This document shows positions 1 through 64,000 of a stretch of DNA of 64,000 nt, piece after piece. The notes beneath the pieces were generated by a model, which was not told the DNA's origin, did no database searches, and saw only the letters and a list, made by a program, of their open reading frames with translations. Positions within the stretch are counted from its first letter, which is position 1. Each line of letters begins with the position of its first letter. The DNA comes from Longimicrobiaceae bacterium (GTDB taxonomy: Bacteria; Gemmatimonadota; Gemmatimonadetes; Longimicrobiales; Longimicrobiaceae), in contig DASVBS010000006.1 in NCBI GenBank assembly GCA_036375715.1, positions 1 through 64,000 of the forward strand, given 5' to 3'. The position numbers and the translations under genes are program-made.

Positions 1-1
1 T

Positions 2-190
2 CTGGCGATCGCCGTGGTGGGCGGGCTCTCCGTTTCCATGTTGTTGACGCTTTTCGTGGTGCCCTGCACCTACGTGATCCTCCAGCGCGCGGGCGACCGC
101 TGGAAGGCATGGATCACCGGTCGCGCACCGGTACCCGCCACAGCCGCATCGCACCCTCAGCAGGTGGAAGTACCGGCTGGCGGTGACTGA
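2..190 (+). CDS. RND efflux transporter, C-terminal end (partial)
   Basis: The gene runs off the left edge; only the last 62 residues are visible. They read as the final membrane helix of an AcrB/HAE1-type inner-membrane RND pump: the stretch LAIAVVGGLSVSMLLTLFVV, then PCTYVILQ and a short cytoplasmic tail of about 30 residues rich in Ala, Pro and Gln. RND pumps of this kind export drugs or other hydrophobic compounds using the proton gradient, together with a periplasmic adaptor and an outer-membrane channel that would lie upstream. A GC-rich hairpin follows the stop, so this is probably the last gene of its operon. Substrate cannot be judged from the fragment. Confidence 0.8.
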   Translation: MAIAVVGGLSVSMLLTLFVVPCTYVILQRAGDRWKAWITGRAPVPATAASHPQQVEVPAGGD

Positions 191-212
191 GCGTGGTCTG
201 AGAAAACGGGAG

Positions 213-236
213 GGGCGCCGCGCGGCGCCCTTCTTC
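213..236 (+). terminator. Rho-independent terminator after the RND pump gene
   Basis: A perfect 7-bp GC stem (GGGCGCC at 213-219, GGCGCCC at 224-230) with a 4-nt loop is followed by TTCTTC. It lies 23 bp after the pump stop codon. The T tract is short, so strength is uncertain. It may also serve the convergent methyltransferase gene. Confidence 0.6.
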
Positions 237-306
237 ATGACTTCTTCACGAGGGTATGAGAACTGGGGTCAGGCATCGTCGGCTTGATTCCGCTCTCGGC
301 ACGAGT

Positions 307-1287
307 TCAGCCGGCGGACGGTGCACGGGCATATACCTCGAGCCAGGGGGCCCGCTCCCTGCGCTCGATCGTGGCAAGAATCTGCTTCACAACCGGCTCC
401 TCGAGCCGGGCCCAGGGGAGGGTCCATCGGTCCGCGATGGGAACGAGGTTGTCGCCGACTACCCGCACCGACTCGAAACCTGCCTCCTGGAGCAGGCGCG
501 CGAGCGAAGCCGCCGTGTAGCCGGTGCGGTAGGGGAAGCCCAGCAGGTTGTTGTGGGCGAGGGCCGCACGGGCAAACGACCTGCCCGGTCCCTCCAGGCG
601 TCGCCGGTATCGCACATAGAACTCGCCGCTCGGCACGCGTATGGCGATGTGCCCTCCGGACCGCAGCCGATCGCGAGCGGCACGAACGACCTCCCGCGGG
701 TTCGGTAGCTGATCAAAACAGTTCCAGATCACCACCGCGTCGTAGGGTGGCTCCATCGGGGCATCGGTGATCTCACCCTCGAACACGCGAAACCCGGCTT
801 CGCGTGCGAAAGCGACGGCGGCCGGGTTCACGTCCACTCCGTCGACGACCCATCCTTTCGCTTTCGCGGCCGCCTGAAATGCCCCCACATAGCTGCCGAT
901 CTCCAGCGCCCGACCGGCATGCCCCACCAGCCGGGTCAGGCGTCGGGCCTGTCGACCGTAGCTGCGCTTCTGCGCCTCGAAGAGACCTTTCAGTACCCCC
1001 TGATCGAGAGCTTCGCCCGCATACAGATCGACCAGATCGCGGCTGCGCTCACGCGGGTTCCGGTAGATCGAGCCGCACTCCCGGCAGCGGCTGAGACGGA
1101 TTGGCGGATCCTGGGAGAAGACCACGCGATCCATCAGGAAGCGCGGCGGAGTGCCCGGACGGAGCCGGCGAATGTGGAATTCCCACAGCTCCTCGAGCTC
1201 CCGCGAGATGGCTTCCCGAGATGCGACCTCGTCGTCGTCGGGACTGTCGCACACCGGGCAGGTAGCGAGCTCGTAGGCCGTGTTCAT
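307..1287 (-). CDS. Class I SAM-dependent methyltransferase with N-terminal zinc-binding module
   Basis: A 326-residue protein starting MNTAYELATCPVCDS. The N-terminal ~80 residues hold two Cys pairs (CPVC near residue 10 and CRECG near residue 80) that should bind one zinc ion. They are followed by a Rossmann-type methyltransferase domain with a SAM-binding glycine motif (ALEIGSYVGAF), an acidic strand end (VDGVDVNPAA) and the post-I motif YDAVVIWNCFDQLPN. This architecture is common among methyltransferases acting on sugars or other small molecules of surface polysaccharide pathways, but the substrate is unknown here. I chose the ATG at 1287 because the upstream extension does not look like protein. 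It converges with the RND gene and diverges from the next gene. Confidence 0.75.
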   Translation of the reverse strand: MNTAYELATCPVCDSPDDDEVASREAISRELEELWEFHIRRLRPGTPPRFLMDRVVFSQDPPIRLSRCRECGSIYRNPRERSRDLVDLYAGEALDQGVLKGLFEAQKRSYGRQARRLTRLVGHAGRALEIGSYVGAFQAAAKAKGWVVDGVDVNPAAVAFAREAGFRVFEGEITDAPMEPPYDAVVIWNCFDQLPNPREVVRAARDRLRSGGHIAIRVPSGEFYVRYRRRLEGPGRSFARAALAHNNLLGFPYRTGYTAASLARLLQEAGFESVRVVGDNLVPIADRWTLPWARLEEPVVKQILATIERRERAPWLEVYARAPSAG

Positions 1288-1467
1288 ACGGCAATACTGC
1301 GGGCACGCACCATGCCGTTCAGCCGATCCGAAGGGACGCCATGAATGTGCGCAAATGTGCGGCGTTCCCGTCGCACATTCGGAGTCCTTGTGCAATGCGA
1401 ATTTCCAGCGTAGGCTTCATACGCCCGTTGAATGTCCAGGTCGACATCCTTGACGAAGTGAGGATTG

Positions 1468-1953
1468 ATGCCCGATCGGAGCGAAAAGGTCCAGGCGCGA
1501 GTTCGCGAGGAGCTCGAGAAAAATCCCGATGCGACCACGAAGGAACTGCAGGAGGCCGCCAAGAGCGTCGACGCGTCCATAGGTGAGCTATCGCTCCGCC
1601 AGTTCAATGCGGGCTATGTGCTGCCATTGAAGCGGAGCGGTGTCGGGCGCGGGCGGAAGGCAAAGACGGGTGCCGGTGCTGCCGCGGGAGCTGCGGGCGG
1701 GCGCCGCCGAGGAGGACGGAGAAGGGCGGCCCCACAGCCTTCCGCCGAGGCCCCGGCGCCGAGGCGCGCCGCCCGGGCCCCTACGGCGGCTTCGACGGCC
1801 AGCGGCGCTGCCGACATCGATCGGGATCGAGTGAGGAACACCCTCCTGGAGTTCGCGCGCGATTTCTCCGACGCCGAAAGTCGCGCGGAGATCGTCGGGG
1901 TGCTCAGCAATCTCGATCGCTACGTAGACAAGATCGTGCGGTCGCGGAAGTAA
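1468..1953 (+). CDS. Hypothetical protein with Arg/Ala-rich linker, possible nucleic-acid binder
   Basis: A 161-residue protein not recognised as a named family. Residues 1-60 form a compact predicted helical domain with the motif LRQFNAGYVLPLKR. Residues ~60-110 are a low-complexity basic linker rich in Gly, Ala, Arg and Pro, including GGRRRGGRRR, as in histone-H1-like or nucleoid proteins. Residues ~110-161 form a second helical segment (DRVRNTLLEFARDFSDAES). The layout of two helical ends with a basic linker suggests DNA or RNA binding, but that is inference. The ATG at 1468 follows a GTGAGG ribosome-binding site; a TTG immediately precedes it. It is transcribed alone. Confidence 0.6.
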   Translation: MPDRSEKVQARVREELEKNPDATTKELQEAAKSVDASIGELSLRQFNAGYVLPLKRSGVGRGRKAKTGAGAAAGAAGGRRRGGRRRAAPQPSAEAPAPRRAARAPTAASTASGAADIDRDRVRNTLLEFARDFSDAESRAEIVGVLSNLDRYVDKIVRSRK

Positions 1954-2029
1954 GCACGCAGCGGGGTCGCCTCGCGGTGGCCCCGCATCGCCCCCTGGCG
2001 AAGCAAACGTTGCAGGTGGAAAGACCACG

Positions 2030-2090
2030 CCCCGACCTATGAGAGCGGTGCTCAACGGCTTTCACGGGTCGGGGTGACGTGGGCTTTTTT
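2030..2090 (+). terminator. Possible terminator after the hypothetical gene at 1468
   Basis: CCCCGACC (2030-2037) can pair with GGTCGGGG (2067-2074) across a 29-nt loop, and a TTTTTT run follows at 2085-2090. The gap between stem and T run is longer than in a standard terminator. Another GC stem (1961-1971 with 1976-1986, no T run) lies just after the stop codon. Confidence 0.35.
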
Positions 2091-2168
2091 GTGCTCCTTA
2101 CCCGCGTTCAGAAGCGCAATCCTGAACCGAGCGGCGGTGGGAGATTCGGGACGTGCGGGTACGGACCG

Positions 2169-2801
2169 TCAGTCCAGCTCGCTCTCCGAGGTAATGATCT
2201 TCCCGACGAGTCCGTACTCCTGGGCCTCACTGGCGGAGAGCCAGAAGTTTCGCCTCGTATCCTCTTCGATGCGCTCGATCGGCTGCCCGGTCTGCTCGGC
2301 GAACAGCCGGTTCAGGCGCTCCCGCATACGGATGATCTCCCGCGCCTCGATGTCGATGTCGGCCGCGGTTCCGCCCACGCCGCCCGCGGGCTGGTGCAGC
2401 AGGAAGCGCGTGTGGGGCAGGCAGTAGCGGTCCTTCCGATCCACCGCCACGTAGATCAGCGCCCCGGCGCTCGCCACCCAGCCCGTGCCGATGATCCGCA
2501 CCCGCGGCCGCACGAAGCGGATCATGTCGTGGATGGTGTCGCCGGACTCGACGTGTCCACCCTGCGAGTTGATGAAGATGTTGATGGGCTCCTCCGACTC
2601 GGAGGCCATCGCCAGGAGCTGGGCGATGACGCTGGAGGCGAGGCGCTGGTTGACCTCTCCGCTGATGATGATCGTGCGGTTCTTGAAGAGCCGCTCGCGA
2701 ATCGGATCGGTCAGCGGAGTCGTCGGCATGTCCGACTTTTGCTGATCCGGGGCCTGCGCCGGCTCCTCGTCCTCGTCGTTCAGCCTGATGTAGTCGCTCA
2801 T
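2169..2801 (-). CDS. ClpP-like serine peptidase (S14) with substituted catalytic Asp
   Basis: A 210-residue protein with the ClpP fold: FINSQGGHVESGDTI (usually SPGG) for the oxyanion region, then WVASAGALIYVA with the candidate nucleophile Ser111 and RFLLHQPAGG with His136. In E. coli ClpP the third catalytic residue is Asp185 in DTERDRFLSA. The aligned segment here is DTRRNFWLSA, putting Asn at 185. Canonical ClpP forms a two-ring tetradecamer that degrades proteins unfolded by ClpX or ClpA; no Clp ATPase lies next to this gene. The hydrophilic N-terminus (~30 residues) is longer than usual. It may be a specialised or weakly active paralogue, so I do not give it the symbol clpP. The start is an ATG at 2801. 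Confidence 0.85.
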   Translation of the reverse strand: MSDYIRLNDEDEEPAQAPDQQKSDMPTTPLTDPIRERLFKNRTIIISGEVNQRLASSVIAQLLAMASESEEPINIFINSQGGHVESGDTIHDMIRFVRPRVRIIGTGWVASAGALIYVAVDRKDRYCLPHTRFLLHQPAGGVGGTAADIDIEAREIIRMRERLNRLFAEQTGQPIERIEEDTRRNFWLSASEAQEYGLVGKIITSESELD

Positions 2802-2869
2802 TTTGCTCGCTCGGTTCGTAAGGCCGCCGGGGTCGTCCGTCTTCCCCGTGCCGGCGCCGATCTACGGGT

Positions 2870-3490
2870 TCAGTCGAAATCCGTGGGGAGCTCCGGATTC
2901 CGCAGGTGGTCGAACATGCGCTTCAGCTGAGCGCCGGTGACCCTCCCCTCCGAAAGCGGCGGAAGCTCGTCCTCGCTGAAGAAGCCCACCTCGCTCGTCT
3001 CGACGCTGCCGTTCGCCTCGCCCCCGGTGATCTCGCATCGGATGAAGAGCTTGTACACTGACCACGGCAGGCGCGAGGGGGCGTGCCGATCCCGGTCGTA
3101 CACCGCCAGCAGCTTCACCGCACGCGTGGTGAAGCCCGACTCCTCGAAGATCTCCTTCTCCACCGCCTCGCGCGGCGACTCGCCGGCGTCCGCCCAGCCG
3201 CCCGGCAGCGTCCACCTCCCATCCTCCACTTCGCGGACCAGCAACACCTGTTTCCCGCGAAAGACCACCCCTCGCACGTCGACCTTGGGAGTGGCGTACC
3301 CCTGCTCGGCCTCCAGCAAGCGACGCATCTCGTCTACCGGAAGGCCTGTCGGCTGCGCCAGCATCTCCGCCGCGATCTGCGTCAGCTCGTCGTACCTCTG
3401 TCGATCGAAAACGGTGCCTGCGTAGGTGCGCCCGTTCTGTGCCAGCGCCGCGATGCGCCGCGCCCACCTCAGCCACGGCCCGTCCACCAT
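2870..3490 (-). CDS. NUDIX hydrolase with N-terminal Nudix_N domain
   Basis: A 206-residue protein. Residues ~5-60 match the small helical domain preceding the catalytic domain in one NUDIX subfamily (WLRWARRIAALAQNG, then FDRQRYDELTQIAAEM). The NUDIX box spans residues ~98-120 with G(5)E(7)KE-x-EE-x-G spacing; Lys replaces the usual Arg. Relatives with this architecture hydrolyse ADP-ribose or other nucleoside diphosphate derivatives. The ATG at 3490 has a GGGAGCGG ribosome-binding site, and no plausible protein lies upstream in frame. It diverges from the argininosuccinate synthase gene across 110 bp, which must hold both promoters. Confidence 0.85.
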   Translation of the reverse strand: MVDGPWLRWARRIAALAQNGRTYAGTVFDRQRYDELTQIAAEMLAQPTGLPVDEMRRLLEAEQGYATPKVDVRGVVFRGKQVLLVREVEDGRWTLPGGWADAGESPREAVEKEIFEESGFTTRAVKLLAVYDRDRHAPSRLPWSVYKLFIRCEITGGEANGSVETSEVGFFSEDELPPLSEGRVTGAQLKRMFDHLRNPELPTDFD

Positions 3491-3600
3491 TCTGATCCGC
3501 TCCCGTCGCTCGAGTGCACGATGCTTGCCCCCGCGAGGCGGCGGGTCTATTACGTAGGCGCGAACTCCCGTATTCTCGTTTCCTACCCCTGGAGACACAA

Positions 3601-4839
3601 GTGCACGCGAAAAAGGTGGTGCTGGCATACAGCGGTGGTCTCGACACTGCCTGCATTCTCAAGGTGCTGCAGCAGCGCGGCTACGAGGTGATCGCCTACG
3701 TCGCCGACGTGGGTCAGCAGGAGGATTTCGACGAGATCGCCGATCGCGCCCGCCGGACCGGCGCGTCCAAGGTGTACGTGGAGAACCTGCAGCGGGAGTT
3801 CGTCACCGACTTCATCTTCCCGGCCATCGCCGGCAACGCCGTCTACGAGAACCGCTACCTGCTGGGGACGTCGCTGGCGCGCCCGGTGATCGCCAAGAAG
3901 CAGGTGGAGATCGCACTGGAGGAGGACGCCTCTCACGTGGCGCACGGTGCCACCGGGAAGGGGAACGACCAGGTCCGCTTCGAGCTTGCCTACGCGGCGC
4001 TCGCCCCGCACCTGCAGGTCATCTCGCTCTGGAAGGACCGCGAGTTCCTGCAGCAGTTCCGGGGTCGAAGCGACCTGCTCGCCTTCGCCCGACAGCACGA
4101 CATCCCGGTCGAGGCCACCGCCGAGAAGCCATACTCCAGCGACGAGAATCTCATGCACCGCTCCTATGAGGCGGGGCTGCTGGAGGATCCCTTCGCTCCG
4201 CCTCCCGCGGACATGTTCAAGCTCACGGTCGCGCCGGAGGACGCCCCCGACGTCCCTGAACACATCGAGATCGAGTTCAAGGACGCGACGCCGGTGCGGG
4301 TCGAGAATCTCGACGACGGCACGGTCTATATCGATCCGCTGGATCTCTTCGTCTATCTGAACAGGCTGGGAGGGCGCCACGGCATCGGCCGCGTCGACAT
4401 GGTCGAGAACCGCTTCGTGGGGATCAAATCCCGCGGCGTCTACGAGACTCCGGGAGGCACGATCCTGCACTACGCCCTGCGCGACCTGGAAGGCGTGGCC
4501 ATGGACCGCGAAGTGTTGCGCCTGCGGGATATGCTTTCGCCGCGCTTCGCCGAGATCATCTACAACGGCTTCTGGTTCTCGCCGGAGATGGACTTCATCG
4601 CGGCCGCGTTCTCCCAGGCGGAACGGCTGATCGACGGGCGGGTGCGGGTCAAGCTCTACAAGGGGAACGTGATCTGCGAAGGGCGGGAGTCACCCAGCTC
4701 GCTCTACGATCGCGAGCTCTCGTCGATGGACGTGGCGGGCGGCTACGATCAGGAAGACGCTCGGGGCTTCATTCGCATCAACGCACTGCGGCTTCGCGCG
4801 CACAAGCTGATTCTCCGCAAGACGGGGCAGGACGAGTAG
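3601..4839 (+). CDS. argG: Argininosuccinate synthase, eukaryote-like form
   Basis: A 412-residue enzyme that joins citrulline and aspartate using ATP to make argininosuccinate. The ATP-binding motif AYSGGLDT is at residues 9-16; LLGTSLARP and [15 protein letters not shown] follow. From memory of the human enzyme ASS1, the sequence is closer to that form than to typical bacterial ArgG: note [27 protein letters not shown] and the ending [12 protein letters not shown] second, bacterial-type synthase is encoded in the arginine operon at 30490, so this copy is a paralogue standing alone. It might act in citrulline recycling or be the functional copy under other conditions; the sequence does not say. 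The GTG at 3601 has GGAG 8 nt upstream. Confidence 0.93.
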
Positions 4840-4872
4840 GATCGCGGTTCCCCGACGGAGCCCATCCTACTC
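4834..4872 (+). repeat. Inverted repeat spanning the argG stop codon
   Basis: GAGTAGGAT (4834-4842) and ATCCTACTC (4864-4872) form a perfect 9-bp stem that includes the TAG stop. No T run follows, so it could be a 3-prime stabilising stem or a weak Rho-independent signal rather than a proven terminator. Confidence 0.45.
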
Positions 4873-4909
4873 ACCCTACGCGGGATGCCGCTGCGATGAA
4901 GTCGGGGCG

Positions 4910-5551
4910 TCACCACTGCCCTGAGCCGCGAAAGAAGAGGATGCTGGCGACGATCTGAACCAAGTGGAAAAGGTCGTTGTGATCGAAGGGGCGGCCGTGC
5001 CAGACGCGAGTCTGCTGGACGGCTGCCCCTAGCAGCGAAATGGTCACGCCGCCCACGATCCACCAGCCCTCGCCGCCCAGCACACCCGCTCGCAGTCCCC
5101 AGCAGGCCACCAGCCCCAGTACGACCAGCGATATTCCCGAGTCCGCGGCGACGAGGCCAAAGCTCCACGATCCCCGCAAGCGCCAGAGCACGACCGCGAA
5201 CTTCACCACACCTGCGCCGAGGAGCAGGGTGTGGGTCAGAGGAGAGATCCCTACCTGCGCCGCGACCACCATGAGGCTGAAGCCGACTCCCGCGGTGAGT
5301 ACCAGGGTCAGTCGCCATAGGCGGCGGGAGGCCTCCGGCGATGCGCGATACCGCAGGCCGTGAAAGAGGCCTCCCATCAGCGCTGCGGCCGAGGTGAAAC
5401 CGAAGGCGAGGCTCCACGCGGCGAACCAGCCGTCCGCACCGCTCTCCAGGCGCGCCAGGACGCGTACCGCCAGCGCACCCGCTACCAACGAGAGCAGCAG
5501 GTCGGTGAGCATGGTGATCTGCTCGGATTGGAGCGAAGGGGACTGCGTCAT
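4910..5551 (-). CDS. Polytopic inner-membrane protein of unknown function
   Basis: A 213-residue protein with about seven hydrophobic segments and few charged residues outside the ends. The C-terminus has a conserved-looking polar motif, GRPFDHNDLFHLVQIVASILFF, whose His and Asp residues sit at a membrane edge. I do not recognise the family with confidence. An internal ATG 13 codons in (5512) is an alternative start; neither candidate has a strong ribosome-binding site. It is convergent with argG and divergent from the DUF4112 gene. Confidence 0.65.
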   Translation of the reverse strand: MTQSPSLQSEQITMLTDLLLSLVAGALAVRVLARLESGADGWFAAWSLAFGFTSAAALMGGLFHGLRYRASPEASRRLWRLTLVLTAGVGFSLMVVAAQVGISPLTHTLLLGAGVVKFAVVLWRLRGSWSFGLVAADSGISLVVLGLVACWGLRAGVLGGEGWWIVGGVTISLLGAAVQQTRVWHGRPFDHNDLFHLVQIVASILFFRGSGQW

Positions 5552-5737
5552 AGAAGCCCAACAGATCGCTCGCGGTGCGGTTCAGCTCGGAAGGCGTCGC
5601 AATGGTCGTGACAAGGATCGGGAATGCGTGCGGTTGCTCCCGCGCTCCACCCCGGTCGTGATGATCCGGCATCTACGTTGCGAGTGTCGGAGGAGTGTCC
5701 CCCTTGCCGTGCCCTCCTCCGGCCCCTTCGCGGGAAA

Positions 5738-6229
5738 ATGCCGCCCCTGAGCTCAGCTGACCGCTCCGATCTCGCCCGCCTCGAGCGTTCGCGCGCGCTT
5801 GCGCGCCTCCTCGACACAGCCATCACCATTCCGGGCACGCGCTTCCGGATCGGTCTCGATCCGCTGCTGGGTCTGATCCCCGGCGTGGGAGATCTCGCGG
5901 GCGTCCTGCTCTCTGCCTCGATCCTCGTTGCCGCTGCGCGGCTACGGGTGCCCGTTCCGGTCCTGATTCGCATGGGCTTCAACATCGGCCTCGAGGCGTT
6001 GATCGGCACGGTGCCGATTCTCGGCGACCTGTTCGACGCCGGTTGGCGCGCGAACACGCGAAACGTCAGTCTCATCGAGACGCATCTCGCAAACCCTCTA
6101 GCCTCGGGGCGAGCCGGCAGCCGCTGGCTTTTCCTGACGGCGGCATCGATTGCCGTCCTGCTGGTGCTCCTGGTCGGCGCCGGCGCCTGGCTGGCGATCG
6201 AGCTGCTGCGGCTACTCGGGTTCGGTTGA
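5738..6229 (+). CDS. DUF4112 family membrane protein
   Basis: A 163-residue protein carrying the DUF4112 hallmark FRIGLDPLLGLIPGVGDLAG near residue 35, then a hydrophobic segment, GLEALIGTVPILGDLFDAGW, and a C-terminal transmembrane helix (residues ~128-155). The family is widespread in bacteria and has no established function. I chose the ATG at 5738 because the domain begins about 20 residues later and the upstream reading frame looks random. The stop codon is 1 bp from the convergent VUT gene stop. Confidence 0.8.
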   Translation: MPPLSSADRSDLARLERSRALARLLDTAITIPGTRFRIGLDPLLGLIPGVGDLAGVLLSASILVAAARLRVPVPVLIRMGFNIGLEALIGTVPILGDLFDAGWRANTRNVSLIETHLANPLASGRAGSRWLFLTAASIAVLLVLLVGAGAWLAIELLRLLGFG

Positions 6230-6230
6230 C

Positions 6231-6755
6231 CTACACCGCCTGGGAAACCCGCGTCCGCAGCCACGCGGCCACCGGACCGGCCCCGAGCTGCACCCAGAAT
6301 TTGGCCAGAAGCAGGCCTGGCAGTGCCGCTGCCAGCGGGATGCCGGCGAGGGAGAGGAAGATCACGCTGTCGACCACGCTGCCCACAATTCCCGAGAGCA
6401 CGACCGCCAGCACGAACCGACGCTCCTGCAGCGGAGTGTAGACCGCAAAGTCGACCAGCTCGGAGAAGAGGAAGGCCGAACCGGAGGCCACCGCCAGACG
6501 CGGGCTGACCAGCACCGAGAGCACCGTCCCCCCCAGAATCGCTACAATCGCCCAGCGACGCCCCGCCGCCCGCTGGACCACGTCACGCGCAACGAAGGTC
6601 ACCCCTGCGGCGAAGGATCCGGAGGGAGCCATCAGACCAAACCCGACGGGGAGAAGGTGGGTCCCGTCCGGCAGCACTGCGGTGCCCACGTGCCGGATGA
6701 GCCAGTTCGCCGCGACGATGCTCGCGCAGTAGATGATCAGGGCCAGGTACGCCAT
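6231..6755 (-). CDS. VUT family transporter, probable queuosine precursor importer
   Basis: A 174-residue membrane protein of the VUT/YhhQ family with about five to six helices. Diagnostic stretches are the polar SGSFAAGVTFVARDVVQ segment and SGSAFLFSELVDFAVYTPL. Characterised members import queuosine precursors such as queuine or preQ0/preQ1 for tRNA wobble-base modification. This protein is somewhat shorter than E. coli YhhQ. I looked for a preQ1 riboswitch in the 114 bp upstream and saw none. A terminator separates it from the mscS gene upstream, so it likely has its own promoter. Confidence 0.75.
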   Translation of the reverse strand: MAYLALIIYCASIVAANWLIRHVGTAVLPDGTHLLPVGFGLMAPSGSFAAGVTFVARDVVQRAAGRRWAIVAILGGTVLSVLVSPRLAVASGSAFLFSELVDFAVYTPLQERRFVLAVVLSGIVGSVVDSVIFLSLAGIPLAAALPGLLLAKFWVQLGAGPVAAWLRTRVSQAV

Positions 6756-6779
6756 TCGTTCCGAGCGACCGTATCAAAT

Positions 6780-6811
6780 CACAGAAAGGCCGGCGACACG
6801 GATCGCCGGCC
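6780..6811 (-). terminator. Rho-independent terminator after the mscS gene
   Basis: Perfect 9-bp stem GGCCGGCGA (6788-6796) with TCGCCGGCC (6803-6811) and a 6-nt loop. On the minus strand it is followed by TTTCTGTG. It lies between the mscS stop codon and the VUT gene start. Confidence 0.7.
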
Positions 6812-6869
6812 GGACGACCTGAGGGCCCCGCAGCTTCCTTCTTCGCGCCGGGGCTACATCCGCGGACCC

Positions 6870-7937
6870 TCACGCAGATGCGGACATCTGCTCCAGAAAC
6901 AACATCTGAGTCGGATACGCGAAGCCGATTCCCGCCTCAGCGCAATCGCGCATGATCGTCAGGTTGATCTCCTGCTGAATATCCATGTAACGAGTGTAGT
7001 CGGGAACCAGCACGTAATACACAACCTCGTAGACGAGCGCCCATTCACCGAACGAGGAGAAATGTGCGCGGTCGAAGCGCACATCCTCCTGGGCCTCCAC
7101 TGCCCGTCTAGCGATCTCGGCTGCCTGCCGGGCCAGCTCCGGTGGAGTGCCGTACGGGATCCGGAAGTTGAAAACCACTCTGCGCTCGAACATCCGCTTG
7201 TAGTTGCGGATGCGGCTCTGCAGAAGGTCGGAGTTGGAGAAGACGAGCTGCTCGCCGGAGAGGCTACGGAGACGGGTGGTCTTCAGCCCGATCTTCTCTA
7301 CACTCCCCAACATGTCCCCGACCGCGATGAAGTCACCGTAGACGAACGGCTTGTCGAGAACGATCGAGAGAGAGGCGAAGAGATCGCCGAGGATGTTCTG
7401 CACCGCGAGAGCCACCGCCACGCCGCCGATCCCCAAACCGGCCACCATCGCGGTGACCTCGATGCCCAGGTTGTCCAGGGCCACGAGGACGACCACGACC
7501 CAGACCAGCACCATCCCGAGGAAGCCGAGGGCCCGCACCGTCGTGATGCTGGACGGATCGTCGGCGAGCTTGACCCGCGTGTAGTGCGTGACGTAGGCCC
7601 GGATGGCGGTGACTCCCCAGATGCCGATCTGCGCCAGGGTCGCCAGGGCTGCACCACGAACGACGATTCTGCGGACATCCTCGGGAAGGTCCAGGAAGAG
7701 ACTTCCCGCCCAGATCGCGACGACGGCCAGGTACCAGGTCCGGGTTGCGGAGACAGATTCGGCCGCGACGTCGTCGACGTCCGTGCGCGTGGTACGGATC
7801 AGACGACGTAGCTGTGGGAGTGCAAACCGTCTCAGGAGGCTGAGCCCCGCGAACACCAGCAGGCCGGTGGCGAGCGCTAGGATCCAGGTGTACAGTGTGT
7901 TGTGATAGAATTCCCAGGCCGCAGGCTCCAACGTCAT
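6870..7937 (-). CDS. MscS-family mechanosensitive channel
   Basis: A 355-residue inner-membrane channel. There are about four N-terminal hydrophobic helices, then the pore-lining segment rich in Gly and Ala (AMVAGLGIGGVAVALAVQNI, residues ~165-185). Next comes the conserved MscS beta domain (GDFIAVGDMLGSVEKIGLKT, then LSGEQLVFSNSDLLQSRIRNY) and the alpha/beta C-terminal domain. Such channels open under membrane tension to release solutes during osmotic down-shock. The start lies 4 bp after the stop of the unknown gene at 7942, so the two are probably co-transcribed. Confidence 0.9.
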   Translation of the reverse strand: MTLEPAAWEFYHNTLYTWILALATGLLVFAGLSLLRRFALPQLRRLIRTTRTDVDDVAAESVSATRTWYLAVVAIWAGSLFLDLPEDVRRIVVRGAALATLAQIGIWGVTAIRAYVTHYTRVKLADDPSSITTVRALGFLGMVLVWVVVVLVALDNLGIEVTAMVAGLGIGGVAVALAVQNILGDLFASLSIVLDKPFVYGDFIAVGDMLGSVEKIGLKTTRLRSLSGEQLVFSNSDLLQSRIRNYKRMFERRVVFNFRIPYGTPPELARQAAEIARRAVEAQEDVRFDRAHFSSFGEWALVYEVVYYVLVPDYTRYMDIQQEINLTIMRDCAEAGIGFAYPTQMLFLEQMSASA

Positions 7938-7941
7938 CTCC

Positions 7942-8742
7942 CTATAGCTGGTCCACGTCTGCCACTTTCCAGAGCTCGTGTCGTGTCAGGCCGGGGTCCC
8001 GTCGCGCCGCCTCGCGCAGGGAGCGCAACTCCTCCCGGCTGATGAGCTGCTTCCGCACGAGCATCTCGGCGAGCTGCTCGAGGAAGTTGGCATAGAACAC
8101 GAGCGGAGCGCGGCTGCTGTCGGCGTCGGTCTCCGGTTCCTCGTCGGCGACCTCCAGACCGGGGTCGGAAAGCGAGATCCGGTACTTGACCCGGTCCTCG
8201 AAGGGGGACCACTCCTCCACCTCCAGCCGCATGCGCCGGGGTTCGTCCTGGATCCCCTGACGAACCACGGCGAAGGTTCCCTGTTCCATCGCCTTCCGCC
8301 GCAGGTCGAGCACGTCCTGCTCAGTCCCCACCAGCTTCGCACGAATTCGCAGGCCCGTCGCAGAAGCCTCTTCCCGGTACTCGTAGGGGTGCAGCTCCAG
8401 ATCGTCGAGAATGAGGGAGCGAAGTGAGAGCTCCTCGGCCTCGCGCAGGATCAGCGTGTAGGTGTGGACGCCGGCGGATTCGCCGTAGGAGTTCCAGGAA
8501 ACGCACCAGCGACCGGTGAACTCGCCCTGCTCGTCTTCGCTTCGCAGGGGTCGCTCACCGATGGTTGGCAAGAGCGTGGCGAGACGCTGGTGAAGGGCAG
8601 CGTCGGCGGTAACCACCCAGCCGTGCAGCTCCTGCAGCGACCGCCCGGTGTGGAGAGAACGGACCGAAGTCTCCTTGCGGATCTGAACGGCCAGCGGCGG
8701 GCCGTCCTGCAGCTGGAGACGAACTGTCTCTGGAGGAGCCAT
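7942..8742 (-). CDS. Hypothetical protein co-transcribed with mscS
   Basis: A 266-residue soluble protein with no recognised family. The N-terminal ~100 residues look beta-rich (VRLQLQDGPPLAVQI, GEFTGRWCVSWNSYGES, HTYTLILREAEEL). The C-terminal part (residues ~210-266) is helical and acidic, with FYANFLEQLAEMLVRKQLIS followed by REELRSLREAARRD, which resembles a small helical adaptor. No signal peptide or membrane helix is visible. Its stop is 4 bp before the mscS start, the only functional hint. Confidence 0.6.
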   Translation of the reverse strand: MAPPETVRLQLQDGPPLAVQIRKETSVRSLHTGRSLQELHGWVVTADAALHQRLATLLPTIGERPLRSEDEQGEFTGRWCVSWNSYGESAGVHTYTLILREAEELSLRSLILDDLELHPYEYREEASATGLRIRAKLVGTEQDVLDLRRKAMEQGTFAVVRQGIQDEPRRMRLEVEEWSPFEDRVKYRISLSDPGLEVADEEPETDADSSRAPLVFYANFLEQLAEMLVRKQLISREELRSLREAARRDPGLTRHELWKVADVDQL

Positions 8743-8853
8743 ACGGTCTCAACCTCTCGAGGAACGCCCGCGCCCACCACCAGCGGCAGGACGCGGCGAC
8801 CAAATTAGACCGTACGACCGCTCCGCGGCAAACCCGATCCGCGCGGGAAGCGT

Positions 8854-9393
8854 CTACACGACCTGCGGCTCGATCACTTCGTGATCGGAGCTCAGCTGCT
8901 CCAGGTACTCGGGCGTGCAGTACAGTCGGATCTCCCCCCGCTCGCGGTTCCGCATTCTCTGGCGCGCAAAGCAAACCGCCCGGCGGGCGGTGCAGAGCTG
9001 CTCCAGCGCCTCGGTGGCGCGGGCGTCGTCGGCTGTCACTCCGCCGCTGTCCTCCGGCCGGAGCCACCCCAGGTCCGCTGCAACCTGAGCTGCCGAGATC
9101 GCGTCGTTCGCGCTCGGATTGAACGGATCCCCGCCAATCTGCTGGATCAGCCGTTCCCTCTCGGTCAGAAATCGATAGACCAGTTCGACGTCCTGACGCA
9201 CGCGCTCCGGGTCGGGAGCGGGGTGCGCTGTGCAGGAGACCAGCTCAGACCATTCATAGCCGGGGACGTCACTCGGCTCACCCCGGCGCCATCGCTCGGA
9301 TGCTTGCTGCTCCGCCGCCTTCCGGTCCGGGGCACACACCCGGTACACCGCTCGTTGTCGGTGCACCACCTCTACTTCGAACTCCCGCTTCAT
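8854..9393 (-). CDS. Hypothetical protein, possible C-terminal helix-turn-helix
   Basis: A 179-residue soluble protein starting MKREFEVEVV. The N-terminal ~45 residues form a small beta-alpha unit (EVEVVHRQRAVYRVCAPD, then KAAEQQASERW) like short domains that process numeric sensor or tag inputs. Residues ~75-130 are helical and include AISAAQVAADLGWLRPED, which could be a helix-turn-helix but lacks a clear second helix. I do not recognise the family. The ATG at 9393 is preceded by GGAG at about 12 nt. The gene diverges from the V4R gene across 225 bp. Confidence 0.55.
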   Translation of the reverse strand: MKREFEVEVVHRQRAVYRVCAPDRKAAEQQASERWRRGEPSDVPGYEWSELVSCTAHPAPDPERVRQDVELVYRFLTERERLIQQIGGDPFNPSANDAISAAQVAADLGWLRPEDSGGVTADDARATEALEQLCTARRAVCFARQRMRNRERGEIRLYCTPEYLEQLSSDHEVIEPQVV

Positions 9394-9618
9394 GTCGTTG
9401 GCTGCTCCTACGTAGAAGGCATTGCAGCGGATCCTTGCAATCCCCGTGCTCCATCGCAGAGAAGGCCCCCGAAAGTGTGCCCGGAACGCCACGCCGTCCG
9501 CGTTAAGACGGCCCGGTGGGGTGCCGAAGCTCTTCAGAACCTCGAGCAGGCCAATGCACCCTCCCCGCGCCCGATGCCGGTCCATGCACCCGCGCCGGTG
9601 GTGATCCAGGAGATCGGA

Positions 9619-10824
9619 ATGAACGCATCAGCCACGAGCCAGGAGCGGAGTGGCGAAAAGAGGGATGACCTCTTCGTCCTCCATTCGCACCACTACCATG
9701 CCGCGCTCCTGCGCGTGCTCTATGAGGCCTCCGGAATCGACGCGGTCCGGCTGCTGGAAGAGGCTGTCGGGGTCTGCGACGAAGTCTTCGCCGAGCCGGT
9801 TGAGCCCTCGAACGACAATGCACTCTCCCTGGTCGTGGAAGGGTTTCGGGCATCGGGGTTGGGGACGCTCGTGACGGACGCCCTTGCGACGGGCGGCACG
9901 GGGAGGGCTGAGCTGCGGGATTCCCATTCGGCGACCGCCTGGCGCCTGCGCTATCCCCCCGCCGACCGGCCGGTCTGCGGAATCGCCTCCGCGGCGCTGG
10001 GACGGTCGCTCAGCCTGCTTCTCGGGGAGCCGCGACGGTCCCGCGAGCTTGAATGCGCCGCAATGGGAGCGGAGCGGTGTCTTTTCGAGGTCGTGCCTGG
10101 CGAGCTTCGCGCGGGAGAAGCCGCGGCAGCGACCCGCAGGAACGTCGCACACGGAACCAGAGGATCCAACCCTCCCATCCCTAACAACGCCAGCGGGTCG
10201 GCGAGGAGTGCGCTCACCGACATTGATTCCCCCGCTGAGGTGTTCGCCCGGGCACATGAGCTGCCCGGTTCCCCGCTCGTGGCGCTGCCGGTCGACTTCT
10301 ACGCGGCTATCACGCACCTGTTCACCACCGAGATCCCACGCGTCCGCGGCGCGAAGTTCGCGAACCTTCCCGGTATCCTGCTCACCGAGGCGGCGCATCG
10401 GAACGGCTTCCACCTGTTCGGGGAGGCACTTGAGGCGCAGGATCTGGATGGCGTAGACGAAGCGACTCGGGCGGAACGTCTGCTGGATGTGCTGGGCCGG
10501 CTCCGCTGGGGCACGTGGCGCATCCAGTCGTTCCTCCCGGGCGAGCGGTTGATCGTGCGGGCCTCTGATTCGTATGAGGGTCGCGGCCACCGCCGTCTCT
10601 TCGGTCGGACCCCGGCACCCCGCTGCACCGTCGCCGGCGGCGCACTGGCGGCGCTGATGAACCTGCTCTACCGCTCACCCTCGGAAATGCCCGCCCAGGC
10701 GCTCACACCCTCCTTCTACCACACACTCTTCCGCAATCCGCATAGCTTCCGCGCCGCGGAGACCCGCTGCGTGGCGATGGGAGATGCCGTTTGCGAGATC
10801 GTCGTAAACCCGCTGACGGTGTAA
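9619..10824 (+). CDS. Protein with two V4R (4-vinyl-reductase type) domains
   Basis: A 401-residue soluble protein. Residues ~15-160 form one V4R-like unit ending in the family signature of a Gly-Ile-Ala-Ser-Ala segment (120-125) and ELECAAMGAERCLFEV (C146, C154). Residues ~210-400 form a second, more divergent unit ending in ETRCVAMGDAVCEIVV (C384, C392). A Pro/Ser/Asn linker (~170-205) joins them. V4R domains bind small hydrophobic ligands or metals and occur in XylR/DmpR-type regulators, BchJ and methanogen proteins. There is no DNA-binding, AAA+ or signalling domain here, so this may be a free-standing sensor or carrier. The ATG at 9619 has a weak GGAGATCGG upstream. Confidence 0.7.
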   Translation: MNASATSQERSGEKRDDLFVLHSHHYHAALLRVLYEASGIDAVRLLEEAVGVCDEVFAEPVEPSNDNALSLVVEGFRASGLGTLVTDALATGGTGRAELRDSHSATAWRLRYPPADRPVCGIASAALGRSLSLLLGEPRRSRELECAAMGAERCLFEVVPGELRAGEAAAATRRNVAHGTRGSNPPIPNNASGSARSALTDIDSPAEVFARAHELPGSPLVALPVDFYAAITHLFTTEIPRVRGAKFANLPGILLTEAAHRNGFHLFGEALEAQDLDGVDEATRAERLLDVLGRLRWGTWRIQSFLPGERLIVRASDSYEGRGHRRLFGRTPAPRCTVAGGALAALMNLLYRSPSEMPAQALTPSFYHTLFRNPHSFRAAETRCVAMGDAVCEIVVNPLTV

Positions 10825-10969
10825 CGACGGAGGCGAGGACTGTCGGAAGGGCGGGCACAGCGATCGAAACTGCCGGATCGGGGGGCTGATTGCAGCGGGG
10901 AGGGAGGTGAGTAGGGACGATGCGGCTATCCTCTCCGCGACATGGATCCGGACGAGAGGAGAATTCTAG

Positions 10970-11608
10970 CTAGCGGCTTCCCTTCAGCCAGCGCAGCAGC
11001 TCGAGCAACGAAGGAAGAGCAACAAGGAAGCCGACGCTTCGCAGGCCGAGGTTTCCGTAGGCCGCTTGCAGGGTGAAGCGGTCGGTGCGCAGGGCTTCCG
11101 GGAGCCTCCGAAGGCTGGGGATGAGGCGAGGTAGGCGGGCGTACGCGGCCGTCTGGTGGGGAAACTTGTTTTGCAGGTACGCTTCCTCGTCCAGCATGGT
11201 GGGGTAGTAGACGAGCACCACCATCGCAGTGAACAGGACGGCTCCCAGCAGCGGATCGCCCACGGTGATGAAGAGGGCGAGAAACATCGCCAGGCTACCC
11301 GAGTAGAGCGGATGCCGCACCATCCGGTAGATCCCGGTGCTGGTGATCTCCTGGTTCTTCCGGAGATTTCCCGATCCCCACACGCGGATGCCGACCCCCG
11401 CGATCATCAGGACCCACGGCAGCAGAAAGGCCGGATCCAGACGTGGGTGGATGAGGTCGGATGGCATCGCCGGCCCGAACCACGCGAGCACGAGGACGGC
11501 CGCCACGAAGATGGCCGTCAGGAACGGACGCCGGCGACGAATCCAGCGGATGACTTTTCCCGGAGCGCCGTGATCCCGACGCTGTGACGCGGCCACCCCG
11601 GCTGTCAA
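10970..11608 (-). CDS. Isoprenylcysteine carboxyl methyltransferase-like membrane methyltransferase
   Basis: A ~212-residue membrane protein of the ICMT/PEMT superfamily. It has about four hydrophobic helices and the signature TSTGIYRMVRHPLYSG (residues ~90-105), which binds S-adenosylmethionine in this family, followed later by DEEAYLQNKFP. Substrates of bacterial members are mostly unknown (lipids or small molecules). The likely TTG start at 11608 overlaps the dnaN stop by 3 bp, which implies translational coupling; a GTG at 11596 is an alternative. It ends the dnaA-dnaN transcription unit. Confidence 0.75.
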   Translation of the reverse strand: MTAGVAASQRRDHGAPGKVIRWIRRRRPFLTAIFVAAVLVLAWFGPAMPSDLIHPRLDPAFLLPWVLMIAGVGIRVWGSGNLRKNQEITSTGIYRMVRHPLYSGSLAMFLALFITVGDPLLGAVLFTAMVVLVYYPTMLDEEAYLQNKFPHQTAAYARLPRLIPSLRRLPEALRTDRFTLQAAYGNLGLRSVGFLVALPSLLELLRWLKGSR

Positions 11609-12711
11609 TCGAGGAGCCGCAGGGGCATGACGAGGCAGAGGAAGTCCGGGGTGTCCTCGTTGCCGATGGGCTCCATCGTTGCGGCCCGCTCCGGCGCCTT
11701 GAAGCTCAGTTTCACCTCGTCCGTGGGCATGTACCGGAGCAGCTCGAGCAGATAGTTCGCATTGAAGCCGATCTCCAGCGGAGCGCCCTCGTACTCCACC
11801 GCGAGCTCCTCCGAGGCCTCACCGAGATCGGGCGTCTGTACGGAGAATTTGAGCATCGGCCCACCCAGGGAGAGGCGGATCCGGTGGGTCTGATCGGAGG
11901 CGACGATGGCCATTCGCCGGATCGCCGCGTTGAGCGCGGCCTTGTCGGCGATCAGGATCTTATCGTTGTCCTTGGGGATGACCTGCTCGTAGTTCGGATA
12001 GGGGCCTTCGATCAGCCGGGTGTAGATCTGTACCCCGTTGCCCCGGAAGCCCAGGTGGTTCTCGGAGCGGCCCACCTCCACCTCGTCTCCGGGCGCAAAC
12101 AGCTTCTGCACCTGCGCCAGCGCGCGCGGATGCACGATCAGATCAGCGGTGACCCCCGATCCCTGCCGAGGGACGGTCATCTTGGCGAGGCGATGGCCGT
12201 TGGTGGCGACCATCCGCATCTCCCCCTCGCGCAGCTCCCACAACACGCCGTTCAGAATCGGCCGGGTCTCCTCGGTCGACACAGCGAAGGCCACATGAGA
12301 GATCAGCTGGTTCAGCTCGGCCCCCGTGAGCTGCCAGCTGGTGTCGAAGCTGACGCTCGGGAAAGCCGGGAACTCGTCCTTGGGCAACCCGTTCAGGCGG
12401 AAGCGGGTACGCCCGCTGTTCAGGGTCACGGCGTCACCCTGGGTAGCCACGACGACCGGGGAGGGTGGGAGCTCTCGGGCGATCTCCTGGAGCTTGCGAG
12501 CGGGTGCGGTGATCGCCCCCACCTCCTCGACCTCTGCCGGCACACGAACCGATACGGCCGTATCCAGGTCGGTCCCGCTGAAGCGCACGCCGTCCCCCTC
12601 GGTCTCGACGAGGAGATTCGACAGAACCGGCAGCGTCGTCCGGGTCGGAATGCTCCCCACGACGGCCGCCAGCCCCTCCTGTAGCTTCTCCCGCGTAATC
12701 GTGAATCTCAT
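11605..12711 (-). CDS. dnaN: DNA polymerase III sliding clamp (beta subunit)
   Basis: A 368-residue sliding clamp; two copies form a ring around DNA and tether DNA polymerase III and repair proteins. Family features are the start MRFTITREKLQEGLAAV, TTLPVLSNLLVE in domain I, GHRLAKMTV in domain II and the C-terminal VMPLRLLD, part of the partner-binding cleft. I chose the ATG at 12711 because clamps start MxFTI; an upstream extension of 16 codons is not conserved-looking. It lies 353 bp after dnaA on the same strand, the usual order at bacterial origins. Confidence 0.97.
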   Translation of the reverse strand: MRFTITREKLQEGLAAVVGSIPTRTTLPVLSNLLVETEGDGVRFSGTDLDTAVSVRVPAEVEEVGAITAPARKLQEIARELPPSPVVVATQGDAVTLNSGRTRFRLNGLPKDEFPAFPSVSFDTSWQLTGAELNQLISHVAFAVSTEETRPILNGVLWELREGEMRMVATNGHRLAKMTVPRQGSGVTADLIVHPRALAQVQKLFAPGDEVEVGRSENHLGFRGNGVQIYTRLIEGPYPNYEQVIPKDNDKILIADKAALNAAIRRMAIVASDQTHRIRLSLGGPMLKFSVQTPDLGEASEELAVEYEGAPLEIGFNANYLLELLRYMPTDEVKLSFKAPERAATMEPIGNEDTPDFLCLVMPLRLLD

Positions 12712-13064
12712 CTCGGTCTCGTAAGCGTCCGGTAACGGGACCACCGTCCGGTGGGCCAAGGATCATCCCGGCGACGGACGTGCACCCGAGGGGGTCCACG
12801 CCGCGATTCCACAGGGAACTACACCAGCACCACCCTGATTGATTTACCTCGTAACAGTAGTAGAGGACGTGGAAAGGTGGAAAGCCGCACTGACATCTCC
12901 GTAACCGCTTGCGGCTCACCCACCTGTGCCGCTGCTTGACGCTGTGGAAACGGTGCGGAAAGCGGCTTCGTTACTCCACCGCCAACTTCAGCTTCCCACA
13001 GTCACGAAATCTCTCCACATCAATCCCCACAATTTCCACTCCGTTATCCACCGCCGTCTCGCGC
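12712..13064. other. dnaA-dnaN intergenic region with DnaA-box-like sequences (candidate oriC element)
   Basis: A 353-bp non-coding gap, unusually long for this window. Box-like 9-mers include TTATCCACC (13044-13052, one mismatch to TTATCCACA), GATTCCACA (12805-12813), CTTCCCACA (12992-13000), CTCTCCACA (13011-13019), ATCCCCACA (13023-13031), and on the minus strand GTTTCCACA (12943-12951) and two tandem CTTTCCAC units (12869-12884). A less GC-rich patch lies at 12835-12865. These are degenerate matches, so origin function is an inference. The region must also hold any separate dnaN promoter. Confidence 0.5.
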
Positions 13065-14483
13065 TCAGCCCCGGCCGCCGGTGAGCTGGCGTCGCAGCTG
13101 CTCCACCCGCGCGGCTAGCTCGGGATTCGTCTGGAGCTCCTCCTCCACCTTGGTGATGGAATGGATCACGGTGGAATGGTCCCGGCCCCCGAACAGGCGT
13201 CCGATCTCCACCAATGAGAGGTCGAACAGCTCCTTGATCAGGTACATGGCCACCTGGCGGGGCACGGTGAGCGTCTTCGTCCGCTTCGGCGATTGCAGCG
13301 CCTCCGGAGAGACCTTCCACTCCTCGGCCACCTTGCGGCGGACGAGGTCGGGACTCACCTGCTCGGCGTCCTCGGGAGCAGCGCGCAGCACGCCCCCGAG
13401 CACCTCGCGCGCGAGGTCGAGAGTGATCTCCCGGCGAGTGAGCGAGGAGTAGGCGAGCAGTTTGATCACGGCGCCCTCGATCTCGCGGACGGACGAGGTG
13501 CAGTGCCGCGCGATGAACTCGAGCACCTCCTCCATCGAGGAGATCTCGAGGCCGTCCTCCTCCACCCGATTCCGCAGGATCGCCACCCGGGTCTCGAAGT
13601 CGGGCGGCTTGATGTCTGCCACCATCCCCCACTCGAAGCGGGAGATCAGCCGATCCTCGAGACCGATCTCCTTGGGGGGACGATCGGAGGTCAGGACGAT
13701 CTGCCGCTGCGCGTCGTAGAGGGCGTTGAAGGTGTGGAAGAATTCCTCCTGCGTCCTCTCCTTCCCTTCGAGGAACTGGATGTCGTCCACCAGCAGGAGA
13801 TCGATCTGCCGGTACGCGCGCCGAAACTCGGCCATCGTCCCTTCCTGGATCGCGTTCACCAGCTCGTTGGTGAAGCGTTCCGAGGAGATGTAGACGACAC
13901 GCTTCTCGGGCGATTTGGCCGCGATCGCGTGCCCGATGGCGTGCATCAGGTGCGTCTTGCCGAGCCCCACGCCGCCATACAGGAAGAGCGGGTTGTACAT
14001 GCGGGCCGGCGCCTCCGCCACGGCGTGCGCGGTGGCTGCGGCCAATTGATTGTTGTTCCCGACCACGAAGCGGTCGAAGGTGTACCGCTCGTTGAGGGGG
14101 GTGCCGACGCGGGTGTGGCTGCTCGACGTCGAAACCTTTACGAAAGGCGCTTGCGGCGTACGGGGAGCCGAGCTTGCTGGCGGTGCTGCGGCGTCGAGGC
14201 CCATGGGCAGTGGAAGCTGCTGAAGGTTCGCCTCGCCGTCGTGCCGCACGGAGAGCCGGAGTCTGCGGCCGAACAGCTTCTCGGAGAGGGAGGAGAGGAG
14301 CTCGGCGTATTTGTCCTCGACCCAATCCGCTGCAAAGGGATTGGGAGTGGCGATGATCAGAGTGTCTTGCGAGAAGGCGACCGCCTCGGTCGGGGCGAGC
14401 CAGGTCCGGTAGGCTTGCTCGGGCAGCGTCGCCCTGGCCTCGTCCAGGATCTGCGACCAGACCTCGGCTGCGGTCAACTCCAT
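13065..14483 (-). CDS. dnaA: Chromosomal replication initiator DnaA
   Basis: A 472-residue AAA+ initiator that binds DnaA boxes and opens the origin. Domain I is at residues ~1-85, a Pro/Ala/Ser linker at ~90-140, and the ATPase domain starts at LNERYTFDRFVVGNNN. Visible motifs are Walker A GGVGLGKTH and Walker B LLLVDDIQFL. The C-terminal DNA-binding domain IV carries the signature GRDHSTVIHSITKVE. Length is normal. It is the first gene of a minus-strand unit with dnaN. Its promoter region carries a DnaA-box-like sequence, consistent with autoregulation. Confidence 0.98.
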   Translation of the reverse strand: MELTAAEVWSQILDEARATLPEQAYRTWLAPTEAVAFSQDTLIIATPNPFAADWVEDKYAELLSSLSEKLFGRRLRLSVRHDGEANLQQLPLPMGLDAAAPPASSAPRTPQAPFVKVSTSSSHTRVGTPLNERYTFDRFVVGNNNQLAAATAHAVAEAPARMYNPLFLYGGVGLGKTHLMHAIGHAIAAKSPEKRVVYISSERFTNELVNAIQEGTMAEFRRAYRQIDLLLVDDIQFLEGKERTQEEFFHTFNALYDAQRQIVLTSDRPPKEIGLEDRLISRFEWGMVADIKPPDFETRVAILRNRVEEDGLEISSMEEVLEFIARHCTSSVREIEGAVIKLLAYSSLTRREITLDLAREVLGGVLRAAPEDAEQVSPDLVRRKVAEEWKVSPEALQSPKRTKTLTVPRQVAMYLIKELFDLSLVEIGRLFGGRDHSTVIHSITKVEEELQTNPELAARVEQLRRQLTGGRG

Positions 14484-14529
14484 GCAACCCCTCGAAATCC
14501 CACGAGCTGTCTAACGGAAGCGGAGCGCC

Positions 14530-14558
14530 AACCTAGGCGCCGGCTGTGGAAAAGTCAA
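14530..14558 (-). promoter_or_regulatory. Predicted dnaA promoter with embedded DnaA-box-like site
   Basis: On the minus strand TTGACT (14558-14553) and TAGGTT (14535-14530) are separated by 17 bp, a good sigma-70-type arrangement 47 bp upstream of dnaA. TTTTCCACA (14553-14545) overlaps the last base of the -35 box and fills the start of the spacer, so DnaA bound there would block RNA polymerase. Confidence 0.55.
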
Positions 14559-14717
14559 CCCGTGGACGTCTCCCTAGAGGAAGGCTCGCAGCTCCTGCTG
14601 ACACCCCTCCTCACGAGGCCCGGAAGGGGCCGGAAGCCTGCCTCGAGGCACCCGCAGCGAAGACCAGTCAACGACCATCCGCACGGCCTCCGATACACCT
14701 TGACGCCGGCACAGCGG

Positions 14718-14746
14718 TTGACGTCAGCAGCTCGAGCGACTAATTT
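14718..14746 (+). promoter_or_regulatory. Predicted promoter of the rpmH operon
   Basis: TTGACG (14718-14723) and TAATTT (14741-14746) with a 17-bp spacer, 57 bp upstream of the rpmH start. This is the best sigma-70-like match in the 319-bp dnaA-rpmH gap. The rest of that gap shows only the dnaA promoter and one more box-like sequence (ATTTCCACG at 14742). Confidence 0.55.
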
Positions 14747-14802
14747 CCACGGTCTATGTCGCCGCAGAAACCGTGATCATCGAACTGCCGTAAGAGGATC
14801 TG

Positions 14803-14952
14803 ATGAAGCCGTCCTATCGTCCGCGCAATCGCAAGCGCATCAACAAGCATGGATTTCGCGCTCGCATGGCGACCAAGGCCGGGAGGAAGGTCCTCAACGC
14901 GCGTCGTCGCAAGGGGCGGCACCAGCTGGTGGTTGCGATTCGCGGCAAGTAG
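14803..14952 (+). CDS. rpmH: Ribosomal protein bL34
   Basis: A 49-residue, extremely basic protein of the large ribosomal subunit, too short for many gene finders. It begins [18 protein letters not shown] and includes [19 protein letters not shown], both diagnostic of bL34. The ATG has an AGAGGA ribosome-binding site 5 nt upstream. It opens the conserved rpmH-rnpA-yidD-yidC-mnmE cluster that runs away from dnaA. Confidence 0.97.
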
Positions 14953-14977
14953 GCGGTCCTGCCGCCCGTGCCCTGAG

Positions 14978-15367
14978 ATGGAGGGGGCGCGTCCGGGGGG
15001 GCGAAAGGGATTCGGTCTCCCGAGAATCGCCCGTATCACGGCTTCCGGAGAGATCCGGGCGTTGTTCAGACGGGGGAAGCGGAAGAGAACACGTCATCTG
15101 GATGTGTTCGTCTCCACTTCCCCCGTCTCGCATTCGCGACTGGGGCTGGTCGTGCCGAAACACAAGCAGACGGCCGTCCGGCGAAATCGCCTGAAGCGGC
15201 GACTCAGGGAGGCGGGTCGGCGCGAGTTGCTACCGCGCCTGGACGCCGGCGGTTGTACCTTCGATGTGCTGATTCGCGCCCGCCCCGAGGCGTATGTGGC
15301 CAGCTATGAGTCGCTCCGAACGGAGATGGTCCGGCTCGCCGAGGAGCTATGCTCCAGCGCATCCTGA
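14978..15367 (+). CDS. rnpA: Ribonuclease P protein component
   Basis: A 129-residue basic protein that assists the RNase P RNA in trimming the 5-prime leader of tRNA precursors. It carries the family RNR motif ([19 protein letters not shown], residues ~67-85) and an N-terminal [20 protein letters not shown] chose the ATG at 14978, about 15 residues before the family core. It overlaps yidD by 19 bp, as commonly seen. The RNase P RNA gene itself is not in this window. Confidence 0.93.
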
Positions 15368-15561
15368 TTGCCGCGGTTCGCTTTTATCGTACTGCGATCT
15401 CGCCGCTCACGCCGCCTTCGTGCCGGTTCACTCCGACCTGCTCCGCCTACGCTCTGGAGGCCATTGAGCGGTACGGAGCGGCCCGGGGGAGCTGGTTGGC
15501 TCTGCGCCGGCTGCTGCGATGCCACCCCTTCTGCAAAGGTGGGTATGACCCCGTGCCCTGA
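15349..15561 (+). CDS. yidD: Membrane protein insertion efficiency factor YidD
   Basis: A 70-residue protein with the complete family signature: [10 protein letters not shown], then [19 protein letters not shown], and [17 protein letters not shown] at the end. The Cys residues are conserved in the family. YidD is a small membrane-associated protein thought to help YidC insert membrane proteins. The gene overlaps the end of rnpA. Confidence 0.95.
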
Positions 15562-15606
15562 GCCGCCGACATCACGCGGAGCCCGGAGATCGCCGGGCGA
15601 ATCTAC

Positions 15607-15663
15607 ATGGCAGACGGTCGCGGGCCGTTCTTCGGCCGCGCGATCCCGATCGGATTGACCTGA
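15607..15663 (+). CDS. Possible 18-codon ORF coupled to yidC
   Basis: An ATG at 15607 opens an 18-residue frame (MADGRGPFFGRAIPIGLT) whose TGA stop directly abuts the yidC ATG at 15664. yidC has no clear ribosome-binding site, so ribosomes ending this short frame could re-initiate on yidC. The short frame has only a weak upstream GGGCG. This is positional evidence only. Confidence 0.25.
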   Translation: MADGRGPFFGRAIPIGLT

Positions 15664-17409
15664 ATGGAAAAGCGTCTGCTCCTCGCGGTGCTGCTGATCA
15701 GCGCCGTGATGGTGATCACGAACCTTCTCTTTCCGCCACCACCGCCCGTCGAGGAGTCTGCGGGCGAACCGACTGACAGCGTGGCCGCGGTCAGTACGCC
15801 CGCTGCACCCGCGGTCGCCGCCCCGGTGATCACGGCACCGGAGGATACGGTCGCGGCGGACACCGTCGTGGTCACCTCAGGCCTGTACCGCTACGCCTTC
15901 TCCACCCGTGGCGCGTCGCTGGTGCGCGCGGAGCTCCCGGAATACCCGTCGTATACCAGACCGGGCGAGTCGGTTCAGCTCGCGCCCGAGGACGCGGACG
16001 AGTTCCTCTCGCTCCGCCTGGTCGTCGGCTCCGATACGATCGACCTCAGCCGCGTAGTCTTCACGCCGAACCTGGCGTCGATCACGCTGGCCGAGGGTGG
16101 TGAGCCGCAGACGTTGCGCTTCTCCTACGCCGACCCGTCGGGCTTTGGCGTCAATCTCAGCTACACCTTCCAGCCCGACCGATACCTGATCCGCGTGCGG
16201 GGGGAGGTGATCGGTCTCGCCGGCCGGCCGGCCACGCTGGTGACCGCAATGGGTCCCGGGCTGGCGCCGCACGAGGCTCGAGATCACCACAGCGAGCGAG
16301 AGCTCGCGGTGGTGCTGCGCAGCGACGGCGACGTGGAACGGCTGCGCATGGCCAACCTGCAGGGTAGCGTTCCGCTGCCGGGCCCCATGACCTGGGTGGG
16401 GTTGAAGGACAAGTACTTCGTTGTCGCCCAGATCGCTGGAGACGAGCATCCCTTCACGCAGGGAACCGCTACCCGCCTCCGCGACGTCAGCCACTTCTTC
16501 GTGGAGGGTGAGGACACGATCGCGGCGAGCCTACCCCGGGCGGAGGTGATCGCCGCGCTGCCCGTGTCGGCCGACGGGGTAGTCGAGTACGACCTCTATG
16601 CGGGGCCGCAGGACTTCCAGCAGCTCGCCGCCGCCGGGTACGAGCTGGAGGACGTCACGCAGTACGCGTACGCCTGGCTGGAGCCGGTCATTCGCCCGTT
16701 TGCGGCCCTCATCCTTATCATCCTGGACTTCCTGCACGACACCCTCGACCTCGCCTACGGATGGGTGCTCGTGATCTTCGGCGTGTTCCTGCGGATCCTG
16801 CTGTGGCCGTTGAACGCCAAGGCATTCCGTGCCCAGCTGAAGAACATGGCGGTCACACCGCTGATGCAGGAAATTCGCGAGAAGTACAAGGATGATCCGC
16901 AGAAGCAGCAGGAAGCGCTGATGCGGCTCTACAAAGAGCACGGATTCAACCCGCTCGCGGGCTGCCTCCCCATGCTGCTACCGTGGCCGGTGCTGATCAC
17001 GCTGTTCTTCGTCTTCCAGAACACGATCGCGTTCCGGGGCGCGGGCTTCCTCTGGCTGCCCGACCTGTCTCTGCGTGACCCGCTGTACGTCCTGCCCCTC
17101 TTCCTGGTGGCGTCGATGTTCGCGATGCAGTGGGTGACGACACAGATGAGCGGCGTGGAGCAGAACCCGCAGATGAAGATGATGATGTACGTCCTTCCCA
17201 TCATGATGGGCATCTTCTTCTACAGCATGCCCGCGGGTCTGAACCTCTACTACGCGACCACCAACGTCGCCGGGCTGCCGCAGCAGCTGATGATCGCCCG
17301 GGAGCGGCGCCGGGCGCAGGAAGAGATGAAGGCACAGAAAGGCTCGCCCCGGCCGGCTCCGATGCCTTCGGGCTCGAAAGGCCGGAAGAAGAGGCAGGCT
17401 CGCGGCTGA
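15664..17409 (+). CDS. yidC: Membrane protein insertase YidC/Oxa1
   Basis: A 581-residue inner-membrane insertase of the Gram-negative type. An N-terminal helix (residues 5-22) is followed by a large periplasmic beta domain (~60-335) and the conserved five-helix insertase domain (~350-550). Characteristic parts are the cytoplasmic stretch KNMAVTPLMQEIREKYKDDP and FNPLAGCLPMLLPWPVLITL, and NLYYATTNVAGLPQQ in the last helix region. The basic tail (GSKGRKKRQARG) may contact ribosomes. It works with SecYEG or alone to insert membrane proteins. Confidence 0.97.
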   Translation: MEKRLLLAVLLISAVMVITNLLFPPPPPVEESAGEPTDSVAAVSTPAAPAVAAPVITAPEDTVAADTVVVTSGLYRYAFSTRGASLVRAELPEYPSYTRPGESVQLAPEDADEFLSLRLVVGSDTIDLSRVVFTPNLASITLAEGGEPQTLRFSYADPSGFGVNLSYTFQPDRYLIRVRGEVIGLAGRPATLVTAMGPGLAPHEARDHHSERELAVVLRSDGDVERLRMANLQGSVPLPGPMTWVGLKDKYFVVAQIAGDEHPFTQGTATRLRDVSHFFVEGEDTIAASLPRAEVIAALPVSADGVVEYDLYAGPQDFQQLAAAGYELEDVTQYAYAWLEPVIRPFAALILIILDFLHDTLDLAYGWVLVIFGVFLRILLWPLNAKAFRAQLKNMAVTPLMQEIREKYKDDPQKQQEALMRLYKEHGFNPLAGCLPMLLPWPVLITLFFVFQNTIAFRGAGFLWLPDLSLRDPLYVLPLFLVASMFAMQWVTTQMSGVEQNPQMKMMMYVLPIMMGIFFYSMPAGLNLYYATTNVAGLPQQLMIARERRRAQEEMKAQKGSPRPAPMPSGSKGRKKRQARG

Positions 17410-17424
17410 ACCGCCTTCCGTCCG

Positions 17425-18801
17425 ATGCGCGGCATCTTCGACGACACCATCGCCGCCATCGCGACCCCTCCCGGCCGTGGGGCGGTGGCGCTCGTTCGGG
17501 TTTCCGGACCTGCCGCCGCCGCCCTCCTCCTCCGGATCTGTCCCACCCTGAAAGGTGAGCTACCTCGACCGCGCGAGCCGCGGCTGCTCGCCGTCGTACA
17601 CCCGGAACGGGGTGAGCGACTCGATCATGCCCTGGTTACCTACTTCCCCGGGCCGGCCAGCTACACTGGCGAGGACACGGTCGAGCTCTCCACCCACGGA
17701 GGAATGCTCACCCCGCAGTTGGTGCTGGACGCGCTGTTGGCCGCCGGGGCGCGCCAGGCGGAGCGCGGCGAGTTCACGCGGCGTGCGTTGTTCAACGGCA
17801 AGTTGGATCTCCTGCAGGCCGAAGCCATCGGCGACCTGATCGACGGCCACTCCCCAGCCCTGCACCGCGTGGCGGTTCACCAGATGGAGCGCGGACTGTC
17901 GCGCCGCGTAGAGGAGCTACGCCGAGAGGTGATTCGCCTGGAAGGGATGGTCGCCTACTCGATCGATTTTCCCGAGGAGGACGAGCCGCCTGTCCCGCCT
18001 GAGCAGATCGACACGGCCGCCGTGGCGGTGATGGAGCGTCTCGAGGCGCTGGTGCGTACCGTGCCGCACGGCGAGCTGCTGCGTTCGGGAGCAATGCTGG
18101 TGCTGGCCGGGCGTCCAAACTCGGGAAAGTCCTCCCTCTTCAATGCCCTGCTTGGGCTCGAACGAGCCATCGTTACCGAGATTCCCGGAACGACGCGCGA
18201 CGCTCTGGAGGCGGAGCTGACCCTGGAGGGATATCCCTTCCGGCTGGTGGATACCGCCGGGCTTCGCCCCGCGGCGGACCGGGTGGAGGCGATCGGGATC
18301 GAGGTTGCCCGGCGCTACCTGGAGGCAGCCCAGCTCGTCCTCTTCTGCGTGCCGGCGGGACGCGAGATCGATTCCGAGGAGCAGGGCTTCCTCGCGTCCA
18401 TGCCGGAGGAGCGGCGGTTACTGGTGCGGACGATGAGCGATCTCCTGGGGCGAGAGGCGGAAGACGGAAATGGGGAGAGCTCAGGCAGTGTGGCCGTCTC
18501 GGTCATCACTGGTGAGGGGTTGGACGCGCTGCGACGGGAGGTGGTCACGCGAGTGTTCGCCGGGTTGCAGGAGCTGGACGGGGAGGTCCCGCTCGTCACC
18601 CGTGAACGACATGCGAGGGCGCTGCGCGGCGCGCTGGAGGAGCTGAGCGCCTTCCGGAAGGCGATGCGTGATGGCGTTCCCATGGAGCTGGCGGCGACCC
18701 ACCTCGGCACCGCGGCACTGCGCCTCGAGGAGCTTATCGGCGTCGTCACGCCAGACGACGTACTCGCTGAGGTGTTCGGATCCTTCTGCGTGGGGAAGTA
18801 G
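17425..18801 (+). CDS. mnmE: tRNA uridine-5-carboxymethylaminomethyl modification GTPase MnmE
   Basis: A 458-residue GTPase that, with MnmG, modifies uridine 34 of several tRNAs. The N-terminal folate-binding domain begins DDTIAAIATPPGRGAVALVR. The G domain near residues 220-370 has GRPNSGKSSLFNALL (G1), TTRDALE (G2) and DTAGLR (G3). The C-terminus ends FCVGK, the family CxGK motif. Its partner mnmG is 3 kb downstream on the same strand. The start is 15 bp after yidC. Confidence 0.97.
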   Translation: MRGIFDDTIAAIATPPGRGAVALVRVSGPAAAALLLRICPTLKGELPRPREPRLLAVVHPERGERLDHALVTYFPGPASYTGEDTVELSTHGGMLTPQLVLDALLAAGARQAERGEFTRRALFNGKLDLLQAEAIGDLIDGHSPALHRVAVHQMERGLSRRVEELRREVIRLEGMVAYSIDFPEEDEPPVPPEQIDTAAVAVMERLEALVRTVPHGELLRSGAMLVLAGRPNSGKSSLFNALLGLERAIVTEIPGTTRDALEAELTLEGYPFRLVDTAGLRPAADRVEAIGIEVARRYLEAAQLVLFCVPAGREIDSEEQGFLASMPEERRLLVRTMSDLLGREAEDGNGESSGSVAVSVITGEGLDALRREVVTRVFAGLQELDGEVPLVTRERHARALRGALEELSAFRKAMRDGVPMELAATHLGTAALRLEELIGVVTPDDVLAEVFGSFCVGK

Positions 18802-18968
18802 CTTTCGGGCCATTCTGCGCCCATCTGAGCTGTTCGGCGCCTGAAATCGACCTGTGGGTCGCCCTCGGTGGGGATCGTGTGTTTAAAGCGATTCTGGCGA
18901 TTCGGTTTCTTCGGGTTGTATTCGGGTCTCGCCGCGGACTCTCAACCCTATCGATCGGAGGCAAGAGG

Positions 18969-19868
18969 ATGCGCTATGCGACAATGGCACTGCTCGGAGT
19001 GCTCGTGGCGGGACTGTGGCCCATCGAGGGGAGCGCCCAGGAGGCCGGCTCGCAAGTATCGCTGTGGGAGCGGGCCGCGCCGGGCGCGGTCGGTGACTCG
19101 GCCTCCGATCGACCGACCATCACGCCCTATCTGCTCCCGGCGACTCAGCGCCCGAGGGCGGCGGTCGTGGTATTCCCTGGAGGAGGCTACGGACACCTCG
19201 CCGTCGACCATGAGGGTGACCAGGTCGCGCGCTGGCTGAATTCGCTCGGGATCAACGCCTTCGTTGTGCGCTACCGGCTCGGTCCCCAATACCACCATCC
19301 GGCGATGATTCAGGATGCGCAGCGGGCGATCCGGACGGTCCGGGCGCGTGCACGGGAGTGGGGCATTGATCCGGCGCGCGTCGGGGTGATCGGGTTCTCC
19401 GCCGGAGGTCATCTCGCGAGCACCACCGGCACCCATTTCGATGACGAGATCCCGGTGCTCGGGGACGAGGTGGATCGACAGTCGGCGCGCCCGGATTTCA
19501 TGATGCTGATCTACCCGGTCATCACCATGCAGGCGAGCTACACCCACCGCGGCTCGCGAACCAATCTGTTGGGGGAAGACGCGGATCCCGCCCTGGTGTG
19601 GGAATTGTCGAACGAGACTCAGGTGACCCCGCGTACGCCCCCGACCTTCCTGGTGCACACGACGGATGACGCCGGTGTGCCGGTGGAGAACAGCCTGCGA
19701 TTCTACCGGGCGCTCCGCGAAGCGGGGGTGCCTGTCGAAATGCACCTCTTCGAGACCGGGCGTCACGGTTTCGGCCTGGCGCCGGACAACCCGGTGCTTT
19801 CGCGCTGGACCGCGCTGGCGGAGGCGTGGATGCGGAGCCACGGCTGGCTGGGGGAGGGAGTCGGCTGA
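18969..19868 (+). CDS. Secreted alpha/beta-hydrolase (esterase-like)
   Basis: A 299-residue protein with a signal peptide (MRYATMALLGVLVAGLWPIE, cleavage likely after GSAQ). The hydrolase fold shows VVVFPGGGYGHLAVDHEG (oxyanion region), the nucleophile elbow GFSAGGHLAST, an Asp in HTTDDAGVPVENS and the catalytic His in RHGFGL. This matches esterases acting on acylated sugars or similar substrates (BD-FAE/acetylxylan esterase-like). The ATG at 18969 has a strong GGAGG site; longer in-frame starts lack a signal peptide. It is preceded by 167 non-coding bases and followed by a hairpin. Confidence 0.85.
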   Translation: MRYATMALLGVLVAGLWPIEGSAQEAGSQVSLWERAAPGAVGDSASDRPTITPYLLPATQRPRAAVVVFPGGGYGHLAVDHEGDQVARWLNSLGINAFVVRYRLGPQYHHPAMIQDAQRAIRTVRARAREWGIDPARVGVIGFSAGGHLASTTGTHFDDEIPVLGDEVDRQSARPDFMMLIYPVITMQASYTHRGSRTNLLGEDADPALVWELSNETQVTPRTPPTFLVHTTDDAGVPVENSLRFYRALREAGVPVEMHLFETGRHGFGLAPDNPVLSRWTALAEAWMRSHGWLGEGVG

Positions 19869-19901
19869 GTCGCCGAGCGAACAACCTCGGGACGGATGCA
19901 G

Positions 19902-19937
19902 AACGGCTTCGCCCCATGGGAGGAAGCCGTTTGCTTT
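19902..19937 (+). terminator. Terminator-like hairpin after the esterase gene
   Basis: AACGGCTTC (19902-19910) and GAAGCCGTT (19923-19931) form a perfect 9-bp stem with a 12-nt loop, followed by TGCTTT. It lies between convergent genes and may serve both strands weakly. Confidence 0.5.
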
Positions 19938-19945
19938 GCGGACAG

Positions 19946-20245
19946 CTAGTGAGCGATCTCGAATCCGCCAGTAGGCGCCACGTCGGCCGGTTCTCGCTCC
20001 AGGCGGTCGACGCGGGCGGCCGGGGGACCCCTCCGCAGCCGGGAAGCGAAATCGTCCAGCGCGTCCACCGTGCCGCGGGCGACGACCTCGACGACCCCGT
20101 CCCTCCGGTTGCGCACGAAGCCGGAGATCCCCAGGGCGTTGGCTTCCTGCCGGGCCCACCAGCGAAAGCCGACGCCCTGCACGCGGCCGTGAATCAGGAA
20201 GCGCTCCGTCCGCTGGGGCGTGGCTTCACCCGTAATCCGGCTCAT
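19946..20245 (-). CDS. acyP: Acylphosphatase
   Basis: A 99-residue enzyme that hydrolyses acyl phosphates. The family signature is complete: RFLIHGRVQGVGFRWWARQ with the catalytic Arg in GVGFR, then ISGFVRNRRDGVVEVVARG with the catalytic Asn in VRN. The ATG at 20245 overlaps the upstream YtxH-like gene by 20 bp, so they are probably co-transcribed. Confidence 0.92.
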   Translation of the reverse strand: MSRITGEATPQRTERFLIHGRVQGVGFRWWARQEANALGISGFVRNRRDGVVEVVARGTVDALDDFASRLRRGPPAARVDRLEREPADVAPTGGFEIAH

Positions 20246-20786
20246 CGTCCAGTTCGGACGAGGTTTCCTCGTGACCGCCGAGCGGGATCCCCAGGGTGGC
20301 GAGCACGGCGCCCAGGCCACCCTGCTCTTCGATGAAGGTGCGGATCTGCTGCGAGATTGCGGCACTGATCCCGCCCATGATCGCGCCTTTGATCTGGTTC
20401 TTCGCCTTCGCCAGCGCGGGGCGGCTGCTCTCGGCTTCGTCGCTGTCGCCCGCGAGCAGGAAGCCGAGTGCGAACGCGATCCCGAGTGCGGCCAGTGGAT
20501 TTCGCTCAACGGCGCGGAGCGCGCCGGTACGCTCCTCGAGCTTTTCCTCTGCTGCGTCGAAGAGGCGCCCCGCGCTGCGGCGTGCGCGGTGTGCGGCGTC
20601 GCCCAGGCGATCGCGGAGCTCTCCTCCGTGTTCGAAGGCCTCCGCCGCGCGGTCGCGTAGGCTCTCCCCCTCGCGCTCGGGATCCTGTCCAGGGGCGTCG
20701 AATTTCCCGCTCATCCCCACGCCCTTGTCGGGCTGGGAGGAGAGGTGGGCGTGTACGTCGCCGCTGCCGCTGCTGCTGGATTCCAT
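20226..20786 (-). CDS. Membrane-anchored YtxH/DUF883-like protein
   Basis: A 186-residue protein. Residues ~35-90 are a highly charged amphipathic helix region (SLRDRAAEAFEHGGELRDRL, AAEEKLEERTGALRAV), followed by one short hydrophobic helix (NPLAALGIAFALGFLLAG, residues ~95-113) and a second mildly hydrophobic helix (AKNQIKGAIMGGISAAIS). This layout is shared by ElaB/YqjD/YtxH stress proteins, some of which bind ribosomes at the membrane. It belongs to a four-gene unit with a YqjE-like and a YqjD-like protein upstream and acylphosphatase downstream. Confidence 0.65.
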   Translation of the reverse strand: MESSSSGSGDVHAHLSSQPDKGVGMSGKFDAPGQDPEREGESLRDRAAEAFEHGGELRDRLGDAAHRARRSAGRLFDAAEEKLEERTGALRAVERNPLAALGIAFALGFLLAGDSDEAESSRPALAKAKNQIKGAIMGGISAAISQQIRTFIEEQGGLGAVLATLGIPLGGHEETSSELDDEPDYG

Positions 20787-20813
20787 GGAAGCGTCCTGTC
20801 GTTGCGGTCGGGG

Positions 20814-21269
20814 TCAGCCTCTGAGGTCGCGCTTGAGCTCCTGCATCTCGGCTCGGGCCCAGTCGCGATCCTCCTTGAGAGTGGCGATCGTCGCGTCCGG
20901 ACCCTGCAAGGCGCGCAGGCGCCTCATCCCGGCGAAGCCGAAGAGGGCACCGATCAACAGGTAAACCGCCCCGACGATCAGTGCGGAAGCCCAGTAGTTG
21001 CCGAGTAGCTGCCCGACGAGGATCACCAGGAAGGCGGTGAGAACGAGGCCACCCGCGGCGGCCAGCCCGCCGGCTATCGCGAGCTTGAGCACCCCGTTGG
21101 TGGTCTGGCGAACGCTCTGCCGAACCTCGGCTTTCGCGAGGGCGATCTCCTGCCGGATGAGCGCCGAGCTGTCCTGCGCGAGCTGTCGGAACAGCGGGGC
21201 GAGCTCGGGCTCGCGCCCGACCGGGCGAGGTGGAGCTTCGGTGGGCGGAATCGAGACCTTGGTTGCCAT
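20814..21269 (-). CDS. Phage-holin-3-6/YqjE-like membrane protein
   Basis: A 151-residue protein: an N-terminal amphipathic helix (LFRQLAQDSSALIRQEIALA, KAEVRQSVRQ), two adjacent membrane helices (residues ~60-85 and ~92-115), and a charged C-terminal helix (LKEDRDWARAEMQELKRD). This is the layout of the YqjE/holin-3-6 superfamily. Despite the family name it is not evidence of phage; the same gene accompanies YqjD-type proteins in many bacteria, as here. Confidence 0.75.
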   Translation of the reverse strand: MATKVSIPPTEAPPRPVGREPELAPLFRQLAQDSSALIRQEIALAKAEVRQSVRQTTNGVLKLAIAGGLAAAGGLVLTAFLVILVGQLLGNYWASALIVGAVYLLIGALFGFAGMRRLRALQGPDATIATLKEDRDWARAEMQELKRDLRG

Positions 21270-21278
21270 GGGGATACC

Positions 21279-21572
21279 TCAGCGCAGGAGTTTGCCCACC
21301 AGCCACCCGGCCGCCACCGCAGCCAGCAGGGTCGGGAGCGGTCGCTCGCGGAGCTGGCGCTCCAGGAAGCCGGTCAGACCAGCGCCATCGTCGGCCCCCT
21401 CCTCGGGGGACGGTGCCCCACGGCGGTGCTCGCGTTCCATACGATCCCAACTCGCGCGCTCAAGCCGCTCCGCCGCCTCGAAGAGCTCGGCAGACTGTCG
21501 ACTGGGGCGGTCTTCTCTCTGCTCGTAATCGGAGGGGCCGCCCACAGGGGCGGCGGGTTCCTCGTTCGGCAT
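21279..21572 (-). CDS. Small YqjD/DUF883-like membrane protein
   Basis: A 97-residue acidic protein with one C-terminal membrane helix (LPTLLAAVAAGWLVGKLL) preceded by the conserved-looking ERQLRERP. Similar proteins (DUF883) anchor in the membrane by the C-terminus. Two ATG codons lie in tandem (21575 and 21572) after a strong GGGAGGAGG site; I chose the second for better spacing. It is the first gene of the unit that also contains the holin-like and YtxH-like genes. Confidence 0.65.
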   Translation of the reverse strand: MPNEEPAAPVGGPSDYEQREDRPSRQSAELFEAAERLERASWDRMEREHRRGAPSPEEGADDGAGLTGFLERQLRERPLPTLLAAVAAGWLVGKLLR

Positions 21573-21719
21573 CATCTCCTCCTCCCAGGGACGCAGGCAA
21601 GGCCGCAGGGAATTTGTCAAAGGTGCAATGGATGTGCCATCCCCGGAGCCGAGGCGGGGACGGAACGGGCCTTCTTCTTCGAGGTGGAAGGATGGTGTGA
21701 CGGGTGTCCGCGGGGGGAT

Positions 21720-21735
21720 GGTTTCACGTGGAACC
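21720..21735. promoter_or_regulatory. parS centromere site 1
   Basis: GGTTTCACGTGGAACC is a 16-bp palindrome-like site matching the ParB-binding consensus TGTTTCACGTGGAACA at all 14 core positions. It lies 67 bp before mnmG and 2.1 kb before parA. ParB loads here and spreads to mark the origin region for segregation. Confidence 0.85.
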
Positions 21736-21801
21736 TGCTTCTGGGAGGGGCGTAGTAGCGCACGCTTTTCGTGAACGCAAACCCCTGCTGGGTCGAGTGT
21801 G

Positions 21802-23697
21802 ATGGAGCGAGCGTACGATGTGATCGTGATCGGTGGGGGCCACGCGGGCGTGGAGGCGGCCGCTGCCGCAGCCCGCCTGGGCGCCACCACGCTGCTTGTC
21901 ACGCCCAACTTGAGCGCGATCGGTCAGATGAGCTGCAATCCCGCGATTGGCGGGGTGGCGAAAGGGACGGTCGTGCGGGAGGTGGACGCGCTCGGCGGGG
22001 TGATGGGCCTGGCGACGGACCGAGCGCGCATCCAGTTCCGGATGCTGAACCGCTCCAAGGGCCCGGCGGTCTGGGCGCCGCGAGCGCAGTGCGATCGCGG
22101 GCTGTATCCGCGGGTGGTGCGTGCCCTGCTGGAGGAGCTCGAGCTGCTTCGCTTCTTCCAGGGAATGGTTGGCTCGCTTCTGCTGGAGGGGGACCGGGTG
22201 ACCGGGGTGCGCACGGAGGACGGGGTCGAGTTCCGGGGACGCTCGGTGGTGCTCACCACGGGAACCTTTCTGCGCGGTCGCATTCACGTCGGAGGGTCCC
22301 CGACGGTCGCGGCCGGACGCGCCGGCGAGCCGCCTTCGGTCCGGCTGGCGGAGCAGCTGGAGGCGCTCGGACTGGAGGTGGCACGCTTCAAGACGGGAAC
22401 CCCACCGCGCGTCGATGGGCGCTCGGTGGACCTCGACCGCCTCGAGGTGCAGGAGGGCGAGCTGCCGGAGTATCGCTTCTCTGCGTGGCGGCGGGAGACC
22501 CTGTTGCCGCAGCGGCCCTGCTGGATCACCTGGGCCGGTCCAGAGCTACAGGAGATAGTCCGGCGCAATCTCGAGCGGTCGGCATTGTACGGGGGAGAGA
22601 TCGCGGGAAGGGGGCCTCGCTACTGCCCGTCGATCGAAGACAAGGTCGTGAAGTTCCCCGACGCGCCCCGCCACCAGATCTTCCTGGAGCCGGAGGGTCT
22701 GGAGACCACTGAGCTGTACGTGAACGGTCTCTCCACCTCGCTGCCCCTGGAGGTGCAGGTGGAGATGCTGTCCAGGGTGCCGGGGCTGGAGCGCGCCCGC
22801 CTGACCAAGGCGGGCTATGCGATCGAGTACGACTACTTCCCCCCGCACCAGCTCCGCCCGACCCTCGAGCTCAAGGCCCTGGAGGGGCTCTTCCTGGCGG
22901 GACAGGTGAACGGAACGACCGGGTACGAAGAGGCGGCGGGGCAGGGCGTGATCGCAGGCGCCAATGCTGCGCTCCGCGCACGGGGCCGCGATCCCCTCAT
23001 TCTGGGGCGGGACCAGGGCTTCATCGGGGTTCTGATCGACGACCTGGTCACCCGGGGCACCGACGAGCCGTACCGGCTCTTCACCTCGCGGGCGGAGTTC
23101 CGCCTCCTGCTCCGGCAGGACAACGCATTGGCTCGTCTGGGCCCCGTAGCCGCGGAAGTTGGCCTGCTAACGGATGAGCAGCGCGCCCGTCTCGAGGAGC
23201 GTCTGAAGCTCGCCGCCCGGGTCTCCGATTGGCTCACCCAGACCAACGCAACGCCGGAGGCGACGCGAGAGTTGCTCGAAGAAGCCGGGTCGACGCCGCT
23301 GCGCGAGCCCACCCGCATCGCCACCGTGCTCAAGCGCCCTAAAGTGGACGTACATGAGCTGGTCGCGGCTTGCGGCGGCTTCCCCGATCCGGACGTGGAT
23401 CCGGCCGACCTCGAAGAGGCACTGACCGGTGCCGAGATGGAGCTCCGCTACAGCGGGTATCTCGCTCGCGAGCGTGAACGGGCCGAAGGTCTCCGCCGGC
23501 AGCACGACTTCATCCTGCCCGACGACCTCCCGTACGCAGAGCTTACCTCCCTATCCACGGAGGCGCGGCAGAAGCTGGTGCGGATTCGCCCCGCCACTCT
23601 GGGGCAGGCCGCCGGCATCCCCGGGATCTCGCCCAGTGATCTGCAGAACCTGGTGATCGAAGTGCGCAAGCTGCGCGCGGCTACGAGCGCTGCGTGA
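21802..23697 (+). CDS. mnmG: tRNA uridine-5-carboxymethylaminomethyl modification enzyme MnmG
   Basis: A 631-residue FAD enzyme and partner of MnmE. The dinucleotide-binding start VIVIGGGHAGVEAAAAAARL is followed by SCNPAIGGVAKG, FRMLNRSKGPAVWAPRAQ and the FAD-contacting NGTTGYEEAAGQG near residue 365. The C-terminal helical domain carries TLGQAAGIPGISPSDLQNL. I use the ATG at 21802; a GTG directly before it is an alternative. parS-like sites lie on both sides of the gene, and parA-parB follow as in many origin regions. Confidence 0.97.
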   Translation: MERAYDVIVIGGGHAGVEAAAAAARLGATTLLVTPNLSAIGQMSCNPAIGGVAKGTVVREVDALGGVMGLATDRARIQFRMLNRSKGPAVWAPRAQCDRGLYPRVVRALLEELELLRFFQGMVGSLLLEGDRVTGVRTEDGVEFRGRSVVLTTGTFLRGRIHVGGSPTVAAGRAGEPPSVRLAEQLEALGLEVARFKTGTPPRVDGRSVDLDRLEVQEGELPEYRFSAWRRETLLPQRPCWITWAGPELQEIVRRNLERSALYGGEIAGRGPRYCPSIEDKVVKFPDAPRHQIFLEPEGLETTELYVNGLSTSLPLEVQVEMLSRVPGLERARLTKAGYAIEYDYFPPHQLRPTLELKALEGLFLAGQVNGTTGYEEAAGQGVIAGANAALRARGRDPLILGRDQGFIGVLIDDLVTRGTDEPYRLFTSRAEFRLLLRQDNALARLGPVAAEVGLLTDEQRARLEERLKLAARVSDWLTQTNATPEATRELLEEAGSTPLREPTRIATVLKRPKVDVHELVAACGGFPDPDVDPADLEEALTGAEMELRYSGYLARERERAEGLRRQHDFILPDDLPYAELTSLSTEARQKLVRIRPATLGQAAGIPGISPSDLQNLVIEVRKLRAATSAA

Positions 23698-23699
23698 CG

Positions 23700-23715
23700 A
23701 GTTCCACGTGAAACG
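23700..23715. promoter_or_regulatory. parS centromere site 2
   Basis: AGTTCCACGTGAAACG contains GTTCCACGTGAAAC, an exact match to the 14-bp core of the Bacillus-type parS consensus. It lies 2 bp after the mnmG stop and 78 bp before parA, so ParB bound here could also affect parAB expression. Confidence 0.88.
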
Positions 23716-23793
23716 TCGCCACGGTTTCTGGACGCGGCTGGATCCGCCGGGTTATATTGACTGCCCCGTCGACACCCCAGCCGTGGAGTGACG

Positions 23794-24611
<818 letters not shown>

Positions 24612-24615
<4 letters not shown>

Positions 24616-25547
24616 ACGCACGACGCACGCCGGCTGCCGACGCGCCCGCGGAGTCGGCGCGCCGGCGCACTCGGCTCGGCAAGGGTCTGGGTGCGCTGCT
24701 GGGGGAGTATCTGCCCGACGAGCCGGACGCAAGTGACAGCGGCTACCGGGTGGTGCCGGTTGCCCGCATCGCCACCAACCCCTACCAGCCACGCCGCCAG
24801 TTCACCGAAGAGGAGCTGACGGAACTGGAGCACTCCATCCGCGAAAACGGGCTCCTGCAGCCTCTCGTGGTACGCCCGGCGTCCTCCGCAGCGCCCGCCG
24901 GCGCGGAGTGGGAGCTGGTGGCCGGAGAGCGCCGTTGGCGGGCCGTGCGGCGCCTCGGCTGGACCGAGGTGCCGGTGGTGGTCCGGGAGATCGACGATCG
25001 TACGCTCCTCGTTCTGGCGATCGTCGAGAACGTCCAGCGCGCGGACCTGTCCCCGCTCGAGGAGGCGGAGGCGTACCGGCGGCTCATCGAGGAGTTCGGC
25101 TACACCCAGAAGGAGGTAGCCGCGAGCGTCGGTCGTGAGCGCTCGACGGTGACCAACCTGCTACGACTGCTCCAGCTCCCGGCCAGCATCCAGAGCATGG
25201 TCTCGAGTGGCGAGCTGTCGATGGGTCATGCTCGCGCCCTGCTCGGCATCGCCGACCCCCGTCAGATGGCCGATCTGGCCCGCCGCGTGGTCCGGGAGGG
25301 GCTCTCCGTCCGGGCGATCGAGGAGGAAGTGCGGCGCCGGCAGGCTCCTCCCGCTCGCAAGCCCCGACCGGAGCGCCCCGGAGGCGCCCACCTACGACAG
25401 ATCGAGAGCGAGCTGCAGCGAGCCCTCGGCACGGCGGTACGGATTCGCCTCGGTAAGGGGAACAGCGGCAGAGTGGAGATTCCGTTCTATTCGACCGAAG
25501 ATTTCGAGAGGGTAACGGAGCTGCTCCTCGGAAGCAGCGAGTCCTAG
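24612..25547 (+). CDS. parB: Chromosome partitioning protein ParB/Spo0J
   Basis: A 311-residue ParB CTPase/DNA-binding protein. The N-terminal [15 protein letters not shown] ends a short basic leader that likely contacts ParA. The CTP-binding core contains [20 protein letters not shown] and [36 protein letters not shown] precedes the helix-turn-helix ([20 protein letters not shown]). The C-terminal ~60 residues form the dimerisation domain. It should bind the two parS sites flanking mnmG. Translation is coupled to parA. Confidence 0.96.
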
Positions 25548-25666
25548 TCCGGGACTTGCGACTGCTCGAACGTGCCCGGCCTGCCTGGAGCGTCTCCCGG
25601 CGTGCCGGGCTCGCTTGCGCACGCCGCTGAACAGCCCTGGCCCCTCCAGTCCATCAGCGTAGAAGC

Positions 25667-26467
25667 ATGGCGCGAGACGAACGCCGCATGACCTTCATCG
25701 TGGTTCCCCACGGTGGCCGCGACCTCAACACCCGCTCGTTCGAGGTCTCCTACCGGCGTCTCCGCGTGGTGGGCATTCTCCTCCTCTTGGCTGTCGTCGT
25801 CTGGGTGGTATCGGTCGGTTCGTGGCTTTTTGTTTCAGCTCGGGCGGCACGCGTGCCGATGCTGGAAAGAGAGATCGCTCGCTTGCAGGAGGAGAACGCG
25901 CAGGTCCGGCAGCTGGCGGAGGCGTTGCGGCGCCTCGAGGCACAGTACGAACAGGTCAGGGAAATGCTTGGGGCCGATCGCGCCGGCGAGCCAGGCAGCA
26001 TCTGGCTCCCGCGCGCCGGTGAAAGCGGTGCCAAGTCGGCGGCAGAGGCCCCGGCCGATTCAGCCGAGGCCATGCTGCCCACCGCCTGGCCGCTCGCCGG
26101 GCGCGGCTTCGTGACGCGCGAGCACCTGGCCGAGATCCCCGGCGAGCACCCCGGCATCGACATCGCCGTCGCCGAAGGGACCTACGTCCGCGCGGCGGGC
26201 GGCGGAGTAGTCGAAGAAGCGGGATCCGACGACATCTACGGCAACTTCATCCGCATCCGGCACGCGGGCGGTTACGAGTCGGTCTACGGCCACGCCTCCG
26301 AGCTGTTCGTCGCTCCGGCGGACACCGTGCGCCGGAACGAGGTCATCGCGCTGAGCGGAAACACCGGCCGATCGACCGCGCCGCATCTCCACTTCGAGAT
26401 CTGGAGGAATGGCGAGCCGATCGATCCGCGAACCCGGGTCAACCAGCCGCCGGGCGCGGCCCCCTGA
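25667..26467 (+). CDS. M23/LytM-family peptidase with N-terminal membrane anchor
   Basis: A 266-residue protein: a membrane helix (residues ~35-57), a coiled coil (~65-100, LEREIARLQEENAQVRQLAE), a low-complexity spacer, and a LytM domain (~150-255). The zinc ligands are visible in EHPGIDIA, YGHAS and PHLHFEIW, so it should be an active endopeptidase cutting peptidoglycan cross-links, or an amidase activator. The bactofilin gene starts 26 bp downstream. Bactofilin-M23 pairs control local wall remodelling and cell shape in other bacteria, so the two probably work together. Confidence 0.92.
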   Translation: MARDERRMTFIVVPHGGRDLNTRSFEVSYRRLRVVGILLLLAVVVWVVSVGSWLFVSARAARVPMLEREIARLQEENAQVRQLAEALRRLEAQYEQVREMLGADRAGEPGSIWLPRAGESGAKSAAEAPADSAEAMLPTAWPLAGRGFVTREHLAEIPGEHPGIDIAVAEGTYVRAAGGGVVEEAGSDDIYGNFIRIRHAGGYESVYGHASELFVAPADTVRRNEVIALSGNTGRSTAPHLHFEIWRNGEPIDPRTRVNQPPGAAP

Positions 26468-26493
26468 ATCAACCCAGTACCACGAGAGTCACC

Positions 26494-27000
26494 ATGGCGG
26501 TCTTCAACAAGTCGGACGGCAAGCCGCGTGACCGGTCCCTTCCTCTTTCGCGCAACGGTGCGGGGGAGGGCGCGATCTCCATCATCGGGCCGGGAATGCG
26601 CATTGATGGGAATGTCGACACCGATGGGACGGTGCGCATCGAGGGCATGGTGACGGGAACCGTGAGGGCGGCGAAGGCCGTGGTGCTCGGGCAGAGCGGT
26701 GAGGTGAGCGGCGACATCTTCGCGCACGACGCAATGATCGGCGGGCGCGTGAAGGGGCGTGTCATCGCCGACAACCGGCTCGAGCTGCAGGCGTCCTGCG
26801 TCGTCGAAGGCGAGATCCAGGCACCGGCTTTCCACCTTCATCTGGAGGAGGGCGCCACCTTCAACGGCCAGATCCAGATGAAGAACGAGGACGCCGCGCA
26901 AAGCGCCACCGCAACGCCGCTGCGCCCGGAATCGAAGTCATCAGCCGACGAAAGCGGGGACGAGCAGCGCTTGCAGCCCAAGTTTTCCACAATCGGCTAA
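26494..27000 (+). CDS. Bactofilin
   Basis: A 168-residue polymer-forming cytoskeletal protein. The bactofilin core (residues ~28-130) is a right-handed beta-helix with repeated short strands: SIIGPGMRIDGNVDTDGTV, IEGMVTGTVRAAKAVVLGQS, GEVSGDIFAHDAMIGG and VVEGEIQAPAFHLH. The flexible N- and C-terminal tails are typical. It follows a LytM peptidase gene, the usual functional partner, and lies close to parAB; in some bacteria bactofilins also position ParABS. A DnaA-box-like 9-mer overlaps its last codons. Confidence 0.94.
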   Translation: MAVFNKSDGKPRDRSLPLSRNGAGEGAISIIGPGMRIDGNVDTDGTVRIEGMVTGTVRAAKAVVLGQSGEVSGDIFAHDAMIGGRVKGRVIADNRLELQASCVVEGEIQAPAFHLHLEEGATFNGQIQMKNEDAAQSATATPLRPESKSSADESGDEQRLQPKFSTIG

Positions 27001-27071
27001 GTTATTGCGGCGTCGGCTGTTGCAGATTTTCCACAGAGATTTCCTGGAGTTTTCCACCGGATTTTCCCACA
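26983..27071 (+). promoter_or_regulatory. Cluster of four DnaA-box-like sequences (candidate origin element)
   Basis: TTTTCCACA at 26983-26991 and again at 27027-27035, TTTTCCACC at 27050-27058, and TTTTCCCACA at 27062-27071, all on the plus strand within 89 bp. TTTTCCACA is one mismatch from the TTATCCACA consensus and is the box type known in cyanobacteria. The same 9-mer occurs in the dnaA promoter here. The cluster overlaps the bactofilin 3-prime end and the gap before the Nif3-family gene, in a locally less GC-rich stretch. Confidence 0.6.
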
Positions 27072-27074
27072 ACC

Positions 27075-27854
27075 GTGAGTAAATCCCGCGGACCACAGTC
27101 AGTCGATCTGGCAGAGATCTGCGCGCATCTCGACGAGTACCTGCGCATTTCGGAAGTGCCCGACTATCCGACGGCGCACAACGGCCTGCAGGTGGCGAAT
27201 TCGGGGCGGGTGGCGCGCCTGGCGGTGGCGGTGGATGCGGTTCAGGCGACCGTGGATCGCGCGGCCGAAGCCGGTGCCGACCTGCTGATCGTGCACCACG
27301 GTCTCTTCTGGGACCCGGATCCGCGGCTGACGGATCGGCGCTACCGGAGAATCCGCCGCTTGCTCGAAGCGGATGTGGCCGTCTACAGCGCACACTTACC
27401 TCTGGATGTGCACCCGGAGGTGGGGAACAACGCGGTTCTGGCGCGGGAGATCGGGGTGGAGCTAGAGGGGAGCTTCGGGGAGTACCGCGGCTTCCCGATC
27501 GGGGTCCGCGGCCGTCTAGAGATCGACAGGGAGGAGCTCGTCGAGCGCCTCGAGCAACGTCTGGCTGGCTCGGTGCGGGTGATCGCGGCGGGGCCGGAAA
27601 GGGTGTCGCAGATCGCGGTGATCACCGGCGGCGCGGCCGGGGAGGTGAAGCGGGCAAGAGAGGCGGGGATCGACACCTTCATCACCGGTGAGGCCGCCCA
27701 TCACAACTACTTCGACGCCGAGGAGGCGGGGGTGAATCTCATCCTCGGCGGCCATTACGCGACGGAGACGTGGGGCGTCCGGGCACTCGCCCACCATCTC
27801 GAGGAACGATTCGGACTCCCCTGGACGTTCATCGAGCACCCCACCGGACTCTGA
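27075..27854 (+). CDS. Nif3-like dinuclear metal centre protein
   Basis: A 259-residue protein of the NIF3/YbgI family (hexameric ring, two metals per subunit). Metal-binding and family motifs are HNGLQVANSG, LLIVHHGLFW, YSAHLPLDVHPEVGNN and the C-terminal ILGGHYATETWGVRALA. The function is debated; GTP cyclohydrolase-like and iron-related roles have been proposed for relatives. The GTG at 27075 has no ribosome-binding site and follows the DnaA-box cluster directly, so the exact start is uncertain. Confidence 0.88.
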   Translation: MSKSRGPQSVDLAEICAHLDEYLRISEVPDYPTAHNGLQVANSGRVARLAVAVDAVQATVDRAAEAGADLLIVHHGLFWDPDPRLTDRRYRRIRRLLEADVAVYSAHLPLDVHPEVGNNAVLAREIGVELEGSFGEYRGFPIGVRGRLEIDREELVERLEQRLAGSVRVIAAGPERVSQIAVITGGAAGEVKRAREAGIDTFITGEAAHHNYFDAEEAGVNLILGGHYATETWGVRALAHHLEERFGLPWTFIEHPTGL

Positions 27855-27954
27855 TCCTAGCCGCGCCGCGGTCCCTGCCCTCCTCCGTGCTGATCCCGAC
27901 ACCAACATCGAGGAGCGGTACCCCTCGAGGCACTGGGAGGACGACAGCGATCCT

Positions 27955-28800
27955 CTACTCGCTCCCCAATGCCTGGGCGGCCTCCTCGCGCATCAGCGGC
28001 ATCACCGCCGCGTGCTCCGTGTACTCCTTTCGCGCCAGCGCCGATTCTGCCGCGAAGCTCGCCTGGAACCGCTCGTAGAACTCCCTCGCCCGCTCAGTGT
28101 TGCCGAGAGCCTGCTCCGCCTGTGCGGCAGTGAACAGGCCGAACAGGTGCGACGGCGTCTCTGCCAGGATCGAGTCCGCATGCGCCCGCGCCGATTGCGG
28201 GTCCCCGCCGGCCAGGTTCAGCACGGCCACGTGGTAATGCCCGTCGGCGTCGAGCTCGGGAACGTCCGCGTAGGCCGCCAGGGCCATGGGGAGGAAGAAG
28301 CGCGCCTGTGCGCTATCGCCGGCCGAGACGTTCTGCATCACCCGATTGAACAGCCGATCAGCCCGCTCGCGCGGCGTCATCGAGCTCAGGTCCACGGAGC
28401 TGGGATCACCGAACCCTGCGCTGCCGTCCGTCCCGCCGGTCGCCGACGGCGCCGGCGTAGCCACGGGGCCCGAAGAGTCACCGCCTCGCGGGACAACGAG
28501 GGCAACGACCAGCGCCAGCACCGCCAGCGTGGCGACCACCCAGGGCAGGGTGGAGGCTGGCGCTTTGGCAGAAGAGGACGCGGTGCCTGAGGGGGAATCT
28601 GTAGCGGCCGTCGCGCCGGAGTGCGCACCGGTGGCCTTGCGGGCAACGGCCGCACCGCACTGGTTGCAGAAGCGCCCTCCGGCCGGGATCTCGTTCCCGC
28701 AGGCGGCGCAGTGCACCTGACCGGGAAGACTCCCGCCGCAGTTGGAGCAAAAACGCCCGCTCGCGGGCTGGCCGCAGGCGGGACAGGTAATCTCAGCCAT
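27955..28800 (-). CDS. Double zinc-ribbon membrane protein with TPR-like C-terminus
   Basis: A 281-residue protein. Two zinc ribbons at the N-terminus (CPACG...CSNCG and CAACG...CNQCG, residues ~5-50) are followed by a Ser/Ala/Thr-rich linker, a membrane helix (LPWVVATLAVLALVVALVV, residues ~85-103) and a soluble helical domain (~145-281). The domain has TPR-like pairs such as YHVAVLNLAGGDPQSARAHA and GLFTAAQAEQALGNTERARE. Such proteins are common but uncharacterised. No signal peptide is present, so the ribbons face the cytoplasm and the helical domain likely the periplasm. Confidence 0.75.
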   Translation of the reverse strand: MAEITCPACGQPASGRFCSNCGGSLPGQVHCAACGNEIPAGGRFCNQCGAAVARKATGAHSGATAATDSPSGTASSSAKAPASTLPWVVATLAVLALVVALVVPRGGDSSGPVATPAPSATGGTDGSAGFGDPSSVDLSSMTPRERADRLFNRVMQNVSAGDSAQARFFLPMALAAYADVPELDADGHYHVAVLNLAGGDPQSARAHADSILAETPSHLFGLFTAAQAEQALGNTERAREFYERFQASFAAESALARKEYTEHAAVMPLMREEAAQALGSE

Positions 28801-29048
28801 TCAGTTCACCACCAATAACAGGGTGCTCGAGCGCGAGCGGGCAATGTATCGGCGCGGCAGGGCTGGCTCAAGCGTTTCCGGGTTCCCATGGCCTCCACGC
28901 CTTTCGCGGTGCCGACTCCGGGCGCCGACCCAGGTGCGTCTTTGTACAGGCGCCATCTACTCACGCTGTTCTCCAGCCGTGATCCGCTCGCGTCGATTGC
29001 GCACCCACGCCCGGTCGAGCGAACCCTCCAGTCTGCGCTGCGAGGCCC

Positions 29049-30461
29049 TCAGACCCTGCGACGAAGCTCTGCGATCTGCTCCCGGACGGCCGCCGGAGCC
29101 GTTCCCCCGACGCCAGCGCGGGCCTCCAGCGACGCCAATGGATCGAAGAGTCGTGCGAGGTCGGCACCGGCAAAGGCCTCGGACACCTCGCTGAAGACCT
29201 CGGGAGGGAGCTGGTCGATGGTTGTTTCGCCGTCCTCCGCCGCCCGGACCAGCCGGCCGACCATCTCATGCGCGGTGCGGAAGGGAATGCCGGCGCGCAC
29301 CAGGAAGTCGGCGACGTCGGTGGCGAGCATCGCCGGATCCACCGCCTCTCGACAGCGCTCAGCACGGATCTCCAGACTGACGAGGCTTCCGGTCACCGCG
29401 GGCAGCAACGTCTCCAGGGTGTCAAAGGCGGAGAAAGCTGTCGCTTTGTCGTCCTGCAGGTCCTTGTTGTACCCGGTGGGAAGACCCTTCAACGTCGTCA
29501 GCATGGCGATCAAGCCGCCCGTCAGGCCTCCCGCCTTCCCGCGCGCGAGCTCCATCGCGTCAGGGTTGCGCTTCTGAGGCATCAGCGAAGACCCCGTCGA
29601 GTACTCGTCGGAGAAGCGCACGAAGCCGAATTCCGCGGAGGCGAAGAGAACCAGGTCCTCCGCCAGGCGGGAGAGGTGCGTGCCGATCATCGCCGCCACG
29701 AAGAGGAGCTCCACGAGCCAGTCGCGGTCCGCCACGGCGTCGATGCTGTTGCGAGAGACCTCCCGGAAGCCGAGCCGCTCCCGCAGCAGCTCGCGATCGA
29801 TGGGAAAGGGGCAGCCGGCGATGGCCCCGGAGCCGAGCGGCAGCACCGAAACGCGCGCCAGCGCATCTCGCAGGCGCGCGCGGTCGCGCTCCAAGGGCCA
29901 GGCGTGTGAGAGCAGCCAGTGTGCGGCGGAGATCGGCTGGGCCCGCTGCAGGTGCGTGTACGCGGGCATCACCGTCTCCACGTGCTTTTCCGCCTGACCG
30001 AGCAGCGCTTTCAGCAAATCCGCAAGCAGCGTATCGATCCGCGAGATCGCTCCGAGCGCCCAGAGGCGCGAGTCGGTGGCGACCTGGTCGTTCCGCGACC
30101 GGCCCGTGTGGAGCTTCCCTGCAAGGTCACCCACCTCCTCGCGCAGGAGCCGCTCGACCAGGGAGTGGATGTCCTCGTCGGGCGCCGCGTCCCAGTCGGC
30201 GAGGGTCCACTCCGCCAACCGGCTTGCCACCCGTTCGAGGCCGGCGCGGAGCTCCGCCGCCTCGGCCTCAGTGATGACGCCCGCGGCGCCGAGCGCGGTG
30301 GCCCAGGCCTGGCTGCCGGTGATGTCCTCGCGCCAGAGGCGACGGTCCACCGGCAGCGACCGGTTGAGGCGATCCATCTCCGCGGACGGCTCGCCGGCGA
30401 AGCGCCCGCCCCAGAGGCGCGGCGTAGCGGGCGGGTTCGCGCCCGCTGAACGATCGCTCAT
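29049..30461 (-). CDS. argH: Argininosuccinate lyase
   Basis: A 470-residue enzyme that splits argininosuccinate into arginine and fumarate, the last step of arginine synthesis. Family features are RLWGGRFAGEPSAEMDRLN at the start, HTGRSRNDQVATDSRLW, AYTHLQRAQPISAAHWL and the superfamily signature GSSLMPQKRNPDAMELARG near residue 280. I chose the ATG at 30461; the frame upstream is the antisense of argG. It is the last gene of the arginine operon, 28 bp after argG. Confidence 0.97.
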   Translation of the reverse strand: MSDRSAGANPPATPRLWGGRFAGEPSAEMDRLNRSLPVDRRLWREDITGSQAWATALGAAGVITEAEAAELRAGLERVASRLAEWTLADWDAAPDEDIHSLVERLLREEVGDLAGKLHTGRSRNDQVATDSRLWALGAISRIDTLLADLLKALLGQAEKHVETVMPAYTHLQRAQPISAAHWLLSHAWPLERDRARLRDALARVSVLPLGSGAIAGCPFPIDRELLRERLGFREVSRNSIDAVADRDWLVELLFVAAMIGTHLSRLAEDLVLFASAEFGFVRFSDEYSTGSSLMPQKRNPDAMELARGKAGGLTGGLIAMLTTLKGLPTGYNKDLQDDKATAFSAFDTLETLLPAVTGSLVSLEIRAERCREAVDPAMLATDVADFLVRAGIPFRTAHEMVGRLVRAAEDGETTIDQLPPEVFSEVSEAFAGADLARLFDPLASLEARAGVGGTAPAAVREQIAELRRRV

Positions 30462-30489
30462 CGTGCTCGGCTGGGTTCGGAGCGACGAA

Positions 30490-31752
30490 TCAGAGCGCCA
30501 CCGGCACCCGCTCGGCCCGCCCCTCAGCCTGCGGGGCCCGTCGACCGGTCTGCGCGGGCGCCTCGGCCTGACGCAGCGCCGCCACCCGCATGGGCAGTCC
30601 ATAGAGCCGGATGAATCCACCTGCGTCGGACTGCTGGTAGACGTCGTCCTCCCCGAAGGTGACGAAGCGCTCGTCGTAGAGGGAGTATGAGGACTTGCGA
30701 CCCGCGATCGAGAAGGACCCCTTGTACAGCTTCAGGCGCACCTCGCCGGTCACCGTGCGCTGCGTCCGATCGATCAGGGCGTCCAGGGCCTCGCGTTCCA
30801 CCGTCCACCACCGCCCCTCGTAGACGAGGTCCGCGTAGCGCGGGGCGAGCGCGTCCTTGAGCGCGAGCGTGCGCCGATCCAGCACGAGCTGCTCGAGCTC
30901 GGAATGCGCGGCGTGCAGCAGGGTGCCCCCGGGAGTCTCGTACACCCCGCGTGACTTCATCCCCACCAGGCGGTCCTCCACCAGGTCCACCCGTCCGATG
31001 CCGTGCAATCCACCGATCTCGTTGAGGCGCTCGAGCAGGGCAACGGGAGAGAGCGCCTCGCCGTCCACGCTCACCGGGTAACCCTCCTCGAAGCCGATCG
31101 TCACGTATTCGGGGCAATCCGGTGCCTCCTCCGGCGAGCGCGTCAGCAGGAAGAGGTCCTCGGAAGGCTCATAGTCGGGATCCTCGAGTGGCCCACCTTC
31201 GTGGGAGATGTGCCAGAGGTTGCGGTCCCGCGAGTAGATCTTCTCGCGCGTGGCGGTGACCGGAACGCCGTGCAGGGCCGCGTAGTCGAGCGCATCCTCG
31301 CGAGAGCGGATCGACCACTCCCTCCAGGGCGCGATGACCGCCATCTCCGGCGCGAGCGCCGCATAGGTCAGCTCGAAGCGGACCTGATCGTTCCCTTTTC
31401 CCGTGCAGCCGTGGGCGAGAGCGGTGGCTCCCACCTCCCGCGCCACCTCCACCTGCCGGCGCGCGATGATGGGCCTCGCCATCGAGGTCCCCAGCAGGTA
31501 CTTGCGCCCGTACACCGCGCCCGAGCGCAGCACGGGCCAGACGAAGCCGGTCAGGAACTCCTCGCGCAGATCTTCTACGGTGCACGCGCTCGCCCCGGAG
31601 GCCAGCGCTTTCGCCACCAACCCCTCCAGCTCCTCCCCTTGTCCGACGTCGGCGGCGACGCACACCACCTCGGCTCCGTAGTTCTCCTTCAGCCAGGGAA
31701 CGATGATGGAGGTATCCAGGCCGCCCGAGTAGGCGAGAACGATCTTCTGCAT
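30490..31752 (-). CDS. argG: Argininosuccinate synthase, bacterial type
   Basis: A 420-residue enzyme catalysing the same step as the gene at 3601 but of the ordinary bacterial form. It begins [20 protein letters not shown], with [32 protein letters not shown] and the typical [17 protein letters not shown] and [19 protein letters not shown]. The last ~25 residues (Ala, Glu, Arg rich) are a species-specific tail. It lies between argA and argH in the arginine operon and is presumably the main biosynthetic copy. The ATG at 31752 is preferred; a TTG six codons upstream is possible. Confidence 0.97.
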
Positions 31753-31827
31753 CGATGATTCAACCTTCAAGGAAATCGATAAAAATCGGGCCGGGTGGCA
31801 CTTGCTCCTCTACCCGGCGGATCCCTG

Positions 31828-32424
31828 CTATTCCACGTCGATTGCCACTGCGATCTCATCGCAGGCGTGGAGCTTCGGACAGCTGCGACAGTCCGCCCAG
31901 ACCTTACCGGGGAAGTTGTCCCGCGGCACGGTGCGAAAGCCGAGGCGATGGAAGAATCCCTCCTGCAGCGTCAGCGCAAAGACACGCCGGAGGCCGAGAC
32001 TGCGGGCCTCCGCGATGAGGCGCTCCACCAGCCGACGGCCGATCCCGGCTCCGTGAACCGCTTCGTCCACCGCGAGCGAGGCGATCTCGGCCAGCTCCTC
32101 GCTGTAGACGCGCAGCGCCCCGCAGCCGACGACGCGTTCCTCCGGGTCCACCGCTACCACGAACTCCCGGAAGAGCCGCGCGAGCTGATCGTAGGTCTTG
32201 GGGAGCATGAGGTTGTCACGGGCGAAGCCGTTCACCAGGGCTTCGACCTGACGCATGTCCGAGATCCGTGCGGCGCGGACCGTGATCTCGGGCGCGGGCC
32301 GAACGACGCGCTCGGAGACGGCTTCGCGGCGCGGACGGGCGACCGCGCTCATCGCCGGCGGAAGGCCGGTGCCGGGAGCGATCTGGACCAGAGTGTCACT
32401 CCCGGACTGGGTGGTGGCGATCAC
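31828..32424 (-). CDS. argA: N-acetylglutamate synthase, short GNAT type
   Basis: A ~198-residue GNAT acetyltransferase making N-acetylglutamate, the first step of arginine synthesis. The domain (residues ~45-185) has the pattern of stand-alone GNAT ArgA proteins: FARDNLMLPKTYDQLARLF, VGCGALRVYSEELAEIASLA, the acetyl-CoA loop GAGIGRRLVERLI and the ending KVWADCRSCPKLHACDE with three Cys. There is no amino-acid-kinase domain. The GTG at 32424 overlaps the argD stop (GTGA); an ATG at 32352 would remove 24 low-complexity residues. Confidence 0.9.
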   Translation of the reverse strand: MIATTQSGSDTLVQIAPGTGLPPAMSAVARPRREAVSERVVRPAPEITVRAARISDMRQVEALVNGFARDNLMLPKTYDQLARLFREFVVAVDPEERVVGCGALRVYSEELAEIASLAVDEAVHGAGIGRRLVERLIAEARSLGLRRVFALTLQEGFFHRLGFRTVPRDNFPGKVWADCRSCPKLHACDEIAVAIDVE

Positions 32425-33602
32425 AGGGAGGCTTCGAGGATGCCGAGACCCCGCTCCAGCTCCTCGTCCGTGATCGTGAGGGGTGGGACCACGCGCACGA
32501 CGTTCGGGCCGGCCACGCACAGCAGCAGATGGGACTGCAGGGCCCGAGCAACCACATCGGCAGCGTTGCCGCGCACCGCGACGCCCCAGATCAATCCCGC
32601 CCCGCGAACGGCGACGACCTCTTCGTTCGTCTGGGCGATGGTCTCCAGGCGCTCCGCCAGCAGAGCACCCTTGCGCCGGACCTCCACCAGGAACCGAGGG
32701 TCGCCGATCTTTCGGCACACGGCGAGCGCTGCCGAAGCCACCAGCGGCCCACCTCCGAACGTGGTGGCGTGATCGCCGGGCCGGATCGCCTGTGCAACGC
32801 GCTCGGTCATCAGCACCGCGCCCATGGGCAGACCGCCCGCGAGGGGCTTTGCCAGCGTGAGCAGATCCGGCACCACGCCGGCGGCCTCGTAGGCCCACAG
32901 TGTTCCGGTGCGACCGAGCCCGACCTGAACCTCGTCGAAGATGAGGAGGGCGTCGACTTCGTCGCAGAGCTCCCGCAGCTCCTGGAGGAACTCCGGGGCC
33001 ACAGGCTGAACCCCGCCCTCGCCCTGCAGCGGCTCTATGATGATCGCGGCCGTGCGGTCGCTGGAGACGAGCGCGCGCACGTCCGTCGCGTCGCTTGCGG
33101 AGGCGAAGCGAACCCCGCCCATCAGCGGCTGGAACGGCTCCTGGTAAGCAGGCCGATCCGTCGCCGCCAGAGCGCCGCAGGTCCGGCCGTGAAAGCTCCC
33201 GCGGAAGGCAACGATCTCGTACTTCTCGGCCCCCCCGTTCTCCCGGGCCCAACGTCTGGCGAACTTGAAGGCCCCCTCGTTGGCCTCCGCCCCGGAATTG
33301 CAGAAGAAGACCCGATCGGCGAAGGAATGCTCCGTCAGCCACTGCGCCAGCTCTGCCGCCGGCCGGGTGCGGAAGAGGTTCGAGGTGTGCACCACCCCCG
33401 TGTCCAGAGCCTCACGCACGGCCGCCGCGAAGTCCTCGTCGCCGTAGCCGAGGGCGTTCACCGCGATGCCGCTGGTGAAGTCCAGGTAGCGCTCTCCGTT
33501 CTCCGCGATCAGGCTGGAGCCCTCGCCGGCAACGAAGATCGGCTCCGCCGGGCGGTAGACTCCCAGCAGCGCCTGGGCGGGGTCGGAGATGACAGTGGTC
33601 AT
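32421..33602 (-). CDS. argD: Acetylornithine aminotransferase
   Basis: A 393-residue PLP enzyme converting N-acetylglutamate semialdehyde to N-acetylornithine, and possibly acting in lysine synthesis too. Motifs: FTSGIAVNALGYGDED, FFCNSGAEANEGAFKFAR, FRGSFHGRTCGALAAT, IIEPLQGEGGV, IFDEVQVGLGRTG and the PLP-binding Lys in LLTLAKPLAGGLPMG. Length is normal for ArgD. It sits between argB and argA in the operon and overlaps argA by 4 bp. Confidence 0.96.
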   Translation of the reverse strand: MTTVISDPAQALLGVYRPAEPIFVAGEGSSLIAENGERYLDFTSGIAVNALGYGDEDFAAAVREALDTGVVHTSNLFRTRPAAELAQWLTEHSFADRVFFCNSGAEANEGAFKFARRWARENGGAEKYEIVAFRGSFHGRTCGALAATDRPAYQEPFQPLMGGVRFASASDATDVRALVSSDRTAAIIIEPLQGEGGVQPVAPEFLQELRELCDEVDALLIFDEVQVGLGRTGTLWAYEAAGVVPDLLTLAKPLAGGLPMGAVLMTERVAQAIRPGDHATTFGGGPLVASAALAVCRKIGDPRFLVEVRRKGALLAERLETIAQTNEEVVAVRGAGLIWGVAVRGNAADVVARALQSHLLLCVAGPNVVRVVPPLTITDEELERGLGILEASL

Positions 33603-33645
33603 GACAGAGGTCCTGAAGTCGGTGAACCGATGTCGAACAGAACGA

Positions 33646-34395
33646 TCAGGCGACGACCCGGGTGCCCGGGCCCTCGCCGGCGAGCAGCTCGAGCCCGCCG
33701 ATGCGCACTTCGCGCACGCCCGCCTTCGCCGCCCGCGCCGCCGCTCTGAGCTTGGGCGCCATACCTCCCGAAGCGACGCCGGAGCTGATCAACCCTTCCA
33801 CCTCCTCCACCTTCACCTCCGGGATCACCGTGCCGTCGCGCAACACCCCCGGGATGTTCGAGACGAGCAAAAACCTTTCGGCGGCGACCCCGGTGGCCAC
33901 CGCGGACGCCGCGTCGTCGGCGTTCACGTTGAGCGCCCCTCCCTGCGGCCCCCGAGAAACCGGGGATACCACCGGCACATAGCCACTCTCGAGCAGGGAG
34001 AGGAGGAGCTGAGGGCGGACCTCCCGGATCTCGCCGGTGAGTCCCAAGGCCCCACCCTGCGCCGGCTCGGCCCGAAGCAATCCCCCGTCCTCACCCGAGA
34101 TCCCAACCGCCTCGACGCCAGCCCCGATCAACAGAGCGGCCAGCCGCTTGTTGACCAGGCCCGACAACACCATCGAAACGACGCGGAGCCCCTCCGGTGT
34201 GGTCACCCGGAGGCCATCGCGCCACTCCGGCTCCGCCCCCAGAGTCCGCTGCAGCTCGGTCACCTCCCGACCGCCCCCGTGCACCACCACCAGAGGGGTG
34301 GTCCGGTGGGCCACGATGCGCGCCAGCCGCTCCAGCCAGAGGGTATCGTCTATCTCGTTGCCGCCGATCTTCGCGACGGTGACGGAACTCAGCAT
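33646..34395 (-). CDS. argB: Acetylglutamate kinase
   Basis: A 249-residue amino-acid kinase phosphorylating N-acetylglutamate. Motifs: VAKIGGNEID at the start (the usual K-GG phosphate loop), VVVHGGGREVTEL, NVNADDAASAVATG and SGGMAPKLRAA near the end. It is shorter than many ArgB proteins and seems to lack the N-terminal helix involved in arginine-sensitive hexamers, so arginine feedback may act elsewhere (inference). The ATG at 34395 overlaps the argC stop by 7 bp. Confidence 0.94.
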   Translation of the reverse strand: MLSSVTVAKIGGNEIDDTLWLERLARIVAHRTTPLVVVHGGGREVTELQRTLGAEPEWRDGLRVTTPEGLRVVSMVLSGLVNKRLAALLIGAGVEAVGISGEDGGLLRAEPAQGGALGLTGEIREVRPQLLLSLLESGYVPVVSPVSRGPQGGALNVNADDAASAVATGVAAERFLLVSNIPGVLRDGTVIPEVKVEEVEGLISSGVASGGMAPKLRAAARAAKAGVREVRIGGLELLAGEGPGTRVVA

Positions 34396-35390
34396 GGCAG
34401 CCCGAGGGTCTCCTCCAGGCCGCACATCAGGTTCATGTTCTGCACCGCCTGCCCCGCCGCGCCCTTCAACAGGTTGTCGATGGCGGCGACCAGCACCAGC
34501 ATGGGCACCTCTACGTCCGCGACGCCGGTCACCCCCATCGATACCCGATTGCTGTCCACCGCGTCGCGCAGCGTCGGCATGCGATCCTCGAGCACCTCCA
34601 CGAACGGCTCGTTCGCGTATGCCTCCCGCCAAAGGCCGATCGCATCGGCCGGCCTCACCCCCTCCGCCAACGGGAGGTAGGTGGTCTGGAGGATGCCCCT
34701 CCGTACGGGAGCCAGGTGCGGGGTGAAGACCAGCTCCGGTGCCTTGCCCTGTGCGGCCAGCCCCACCTGGTAGCGTATCTCGGCTAGGTGCCGGTGCACG
34801 TTTCCGACGGCGTAGGCGCTGAAATCCTCCGCGATCTCGGCGAAGAGCAGGTGCCGTTTGGGCGACCTGCCCGCACCCGTTGCCCCGGAGGCGGAGTTGA
34901 TGATGATCGGCGCGGTCCCGGCGAGGCCCGCCCGCGCGAGGGGCGCCACCGCCAGGATGGCGGCCGTCGGGTAGCAACCCGGATTGGCCACCAGCCGCGC
35001 TCCACGAATACTTTCACGGTGTAGCTCCGGCAGACCGTACACCGCCCGTCGCGTCCACGCCGGAGCGTTCGCTTTCGGCACCCGCAGGTCCGCCGAGAGA
35101 TCGATCACCCGCGGCCCGGCTTCCACTGCCCGCTCCACCCACTCCAGAGAGAGGCCGTGCGGCAGACAGGAGAACACCACGTCACAATCCCCGAGCGGAG
35201 CCTCCGCGGCGTGAACGAGTGTCAGATCCGGAGCCGCGCGATCGATCGCGCGCAGCGGCTGACCCGCCTCGCTCTCCGAGGTGGCGAAAACGATGCGCGC
35301 CGCCGGATGACGAACCAGAAGCCGAACCAGCTCCCGACCCGTGTACCCGGTCGCGCCCAGAATGCCGATACGTTGGACAGAGTCGCTCAT
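34389..35390 (-). CDS. argC: N-acetyl-gamma-glutamyl-phosphate reductase
   Basis: A 333-residue NADPH-dependent reductase, third step of arginine synthesis. Motifs: IGILGATGYTGRELVRLL, VVFSCLPHGLSLEW, and the active-site Cys in ARLVANPGCYPTAAILA; HRHLAEIRYQ and LKGAAGQAVQNMNLM lie in the C-terminal half. The ATG at 35390 is the first gene of the arginine operon. An ARG-box-like inverted repeat lies 43-66 bp upstream. Confidence 0.97.
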   Translation of the reverse strand: MSDSVQRIGILGATGYTGRELVRLLVRHPAARIVFATSESEAGQPLRAIDRAAPDLTLVHAAEAPLGDCDVVFSCLPHGLSLEWVERAVEAGPRVIDLSADLRVPKANAPAWTRRAVYGLPELHRESIRGARLVANPGCYPTAAILAVAPLARAGLAGTAPIIINSASGATGAGRSPKRHLLFAEIAEDFSAYAVGNVHRHLAEIRYQVGLAAQGKAPELVFTPHLAPVRRGILQTTYLPLAEGVRPADAIGLWREAYANEPFVEVLEDRMPTLRDAVDSNRVSMGVTGVADVEVPMLVLVAAIDNLLKGAAGQAVQNMNLMCGLEETLGLPC

Positions 35391-35432
35391 CAGGCGTTGA
35401 AAGCTAGTGACCTGCAATGAATTGTCAACCAG

Positions 35433-35456
35433 CCGAATGAAATTCCATTCATTCGG
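35433..35456. promoter_or_regulatory. ARG-box-like operator between argC and nfo
   Basis: CCGAATGAA and TTCATTCGG form a perfect 9-bp inverted repeat around ATTCCA. Its centre, TGAAATTCCATTCA, matches the ArgR operator pattern TGAAT-N4-ATTCA at all but one position. A second, weaker half-site-like stretch (AATGAATTG) begins about 18 bp nearer argC. ArgR, encoded 1 kb away, should bind here in the presence of arginine and repress argC-H. Confidence 0.75.
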
Positions 35457-35533
35457 GCACACGGTCGCTTGCGGGTGTGCGTGGTCGGAGCCATCGTGGG
35501 GGCGATCGGCTTCGACCCAGGATACGGAAGACA

Positions 35534-36430
35534 ATGCAATACTACTTCGGCTCGCACACCAGCGACAACGGCGGGATCGACATGGCCGTGCGGCGCGCGG
35601 CGGCCGCGGGCATGAGCGCCCTCCAGATCTTCACCGCGCCGCCGCGCTTCTATGGCGACCGCTCGGGCATCCGTCCGGAGCGGGTGGAGCGGTTCCGCAC
35701 CGCCCTGAAGGAAACGGGGATCGACCCCCGCAAGGTGGTGGTGCACGGGGCGTATGTGCTGGGGGTGGCGACGCCGGAGGACGACAAGTGGGAGCGCGCG
35801 GCGGCGGGTCTGGCTAAGGAGATGGAGCGCTCGACCACCCTCGGAGTGGGCGGGGTTTGCTTTCATCCCGGCTCAGCGGGGAAGGGCTCGGTAGAGGAGG
35901 CGACCGCCAGGGTGGCGCTGGCGATGAGCCGCGCGCTGCAGGGTGTGAAGGGAGAGACCCGGCTGCTCGTCGAGAACACCGCCGGCGCCGGCCGTACGGT
36001 GGGTCGGACGGCGGCAGAGGTGGGAGCCATTCTCCGGGCCGTGCCGCCTGCGCTCCGGCCGCGCGCGGGGTACGGCCTGGACACCTGCCATCTCTTCGCT
36101 TCCGGGTACGACCTGCGCGAATCGCCCGAGGCGCTCAGCCGCGTTCTGGACGAATTCGAGGAGGAGACCGGTGAGCCGCCCGCCTTCTTCCATCTCAACG
36201 ACAGCGAAGGGGAGCTCGGCTCCAACCGGGATCGGCACACCCTGCTGGGCAAGGGCAAGATCGGCCTCGAGCCGTTCCGATGGCTGCTGGCGGATCGACG
36301 AGCCCGCGGCGTCCCCCTGATCCTGGAGACCCCTCAGAAGCATCCGGAAGTGGCCCCCGACGATCCCACTCCGGACCCCTGGGATGTGGAGATGTTGCAG
36401 CTTCTGCGGGAGTGGGTGGGGACGCCCTGA
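35534..36430 (+). CDS. nfo: Endonuclease IV (AP endonuclease)
   Basis: A 298-residue TIM-barrel enzyme that cuts DNA at abasic sites with three zinc ions. Motifs: YYFGSHTSDNGGIDMAVRRA at the start, VVHGAYVLGVATPEDDKW, LLVENTAGAGRTVG, GYGLDTCHLFASGYDL, FFHLNDSEGELGSNRDRH and a final LILETPQKH. All expected metal-binding His, Asp and Glu positions seem present. The ATG at 35534 has GGAAG 5 nt upstream. It diverges from argC across a gap holding the ARG box, so it may be co-regulated, which would be unusual. Confidence 0.95.
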   Translation: MQYYFGSHTSDNGGIDMAVRRAAAAGMSALQIFTAPPRFYGDRSGIRPERVERFRTALKETGIDPRKVVVHGAYVLGVATPEDDKWERAAAGLAKEMERSTTLGVGGVCFHPGSAGKGSVEEATARVALAMSRALQGVKGETRLLVENTAGAGRTVGRTAAEVGAILRAVPPALRPRAGYGLDTCHLFASGYDLRESPEALSRVLDEFEEETGEPPAFFHLNDSEGELGSNRDRHTLLGKGKIGLEPFRWLLADRRARGVPLILETPQKHPEVAPDDPTPDPWDVEMLQLLREWVGTP

Positions 36431-36443
36431 AAGGCGGAAGCGC

Positions 36444-37019
36444 TCAGCCTCCCGCCAGCTCCTCCAGGCGGCGGACGATCTCGGGCAGGTGCTCGGGCTC
36501 GCGCAGGATCAACAGGATCTGGTCATCGCCAGCGATGGTCCCGACGATCTCCGGCCATTCCTGCCAGTCGATGGCGACCGCCACTGGCTGAGCCCCGCCG
36601 GTCAACGTCTTCACGACCAGCAGGTTGCCCACGCCGTCCGCGCCGAGGTAGAGCGCGGGTAGCAGGCGGGAAAGAGCGGGGGTCGGATCGGTGACGTGGG
36701 CGGGGACGGTATAGACCGAGCCGCCGTCCTCGTCCGGCATCTTGATCAGGCCCAGCTCGCGGATGTCGCGGGAGAGCGTGGCCTGGGCGACCTCGAATCC
36801 TCGCTCGGCGAGACGTTCGCGCAGGACCTCCTGCGAGGGGATGCGCTGGATCCGGACCAGGTCGAGAATGGCTGCGTGTCGCTGGGGCTTCACGGGACGC
36901 GGCGAGCGGTGATGGGTTGGCTGCCGGAAGCTAGGATCCCGTGCAGGGGCGAGCAAGTCTGGCTTTCCTTCCCCCTTCCCCTTTTGCCTACGCTTCTTGG
37001 TTTGTTCAGTTCGCCCCAT
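36444..37019 (-). CDS. argR: Arginine repressor ArgR
   Basis: A regulator of arginine genes: an N-terminal winged helix (RHAAILDLVRIQRIPSQEVL, then AQATLSRDIRELGLIK) and a C-terminal arginine-binding oligomerisation domain (VGNLLVVKTLTGGAQPVAVA, GTIAGDDQILLIL). From the ATG at 37019 it has 191 residues, with a ~42-residue Lys/Arg-rich extension not usual in ArgR. A GTG at 36893 would give the standard ~149 residues but has no clear ribosome-binding site. The longer start overlaps the cupin gene by 14 bp. It converges with nfo. Confidence 0.93.
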   Translation of the reverse strand: MGRTEQTKKRRQKGKGEGKPDLLAPARDPSFRQPTHHRSPRPVKPQRHAAILDLVRIQRIPSQEVLRERLAERGFEVAQATLSRDIRELGLIKMPDEDGGSVYTVPAHVTDPTPALSRLLPALYLGADGVGNLLVVKTLTGGAQPVAVAIDWQEWPEIVGTIAGDDQILLILREPEHLPEIVRRLEELAGG

Positions 37020-37401
37020 CGTCGTCCCCGCCGAAATCGTCGCCGATCGCGGAGAGGGTCAGCAGCAAGGCGCTCTCTTCAGTGGCTGTAATGTCGTTCG
37101 CGTCGCCCGGACCGAAGAAGAGGAGCTGCCCGGCGCTGAGCTCCTGGTCCTCACCGGCGGCTCGGAAGCGGATGTGCCCGGAGAGCACATGGAGCGTCAT
37201 CGGACTGTCCGCCTGGTGCGTGGCGATCACGTTCCCTTTCGCCATGGCGACGAGCGTGACCCGCAGCCGGCCAGACTTCGCCAGCGTTCGACCCGCCCGC
37301 CCGCTTCGTCGGTAGGCCTCTTCCTGCCGTAGCTCGGCAAGCTGGTCAGCGAGATCGAAGATCAGGTTGGGAGCGGTCAGCGGGCGATTGATCGATGACA
37401 T
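37006..37401 (-). CDS. Small single-domain cupin protein
   Basis: A 131-residue protein with a cupin barrel at residues ~50-120: VTLVAMAKGNVIATHQADS, MTLHVLSGHIRFRAAGEDQE, and LSAGQLLFFGPGDANDITA. Only some of the usual metal-binding His/Glu positions are present, so it may not be an enzyme. The C-terminus is acidic. The ATG at 37401 has GGAGAG 6 nt upstream. Its stop overlaps the argR start, suggesting co-expression with the repressor. Confidence 0.8.
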   Translation of the reverse strand: MSSINRPLTAPNLIFDLADQLAELRQEEAYRRSGRAGRTLAKSGRLRVTLVAMAKGNVIATHQADSPMTLHVLSGHIRFRAAGEDQELSAGQLLFFGPGDANDITATEESALLLTLSAIGDDFGGDDDGAN

Positions 37402-37455
37402 AGGGTCTCTCCACGCCGTCGGTTCAGGTTGGAGCTGCCCGGCCAGTGCTTGCAA

Positions 37456-37477
37456 GGAGCCGGCCGGAGGCGGCTCC
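37456..37477 (-). terminator. Hairpin between the Omp85-like gene and the cupin gene
   Basis: GGAGCCG (37456-37462) and CGGCTCC (37471-37477) form a 7-bp stem with an 8-nt loop. On the minus strand it is followed by TTGC only, so termination would be weak. Confidence 0.35.
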
Positions 37478-37491
37478 GTAGGCCCGTACCA

Positions 37492-39603
37492 TCAGTACCA
37501 GTACGTCAGCCCGACGTACCATCGCCCCTCTCGATCTCCCGCCGTTGCGCCCACGGGCTCCAGGCGTTCGACGGTGATCGCATCCTCGAAGAAGCTCAGC
37601 CCCACCCCGAGGGAGGAGCGGAAGCCGTCGGTGGGCACCGAGCCCAGTCGGCCCAGTTCGTCGCGCAGCCCGTCGTTCACCCGGGTCCAGCCGCTCTCCG
37701 CCAGCAGCACCAGCGCCGGCCGCAGAGGCGGGATGAGAAAGATATCGACACGCCCCAGTGGCTGCGTGGACCGGGGCGGCAGACCTACGGTCACCCGACC
37801 GCGCGCGAGCAGGGCGGTCGATCCGCCGAACTCGTTGCTCTCGTAGCCGCGCAGTCCCTCCAGCGAGCCGAAGCGGAAGAGCCGCTGGGGCGGGACGGAA
37901 CCCCAACTGTGCCCGCCATCGATCCGGGCCGCCGCCGTGATGGGTCCGAGCTGATAGCGAGCGCTGCTCAAAGCCCACAGACGCTGATACCTGAAGTCGC
38001 CGAGCCCCGCCTCGCCGCTGAGGCGAAACACCAGGCTTCTTCCCATCCCGAACGCACCCGGCCCGAGCGAGTACCCGGCCGATCCCTCCACCGCCACCTG
38101 GTTGCCCGGTTCGATTCCCGCCAGCGGGCCGAACTCGTCGGCCGTGCCGAACAGGTAGCGCGAGGTGTTCACGGTGACCGAGTCGTGGCGCTCGTACCGC
38201 GCGCCGAGGCGGCCATCCCACCGCCCGTGACGGACGGAACCGAACAACTCGACCCCGGTTGCGTCGTAGTAGTCGCGCTCGTCCGAGCCGAAGAGCAGCG
38301 CCGGGAAGGTGTAGATCCATTCCCAGTCGTAGGTGGGCCGGAATGGCTGAATGTCGATCAGCCGGCGATAGGCGGAGAGGCCGAATCCGAAATCGCTGAC
38401 ACCGGCGCCGGCCCGCGCGACTGGTTCCCCCCAGAGGAGGCCGACCTCGCCCCGGGCGGTCGACTCGGCGAAGGCCCACCCCGCCGTACCATACACCTGC
38501 CACGGCTGACGCTGCGGATCGGACGGCAGCAACCGGGCGCCCACGCCCAGGAAGGGTCCCTCCACCCGGTTGTAGCGGAACAGGTGACTGCCGCGCTCGA
38601 AGTGAAGCCCGACCGTGGGTCCCGCGTTCTCCGACCGGGCCGCGGTGGCCGTGGCGAGCCGCAGGTCGGCAAAGTCGTCCATCGAGTAGCGTCCCGCATC
38701 TTCGCCCACCTGCGATCGCCAACCCACGAAGGCCTCCGAGGCCGGCTGTAGATTCCAGCTCAGCTGCTCGCGTGGCCCTTGCGGTTCCCATCCGGTGTTG
38801 AGGTCATAGTCGATCCACTGGCTCACGACCCGACCGGAGATCGCCCCTCCCAGGACCTTCGATTCGAAGATGACGTCCCGCCGCTGGCGATAAGGGAGCC
38901 AGTAGCGGCCCTCCCAGAGGCCGTTCTCCAGCTCCACAAAGGTGCCGATTTCGGCCACCGAAGAGGGCACCTCGCTGCCTCCGCCGACGAAGCCCAACCT
39001 AGCCCTGGCGACCGCCCCGCGATCGGCGTCCAGGTAGAAGGTTCCGACGACCAGGAGGTCGTCCTCGCGCGCACGACCCCCACGGGGGCGTACGGAGATG
39101 GGGATCAGCGTGATCAACTCTTCCTGCACCCGCAGACGCACCGGCTCCAGCGCGTCGTAGCGGTAGACCTCCGGACCTCGCTGACCGAAGGGGTTCACCG
39201 CCCTCCGCCCGGCGAAAGGCGTGAAGATCTCGATCCCGTACAGGTGCGGAACGATCCAGGGGTCCTCCATGATCGTCGCGAGCGTGTAGGGCAGCGGGAT
39301 CAGCACGCGCGCCCGATGCCCCTTCACCTCCTGCCGCACGAATTCCCCTCGGTGCCACCGCACTTCGGAGACGACCTCGTCCACCGTGGCAGGAAGGTCG
39401 CCTCCTCCCACCGAATCGGTGGCCAGGGTGATGTACATCGAGGTCTGCACGTCCGCGCGGTAATCCAGCAGGTCTGCTGGAATCTGACCAGACTGGCCGA
39501 TGGTGAACTCGACCAGGGCCTGGGTTTCCGGCGAATCGAACGACGGAGGAGGGAGGGTGTCGATTTGCTGGAAGAGGAGGGCCAGGGCGGCGGCAACGAT
39601 CAT
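37492..39603 (-). CDS. Outer-membrane beta-barrel protein, Omp85-like, with N-terminal periplasmic domain
   Basis: A 703-residue exported protein. A short signal sequence (MIVAAALALLFQQ) is followed by a ~220-residue periplasmic domain that is not a clear POTRA repeat (TLATIMEDPWIVPHLYGIEI, LLVVGTFYLDADRGAVARA). A barrel of alternating strands extends to the C-terminus and ends in aromatic residues (WYVGLTYWY). LFRFGSLEGLRGYESNEFGG resembles the conserved LRGY/F loop of Omp85 transporters. It may be a BamA/TamA relative or a Bacteroidetes DUF5686-like protein. It is monocistronic as far as can be seen. Confidence 0.7.
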   Translation of the reverse strand: MIVAAALALLFQQIDTLPPPSFDSPETQALVEFTIGQSGQIPADLLDYRADVQTSMYITLATDSVGGGDLPATVDEVVSEVRWHRGEFVRQEVKGHRARVLIPLPYTLATIMEDPWIVPHLYGIEIFTPFAGRRAVNPFGQRGPEVYRYDALEPVRLRVQEELITLIPISVRPRGGRAREDDLLVVGTFYLDADRGAVARARLGFVGGGSEVPSSVAEIGTFVELENGLWEGRYWLPYRQRRDVIFESKVLGGAISGRVVSQWIDYDLNTGWEPQGPREQLSWNLQPASEAFVGWRSQVGEDAGRYSMDDFADLRLATATAARSENAGPTVGLHFERGSHLFRYNRVEGPFLGVGARLLPSDPQRQPWQVYGTAGWAFAESTARGEVGLLWGEPVARAGAGVSDFGFGLSAYRRLIDIQPFRPTYDWEWIYTFPALLFGSDERDYYDATGVELFGSVRHGRWDGRLGARYERHDSVTVNTSRYLFGTADEFGPLAGIEPGNQVAVEGSAGYSLGPGAFGMGRSLVFRLSGEAGLGDFRYQRLWALSSARYQLGPITAAARIDGGHSWGSVPPQRLFRFGSLEGLRGYESNEFGGSTALLARGRVTVGLPPRSTQPLGRVDIFLIPPLRPALVLLAESGWTRVNDGLRDELGRLGSVPTDGFRSSLGVGLSFFEDAITVERLEPVGATAGDREGRWYVGLTYWY

Positions 39604-39693
39604 CGGCTGCGTTCCGGTCGATTGAGCAAGAGAGATCGCGGCGATCGCCGCAGTCGAAAACCCCGCTGCGCCCCGGCAATCCCTGCGCCATCC

Positions 39694-40398
39694 TCAGCGG
39701 TACCCCGACGCAATCAGCGCCTCCGCGATCTCTCCTGGTCGATTGGTGATGATCGCCGCGACGCCCTCGCGCGCCAGCGTGACCGAGTGAGCGGGGTCAT
39801 CCACTGTCCAGACCGCCACGGCGTACCCTTCCCGGCGCACGACCTCGATGGTGAACGGCGAGGCCTCATCGACCCGCAGGCAGACGCCGTTCACTCCGCA
39901 ATGGGCCGCTCGCTCCGCTACCGCTTCGTTCCAGCTCTCGGCCACCAGAAAACGTCGCACTGAGGGAGCAATGCGTCCCAGCTTGGTCAGGACCGCATCG
40001 TCGGACGCAGAGAGAAAGCAGCGTTCGGTGAGACCATGATCGCGAAGGATTTCAACGACGGTCTGCTCGGATCCGCCCGCCCTGATCTCCACGTTCAGCC
40101 ACGATTCCGACGCCGCGGCCCAGGCCGCCACCTGTTGCAGGTCCGGAAGGCGGGCCCCGGTGAGTTGCTGCAACGCGGGCCAGGTGATTCTGGCTACCTC
40201 CTCGCGCCGGCCGAAGGTCCTTTGGAGAGTTCCGTCGTGGATGACCACCGGGACGCCGTCCGCAGCGATGCGGATATCTACCTTTACTCCGTCGGCGCCC
40301 TGGGCACGGGCGCGCGCCAACGACTCCAGTGTGTTCTCCAGAGCCACATCGGGAGCTCCTCGGTCACCAAGGACTAGAAGCCGCGGAAAGGGTTCCAT
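39694..40398 (-). CDS. Glycerophosphodiester phosphodiesterase-fold protein, active site altered
   Basis: A 234-residue GDPD-family TIM barrel. The N-terminal motif normally reads HRG..PENT...ExD...HD. Here it is DRGAPDVALENTLES (Asp12 for His), GADGVKVDIRIAADG (Lys39 for Glu) and VVIHDGTL (His54 kept). A later Glu (LNVEIRAGG, 104) is kept. Active enzymes use two His residues and a metal held by two Glu and one Asp, so loss of one His and one Glu predicts weak or no hydrolysis. The ATG at 40398 has GGGGAG upstream, and no signal peptide is seen. Confidence 0.8.
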   Translation of the reverse strand: MEPFPRLLVLGDRGAPDVALENTLESLARARAQGADGVKVDIRIAADGVPVVIHDGTLQRTFGRREEVARITWPALQQLTGARLPDLQQVAAWAAASESWLNVEIRAGGSEQTVVEILRDHGLTERCFLSASDDAVLTKLGRIAPSVRRFLVAESWNEAVAERAAHCGVNGVCLRVDEASPFTIEVVRREGYAVAVWTVDDPAHSVTLAREGVAAIITNRPGEIAEALIASGYR

Positions 40399-40583
40399 CG
40401 CTTTCTCCCCAGAGCCTGGAAGTCGAGCGCGAGGCAGGCCTGCGCGCGCGTTTTTCAGCGATCCGGATCCTCGGGGCCACCCGGTACGGCATGCGAGTTG
40501 CCGAAGGCACCGCCATTCCAAGCAGCCGGATCGTCCGGAACAGGACCGACGGTCCTGGCCAGTGCCCTCGCAAAGGAGATCAC

Positions 40584-40817
40584 ATGTTCCGCAACAGAAT
40601 CCTTCGTGCCCTTCCAGTTCTCGCAATCTCGGCGGCTTTCGCCGCATGCACCGCCGAAGTCGAGGAGGAAGGTGATCTCCCGAACGTCGAGGTCACGGAT
40701 GAGGGCAACCTTCCGGAAGTAGACGTCGATCCGGCCGAGGTCGAGGTGGGCACCGACACCCAGCAGGTCGAGACCCCGGATATCGACGTCAACCCGACCG
40801 AGGGCAACGATCCCTGA
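40584..40817 (+). CDS. Small acidic lipoprotein
   Basis: A 77-residue protein with a lipoprotein signal (MFRNRILRALPVLAISAAFA, then the lipobox Cys22 after Ala-Ala). The mature part is very acidic and repetitive, alternating Val/Asp/Pro/Glu units (DLPNVEVTDEG, NLPEVDVDPAEVEVG). No fold or function is apparent. The ATG has a good GGAG site at 7 nt. It stands alone. Confidence 0.7.
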   Translation: MFRNRILRALPVLAISAAFAACTAEVEEEGDLPNVEVTDEGNLPEVDVDPAEVEVGTDTQQVETPDIDVNPTEGNDP

Positions 40818-40971
40818 GCCGAGCGGCTCACGGTAAGGATCAGGTCGGATAATCCAGAGGCGTCGGGAGCGAATCGAAGTCGCCCGATTCGCTTCCGGCG
40901 CCTTCGCGCGTCGCCGCTTCCAGAGCTGATGTCAATCGCAGAAGTTGATGTGTACCGCTGGCACTGACCCG

Positions 40972-41967
40972 TCAGCGTGCTAACCCCCACAATGGGCGTG
41001 CCACCAGTATCCCGGTAGACGACCGAATCGCGGCTACGTACTCAGGTACCGTGCTCCGGGTGATTTCCACCACGCCGCCCGACAACGGAGCGTGGAGGAC
41101 ACGCAGTACCCCGCCGTCGTCGCGGTAGGCGAAGGCGGAGTGCGTTACATCCAGCCCTTCGATCGAGGTCGCGAACGCCAGCACGTCACCGGTCTCGATC
41201 TGCGTCTCCACCGCGGCGATGCGGTCGGTCGGGACCACCCAGCGCGGCTCGTCGTCGAGCGTCCGCTCCATCGCCTCGATCTCGGCCAGAATCTCCGGGT
41301 ACGCGAGCGCAGGGTACGAGTCGGGGTGTGAAGACATGAATCGTAGGGGCCGCGTGTCCGGACGAGCGCCGAGCTCCTCTCCCAGTAGCCTCACCAGGCC
41401 GCGGCGCTCGTTGTCGCTGAGCCACTCGCTGAAGTAGTGGAGGCGACTCGTGTAGCCCTCCCGCTTGCCCCCGCGGTAACGCATCCGTTCCATCTCCCGC
41501 GCGAAGGCTTGCCATTGCACGGGACCCTCCGCGTGCGCCACTCGCCCGATGGCGAGACACGATTCCACCAGGGTGACGCAGTCGAAGCGGTCCAGGTGGA
41601 GGGTGAGCGGCTCAGCCCGCGGCGGACCGTCCGCCACGCGGATGTACTGCTCCAGCGTATATGGTTCGTATGGAGTGCCGGCGGCCAGCTCCCCTACCCG
41701 CGTGGCGGCCCTACCGGTGGAGTCGTCAGCGTCGACCAGCCCTTCCTCGCGGAGCACGCCCGCCCAGCGGATCAGCCGCTCTTCGTCCTCGGGCGACGGC
41801 GGTGGCGTGAAGGGAGACTCGCTGAGCGCGGGACCGGCGCCGTCGGTCGCCGCGGCGGCGGAGCCCTCGCGCCCCCCTTCCAGACAGCCAAGGAGTGGCG
41901 CGGGGATGGCCATCGCCGAGGCAAAGCCGATGGCGTTTCGCAGCAGGTCGCGTCGCGAGAGGGTCAT
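40972..41967 (-). CDS. DUF1460 (amidase-like, NlpC/P60 fold) exported protein
   Basis: A 331-residue protein with a twin-arginine-type signal (SRRDLLRNAIGFASAMAIPA) and a possible lipobox (APLLGC, Cys28). The DUF1460 domain shows the likely catalytic Cys in LHLDRFDCVTLVESCLAIGR and a His in LDVTHSAFAYRDDG. This family is annotated as N-acetylmuramoyl-L-alanine-amidase-like and is thought to act on cell-wall peptides. It belongs with the other wall enzymes scattered over 40-52 kb. Confidence 0.82.
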   Translation of the reverse strand: MTLSRRDLLRNAIGFASAMAIPAPLLGCLEGGREGSAAAATDGAGPALSESPFTPPPSPEDEERLIRWAGVLREEGLVDADDSTGRAATRVGELAAGTPYEPYTLEQYIRVADGPPRAEPLTLHLDRFDCVTLVESCLAIGRVAHAEGPVQWQAFAREMERMRYRGGKREGYTSRLHYFSEWLSDNERRGLVRLLGEELGARPDTRPLRFMSSHPDSYPALAYPEILAEIEAMERTLDDEPRWVVPTDRIAAVETQIETGDVLAFATSIEGLDVTHSAFAYRDDGGVLRVLHAPLSGGVVEITRSTVPEYVAAIRSSTGILVARPLWGLAR

Positions 41968-42064
41968 GGTCGGTGGTCCGCTGTGATATGATCGGGTGAG
42001 TCACCACGCGAATTGTGGAAGGTGGTCGAATGCTGGCGGCGGAAGGGAGTGCCTGGGAATCGGC

Positions 42065-42280
42065 TCAGGTCGTAAGCGAATCCAGGGCTGCATAGCAACG
42101 TGACGCCTCCGAAGAAAGGCGGGCGGCCTCGTCAGGATCACCTCGCTGGATCGCGCGCGCCGCCAGGCGATCGCATTCCACGCGAGCCGGGTCGTCGCTG
42201 GGAGGCACCGCAGGGGGAGCGTTCCCTCCACAGGCGCAGAGAAACGCAGCACCGAATACCCAGACGGGCGGTCTAATCAT
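42065..42280 (-). CDS. Small putative lipoprotein
   Basis: A 71-residue frame beginning MIRPPVWVFGAAFLCACGG, with a lipobox-like Cys near residue 15, then Pro/Asp-rich sequence and a short helix (RVECDRLAARAIQRGDPDEA). It has no good ribosome-binding site, so support is moderate. Confidence 0.4.
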   Translation of the reverse strand: MIRPPVWVFGAAFLCACGGNAPPAVPPSDDPARVECDRLAARAIQRGDPDEAARLSSEASRCYAALDSLTT

Positions 42281-42650
42281 GGCAAACCGTTGGTCTGCGA
42301 ATCGATAGGACAGTCTCGTCTCGCAGGTTCCCCGTTGACGCACGCCAATCGCGTCAGCATACTTCACACAGAGCGGCGGGGTCCCGATCGTGCAAACCGC
42401 ACGCGGCTTGCCAGGGCAGCCGCCGCGCGTCGGCCCCGGCGCCGATGGGTCCGAGCACGAGTAGACGCGGGGTGTCCGCGGCTTCCGCTGGAAGCGCGGC
42501 GGGCATCCCGCCGATTTTGGAGAACGTCGTTCCGCAGCCGTACGCGGGCAGTCGGCAGTCGGGGCGCCACGAAACGCGAGCGTCCCGGGCGGGCATCTGG
42601 AGCTGCCAACCCCGCGGGCCTTGCTTTCATTTCAGGCAGGAGGCGAGGCA
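42281..42650 (+). other. 370-bp gap with one promoter-like sequence
   Basis: No convincing gene. TTGACG (42335-42340) and CATACT (42358-42363) with a 17-bp spacer could drive the carbonic anhydrase gene, leaving a ~280-nt leader. An open minus-strand frame at 42354-42596 has some protein-like stretches (TPRLLVLGPIGAG) and could be a gene remnant. Confidence 0.35.
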
Positions 42651-43187
42651 TTGGAACGAGTTTACCCCGTCGATAGCGTCGACCAGATCTTCCCGCGGTA
42701 CCGCGACACCCCCGTCAGCCGACTCCTGGAGTACCATAACCTTCGCAGACCTCACGATCAGTACACACAGGCCGAGCTGTTGATCGGCATGTGCATGGAC
42801 AACCGGAATCACCTGAGCATTCCGGACAACTTCGCGTACATCCTTCGGGCCGGGGGGGCGAACATGCGCCCGTCTGAGTTCAAGGTGTCGTACGCGATCG
42901 CGGTGGGTGGTGTGCGGGCGATCGTCCTTATCGGCCACAATCACTGCGGGATGGTCAACCTGATGGCCCGCGAGCAGGCGTTCGTGGATGGCTTGGTGGA
43001 GGCGGGGTGGGACCGCGGCGCGGCGGCGGAGCACTTTCACCACTTCGCACCCATCTTCGAGATCGGCAGCGAGATCGACTTCGTCTGCGCGGAAGCGAAC
43101 CGCCTCCGGCTTCGCTACCCCAAAGTGCTGGTCGCGCCGATGCTCTACAAGGTCGAGGAAAACAGGCTCTACCTGATCGACGAATAG
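42651..43187 (+). CDS. Beta-class carbonic anhydrase-like protein
   Basis: A 178-residue protein with the beta-carbonic-anhydrase zinc and catalytic motifs: CMDNR (Cys48, Asp50, Arg52) and GHNHCGM (His96, Cys99), joined by YILRAGGANMRP. It would interconvert CO2 and bicarbonate, although some members of this subfamily are uncharacterised. The TTG at 42651 is chosen because AGGAGG lies 7 nt upstream, the best ribosome-binding site nearby; there is no ATG before the domain. Confidence 0.85.
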   Translation: MERVYPVDSVDQIFPRYRDTPVSRLLEYHNLRRPHDQYTQAELLIGMCMDNRNHLSIPDNFAYILRAGGANMRPSEFKVSYAIAVGGVRAIVLIGHNHCGMVNLMAREQAFVDGLVEAGWDRGAAAEHFHHFAPIFEIGSEIDFVCAEANRLRLRYPKVLVAPMLYKVEENRLYLIDE

Positions 43188-43453
43188 GCTGGAGGAGGCC
43201 GCGCCCTCTTGCCGCCACGGCCGGAGGACGCGCAGCGGAACGCCCCTGAAGCGAGCAGGCGGCGCTCGGTGGACGGGGCGCGAAGCGCGGAGGGTTCTGG
43301 CGGCGCGGACGTGCTGCCGGACAACCTGCCGGGACAGCTCGCACGATGATTCTCACCCCGGAGCGCAGCGCTCTGCGCCCCGGACACGTATGCCCGCTTC
43401 CCCCTGGTGCCCATCCGAAGGGGGAAGCCGCAAGACTCACCGCGGGAACGAGC

Positions 43454-43813
43454 ATGACCAAACCTCAGTCCTTCCTGACGCCCGAGCAGCTGGAACAGAT
43501 CCGGCAGGAGCTGCAGCGAAGCCTGGCCCGCCTGGAGCGGAGCATGAGATCCAACGGCGCCAGCCGGACGCCTGATCTCGATCAGTCCGCCGTGGGGCGC
43601 CTCTCCCGCATTGAAGCGCTCCAGAATCAAGGCATGACGCAGAACCTGCACGAGCGCGAGCGGCTGCAGCTCGAGCAGGTGCTGAAAGCCCTGGAGCGAA
43701 TCGAGGACGGGACTTTCGGCTACTGCGCCGACTGTCGGGCCCCGATCCGCTTCGAGCGCCTCCTCGTCTTTCCCGAGACGCTGAACTGCGCCGCCTGCGG
43801 CAGCGGAAACTGA
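43454..43813 (+). CDS. DksA/TraR-type zinc-finger protein
   Basis: A 119-residue protein with a long N-terminal coiled coil (LTPEQLEQIRQELQRSLARL onward) and a C-terminal four-Cys zinc finger (GYCADCRAPI...LNCAACGSGN). This is the layout of DksA and relatives that enter the RNA polymerase secondary channel. The coiled-coil tip lacks an obvious DxxDxA motif, so the mode of action is uncertain. The ATG at 43454 follows a GGGAACGAG stretch. Confidence 0.85.
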   Translation: MTKPQSFLTPEQLEQIRQELQRSLARLERSMRSNGASRTPDLDQSAVGRLSRIEALQNQGMTQNLHERERLQLEQVLKALERIEDGTFGYCADCRAPIRFERLLVFPETLNCAACGSGN

Positions 43814-43866
43814 CTCTGCGGTCACCCCCCGTTCCGCGCCATCCGGTCGTCTGTTAACTTCCGAGG

Positions 43867-44649
43867 ATGCTGCAGCGCATCTTGTCGGTCTGGGTCTGGG
43901 CGGTCACCGCGATCATTACGATTCTGTGGCTGCCCTGGCTGGCGCTCATCTACGCCGTGACCGTCCCCTTCGATCCGGGGCGGTACGTGGTCGGCCGCTG
44001 GTTCAGGAGGGCGGCGGTGGTGGCTGTAGCTCTGAATCCACTCTGGAAGTTCCGCACATCGGGGGTACGGGTCACTGATCCGCGACGGCCCTACGTGGCG
44101 GTCTCCAATCACGAATCGCTGGCGGACATCTTCCTGATCAGCCATCTCCCGTGGGAGATGAAGTGGCTGTCCAAGGAGTCGATCTTCCGCATTCCCGTCA
44201 TGGGCTGGATGATGCGGATGGCCGGCGATATCCCTGTTCGCAGGAACGAGCTGAACAGCCGCGCCCAGGCGCTCGAGGGCTGTCGCGAGCGACTCCGGCA
44301 AGGCGTTTCGGTGATGATCTTCCCGGAGGGAACCCGCTCCCGTACCGACGACCTCCTGCCGTTCAAGGACGGGGCCTTCCGGCTTGCGATCGAAGCAGGG
44401 GTTCCGATCCTGCCGCTGGTGGTTGCGGGGACTCGCGGGGCGATGCAGAAAGGTTCGCTGGTCTTTGGTCGCGCCGTCGCCGAGGTTCGCGCGCTCGAGC
44501 CGATCTCCACGGAGGGGTTGACGGTCGCCGACGTGCCGGCCCTCCGCGACCGTGTGCGCGACCTTATCATTGCCGGGCGGGCGCAACTCCGTCGCGAGCT
44601 GGAGGCGGCCGAGCGGCCGCGCCTCTCGGGTGCTCCGCGCAGCGCCTGA
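43867..44649 (+). CDS. plsC: 1-acyl-sn-glycerol-3-phosphate acyltransferase (PlsC-like)
   Basis: A 260-residue inner-membrane acyltransferase of phospholipid synthesis. Two N-terminal hydrophobic segments (residues ~8-35 and ~48-58) are followed by the catalytic NHESLAD (HX4D) near residue 81, a PVRRNELNSRAQALE block, the substrate-binding FPEGTRSRTDDLLPFKDG and the late motif ILPLVVAGTRG. The phzF gene starts 35 bp after the stop. Confidence 0.92.
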   Translation: MLQRILSVWVWAVTAIITILWLPWLALIYAVTVPFDPGRYVVGRWFRRAAVVAVALNPLWKFRTSGVRVTDPRRPYVAVSNHESLADIFLISHLPWEMKWLSKESIFRIPVMGWMMRMAGDIPVRRNELNSRAQALEGCRERLRQGVSVMIFPEGTRSRTDDLLPFKDGAFRLAIEAGVPILPLVVAGTRGAMQKGSLVFGRAVAEVRALEPISTEGLTVADVPALRDRVRDLIIAGRAQLRRELEAAERPRLSGAPRSA

Positions 44650-44684
44650 AGCAACGGTCTCACCGCCACCCTGTCACCATACCC

Positions 44685-45473
44685 ATGGGCATCCGGATTA
44701 CCCAGGTCGATGCGTTCACTGACCGCCCGTTCACCGGGAACCCGGCGGCCGTGACGATCCTGTCGGACATCCCTTCCGATTCGTGGATGCAGGATGTGGC
44801 GCGGGAGATGAACCTCTCCGAGACCGCCTTCCTGCTTCCCCACGATGACGGTTTCGATCTGCGCTGGTTCACGCCCACCGCGGAGGTCGATCTCTGCGGT
44901 CACGCGACCCTGGCCAGTGCGCACGTCCTCTGGACCGAGGGGCACCTATCCCCCGGCACACCGGCGCGCTTCTACACCCGCAGCGGGCTGCTCACCGCGC
45001 GGCAGGATGGGAACTGGATCGAGCTGGACTTCCCGCTCCTTCCGGCGCGCGAGTGTCCGGTGCCGGATCACCTGGTGGAAGCCCTCGGGGTGGTGCCTCG
45101 GTGGGTCGGCGCCAGCCAGTCGGATCTGCTGGTGCTGGTGGACAACGAGAAGCAGGTGCGTTCCCTCACGCCGGACTTCTCGCTCCTGCGCCGCATCGAT
45201 GTACGCGGGGTGATCGTGACCGCGGAAGCGGTCTCCGGCGGGAGCGATTTCGTCTCGCGATTCTTCGCTCCCCGGGTGGGGATCGACGAGGACCCGGTGA
45301 CCGGGTCCGCCCACTGCACGCTTGCACCCTTCTGGGAAGAGCGGTTGGGCCGGATGGGCTTGATCGGATATCAGGTGTCCGCACGGGGCGGGAAGGTGCG
45401 GACGCGGGTCCGGGGGGATCGCGCTATCCTCGCTGGGCAAGCGGTTTCGGTGATGCAGGCGGAGTTGCTCTGA
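44685..45473 (+). CDS. PhzF-family isomerase/epimerase
   Basis: A 262-residue protein of the PhzF fold (two diaminopimelate-epimerase-like halves). Motifs: QVDAFTDRPFTGNPAAV at the start, the catalytic Glu in NLSETAFLL, FTPTAEVDLCGHATLASAHV and RVGIDEDPVTGSAHCTLAPF. Most chromosomal members have unknown substrates, so phenazine synthesis should not be assumed; there are no other phz genes here. Confidence 0.9.
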   Translation: MGIRITQVDAFTDRPFTGNPAAVTILSDIPSDSWMQDVAREMNLSETAFLLPHDDGFDLRWFTPTAEVDLCGHATLASAHVLWTEGHLSPGTPARFYTRSGLLTARQDGNWIELDFPLLPARECPVPDHLVEALGVVPRWVGASQSDLLVLVDNEKQVRSLTPDFSLLRRIDVRGVIVTAEAVSGGSDFVSRFFAPRVGIDEDPVTGSAHCTLAPFWEERLGRMGLIGYQVSARGGKVRTRVRGDRAILAGQAVSVMQAELL

Positions 45474-45496
45474 GGCCTCGATGTTCTGCTGAGCGA

Positions 45497-45538
45497 AGCG
45501 AAGGACCTTCGTGCCGGCCTCCGGCGGGATCCTTCGCT
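45497..45538. repeat. Palindromic intergenic element, possible dispersed repeat
   Basis: AGCGAAGGA (45497-45505) and TCCTTCGCT (45530-45538) form a perfect 9-bp stem, with an inner GCCGG/CCGGC pair. It lies between the convergent phzF and DUF5715 genes. Its look is that of the short palindromic repeats scattered in many GC-rich genomes; a bidirectional terminator role is also possible, though no T run follows. Confidence 0.45.
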
Positions 45539-45605
45539 GCGCCCGGGCTGACAGGGTCGGGTCCCCCTACAGCCTGGTCACTTGCCTCGCCAACCTACCC
45601 CGCTT

Positions 45606-46406
45606 CTATTCGCGCTCCTCCCGCCTCCGCGTGCTCGCTAGCCGCCTCGTCCCCAGCGCACCCAGCACCAGAACCACGCCGCTGAGCCACGCAAAAGGGC
45701 TCACCTCTCCCTCTGAGCGGGGCTGCTCGGTAGCCGGAGTGGCCGCCAGGGGAGTGCCGACTCGCTCGAGCGACGCCATGGCCAGCCGGGCCGCCTCCTC
45801 ACGCGCCTTCTCGGCGGCCAGGGCCGAGTCGCGGGCAAGCAGGGGCTTCACGTACTCCGCGTACCGGTCGGGGAAGAGCGCGACATGGTAATGCGGTGGG
45901 TGGCGCTCCCGTGTCACATCCAGCACGCCCCGCGTCTCGAGGCCCAGCAGGGCCGATTCCAGCCAGCTACGACAGTCCGCCCGGGAGCTCACTCGCAGGT
46001 CGACGGCGATTCCGGCGGGGTGGACGGAGAGCGGGTGCGAGTTCCTTGGCTGTTCGGTGGTGGGGCGTACCAGACTGGTCACGACCAGCGGCTCACCGCA
46101 ACCGTCCTGATACTGTTCGGCGAGTCGCTCCAGAAAGAGCTTCATCTCCGGCCGGCCCACCGGGTACGACACATCGTCGTCTACCTGCAGTGGGCCGGTC
46201 GGCTCGATCCGTACCAGGTACCCCTCCTCGACGAACCGCTCGACCTGGTCGGCGGTTCTGATGAAGCTGAATTCGTTCGCTTTCGCGACGCTGTTCTGAC
46301 GGACCATCGACGCGGGCGATCCCGCGAGGGTCGCTCGCTCCATGGCGACGCACGGAGCGGCGATCGCCAGCAAAAGCAGAACGGTGAGGAGTACGGTACG
46401 GTTCAT
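45606..46406 (-). CDS. DUF5715 / M15-like exported peptidase
   Basis: A 266-residue protein with a signal peptide (LLTVLLLLAIAAPCVA) and a C-terminal membrane helix (FAWLSGVVLVLGALG). The middle resembles M15 D,D-carboxypeptidases: VVTSLVRPTTEQPRNS, then HPLSVHPAGIAVDLRV with two His and an Asp, and RHPPHYHVALFP with the final His. Zinc-dependent cleavage of wall peptides is likely but unproven. It is convergent with phzF. Confidence 0.8.
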   Translation of the reverse strand: MNRTVLLTVLLLLAIAAPCVAMERATLAGSPASMVRQNSVAKANEFSFIRTADQVERFVEEGYLVRIEPTGPLQVDDDVSYPVGRPEMKLFLERLAEQYQDGCGEPLVVTSLVRPTTEQPRNSHPLSVHPAGIAVDLRVSSRADCRSWLESALLGLETRGVLDVTRERHPPHYHVALFPDRYAEYVKPLLARDSALAAEKAREEAARLAMASLERVGTPLAATPATEQPRSEGEVSPFAWLSGVVLVLGALGTRRLASTRRREERE

Positions 46407-46570
46407 TACTGCACCTTCCGCGAACGTAGGATGACAGCGCCGCGGCGGGCCGTTCGCGCCTTCGCCGCCGCGGCTGGATGATCCGGTGGAGTTGTCGGGA
46501 GTCGACCCCTTCTACCGGCTTTCTGTGCTTGATGTTCCAACTAGTTGATCGGCATCGGGTTGGCTCGGCT

Positions 46571-47059
46571 TTAACCGGGGGCGTCTCCAACGCGCTCTTC
46601 CTCCGGACCCACGAGCCAGCGCGCGCGAACTCGAGCGACTACTTCGCCGCTTCGATCCCTCACGATGGTCTCGAACTCGTATTCCGCCCGCTGGGTCGTG
46701 TCCGGCAGCTCGATGCGCGCTTCAGCCGTCAGCGTGCCGCGCCCCTTCTTCAGGTAGTCGATCCCCAGCGACATCAGGATCGCGCGAGCGCCCGAGGGGA
46801 GACCATAATTCAGAGCGAGCCCGCCCGCCACCTCCGCCAGGTTCATGATGGCGATGGCATGAATCGAGTTAAGGTGGTTGCGCACGCGTCGACGATCCCG
46901 CATGGACACGCGCGCATACCCGTCGGAAAGCGCCTCCACCCTCGGTCCGATCGTTCCGGTGTACGGCACGAAGCGGCCGAGGAGACGGCTGAAAATGAGA
47001 TTGCCGGCTGGCAAGCTGTTGGTTCGTTGCCAGAGCGAGCGGATTGAATTGGAACTCAT
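46571..47059 (-). CDS. Hotdog-fold DUF4442 protein (thioesterase-like)
   Basis: A 162-residue hotdog protein: an N-terminal helix, then the beta-sheet core with RRRVRNHLNSIHAIAIMNLA and EVAGGLALNYGLP, and DYLKKGRGTLTAEARIELPD. DUF4442 members are related to acyl-CoA thioesterases; the catalytic residue and substrate are not known. It starts 456 bp before the divergent DEAD-box helicase gene. Confidence 0.8.
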   Translation of the reverse strand: MSSNSIRSLWQRTNSLPAGNLIFSRLLGRFVPYTGTIGPRVEALSDGYARVSMRDRRRVRNHLNSIHAIAIMNLAEVAGGLALNYGLPSGARAILMSLGIDYLKKGRGTLTAEARIELPDTTQRAEYEFETIVRDRSGEVVARVRARWLVGPEEERVGDAPG

Positions 47060-47385
47060 GAGTTTCGCCTGCGGCGGGCTTGTTCGGGGGGCAACAGTCC
47101 GGGCGGGGTCGCTCTCCCCGGAACGTTGCCCTTTCGTCGCGCGACCCCATCCAGACTGCTACACCCCGTGGGGGGATAATATGTGTCAATAGGTTTCTTG
47201 CCCTGTTGATCGTCGCCGCTCGGGTGAAGGCGCTCAGCGGGAGCCCACGCGCTCACCCATTCTCGAAGAGACGAGACCCCTTGTCGCGACTCGGAGGTTG
47301 CACGCCTCGCAGGTCCCGGGTAGGGCCACATCATTCCGCGGGCAACATGTAGTGAACATTCATAACTGCGGGGTGTACGAGGTCA

Positions 47386-47418
47386 GGCTCGCAAGTACGC
47401 GTCGGTGCGAGCCTTTTT
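47386..47418 (+). terminator. Strong terminator-like hairpin upstream of the helicase gene
   Basis: GGCTCGCA (47386-47393) and TGCGAGCC (47406-47413), a perfect 8-bp stem with a 12-nt loop, followed at once by TTTTT (47414-47418). This is the clearest intrinsic terminator on the plus strand of this window, yet it sits 97 bp upstream of a gene on the same strand, as an attenuator would. Confidence 0.7.
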
Positions 47419-47428
47419 GCGTCGGGAA

Positions 47429-47453
47429 GAGGCGCCCCGGGGGCGCCTCCTTT
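47429..47453 (+). terminator. Second hairpin in the helicase leader
   Basis: GAGGCGCCC (47429-47437) and GGGCGCCTC (47441-47449), a perfect 9-bp stem with a 3-nt loop, followed by CTTTG. It lies 10 nt after the T run of the first hairpin. Confidence 0.5.
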
Positions 47454-47514
47454 GTTCCCGCCCTGCGATGGACCCGGAAGTGAGAGCCCGGGCCGCCACA
47501 CACAAGGATACTGG

Positions 47515-48765
47515 ATGACATTCGAGGAACTCGGGCTCGCGCCGGAGCTGGTGCGGGCCGTGAAGGAGCTTGGCTACGAACTGCCGACGCCGATTCAGGC
47601 GATGGCGATCCCGGAAGCACTCGCTGGCAAGGACGTACTCGGTCGGGCCCAGACGGGCACGGGCAAGACCGCAGCCTTCATGCTCCCCATCATTCACCGC
47701 TTGCGCGGCGGAGACGGACTCCGCGCGCTGGTACTCTGCCCCACCCGAGAGCTGGCCATTCAGGTAGCCGAGTCGGCCCGCGATTACGCGAAATACTGCG
47801 AGATGTGGGTGGGGTGCATCTACGGGGGCACCCCGGTGCAGAAGGACGTCCGCGATCTCCGGGCCGGCTTCGACATCCTGGTCGCGACTCCCGGCCGCCT
47901 GATCGATCACCTGGAGAGGGGGAACGTGGACCTGTCGGAGCTCGAGGTGCTGGTTCTTGACGAAGCCGACCGGATGCTGGACATGGGCTTCCGCCCGCAG
48001 ATCAACGAGATCCTGCGACACGTTCCGAAGAAGCGACAGACTCTCTTCTTCTCAGCGACGCTTCCCAACGACGTGAAGTCGCTCGCCTACGATTCGCTCC
48101 ACAACCCGGTCTCGGTAGAAGCGGCGCCGCACCGGACCACCGCCGAGGGGGTGGAGCAGTTCGTCTATCCGGTCGACGGGCGAAAGAAGACGCAGCTCCT
48201 TCTGGAGCTGCTGAAGCGCCCCGGCATGGATTCGGTGATCGTCTTCACCCGCACCAAGGTGGGCGCTGATCGGGTCATCGCCCAGTTGGAGCGCGCCAAC
48301 GTGAGCGCGGTGGTGATGCATGGGGACCGCGGAATGAAGGAGCGGGTCAAAGCCCTCGACGACTTCCGCGAGGGACGTGCACGAGTGCTCGTCGCCACCG
48401 ACGTGGCTCAGCGAGGCCTCGACGTGGAGGGGATCTCGCACGTCATCAATTACGATGTCCCGCAGGATCCCGACAGCTACGTCCACCGCGTCGGACGGAC
48501 CGCGCGGGCGGGGCAGACGGGCGAGGCGATCACCTTCATGTCGCCCGCTGAGATCGGTGAGGTGCGAGCGATCGAGTACCACATCGGGCGCGAGCTCCCC
48601 AAGGTCGAGCTGGAGGGCTACGGCTTCGGTCTCACCACCGAGGACCGACCCTTGCCGACGCTCGATCGCAAGGCGGTCCGGGCCAGTCGGGGCTTCCGGA
48701 TGGGTTCGCGGGCGCGCAAGGAGCTCAGCCCCGAAGAGCTAGCGGCTCTGCTCCAGGTGGGCTGA
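47515..48765 (+). CDS. DEAD-box ATP-dependent RNA helicase
   Basis: A 416-residue RNA helicase. Motifs in order: Q motif (YELPTPIQAMAIPEAL), AQTGTGKTAA (I), PTRELA (Ia), TPGRL (Ib), VLDEADRML (II), FFSATLPND (III), VIVFTRTK (IV), ATDVAQRGLDVEG (V) and HRVGRTARAG (VI). The C-terminal extension is short (~55 residues) and ends basic. The protein is of the RhlE/CshA/DeaD group that unwinds structured RNA during ribosome assembly, RNA decay or cold shock. The ATG at 47515 has AAGGA about 7 nt upstream. The long leader with two terminator-like hairpins suggests control of expression. Confidence 0.95.
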   Translation: MTFEELGLAPELVRAVKELGYELPTPIQAMAIPEALAGKDVLGRAQTGTGKTAAFMLPIIHRLRGGDGLRALVLCPTRELAIQVAESARDYAKYCEMWVGCIYGGTPVQKDVRDLRAGFDILVATPGRLIDHLERGNVDLSELEVLVLDEADRMLDMGFRPQINEILRHVPKKRQTLFFSATLPNDVKSLAYDSLHNPVSVEAAPHRTTAEGVEQFVYPVDGRKKTQLLLELLKRPGMDSVIVFTRTKVGADRVIAQLERANVSAVVMHGDRGMKERVKALDDFREGRARVLVATDVAQRGLDVEGISHVINYDVPQDPDSYVHRVGRTARAGQTGEAITFMSPAEIGEVRAIEYHIGRELPKVELEGYGFGLTTEDRPLPTLDRKAVRASRGFRMGSRARKELSPEELAALLQVG

Positions 48766-48849
48766 GCGCGCTACCCCGATGGATCCGCCTCACGGGGCGG
48801 ATCTCCTCGTGCTTGCGCCGGGCACGGTTAATGAAGTGCTTCGGACGCC

Positions 48850-49995
48850 ATGACTTACGCATCGAACGAGGAGCTCTTCCCCGTCTGGCGGGAACCGCGC
48901 TCGATCTGGGAACGAAGGGGTTTCAACCCGCGGCAGCAGCGCTACCTCACCCTGGTGATGGTGGCGATCACCCTGCTGCTCCTTTCCGGCTGGATCTACG
49001 CCACCATCCACGCAATCGAGACCGGTGGCGTCCCCTCCATCGCGCGGCGGATCAGCCAGCAGCCATCACTCCTTTCACGGAATTCTCCTGCCCCGGCCAC
49101 CTTCCTGCTCGAGGCCGCCATCAACGCGTTCACGGACTGGGAGGAGCGCTTTCGAGGAGAGAGCGGCCAGGTGCGTATCGTCGTGCAGGAGCCCGGGGAC
49201 ACGCTCCCGCTCCCCGATTCCGTTCCCTCCGGCGTCGAGATCGTCTATGCACCGGTAGAAGCGGTGGACTCGATGGGCGCGATAGCCGGCAGCAGCCGGG
49301 CCGCTCGCAGCGCCCCGCCATCCTCTGCCGGCATCTGGGCCATCCTTGCCCGCGCGCGCGACGCGTTGCGACCGGTCTCTGATCTCAACCTGGTCACCCT
49401 GGTCCCGGCCAGCGAGCTGAACGAGGGGAGGATCGGATCGTACCGGATCGGCTCCTGGCCGCAGGAATCGGGTGCATATGTCCCACCCCGTGGCTTCGTG
49501 CGGGTAACCCCGGAAAACATGAACACCCGGGTCTCGAAGCACGTCCGGCTCGCGGACCTGCTCACCAAGGGGCAGGAGGATGTCTGGCCGAAGTACGTGG
49601 TGGTCTCGCCTCGCGCGCTCGACAAGGTGGAGTTGACGATCCAGGAGCTGGAAGGACGCGGGCACCCGGTGGACAACATCTTCGTCATCAGCGGTTTTCG
49701 AACGCCGTGGTACAACGAGACCGGCGGCGATACCAGTGGGCGAGGCGCTCTGTCGCGGCACATGTATGGCGATGCGATCGATTTCGCCGTCGACAACGAC
49801 CGCGACGGCAGAATGGACGATCTCAACGGCGATGGCCGGGTGACCGTCGCCGACGCACGCGTAATCGCGGCCGCCGCGGAAGAGGTCGAAAAGCGTTACC
49901 CGGAGATGATCGGCGGGATCGGCATCTACGCGCCCACGGGAGCCCACGCGGGCTTCGTGCACCTGGATACCCGGGGCTATCGGGCGCGCTGGTAG
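48850..49995 (+). CDS. Membrane-anchored M15-like peptidase with dockerin-like calcium loops
   Basis: A 381-residue protein with one membrane helix (residues ~32-52), a poorly defined periplasmic region (~60-220), and a C-terminal domain like D-Ala-D-Ala carboxypeptidases of family M15 (DUF882-type). Likely zinc ligands are His304 and Asp311 (SRHMYGDAIDFAVD) and His371 (FVHLD). Between them sit two EF-hand-like loops, DNDRDGRMDD (315-324) and DLNGDGRVTVAD (324-335), the latter a perfect dockerin-type calcium loop. Calcium-controlled wall cleavage is an inference. The gene starts 85 bp after the helicase gene. Confidence 0.8.
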   Translation: MTYASNEELFPVWREPRSIWERRGFNPRQQRYLTLVMVAITLLLLSGWIYATIHAIETGGVPSIARRISQQPSLLSRNSPAPATFLLEAAINAFTDWEERFRGESGQVRIVVQEPGDTLPLPDSVPSGVEIVYAPVEAVDSMGAIAGSSRAARSAPPSSAGIWAILARARDALRPVSDLNLVTLVPASELNEGRIGSYRIGSWPQESGAYVPPRGFVRVTPENMNTRVSKHVRLADLLTKGQEDVWPKYVVVSPRALDKVELTIQELEGRGHPVDNIFVISGFRTPWYNETGGDTSGRGALSRHMYGDAIDFAVDNDRDGRMDDLNGDGRVTVADARVIAAAAEEVEKRYPEMIGGIGIYAPTGAHAGFVHLDTRGYRARW

Positions 49996-50053
49996 GCGCG
50001 CGGTCGCGCGGACGCCTTGGCCTCACACCAGGGATCGAGTGGAAGGAGTAAGC

Positions 50054-50530
50054 ATGGACGAACGCGCAGAGAGGTCGGGCCACAGCGCGCGGGAGTTCCC
50101 CGAGGACAGCCTCGACGAGCGCAGATCTCAGCAGGGTCCGGGCGGGACGCCTCCGGAGGCGACGGTTCGCGACGAAGACCTGGAGCCGCACGAGGGCCTG
50201 CGGTACATCGCCCGATTGTTCAAGGTTCTGGCCGTGTTGCTCCTGCTGATGCTCGTCTTCGAGGTGGTGATCGGTCTGGTTCAGCGGGGAGGGGACGCTG
50301 TCGCTACCCTGGTGGTGGAGGCGACGCGCCTGATCGTCTTCGCAGGTTTCCTATGGGGAGCCGGAGACATCGCCCTGATGCTGATCGAGTCGAACCACGA
50401 CCTGCGCGCCACGCGGATCCTGCTCGGTCGCCTGAACGCGAAGATGAAACGACTCACCGACATCGAGCTCGACGAGCTGGAGCAACGCGCCGCCAATCCG
50501 TCTCTGCGACACCCACGCGGCGGGGATTGA
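50054..50530 (+). CDS. Two-helix membrane protein of unknown function
   Basis: A 158-residue protein: a charged, disordered N-terminus (~45 residues), two membrane helices (FKVLAVLLLLMLVFEVVIGL and LIVFAGFLWGAGDIALML) and a charged C-terminal helix (ARILLGRLNAKMKRLTDIEL-like). No family recognised. The ATG at 50054 has a strong AAGGAG site. It may be co-transcribed with the M15-like gene 58 bp upstream. Confidence 0.65.
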   Translation: MDERAERSGHSAREFPEDSLDERRSQQGPGGTPPEATVRDEDLEPHEGLRYIARLFKVLAVLLLLMLVFEVVIGLVQRGGDAVATLVVEATRLIVFAGFLWGAGDIALMLIESNHDLRATRILLGRLNAKMKRLTDIELDELEQRAANPSLRHPRGGD

Positions 50531-50552
50531 AGAACAGCGGCCTGCCAGCGAC

Positions 50553-52121
50553 TCAGCGCTGGCGCGCGATGGCTTCCAGCGCCGCCTCGACCATCTCGTC
50601 AACCCGCGCGGCGCGCCGCAGATGGTGGTCGACCATGAACGAGAAGATCACCTCCTCCCCACCCGCCGTTGTCAGGTAACCCGAGAGGGTGCGCACCCCG
50701 GTGAGGGTTCCCGTCTTCGCCCGCACGTTGCCACGCAGCGGCGGCTCTCGCATCCGTTCGGCGAGGGTCCCGTCGATCCCCGCAACCGGCAGCGCAGCCC
50801 GCCACTCCTCTCTACTCCCCGTCCGGTCCATCGCCGTCAGCAGTCCCACGAGCAGACGCGGGGATACGAGGTTGTAGCGAGACATCCCCGAGCCGTCCGC
50901 CATTCGCAGCTCGTCGGCAGCGAGGTTCCACGCACGCAACAGGCTGTCCACCACCGCCGCTCCGGCCTCCGCGGTCGCCTCGCCCTTCAGCTCGCGCCCG
51001 ACCGTGAGCAGGAGGCTCTCCGCGATCTGGTTCTGACTCGGCTTCATCATCCCCGCCAGGATCTCGGAAAGTGGGGGCGATCGATGAGTGAAGAGCAGCG
51101 CCTCCACCACGCCGGTTCGGTCTACCGGCCACTGGTCTGCCGGGAGTGCCGGCCCCTCCACGGCGACACCCACCTCTCGCAGGGTCTCGCGCAGGGCCGT
51201 GAGGAAGTAAGCGGTCGGATCGCGTACGGCGAGGCGTAGCGTCACCGCGGTCGTGTCGGCGGGCAGGGATCCCTCCACCGTGACCCCCGGACCCGAGGGG
51301 TCGCGGCGCAGAGTGAGCTGGACCTCGCTTCCTGGCGGCGTCGTGCGCGTCAGATTGTAGATTCGTACGTGCTGCGTTGGCGGGTCCACGATCACGACGC
51401 CAGGTGACCCGACGTCGCGGCTCGGCACCACCTGAAGGGTGGCGATCCCCTCGTTGAACTGCAGCCCTCCGTACTCCGCCGCGTAACCTTGATCGAGGTC
51501 GTCCCAGGCCCAACCGGCACCCAGCGTCGGCCCGGGAAAGACGCTGTCCACACCGACGATGCCGCCCTGGATCCGAGTGATCCCCCGCGCACGAAGGGAG
51601 TCCGCCCAAGCGTAGAAGACTGCACGGGCGTCGGCGTAGAAGCGCCCGGAGAAGGTCGGGTCCCCGCTGCCGCGAACGATCAGGTCGCCCCGCAATACCC
51701 CGTCCCGAACCTGCCCGCTGGCCCACACCGTGGTCTCGAAGCGGTAGGCGGGACCCAGCGTCGCCAGCGCCGCCGCACCGGTCAACAGCTTCTGATTCGA
51801 CGCAGGAAGGAAGACCTCGCTCGCATTCCGCTGGTAGAGCGTGTCGCCGTCGGTGAGCGAGACTACCAGCGCACCAATGTGCGCGTGCGAGAAGGCGGTG
51901 TCGGAGAGGATCGAATCGATCTGCGCCGTCAGCCCCTTCTCTCCAGCGGGGGCGCCAGATCGAGCACTCAGCGGCGCACAGGCGCCCGCAAGCGCGACGA
52001 GCACGGCGATCAGGCTGCCGTGCAGCGACGCGCGCCAGCCTTGTTGCAGAAGATGACGGTCCGCGCTTCTCTCCACGCGGCGTGTTCCGCTTCGCCGCGG
52101 TGCCACCATCGAGCCGCTCAC
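50553..52121 (-). CDS. dacB: D-alanyl-D-alanine carboxypeptidase/endopeptidase (PBP4, family S13)
   Basis: A 522-residue periplasmic penicillin-binding protein that trims or cuts peptidoglycan cross-links. An N-terminal signal with a lipobox-like LVALAGAC suggests a lipoprotein. The three active-site motifs are SNQK (Ser108 to Lys111, in FLPASNQKLLTG), SRYN in DGSGMSRYNLVSP and KTG in RAKTGTLTGVRTLSGY. The large insertion between the first two motifs is typical of S13. The GTG at 52121 overlaps the stop of the FAD protein gene (GTGA); an ATG at 52109 is possible. Confidence 0.92.
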   Translation of the reverse strand: MSGSMVAPRRSGTRRVERSADRHLLQQGWRASLHGSLIAVLVALAGACAPLSARSGAPAGEKGLTAQIDSILSDTAFSHAHIGALVVSLTDGDTLYQRNASEVFLPASNQKLLTGAAALATLGPAYRFETTVWASGQVRDGVLRGDLIVRGSGDPTFSGRFYADARAVFYAWADSLRARGITRIQGGIVGVDSVFPGPTLGAGWAWDDLDQGYAAEYGGLQFNEGIATLQVVPSRDVGSPGVVIVDPPTQHVRIYNLTRTTPPGSEVQLTLRRDPSGPGVTVEGSLPADTTAVTLRLAVRDPTAYFLTALRETLREVGVAVEGPALPADQWPVDRTGVVEALLFTHRSPPLSEILAGMMKPSQNQIAESLLLTVGRELKGEATAEAGAAVVDSLLRAWNLAADELRMADGSGMSRYNLVSPRLLVGLLTAMDRTGSREEWRAALPVAGIDGTLAERMREPPLRGNVRAKTGTLTGVRTLSGYLTTAGGEEVIFSFMVDHHLRRAARVDEMVEAALEAIARQR

Positions 52122-54991
52122 CCGGCTAGCGCCAACAGTTCGGCGGTGTGCAGCGCCCTCCGGCCAGCACAGAAGTCGGCGATCTGAGAGCGGCAGGAGA
52201 AGCCGGGCGCCACCACGATTGCGTCCGGAGCGCCTCGCACCGCAGGGAAGAGCACCCGCTCACCGATGGCTTTCGAGATCTCGTAGTGCCCTTCCTCGTA
52301 CCCGAAGGATCCGGCCATTCCGCAGCACCCCGAGTCGAGAATCCGGTAGTCGAGACCTTCCACGCGGTCCAGGAGGCGTCGCGTCGGCTCCATCCCCACC
52401 AGCGCCTTCTGGTGGCAGTGACCGTGGACGATGGCCTGCCGCTCGAGTCTCCCCGGCGCGTAGTCCGGCAGGGAATCCAGGAACTCCTCGAGGGTGTAGC
52501 TGTTCTCCGCCACGACCCGGCCGCGCTCGCGCCCGATCAGATCGGGGAGCTCGTCGCGGAAGGTGAGGACACAGCTGGGCTCCAGCCCGACAAGGGGGAC
52601 GCCGCCCTCCATCTGCGGCGCCAGCGTGGCGACCAGCTCGCGTTGCCGCCGCTTGGCCTCGTCCAGCAACCCTTTTGAAATGTTCGGCCGTCCGCAGCAG
52701 ACCTGACGCCGCGGCAGCTCCACGCTGAAGCCCGCACGCTCCAGGACCCGCACCGCGGCGTGTAGCGGCGCGGGGTTGAAGAAGTTGTGGAAGGTGTCGT
52801 CGAAGAGGATCACCCTGCCACGCGGGGCGCTGCGACTGCGGGGAATCCCCCGGAACTCCTCGCGGAAGGTGCGAGGGGCGAGCTCCGGCAGCTTGCGACG
52901 CTGATCCGTGTGCGACACCCGCTTCAAAAGCGGTCCGACAAGCCGATTGCCGAGGTTCGCCAGCCCCGGAGCCAGACTTCCAAGCCGTGCGAGGTCGTGG
53001 ATCTTCCCCGCGAAGAGCGCCGAGGGTGGGATACGCCCCGTCGCGCGGTAGTGCTGCGCCAGGAACTCCGACTTGTACCGCGCCATGTCCACCCCGACGG
53101 GACACTCGGTCTTGCACGCCTTGCACTCCAGGCAGAGGTCGAGCGCCTCGAGCACTTCCTCGCTCTTCATCCCCGGAAGTCCGCCCTTCATGGCCTCCCG
53201 CAGGCTGTTCGCCCTTCCCCGAGTCGAGTGCTCCTCCTCCAGGGTGACCATGAACGAGGGGCACATGGTGCCCGCGTCGAGCTTGCGACACACCGCCATG
53301 CCGGTGCACTTCTCCACCGCCAGGTCCCATCCCCCGTCGGCCGAGTAGTCGAAATAGGTTTTCGGAGCGAACGCGGAGTAGCCCTCGCCGAAGCGGAGGT
53401 TTTCCGACATCCGCTGCGTTGGAGGGACGATTTTCCCCGGGTTCATGCGTCCCTGCGGATCGAAGATCGTCTTCACCCTCCGGTGGAGGTCCATGATCTC
53501 GGGGCCAAACATCACCGGCAGGAACTGCGACCGGGAAAGCCCGTCGCCGTGCTCGCCCGAGAGGGACCCGCCGAACTCAACCACCAGTTCCGCCACCTGC
53601 TCGGCTATCGCCTGCATGCGACGCACGTCCTCACCCTGCTTGAGGTTGAGGTCGACGCGGATGTGCAGACAGCCCTGGCCCGCATGTCCGAAGAAGCCGA
53701 GGGTCGTGCCGTTGCGATGCACGATCTCCTCGAAGCGCCGCGTGTAGGCGCCCAGCTTTTCGGGCGGGATACCTGTATCCTCCACGAACTCGTGAGGCTT
53801 GACGTCCCGGCTGGAGGTCGTGCGATAGAGCAGGCCCGTGGCGGCCTGGCGCAGCGCCCACGCCGCCGTCTGGTCACGGGGGTCGAGGTAGACCCGCGCC
53901 GAGGGAGACCCGGGCAGGCTCGGCGCCCGGGCGGCGAAGTCCTGAGCGCGCGCGGCCACCTCTTCGGGTGTGTCACCGGAGAACTCGCAGAAGAGCACAC
54001 CCAGCGCGTCCGGCGCGGCAAAAGCGGCGGCCGGCCGGTAGTGGATGATCTCGCGCGCACCGCGCAGCACGCGCGAGTCCACGATCTCGAGCGCAGAGAG
54101 CCCCGGCTCGGGAAGGATGGCGGGGATGGCGTCCATCGACGTCCATCGCTCGGGGAAGGAGAGAAGCACCAGGCTGCGGGCGCGGGGCAGGGGCACCAGC
54201 CCGAGCTCCGCCTCCAGGATGGTGGCGAGGGTGCCCTCCGACCCGACGATCAGCTTCGACAGGTTGAGCTTCTCTTCCTCGAGCAGCATGTCGAAGTTGT
54301 AGCCGCTGACGCGCCGTGGGACTTTGGGGTAGCGCGCCAGAATGCCATCGCGATGCGGCTCGAGCAGCGACATGACCTCCCGCGCGATCTCGCCCTCCCG
54401 GCCTGGCATGGTCGCCACCGCGCCCCTCTCGACGGGCTTGAAGTGCAGGCACTGCGTGTCCGGGAGCATGCACTTCAGCGAGTGCACGTGATCGCCCGTC
54501 TTCCCGTAGACCAGGGAGCGCGAGCCGCACGAGTTGTTCGCGATCATGCCGCCCAGCGCGCACTGCCGGATGGTCTGCGGGTCCGGACCGAAGTGCAGCC
54601 CGTACTTCGACGTCGCCCGATTGAGGCGGTCGAGCCTCACACCCGGCTCGACGACGGCGATTCGACGATCGGGATCGATGGAGAGGACACGATTCATGTA
54701 CTTCGCGAAGTCGATCACGATGGCTTCGCCGATCGACTGTCCCGCGAGCGAGGTGCCTCCCCCTCTGGGCACAAGGGGCACGTTCGCCTCTCCGGCGAGC
54801 CGCACCACCGTCTCCACATCCTCGGCGTCACGGGGGATGACGACTCCCATCGGTACGATCTGGTACAGGGAGGCGTCGGTGCTGTACATCAAACGGGTAT
54901 GGGTATCGAAGCGCACCTCACCGCGGACGCGCTCGCTGAGCGCTCGTTCCAACCGCGCTGCGTGCGAATCGTTCTGGATGACTGTCAGCAT
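52118..54991 (-). CDS. D-lactate-dehydrogenase-like FAD and Fe-S oxidoreductase (fused)
   Basis: A 957-residue fused flavoprotein. The N-terminal PCMH-type FAD domain has VPLVPRGGGTSLAGQSIGEA, and the FAD-oxidase C domain follows (HAGQGCLHIRVDLNLKQGED). Then comes a ferredoxin-like part with CLECKACKTECPVGVD, and two CCG cysteine-rich domains as in GlpC (CCGRPNISKG, GHCHQKALVG, DSGCCGMAGSFGYEEGHYE). This architecture is seen in membrane-associated D-lactate or D-2-hydroxyacid dehydrogenases that pass electrons to quinone. The substrate is not fixed by sequence. Start ATG at 54991. Confidence 0.9.
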   Translation of the reverse strand: MLTVIQNDSHAARLERALSERVRGEVRFDTHTRLMYSTDASLYQIVPMGVVIPRDAEDVETVVRLAGEANVPLVPRGGGTSLAGQSIGEAIVIDFAKYMNRVLSIDPDRRIAVVEPGVRLDRLNRATSKYGLHFGPDPQTIRQCALGGMIANNSCGSRSLVYGKTGDHVHSLKCMLPDTQCLHFKPVERGAVATMPGREGEIAREVMSLLEPHRDGILARYPKVPRRVSGYNFDMLLEEEKLNLSKLIVGSEGTLATILEAELGLVPLPRARSLVLLSFPERWTSMDAIPAILPEPGLSALEIVDSRVLRGAREIIHYRPAAAFAAPDALGVLFCEFSGDTPEEVAARAQDFAARAPSLPGSPSARVYLDPRDQTAAWALRQAATGLLYRTTSSRDVKPHEFVEDTGIPPEKLGAYTRRFEEIVHRNGTTLGFFGHAGQGCLHIRVDLNLKQGEDVRRMQAIAEQVAELVVEFGGSLSGEHGDGLSRSQFLPVMFGPEIMDLHRRVKTIFDPQGRMNPGKIVPPTQRMSENLRFGEGYSAFAPKTYFDYSADGGWDLAVEKCTGMAVCRKLDAGTMCPSFMVTLEEEHSTRGRANSLREAMKGGLPGMKSEEVLEALDLCLECKACKTECPVGVDMARYKSEFLAQHYRATGRIPPSALFAGKIHDLARLGSLAPGLANLGNRLVGPLLKRVSHTDQRRKLPELAPRTFREEFRGIPRSRSAPRGRVILFDDTFHNFFNPAPLHAAVRVLERAGFSVELPRRQVCCGRPNISKGLLDEAKRRQRELVATLAPQMEGGVPLVGLEPSCVLTFRDELPDLIGRERGRVVAENSYTLEEFLDSLPDYAPGRLERQAIVHGHCHQKALVGMEPTRRLLDRVEGLDYRILDSGCCGMAGSFGYEEGHYEISKAIGERVLFPAVRGAPDAIVVAPGFSCRSQIADFCAGRRALHTAELLALAG

Positions 54992-55216
54992 GTTCGGCCG
55001 TCGGGTGCCGGCAGGTATCGGAAATGGGCGAATCGGTAAAATACGCCTTCCGCGCCGGTGCGCGATCCCCCGGGCCGGAAGAACAACGCAGTGTGCCCGC
55101 CGACCTCGTTGTGAAGCCATTCCTTACAAAGCCGGTGTGAAATACCGCCTGGAGGTGCGGCACCCGGGAGGGGGTCGTCGTGTACGAATCATCATCCCCC
55201 ATGCTGGAGCCTTCTG

Positions 55217-55768
55217 ATGCACGTGTATCTGCGAGACGAAGCGGTCGATCTGGAGATGCGGTTGGTGGACGCCGAGGGTCTCGTGCCCGAGGGGTCAGAC
55301 CTCGTGCCGGTGGCTTTCCACGTTAGCGGGCGGGCGCAGCCCAGCTTCCGCGCCCTGCTCCCGCCAGACACGGTTGCGGTGCTGCGGGACGCGCTGACCG
55401 AGCCGGTCTCCCTCGGTGTTCTGGCGGAGGAGCCGGAGGATCCGGACGCGGAGATTCAGGCGATGGTGGGGCTGGCCCTTCCGATCAACCCCGGTGAGCT
55501 GGGCGAGATGGCTGGAGAGGAGGAAGAGTCCGAGCCGTGGAAGGCGAGTGCTCCGGATCCGGACGCCTGGCGGGGCGAGGATGCCGCCCTGGAGGCCGAG
55601 GAACCCCCTCGCACCGCGCTGCTCGCCTTCGCCCCTCTGGTTCGCCTGACCCGCAAGTTTCCCCACGATTTCGGCGAGGAGCTAGCAGACCTGCTGGAGG
55701 CTGCCCTGTCCGGCGCGACCCGCCCCGTGCTGGAAGCGCGGGTGGATCGCATGCTGGGAGATCTGTGA
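55217..55768 (+). CDS. Acidic hypothetical protein
   Basis: A 183-residue protein rich in Glu, Asp, Ala and Pro (e.g. GEEEESEPWKASAPDPDAW). The N-terminal ~95 residues look like a small mixed alpha/beta domain (MHVYLRDEAVDLEMRLVDAE, FRALLPPDTVAVLRDAL) and the C-terminal ~45 are helical (FGEELADLLEAALSGAT). No family is recognised. The ATG at 55217 is divergent from the FAD protein gene. Confidence 0.6.
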   Translation: MHVYLRDEAVDLEMRLVDAEGLVPEGSDLVPVAFHVSGRAQPSFRALLPPDTVAVLRDALTEPVSLGVLAEEPEDPDAEIQAMVGLALPINPGELGEMAGEEEESEPWKASAPDPDAWRGEDAALEAEEPPRTALLAFAPLVRLTRKFPHDFGEELADLLEAALSGATRPVLEARVDRMLGDL

Positions 55769-55887
55769 CGGAGCTGGTGGCCGGTAGGTAGCATGCCCGC
55801 AGGCTTCACTCCGCTTCATCCGCTACTGTCGGGCCCGGTACTCGCGAATTCAGCCTCCTGGCGACCGGGCTCGGGCTGTTAGAGATC

Positions 55888-56838
55888 GTGCTCCGCTCGC
55901 GTTTCGCCCCCAGCCCGACGGGCGATCTTCACCTCGGAAACGCTCGCACCGCGCTGCTCGCCTGGCTGCACGCACGGGCGCTCGGGGGCACATTCGTGCT
56001 GCGGGTGGAGGATCTCGACGAGGGACGAGTGCGCGAGGGGTTCATCGAGCGACAGCTCGAGGACCTGCGATGGCTGGGACTCGACTGGGACGAGGGGCCG
56101 GATGTCGGCGGTGACTTCGGACCCTACCTGCAGTCCGAGCGGCGGGGGCTTTACGAGAAGGCGATCGCCGGGCTGGCGGAGAAAGGGTTAATCTACGAGT
56201 GCTTCTGCTCGCGGAAGGAGATCGCCGCGGCGGCCAGCGCGCCGCACGGCCCCCAGGACGAGGGGCCGATCTACCCGGGGACCTGTCGGGAGCTAACGCC
56301 GAGTAAGGCCGCTTACCTCCGGAGCACGCGCCCCGCAGCGTTACGCCTTCGCGCGCCGGATCGCACCATCCGCTTCGTCGACGCACTGCACGGAGAGCAG
56401 GCGATCCACGGGCGAGAGGAGATCGGCGATTTCGTCATCCGCCGACGCGACGGGATCGCAGCGTATCAGCTCGCCGTGGTGGTCGACGACGCGGCCATGC
56501 GCATCTCCCACGTCTTGAGAGGCGCGGACCTGCTCACCTCCACCGCCCGTCAGCTCCTCCTCTACGAAGCGCTCGGCCTGGAAGCGCCTGAATGGATCCA
56601 CGTGCCCCTCCTGCTCGGCCCGGATGGGGAGCGGCTGTCAAAGCGGCACGGTGCGGTGTCCCTGCGGGAGCTGCGGGAGAGGGATGTGGCGCCTGAAGAG
56701 GTGGTGGGGTGGCTGGCGTGGACATCGGCTCTGGCGGACCGGGGTGAACACACTACCCCGGCCGCCCTGGTCGACCGCTTCTCTCTCGACCGCATCCCTC
56801 GCGAACCTACTCTCCCTGATTCACTTCCCTGGGGTTGA
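55888..56838 (+). CDS. gluQ: Glutamyl-Q tRNA(Asp) synthetase
   Basis: A 316-residue truncated glutamyl-tRNA-synthetase paralogue that attaches glutamate to queuosine in tRNA-Asp. It has the class I motifs HLGN (HIGH-like, residue ~15) and LSKRHG (KMSKS-like, ~250), and the zinc site ECFCSR...YPGTCRE typical of YadB/GluQ. It has no anticodon-binding domain. The GTG at 55888 starts the domain directly. A queuosine-precursor transporter (VUT) is encoded elsewhere in the window. The last codons lie in a 25-bp tandem repeat. Confidence 0.9.
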   Translation: MLRSRFAPSPTGDLHLGNARTALLAWLHARALGGTFVLRVEDLDEGRVREGFIERQLEDLRWLGLDWDEGPDVGGDFGPYLQSERRGLYEKAIAGLAEKGLIYECFCSRKEIAAAASAPHGPQDEGPIYPGTCRELTPSKAAYLRSTRPAALRLRAPDRTIRFVDALHGEQAIHGREEIGDFVIRRRDGIAAYQLAVVVDDAAMRISHVLRGADLLTSTARQLLLYEALGLEAPEWIHVPLLLGPDGERLSKRHGAVSLRELRERDVAPEEVVGWLAWTSALADRGEHTTPAALVDRFSLDRIPREPTLPDSLPWG

Positions 56839-56864
56839 TCCTGATTCACTTCCCTGGGGTTGAT
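56815..56864 (+). repeat. Perfect 25-bp tandem repeat across the gluQ stop
   Basis: Two identical adjacent copies (56815-56839 and 56840-56864) of a 25-bp unit starting CCTGATTCAC and ending GGGGTTGAT. The first copy encodes the last residues and stop of gluQ. Because the unit ends after the stop, duplication does not change the protein. Confidence 0.95.
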
Positions 56865-56997
56865 CGCCCCCGCTCCTGCAATCCCGGCTACGCCCATTCC
56901 ACCGGTGGGGACCCGCGGCTCCAAGGGCATAATCCCTCGCTACCACCCCTTCTCCGATCCCGCCGTCTTCCGCCAGTGGCATCGCCGACCCGACCCC

Positions 56998-57729
56998 TCA
57001 GCTCGCGGCGGCTGCGGGCAGCCCGCCGAAGCGGCGTTCGCGACGCGAGTACTCCTCCACCGCCATCGACAGCCGGCGAACGGAGAAATCCGGCCACAAG
57101 CACCGATCGAAGTAGAGCTCGGCGTAGGCGCACTCCCAGAGCAGGAAGTCGCTGAGCCGCTGCTCGCCCCCGGTCCGGATCAGCAGGTCCACCTCCGGAG
57201 CCGGATCGGAGTGGCTGACTTTCTCGATGAGGGCGGTGAAGGCCTCCCTATCGAGGTGGGCCGACGTCGCGCGGCAGGCGGCCGCGGCCTCGACCAGCGT
57301 GTCGCGGGCCGAATAGTCGATGGCGATACGCAGGTGTAGGCGATCTCCCCCGGCAGTCTCGGCCTCCGCCGCCTCGATCGCCTTCCGCAGCACCGGTGGA
57401 ATCCGGTCGCGCCGGCCGATCACGTCGAGTCGAACACCGTTCTGCACGCACTTGGCGGTTTCGGACGCCAGGTATGTGCGGAAGAGGCGCATCAGGGCAG
57501 AGACTTCCCGGCCCGGCCGCTTCCAGTTGTCGGAGGAGAAGGCGTACAGGGTCAGCGTCCCGATTCCGAGTCCCGGTGCCCCTTCAACGATCTCCCGCAC
57601 GACCTTGGCTCCCTCCCGGTGGCCGGCGATCCGCGGCTGCCCGCGTCCCACTGCCCACCGCCCGTTCCCATCCATGATCACCGCCACGTGGAGACCGGGA
57701 AAGCGCGTCGTCAAAGCCCTTTGCTTCAT
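56998..57729 (-). CDS. uppS: Isoprenyl (undecaprenyl) diphosphate synthase
   Basis: A 243-residue cis-prenyltransferase building the C55 lipid carrier for peptidoglycan. Motifs: [17 protein letters not shown] with the catalytic Asp, [30 protein letters not shown], and [20 protein letters not shown] near the end. Length is normal. It starts 26 bp after a winged-helix regulator gene and is probably co-transcribed with it, not in the usual uppS-cdsA-dxr order. Confidence 0.95.
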
Positions 57730-57754
57730 AAAGTCCGTTGGCGAAAAAAAAGGA

Positions 57755-58132
57755 TCAGCCTTCGCGAACCGCCTGAATGAGCGATTCCATGTGATCGAGG
57801 TATTCTTCCAGAGCCTTCCGTCCCCGCGCCGTGAGCCGGTATTCGGTGCGAGGCACCCGCCCCTCGAAGGATTTCCGGCAATCGATGTAGGCTGCCTCCT
57901 CCAGGCGCCGCGCGTGAACGCTCAGGTTGCCGTCCGAGGTGTTCAGCATGCCCTTCAGGTCGTTGAAGGTCAGCGATTCGTTGACCGCAAGGGCGCTCAC
58001 GATTCCGAGCCGGATCCGCTCGTGGATCAGGCGGTCGAACTCCGGGGGAGAAGCATCCCCCGCGCCGCCGGGTTCGCTGAAGAGCCGGACGGGCCTTGGC
58101 CCCTCCGCCGAAACCGCGCGTTGCTTAGCCAC
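57755..58132 (-). CDS. Winged-helix transcriptional regulator
   Basis: A 125-residue DNA-binding protein of the HTH_34/ArsR-like winged-helix type: [20 protein letters not shown], then [20 protein letters not shown] (the recognition region), [20 protein letters not shown] (wing) and a C-terminal dimer helix. The GTG at 58132 is chosen for its GAGGAGG site; it overlaps the membrane protein gene by 8 bp. The pair looks like a regulator and its membrane partner. Confidence 0.82.
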
Positions 58133-58739
58133 CGTACCTCCTCGCGATGAGCACGCCGAAGAAGATATGTAGACCTCCAAAGCCAAGCGCCATCAGAGCA
58201 TCTCCCCAGCTCGCCGGGAGCAGGAGTGCCGCCGTGCCCAGAAGCATGAAGCTGAGCCCCATCACCGGGACGATCGAGACGGAGAACGCCCCCGCCGCCA
58301 TGATGCCGGCGCCGAAGAGGAGCATCCACATCCCGGGAAGGGGCTGCAGGATTCCTTCGCTGAAGAGAACGGCGGTCAGCACCGCGCCGGCTACCAATGC
58401 CGGGGAGAGGGAGAGCGCCACCTTGCGCCCCGGTCCCGAGAGTAGCGGCATACCGGCCGCCCGGGCTTTGCGCGCAACGGAGTACACGGCAATCGCCAGC
58501 GCGAGGATCGCCTCCACACTCCAGGTGGCGAGCCACCCCGCGGCCGAGGGAGCGCGGGCAGCCACCGGCGCCGCCAGGAGCGCAGTGACGCCGAGCGCCA
58601 CCACGCCCCATCCCGAGACCGCGGTGAAGCTCCCCGCCCGCTCCATCGTCTCGCGAATGAAGCGAAGGTTGTCCATCGCCCGGTCGTGCAGGGCGACCGG
58701 CTCCGGCTTGCGGGGAGGTAATGGGTGAACGCTTGCCAT
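58125..58739 (-). CDS. Polytopic membrane protein paired with winged-helix regulator
   Basis: A 204-residue protein with a ~35-residue cytoplasmic head (LHDRAMDNLRFIRETMERAG) and about six membrane helices. I recall similar proteins paired with HTH_34 regulators but no function. The head may contact the regulator. It is the first gene of the membrane-regulator-uppS unit. ATG at 58739 with AAGGA upstream. Confidence 0.7.
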   Translation of the reverse strand: MASVHPLPPRKPEPVALHDRAMDNLRFIRETMERAGSFTAVSGWGVVALGVTALLAAPVAARAPSAAGWLATWSVEAILALAIAVYSVARKARAAGMPLLSGPGRKVALSLSPALVAGAVLTAVLFSEGILQPLPGMWMLLFGAGIMAAGAFSVSIVPVMGLSFMLLGTAALLLPASWGDALMALGFGGLHIFFGVLIARRYGG

Positions 58740-58747
58740 GGTTCCTT

Positions 58748-58776
58748 ATCCTGATGGTGAGCCGCCCCGATGTCAA
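58748..58776 (-). promoter_or_regulatory. Possible promoter of the membrane-regulator-uppS operon
   Basis: A perfect -35 box TTGACA on the minus strand (58776-58771). The -10 is poor (CAGGAT at 17 bp, or overlapping choices). Transcription would start close to the ATG, giving a short leader. Confidence 0.4.
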
Positions 58777-58804
58777 GTGCTTTACCGCACAAAGCGAGCC
58801 TGGC

Positions 58805-59635
58805 TCAGTAGGCGATGCCGGCGAACAGCATGACTCCGCTCCGAGGGCTGAAGGTCTGGAGGCCGTAGACACCTTCCACCTCCACCCAGATACGACGTCC
58901 GGCCCGCGCCCCCAAGCGGAGCTCGCTCAGCTCCTCGTTCCCGCGAATGGTCCACCCGTGCATGCCATCCATGTGTCCCACCAGGCTCAGGCGAGGGGAC
59001 AGCCACTTCCCCTTATAGGCGGCAGTGGCCGAATACATCAGCACGTCGGACTGCTCGAACCGGGGGTCATGCGTTCCGTTGATGCCCACCCCAGTCTCCC
59101 CTGAGAGGAAGTACGGGCCGTGCTTCAGCCGCCCTCCCAACAGGGCGAAGAAATCCGTGCGATCGCGCTCGAGTCCCACCTCGTTGTCGGTGGTCGGCAG
59201 GCGGGTGCCGAAACGCAGCATTGCTGCCGCTTCCCGGTCCGGCGGCGTCAGCAGGACCATGGTCGAAACCCGTATGTCACCGGCGTCCCGCCTCCGCTTA
59301 CCGGTGCTCTCCCGGGCTCCACCGAACGGGTCGGCAAAGACCTCCTGATCCTCGAAGATCCGGAGTGCGGTGCCCGCGAGCTCTACCGCCACCCGCCCGC
59401 TTCGCACCGCGACGGAAAAATCTCCCAGCTCCCACAGCTCTCCTTCAGTGCCGGCAAGGGAAGCTCGCTGGTGCTCGAACAGCGAGGCACCGATCCGTGA
59501 CGTCACCGTTCGATGATCGTCGAACAGGTTCCATTCCATCGGGTGGATCGGTCGGAGCTGGGCTCGAGCGACGGTCGCGGAGCAGAGCAGTAGGAGGCCG
59601 GCGCCTGCCAGCTGCCGCATCAGGCTGCGATGCAT
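58805..59635 (-). CDS. Outer-membrane beta-barrel protein of unknown function
   Basis: A 276-residue exported protein with a signal peptide (AGAGLLLLCSATVARAQ). The rest alternates hydrophobic and polar residues as in barrel strands (LRFGTRLPTTDNEVGLERDR, YFLSGETGVGINGTHDPR), and the chain ends in an aromatic residue (VMLFAGIAY). The strand pattern and the LPTTDN segment resemble DUF3187-like or transporter-type barrels. No partner genes are seen. Confidence 0.7.
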   Translation of the reverse strand: MHRSLMRQLAGAGLLLLCSATVARAQLRPIHPMEWNLFDDHRTVTSRIGASLFEHQRASLAGTEGELWELGDFSVAVRSGRVAVELAGTALRIFEDQEVFADPFGGARESTGKRRRDAGDIRVSTMVLLTPPDREAAAMLRFGTRLPTTDNEVGLERDRTDFFALLGGRLKHGPYFLSGETGVGINGTHDPRFEQSDVLMYSATAAYKGKWLSPRLSLVGHMDGMHGWTIRGNEELSELRLGARAGRRIWVEVEGVYGLQTFSPRSGVMLFAGIAY

Positions 59636-59675
59636 TTTCCGCTAATCGGATTCGGGTCGTCCGGCTGCGTGACGC

Positions 59676-60692
59676 TCAGTGAGTTCGGGCGGGGGCCGCG
59701 CTCCTCCAGCGGTCGAGCGACGCCAGCACTCCCTCTGCACGGGTGAGCGTCGAATCTGAATAACCCAGCGCACGCTTCAGCGCTACATCCCGCTGGAGCG
59801 GGTTCCGCTGGCGCTCGATCCGCCAGGACTGCCGAGGTCCGATCCGCCCCACGTAGTAGAGGGCACTGCTCGGTACGGGAAAGTCGCTACCGTGGAGCGT
59901 TCGGGCCTCGAACAGGCGGTCGCGAGCCAGGCGCGGAAGGTATGGAAAACGGCTCGGGTTCGCCATTCCCGAGTTGTCCAGCCACAGGTGCGGATAGCGC
60001 TCGAGCATCGACCGGACAATACCGAGCTGGTTGGGGTCGTGCAGGAAGACAACCGGCGTTCCCGAATGGGCGCAGATCACGGGAACGCCAGCCTCCAGCG
60101 GAGCCTCGAGCAATCGAACGTCCTTCAGCTGCGGGTCGACTTCACGGAACGTCGTCTCTCCGCCGCCGGAATGGACCAGCAAGGGCAGGCGGGCATCGGC
60201 CATGCGCTGGTAGAACGCGCCCAGCCGCGGGGAAGAAGGATCGATCCCCTGTGTGGCTGGGAGCCACTTGATCAGCGTCGCACCGCCCTCGATGCATTCG
60301 TCCAGCCGTTCAAGGGCATCCGCACGGAAAGGATTGACCGAAGGGCCCGGGAGCAGAGCGTCGGGATGCCGGCGACAGGCCTGGAAGACCCATGAGGGAG
60401 GCACCACGAGCTGCGATCGCACGGAATCGAACCTTCCGGCTGCGTCGTAGACCCCGTCGAAGCCCAGCACCACCGCGCGGTCCAGCTCGCTTCCGCGGAC
60501 CATGTCCGCGACGCGATCTACCCACTCCTCGTCGCTCGAATCCTTCGACTGGGCCGCGGACATGCCGTGCCACCAGCGCAGCAGACGGTAGGTGTAGCGG
60601 CGCTCGAAGGCGGGCGAGATCCAGCAGCCCGAGCCCGCCGCACCCGTCCCCGCCAGGTGGACGTGGACGTCGATGCGGAGGGGCGGGCTCAT
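59676..60692 (-). CDS. Amidohydrolase-family (TIM-barrel) hydrolase
   Basis: A 338-residue metal-dependent hydrolase of the Amidohydro_2 type: RIDVHVHLAGTG near the start (metal-binding HxH), a Lys in LIKWLPATQGID, LLVHSGGGETT, VICAHSGTPV and the final Asp in HGSDFPVP. Members act as decarboxylases or hydrolases on diverse substrates. The ATG at 60692 overlaps the stop of the upstream alpha/beta-hydrolase gene (ATGA), so it is the last gene of the ndh operon. Confidence 0.85.
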   Translation of the reverse strand: MSPPLRIDVHVHLAGTGAAGSGCWISPAFERRYTYRLLRWWHGMSAAQSKDSSDEEWVDRVADMVRGSELDRAVVLGFDGVYDAAGRFDSVRSQLVVPPSWVFQACRRHPDALLPGPSVNPFRADALERLDECIEGGATLIKWLPATQGIDPSSPRLGAFYQRMADARLPLLVHSGGGETTFREVDPQLKDVRLLEAPLEAGVPVICAHSGTPVVFLHDPNQLGIVRSMLERYPHLWLDNSGMANPSRFPYLPRLARDRLFEARTLHGSDFPVPSSALYYVGRIGPRQSWRIERQRNPLQRDVALKRALGYSDSTLTRAEGVLASLDRWRSAAPARTH

Positions 60693-61591
60693 GCGGCGGT
60701 GCGCGGCGCCGAATTCTGTCGCCTCAGCCACTCGAGGATTCGTCCGCGGGCGATGGGTGACATCGGGGTGGAGAGATGGGTCTCGCCGGGCAGCACGAGC
60801 ACTTCTGCCGTGGGAAGCGCTCGCGCCAGCGTCTCGGCCTGCTCGCGAGGGACCAGCCGATCACGCGCCCCGTAGACGAGAAGGGTCGGCACCTCGGTGG
60901 CGCGGGCTGCAGCCGGGAGATCGAGCCGATCCAGCATCCGGTTGAGGACCTGGACGTAGCCGAACGCTCCTGGACCCGGCGCGTCCTCGAGCCGCAGGGG
61001 AAACGCGCCCCGACGGAAGGGTCCGAACGACGGGATCAACCCCGTCAAGCCGAACCAGGACCGCTCGCGCCAGATGGTGCGAAGCATGGGAGCTCCGACC
61101 TCTCGCAGAATCGCCGCCCGTGAAAGCTCTACCCGCAGCGGCGCCGCTACCAACACGGCTGAGGTCAGTGCCGAACCCAATCGGGGCAGCGCATGCAACA
61201 ACAGTGACCCGCCCAAGCTGATGCCGATCGCGTGCAGCGGCCGCTCCCGGACCTGCTTCCCCCAGGCGCGAAGCGCAGCGGGGATCATGGTCTCCAGCCC
61301 CGCCGTGCTCAGGAGCGCGCTGCTGTGGCGTCCATGCCCGTCAACATCGAAGGTGAAGACCTCGAGGCGGCGCTGCAGCAGCTCCGAAAACAACCGCGTG
61401 AGCGAAAAGAGAGCGTCGTTGCCGGCGCCATGGACTACGAGCACACCACCGAGAGGCTCCCCGGCGGGCAGGAGGTGATGCGCCTGGGTCTCGCCGCCGG
61501 CCTCGGGCCGCGAATAGAAAAAGGTGCGCCACTCCACGCGGTTGAGATCGCACCACGCGCGGAAGTGCCGTTCGTAGGGGAGCTCGCTCAC
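60689..61591 (-). CDS. Alpha/beta-hydrolase (serine hydrolase)
   Basis: A 300-residue soluble hydrolase with VVHGAGNDALFSLTRLF (oxyanion region), the nucleophile elbow AIGISLGGSLLLHAL, an Asp in VYGARDRLVPREQAE and His in LPGETHLSTP. The substrate is unknown. It is translationally coupled on both sides: its ATG overlaps the ndh stop (ATGA) and its stop overlaps the amidohydrolase start. Confidence 0.87.
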   Translation of the reverse strand: MSELPYERHFRAWCDLNRVEWRTFFYSRPEAGGETQAHHLLPAGEPLGGVLVVHGAGNDALFSLTRLFSELLQRRLEVFTFDVDGHGRHSSALLSTAGLETMIPAALRAWGKQVRERPLHAIGISLGGSLLLHALPRLGSALTSAVLVAAPLRVELSRAAILREVGAPMLRTIWRERSWFGLTGLIPSFGPFRRGAFPLRLEDAPGPGAFGYVQVLNRMLDRLDLPAAARATEVPTLLVYGARDRLVPREQAETLARALPTAEVLVLPGETHLSTPMSPIARGRILEWLRRQNSAPRTAA

Positions 61592-62940
61592 CCTTTGTCA
61601 GCCCCTCGTTCGGCCAGGACGGCCGCCCGTGCCCGCAGCTCGCGCTCGGCTGTCTCACCCTGGATCTGCCCGGGAGCGGCGAGCTTCGGGGCGAGATCGC
61701 CAGTGATCAGGCGCGCACTGCGCTGCCAGGTCAGATAAGCCCAGGCCCATTGTAACAGGACCAGCACGCGGTTGCGGAACCCGATGAGAAAGACGATGTG
61801 GACAAAGAGCCATGCGAGCCATGCGATCAGGCCCGACAGCTTGCGACCGCCGATGACGGCTACGGCGGCTGCCCGTCCGATCGTCGCCATCATCCCCTTG
61901 TCCTTGTAGCGGAATTCCAGCCGCGGCTGGTCCCGCATGGTCCGGAGGATGTTCTCGGCAGCGGTGCGCGCCTGCTGCATCGCCACCTGAGCCACGCCGG
62001 GAAGCGGCTCGCCAGTCTGATGGGAGAAGTTCGCCAGGTCCCCGATGACGAAGACCTCCGGGTGACCCGGGATCGACAGATCCGGCTCCACGAACACCCG
62101 ACCCATGCGATCGGTGGGGACCCCCAGCTTGTGCCCCAGCGGCGAAGCCTTGACGCCCGCTCCCCACACGACGGTCCGGGTCTCGATCCGCTCGTCCCCG
62201 ACCCATACGCCCTCGAAATCGATGTTCGTCACCATCGCATTGAGCCGCACCTCCACCCCGAGCCGCTCGAGTTGCTCCTTCGCTTTCTGCGACAGCTCGT
62301 CAGGATAGGCGGGGAGAAGCCGCGGGCCTCCCTCGAGCAGCACCACGCGAGCCTGGGTGGGATCGATGCGTCGGAAGTCGCGGGCCAGGGTGTGTCGCGC
62401 GAGCTCGGCGAAGGCGCCCGCCATCTCTACGCCCGTCGCGCCGCCCCCGATGACCACGAAGGTCAGCAGCGCGGCGCGGCGCTGCGGATCCGGCTCCTGC
62501 TCCGCGGCTTCGAAGGCGAGCAGGAAGCGACGCCGGATCTCCGTAGCATCGTCCACCGCCTTCAGTCCCGGCGCGGTCCGCGCCCATTCGTCGTGCCCGA
62601 AGTACTGGTCGACCGAGCCGGTGGCCAGGATGAGATAGTCGTACGACTTGGTTCTCCCGTCCTCCACCCGGATCAGGCGATTCTCTGTGTCGATATCGGT
62701 CACCTCGGCCAGCAGGACCTCGGTGTTCCGTTGCTTGTGCAGGATCTGGCGAATCGGTGCGGCGATGTCCGCCGGCGATAGGGCCGCGGTAGCCACCTGG
62801 TAGAGCAGAGGCTGGAAGAGGTGGTAGTTCCGACGGTCGATGACGGTGACCTGAACCGGCGCGTTGCGCAGAGCACGCGCCGCGTACAATCCCCCGAAAC
62901 CGCCTCCGACGATCACTACACGCGGGCGGTCAGCGTTCAT
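61588..62940 (-). CDS. ndh: Type II NADH:quinone oxidoreductase (NDH-2)
   Basis: A 450-residue non-proton-pumping flavoenzyme moving electrons from NADH to quinone. Two dinucleotide-binding motifs (VVIVGGGFGGLYAARAL near residue 8 for FAD; FVVIGGGATGVEMAGAF near residue 160 for NADH) and FVIGDLANFSHQTGEPLPG near residue 300 are characteristic. A hydrophobic C-terminal part (~370-420) is likely membrane-binding. The next two genes overlap in ATGA style, implying one operon. Confidence 0.95.
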   Translation of the reverse strand: MNADRPRVVIVGGGFGGLYAARALRNAPVQVTVIDRRNYHLFQPLLYQVATAALSPADIAAPIRQILHKQRNTEVLLAEVTDIDTENRLIRVEDGRTKSYDYLILATGSVDQYFGHDEWARTAPGLKAVDDATEIRRRFLLAFEAAEQEPDPQRRAALLTFVVIGGGATGVEMAGAFAELARHTLARDFRRIDPTQARVVLLEGGPRLLPAYPDELSQKAKEQLERLGVEVRLNAMVTNIDFEGVWVGDERIETRTVVWGAGVKASPLGHKLGVPTDRMGRVFVEPDLSIPGHPEVFVIGDLANFSHQTGEPLPGVAQVAMQQARTAAENILRTMRDQPRLEFRYKDKGMMATIGRAAAVAVIGGRKLSGLIAWLAWLFVHIVFLIGFRNRVLVLLQWAWAYLTWQRSARLITGDLAPKLAAPGQIQGETAERELRARAAVLAERGADKG

Positions 62941-63013
62941 CTATGGTCTCCCGTGCGAGGCTCAAAACAAATGGGTGTCGCAAGGGCAACGCCATCACCA
63001 CCTCCCCGCACGC

Positions 63014-63046
63014 ACAAAAAAAGCGGCCGGCGCGCGCCGACCGCTT
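63014..63046 (-). terminator. Rho-independent terminator after the ECF sigma gene
   Basis: On the minus strand a 12-bp GC-rich stem (AAGCGG...CCGCTT, 63021-63032 with 63035-63046, one G-T wobble) is followed by a run of seven T. It separates the sigma factor gene from ndh. Confidence 0.85.
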
Positions 63047-63073
63047 ACACTCCACCGGCGTCGCCGGCAGTTT

Positions 63074-63775
63074 TCACACCGGGACCGGGAGCAGGTTCCT
63101 GAAGGAATGCCGCGCCCGGTTGAGCCGGCTCTTCACGGTGCCCACCGGGATCCCGATGGCTTCCGCGATCTCCTCGTAGGAGAGGTCATCCACCTCCCGC
63201 ATGACGAACGGAATACGGTGGTGCTCCTCCATCCGCTCGATGGCGGTCCCGATCGCCTCTCGCAGCTCGGATCGGTAGGTCTCCTGTTCCGGATCCGCCT
63301 GCGAGGATTCGAACTCGATGGGCCGCGTAGGAGCCCCCGAGGCGGACTGCTCCGGACGCAACTCGGAGAAGGCGGTTTCGCGCCGCCGCGACCGGTTGCG
63401 GAACTCGTTCTTCAGGAGGTTGTTCGCGATCGTGTGGATCCAGGTCGAGAACTTACGGCCCGGGTCGTAGCTGTCGCGGGCCCGGTGAATCCGCAGAAAC
63501 GTGTCCTGAGTGAGGTCCTCAACACGTTCCTCGTCGCTGAGCCGCTTGCGCAGGAAGCCCTGGATCCGGGGTTCGTAACGCTCCATCAGGAGCTGAAAAC
63601 CGTTCTCGTCCCCGTCCGTGTAGCGCTGGAATAGCTGCTCGTCGGTCAGCTCCTCGAGGCTGGACGGCCGCGCGGCGGGAGGCACGGCCCGCAGCGGTCG
63701 CGACCGCGCGCCATGCGAGCGGTCGGACAGCGGGAGAACAGCCCCCGGACGACGGCCACGAGTGAGAGGCTCCAT
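63074..63775 (-). CDS. ECF-type RNA polymerase sigma factor
   Basis: A 233-residue sigma-70-family regulator. Sigma2: LMERYEPRIQGFLRKRL, DLTQDTFLRIHRARDSYDP, FSTWIHTIANNLLKNEFRN. Sigma4: REVDDLSYEEIAEAIGIPV then GTVKSRLNRARHSF. The ~40-residue N-terminal extension is unlike most ECF factors, so a start further in is possible. No anti-sigma factor is encoded in the sequence shown on either side, and the terminator excludes one downstream. Confidence 0.93.
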   Translation of the reverse strand: MEPLTRGRRPGAVLPLSDRSHGARSRPLRAVPPAARPSSLEELTDEQLFQRYTDGDENGFQLLMERYEPRIQGFLRKRLSDEERVEDLTQDTFLRIHRARDSYDPGRKFSTWIHTIANNLLKNEFRNRSRRRETAFSELRPEQSASGAPTRPIEFESSQADPEQETYRSELREAIGTAIERMEEHHRIPFVMREVDDLSYEEIAEAIGIPVGTVKSRLNRARHSFRNLLPVPV

Positions 63776-63781
63776 GGACGA

Positions 63782-63810
63782 AAGATAACCGGGAAACCCT
63801 ATTCTGTCGA
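63782..63810 (-). promoter_or_regulatory. Predicted promoter of the ECF sigma gene
   Basis: TCGACA (63810-63805) and TATCTT (63787-63782) on the minus strand with a 17-bp spacer. Transcription would begin next to the annotated ATG, so either the mRNA is nearly leaderless or the protein starts downstream. The remaining bases to the window end show no gene I can support. Confidence 0.45.
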
Positions 63811-64000
63811 GGGATGTGGAGGGAAGAAGGCCGACGGAAAATGCACCTGTGAAAACGGCTTTACTGTGTTCAGCCGGCTCCTCACGAAACGGACGGTTCC
63901 CGCTGATTCCTGAGGGCCTGCTGGCCGCTCCGCAAGCGGGCGCCGCCGCTCACGGGCTCAGTTCGGGCGGGCGCGAGTTGGAGGCTGAAGCAGCCCGCCC

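Follow-up and report, generated by a model that had tools for sequence, protein, structure and literature searches.

The question raised by this locus is what a tight cluster of DnaA boxes does 12.5 kb from dnaA. The window, the whole 64,000-nt stretch of Longimicrobiaceae DNA that was analysed, carries four DnaA-box-like sites between a bactofilin gene and a Nif3-family gene. A first-pass annotation had read these sites in three ways: as a replication origin distant from dnaA, as a locus that titrates DnaA, or as a promoter of the Nif3-family gene under DnaA control. In a search of the open-access literature, no work dealing with replication origins in Gemmatimonadota turned up; papers behind subscription and the DoriC database lay outside that search and may hold a prediction. 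From the comparisons below, we put at about 0.5 the probability that this is an origin-proximal array of DnaA-binding sites, which serves to titrate or regulate DnaA and is not an unwinding origin.

The DnaA-box array and its surroundings

The array and the genes and sites on its side of the region are as follows.

21720..21735, plus strand: parS-like site GGTTTCACGTGGAACC, 3 mismatches, just upstream of mnmG
23700..23715, plus strand: parS-like site AGTTCCACGTGAAACG, 3 mismatches, between mnmG and parA
23788..25547, plus strand: parA-parB, partition genes of the block that the array accompanies
25667..26467, plus strand: M23 peptidase gene, between parB and the bactofilin gene
26494..27000, plus strand: bactofilin gene (PF04519), upstream neighbour of the array
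26983..27071, plus strand: entire head-to-tail DnaA-box array (satellite array), 89 bp, four boxes
26983..26991, plus strand: DnaA box 1, exact TTTTCCACA, within the 3' end of the bactofilin ORF; counterpart kept in the family
27027..27035, plus strand: DnaA box 2, exact TTTTCCACA, 44 bp after box 1 (55 bp in most family members)
27050..27058, plus strand: DnaA box 3, TTTTCCACC, one-change variant, 23 bp after box 2
27063..27071, plus strand: DnaA box 4, TTTCCCACA, one-change variant, 13 bp after box 3
27075..27854, plus strand: Nif3/DUF34 gene, downstream neighbour of the array, GTG start, start codon uncertain

The gene order is dnaN and dnaA, both on the minus strand, then rpmH, rnpA, yidC and mnmE, and further on mnmG, parA, parB, the M23 peptidase gene, the bactofilin gene and Nif3. 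The closest named relatives of the ParB protein carry the label Gemmatimonadetes, and by this kinship the window belongs to Gemmatimonadota. The whole region would be origin-proximal whether the origin is the array or the dnaN-dnaA gap. No RNA family was found in the window.

The four sites are as first described, two exact copies of TTTTCCACA and two one-change variants, all on the plus strand within 89 bp, and the distance of 12.5 kb holds when measured against the dnaA start at 14483. In dinucleotide shuffles of the window the maximum was two sites per 89 bp, reached in 2 of 300 shuffles, as against the four observed. The array had also been said to occupy a low-G+C gap after the bactofilin gene. 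The composition is as claimed, the 100-bp stretch from 26984 (tied with one from 57708) and the 150-bp stretch from 26971 having the lowest G+C of the 64 kb, in large part because of the boxes themselves; the position is not quite, as box 1 lies inside the last bactofilin codons and not in the gap. The 4.37-Mb assembly, in 87 contigs, contains exact TTTTCCACA five times; three of the five copies are in the window, two in the array and one upstream of dnaA. Two copies of TTNTCCAC that face the same way and are no more than about 30 bp apart are found at just two places in the assembly, the array and contig C65. The C65 pair (G000 contig C65:7984-8003, locus L238) lies about 80 bp upstream of a gene that, to judge from its translation, is Cdc48/VAT-type-AAA-like.

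Conservation within the family

The family set consisted of 21 genomes, about 107 Mb of DNA. Nif3 was matched at E <= 1e-60 in 16 of the 21, and a box cluster was found upstream in all 16 of the regions read. The gap had been singled out for comparison among relatives, and that comparison found both the DnaA boxes and their geometry kept across the family. Start-to-start spacing is 55-23-13 bp in ten family genomes (genera g2, g72, g76 and g3); among these ten, pairwise identity is 89% in the box columns versus 42% elsewhere. The spacing departs from this pattern in the window (44-23-13), in G029 (52-23-13) and in G010 (57-21-13), while G163 and G150 lack one box with the total length kept, and G165 has a shorter variant. 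The distances 13, 23, 44 and 55 come close to whole helical turns plus two, numbers which suggest that the boxes lie on one face of the DNA, with exceptions.

Fourteen of the 21 family genomes have a single copy of the 13-bp pair formed by the last boxes, TTNTCCAC-N5-TTNTCCAC, and the reversed control had no match in the same 21 genomes. Nif3 has a known position in 13 of the 14, and in every one of these the Nif3 match begins 16-40 bp downstream of the pair. The distance to dnaA is also kept, at 10-15 kb from Nif3 in all eight family genomes that have both genes on one contig. We conclude that the array is a real, conserved element. Its boxes are clustered beyond chance outside the unwinding origin, and their arrangement is conserved in relatives, as would be expected of a DBC- or datA-like locus.

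Loci of genus g2 (L259, L265, L268, L270 and others) have in addition a paired inverted repeat, variable and with arms of about 10-13 bp, between boxes 1 and 2. The repeat is terminator-like, with the TTTT of box 2 coming right after it. Since the window has no such hairpin, the structure is given no part in the proposed mechanism.

Conservation beyond the family

Nif3 follows parB, the M23 peptidase gene and the bactofilin gene in most genomes of the class. Clusters of at least two boxes are found in the bactofilin-Nif3 gap in families f1 and f2 and in much of f3. Box clusters also follow the parAB block in f7 (G148 and G008) and f9 (G055), where the next gene, named from its translation, encodes a BMP-type lipoprotein in G148 and G008 and a LOG-like protein in G055. 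Because the clusters in these three genomes precede genes other than Nif3, the cluster tracks the end of the parAB block rather than Nif3 itself.

Many f3 genomes (g5, g11, g24, g17 and others) have no box in the bactofilin-Nif3 gap, with Nif3 still in place. In the clade without the array (g5, g11, g24 and others), exact boxes sit in the dnaN-dnaA gap instead, and the array may accordingly do part of oriC's own work where it is present. Two further layouts were observed. The G053 locus L047, from a genome without the bactofilin-Nif3 array, has five exact TTTTCCACA boxes in about 175 bp of the dnaN-dnaA gap (4321-4495). Several f6 genomes (L062-L066) have a different, AT-rich layout of the bactofilin-Nif3 gap, with ATATCCACA and CATGTGGGAATC-like elements replacing the TTTTCCACA boxes.

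Probable site of the unwinding origin

A BUS consists of a DnaA box, a spacer of at most 16 bp and at least three trios with the middle adenine on the other strand (PMC8287927). We scanned 40 kb of the window for DnaA boxes, with two mismatches or fewer, that have three or more DnaA-trios no further than 16 bp away. The features on the dnaA side of the region are as follows.

11605..12759, minus strand: dnaN
12760..13064: dnaN-dnaA intergenic gap, likely oriC
12852..12884, minus strand: candidate oriC unwinding core (BUS), with boxes CTTTCCACC (12876-12884) and CTTTCCACG (12868-12876) in tandem, a 4-bp spacer, TCCT, and DnaA-trios CTACTACTGTTA (12852-12863)
13065..14483, minus strand: dnaA
14545..14553, minus strand: single exact TTTTCCACA box, 62 bp upstream of the dnaA start, of a kind that tends to co-occur with the satellite array

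The motif at 12852-12884 had the best BUS score in the scan, 10 versus 5 for the next match, and fits the BUS type of oriC; in contrast, the array at 26983-27071 has boxes without trios, no trio run being found in the window's bactofilin-Nif3 gap (BUS as in PMC8287927). When 25 loci containing the dnaN-dnaA gap were compared, the gap held the top trio-motif match in 20, the window among them. Trios of the CTACTACTA type are present in the dnaN-dnaA gap in families f1, f2, f3, f4, f7 and f9, and in some genomes (G006, G029, G002 and G065) the BUS scan did not find the trio motif. In the bactofilin-Nif3 gap of other genomes the scan gave weak trio matches, none of them convincing. Because trios are conserved at dnaN-dnaA and there are no convincing ones at bactofilin-Nif3, the unwinding origin is placed at dnaN-dnaA. 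Replication most likely starts in that gap, with the tandem boxes and DnaA-trios as the predicted unwinding core. The first-pass annotation had found the array cleaner than the dnaN-dnaA gap; this is so for canonical boxes, the gap having no exact box and three with one mismatch, but the trio unwinding motif in the gap had been overlooked. In G055, where 430 kb separate dnaA from parB, the two features keep to their usual neighbours, the trios to dnaA (2617373) and the box cluster to the end of the bactofilin gene (9.9 kb).

GC skew was set aside as a means of locating the origin, given noisy profiles with several minima even when the two loci are 430 kb apart, as in G055. In the window, cumulative skew is low at 9-18 kb, at dnaA, and peaks locally at 27-28 kb, a profile that gene direction may drive and in which 12 kb is below the resolution. 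The G055 profile, sampled and then computed for a contiguous 920 kb, is noisy and has three minima, at 2.59 Mb (dnaA), at 2.76 Mb and at 0-0.05 Mb (the parB side), the deepest being the one near parB and not the one at dnaA. For G148, skew over 400 kb has weak minima near both dnaA and the array, which are 111 kb from each other in the G148-like lineage, and is also noisy.

Relation between the array and boxes near dnaA

In a comparison of 45 genomes, the dnaN-dnaA gap had exact boxes in 18 of the 25 without the array as against 6 of the 20 with it (raw Fisher p = 0.007). A box upstream of dnaA, where autoregulation is possible, was found in 17 of 21 genomes with the array versus 3 of 26 without it (raw p = 3e-6). 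Both relations were examined by an independent-pairs test on a tree of DnaA, ParB, MnmG and ParA. The reciprocity of the array and the dnaN-dnaA boxes was unsupported, with two pairs in the same direction and two in the opposite direction. For the array and the box upstream of dnaA, 3.5 of 7 pairs were in the same direction and none in the opposite one, with a median p of 0.125, which is not significant, and the co-occurrence after tree control is suggestive. Both box-placement relations are leads, not results.

Proposed function of the array

Among the three readings first put forward, a DnaA-titrating locus fits best: a conserved element based on DnaA boxes is well supported, and the function assigned to it is our inference. 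The array would act as follows. Standing at the end of the parAB-M23-bactofilin block, 12.5 kb from oriC, it would bind several DnaA molecules head to tail. Because it is beside oriC, it would be copied very soon after initiation, and a strong DnaA sink would thereby be doubled at once. With the sink doubled, less DnaA would be free and the next initiation would be held back, a role already proposed for DnaA-box clusters close to oriC elsewhere. For the array, we predict from the arrangement of its boxes that it is bound by DnaA, in a cooperative manner, and that it acts on initiation by titration or regulation. Against the role as a sink, two exact boxes and two variants make a small capacity. 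The lack of the array in the clade that has exact boxes at dnaN-dnaA instead also speaks against the main reading.

Transcriptional control fits as well, given that in the family the array is always just upstream of nif3. DnaA bound there might repress or activate transcription of nif3, or of whichever gene comes next, and so couple that gene to the replication cycle; the boxes point toward Nif3, and the last of them keep their 16-40 bp distance from it in 13 of 13 genomes. The clusters at the same place before the BMP-type lipoprotein gene (G148 and G008) and the LOG-like gene (G055) argue against a promoter dedicated to nif3, however, as does the g5 clade, a whole clade in which Nif3 is in place without any box. 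The cluster is thus neither confined to positions before nif3 nor an invariable companion of it. No sigma-70-like promoter was found at the locus, which is a weak argument in this phylum. Of the earlier proposal of a DnaA-controlled Nif3 promoter, the placement directly upstream in the family stands, and we regard the promoter itself as unlikely. Somewhat more doubtful is a split origin, in which the array would be the DnaA-loading half and the dnaN-dnaA trios the unwinding half, joined by looping over 12 kb, in effect a drawn-out form of the B. subtilis or H. pylori bipartite origin. The tendency of exact boxes to occupy either the array or the dnaN-dnaA gap, the co-occurrence of the array with the box upstream of dnaA, where no independent pair opposes, and the 10-15 kb distance kept across the family are all consistent with such an arrangement, but the tree-controlled tests are not significant, and in G055 the halves would stand 430 kb apart. 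The bipartite oriC of B. subtilis and of Helicobacter pylori has two DnaA-box regions near dnaA, one of them with the unwinding element, whereas here the two regions are separated by 12.5 kb and about ten genes. In B. subtilis the two clusters are separated by dnaA alone (PMC5295017). We hold it rather improbable that Gemmatimonadota have a split origin, with a fixed-geometry loading array at parAB-bactofilin 10-15 kb from a trio element and with strong boxes moved between the two places in evolution. If they did, the partition locus and initiator loading would be physically coupled.

The least probable reading makes the array the origin of the chromosome and reduces the dnaN-dnaA trio motif to a relic or minor site. 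It would account for canonical boxes stronger than those of the dnaN-dnaA gap, for the lowest-G+C 100-bp stretch of the window, for parS-like sites and parAB next door, and for the deepest skew minimum of G055 near parB. The array has no DnaA-trios, however, and apart from its boxes no AT-rich stretch clearly suited to unwinding, while trios are conserved at dnaN-dnaA in the six families named above; further, the skew of the window is low at dnaA and at a local maximum near the array, and one of the three G055 minima is at dnaA. The proposal of a stand-alone origin away from dnaA is accordingly disfavoured, since the trio motif is in the dnaN-dnaA gap here and in most relatives and no convincing one is beside the array.

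Comparison with known DnaA-box loci and significance

The datA locus of E. coli is about 1 kb long, as against 89 bp for the array, and the array is likened to datA and the DARS loci in kind, as a DnaA-box locus outside oriC. The E. coli loci datA, DARS1 and DARS2 are non-coding DnaA-box loci that set DnaA availability or nucleotide state, datA having five high-affinity DnaA boxes (PMC5295017). They are reported to work with IHF or Fis (PMC10380432). In B. subtilis, DnaA-box clusters outside oriC can hold DnaA, and loss of all six leads to early initiation (reviewed in PMC5295017). The array resembles these DBCs as a DnaA-box cluster outside oriC, and differs from them as one predicted array of fixed geometry that is tied to the parAB-bactofilin block.

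In sum, the phylum has here a map that can be put to the test, with a trio-type oriC in the dnaN-dnaA gap and, beside parAB-bactofilin, a satellite DnaA array of fixed 55-23-13 geometry. Origin finders that count canonical boxes alone would choose the wrong gap here. The array is a clean natural case for how box spacing encodes DnaA assembly, and it raises the question of why strong boxes stay at oriC in some clades and are 12 kb off in others.
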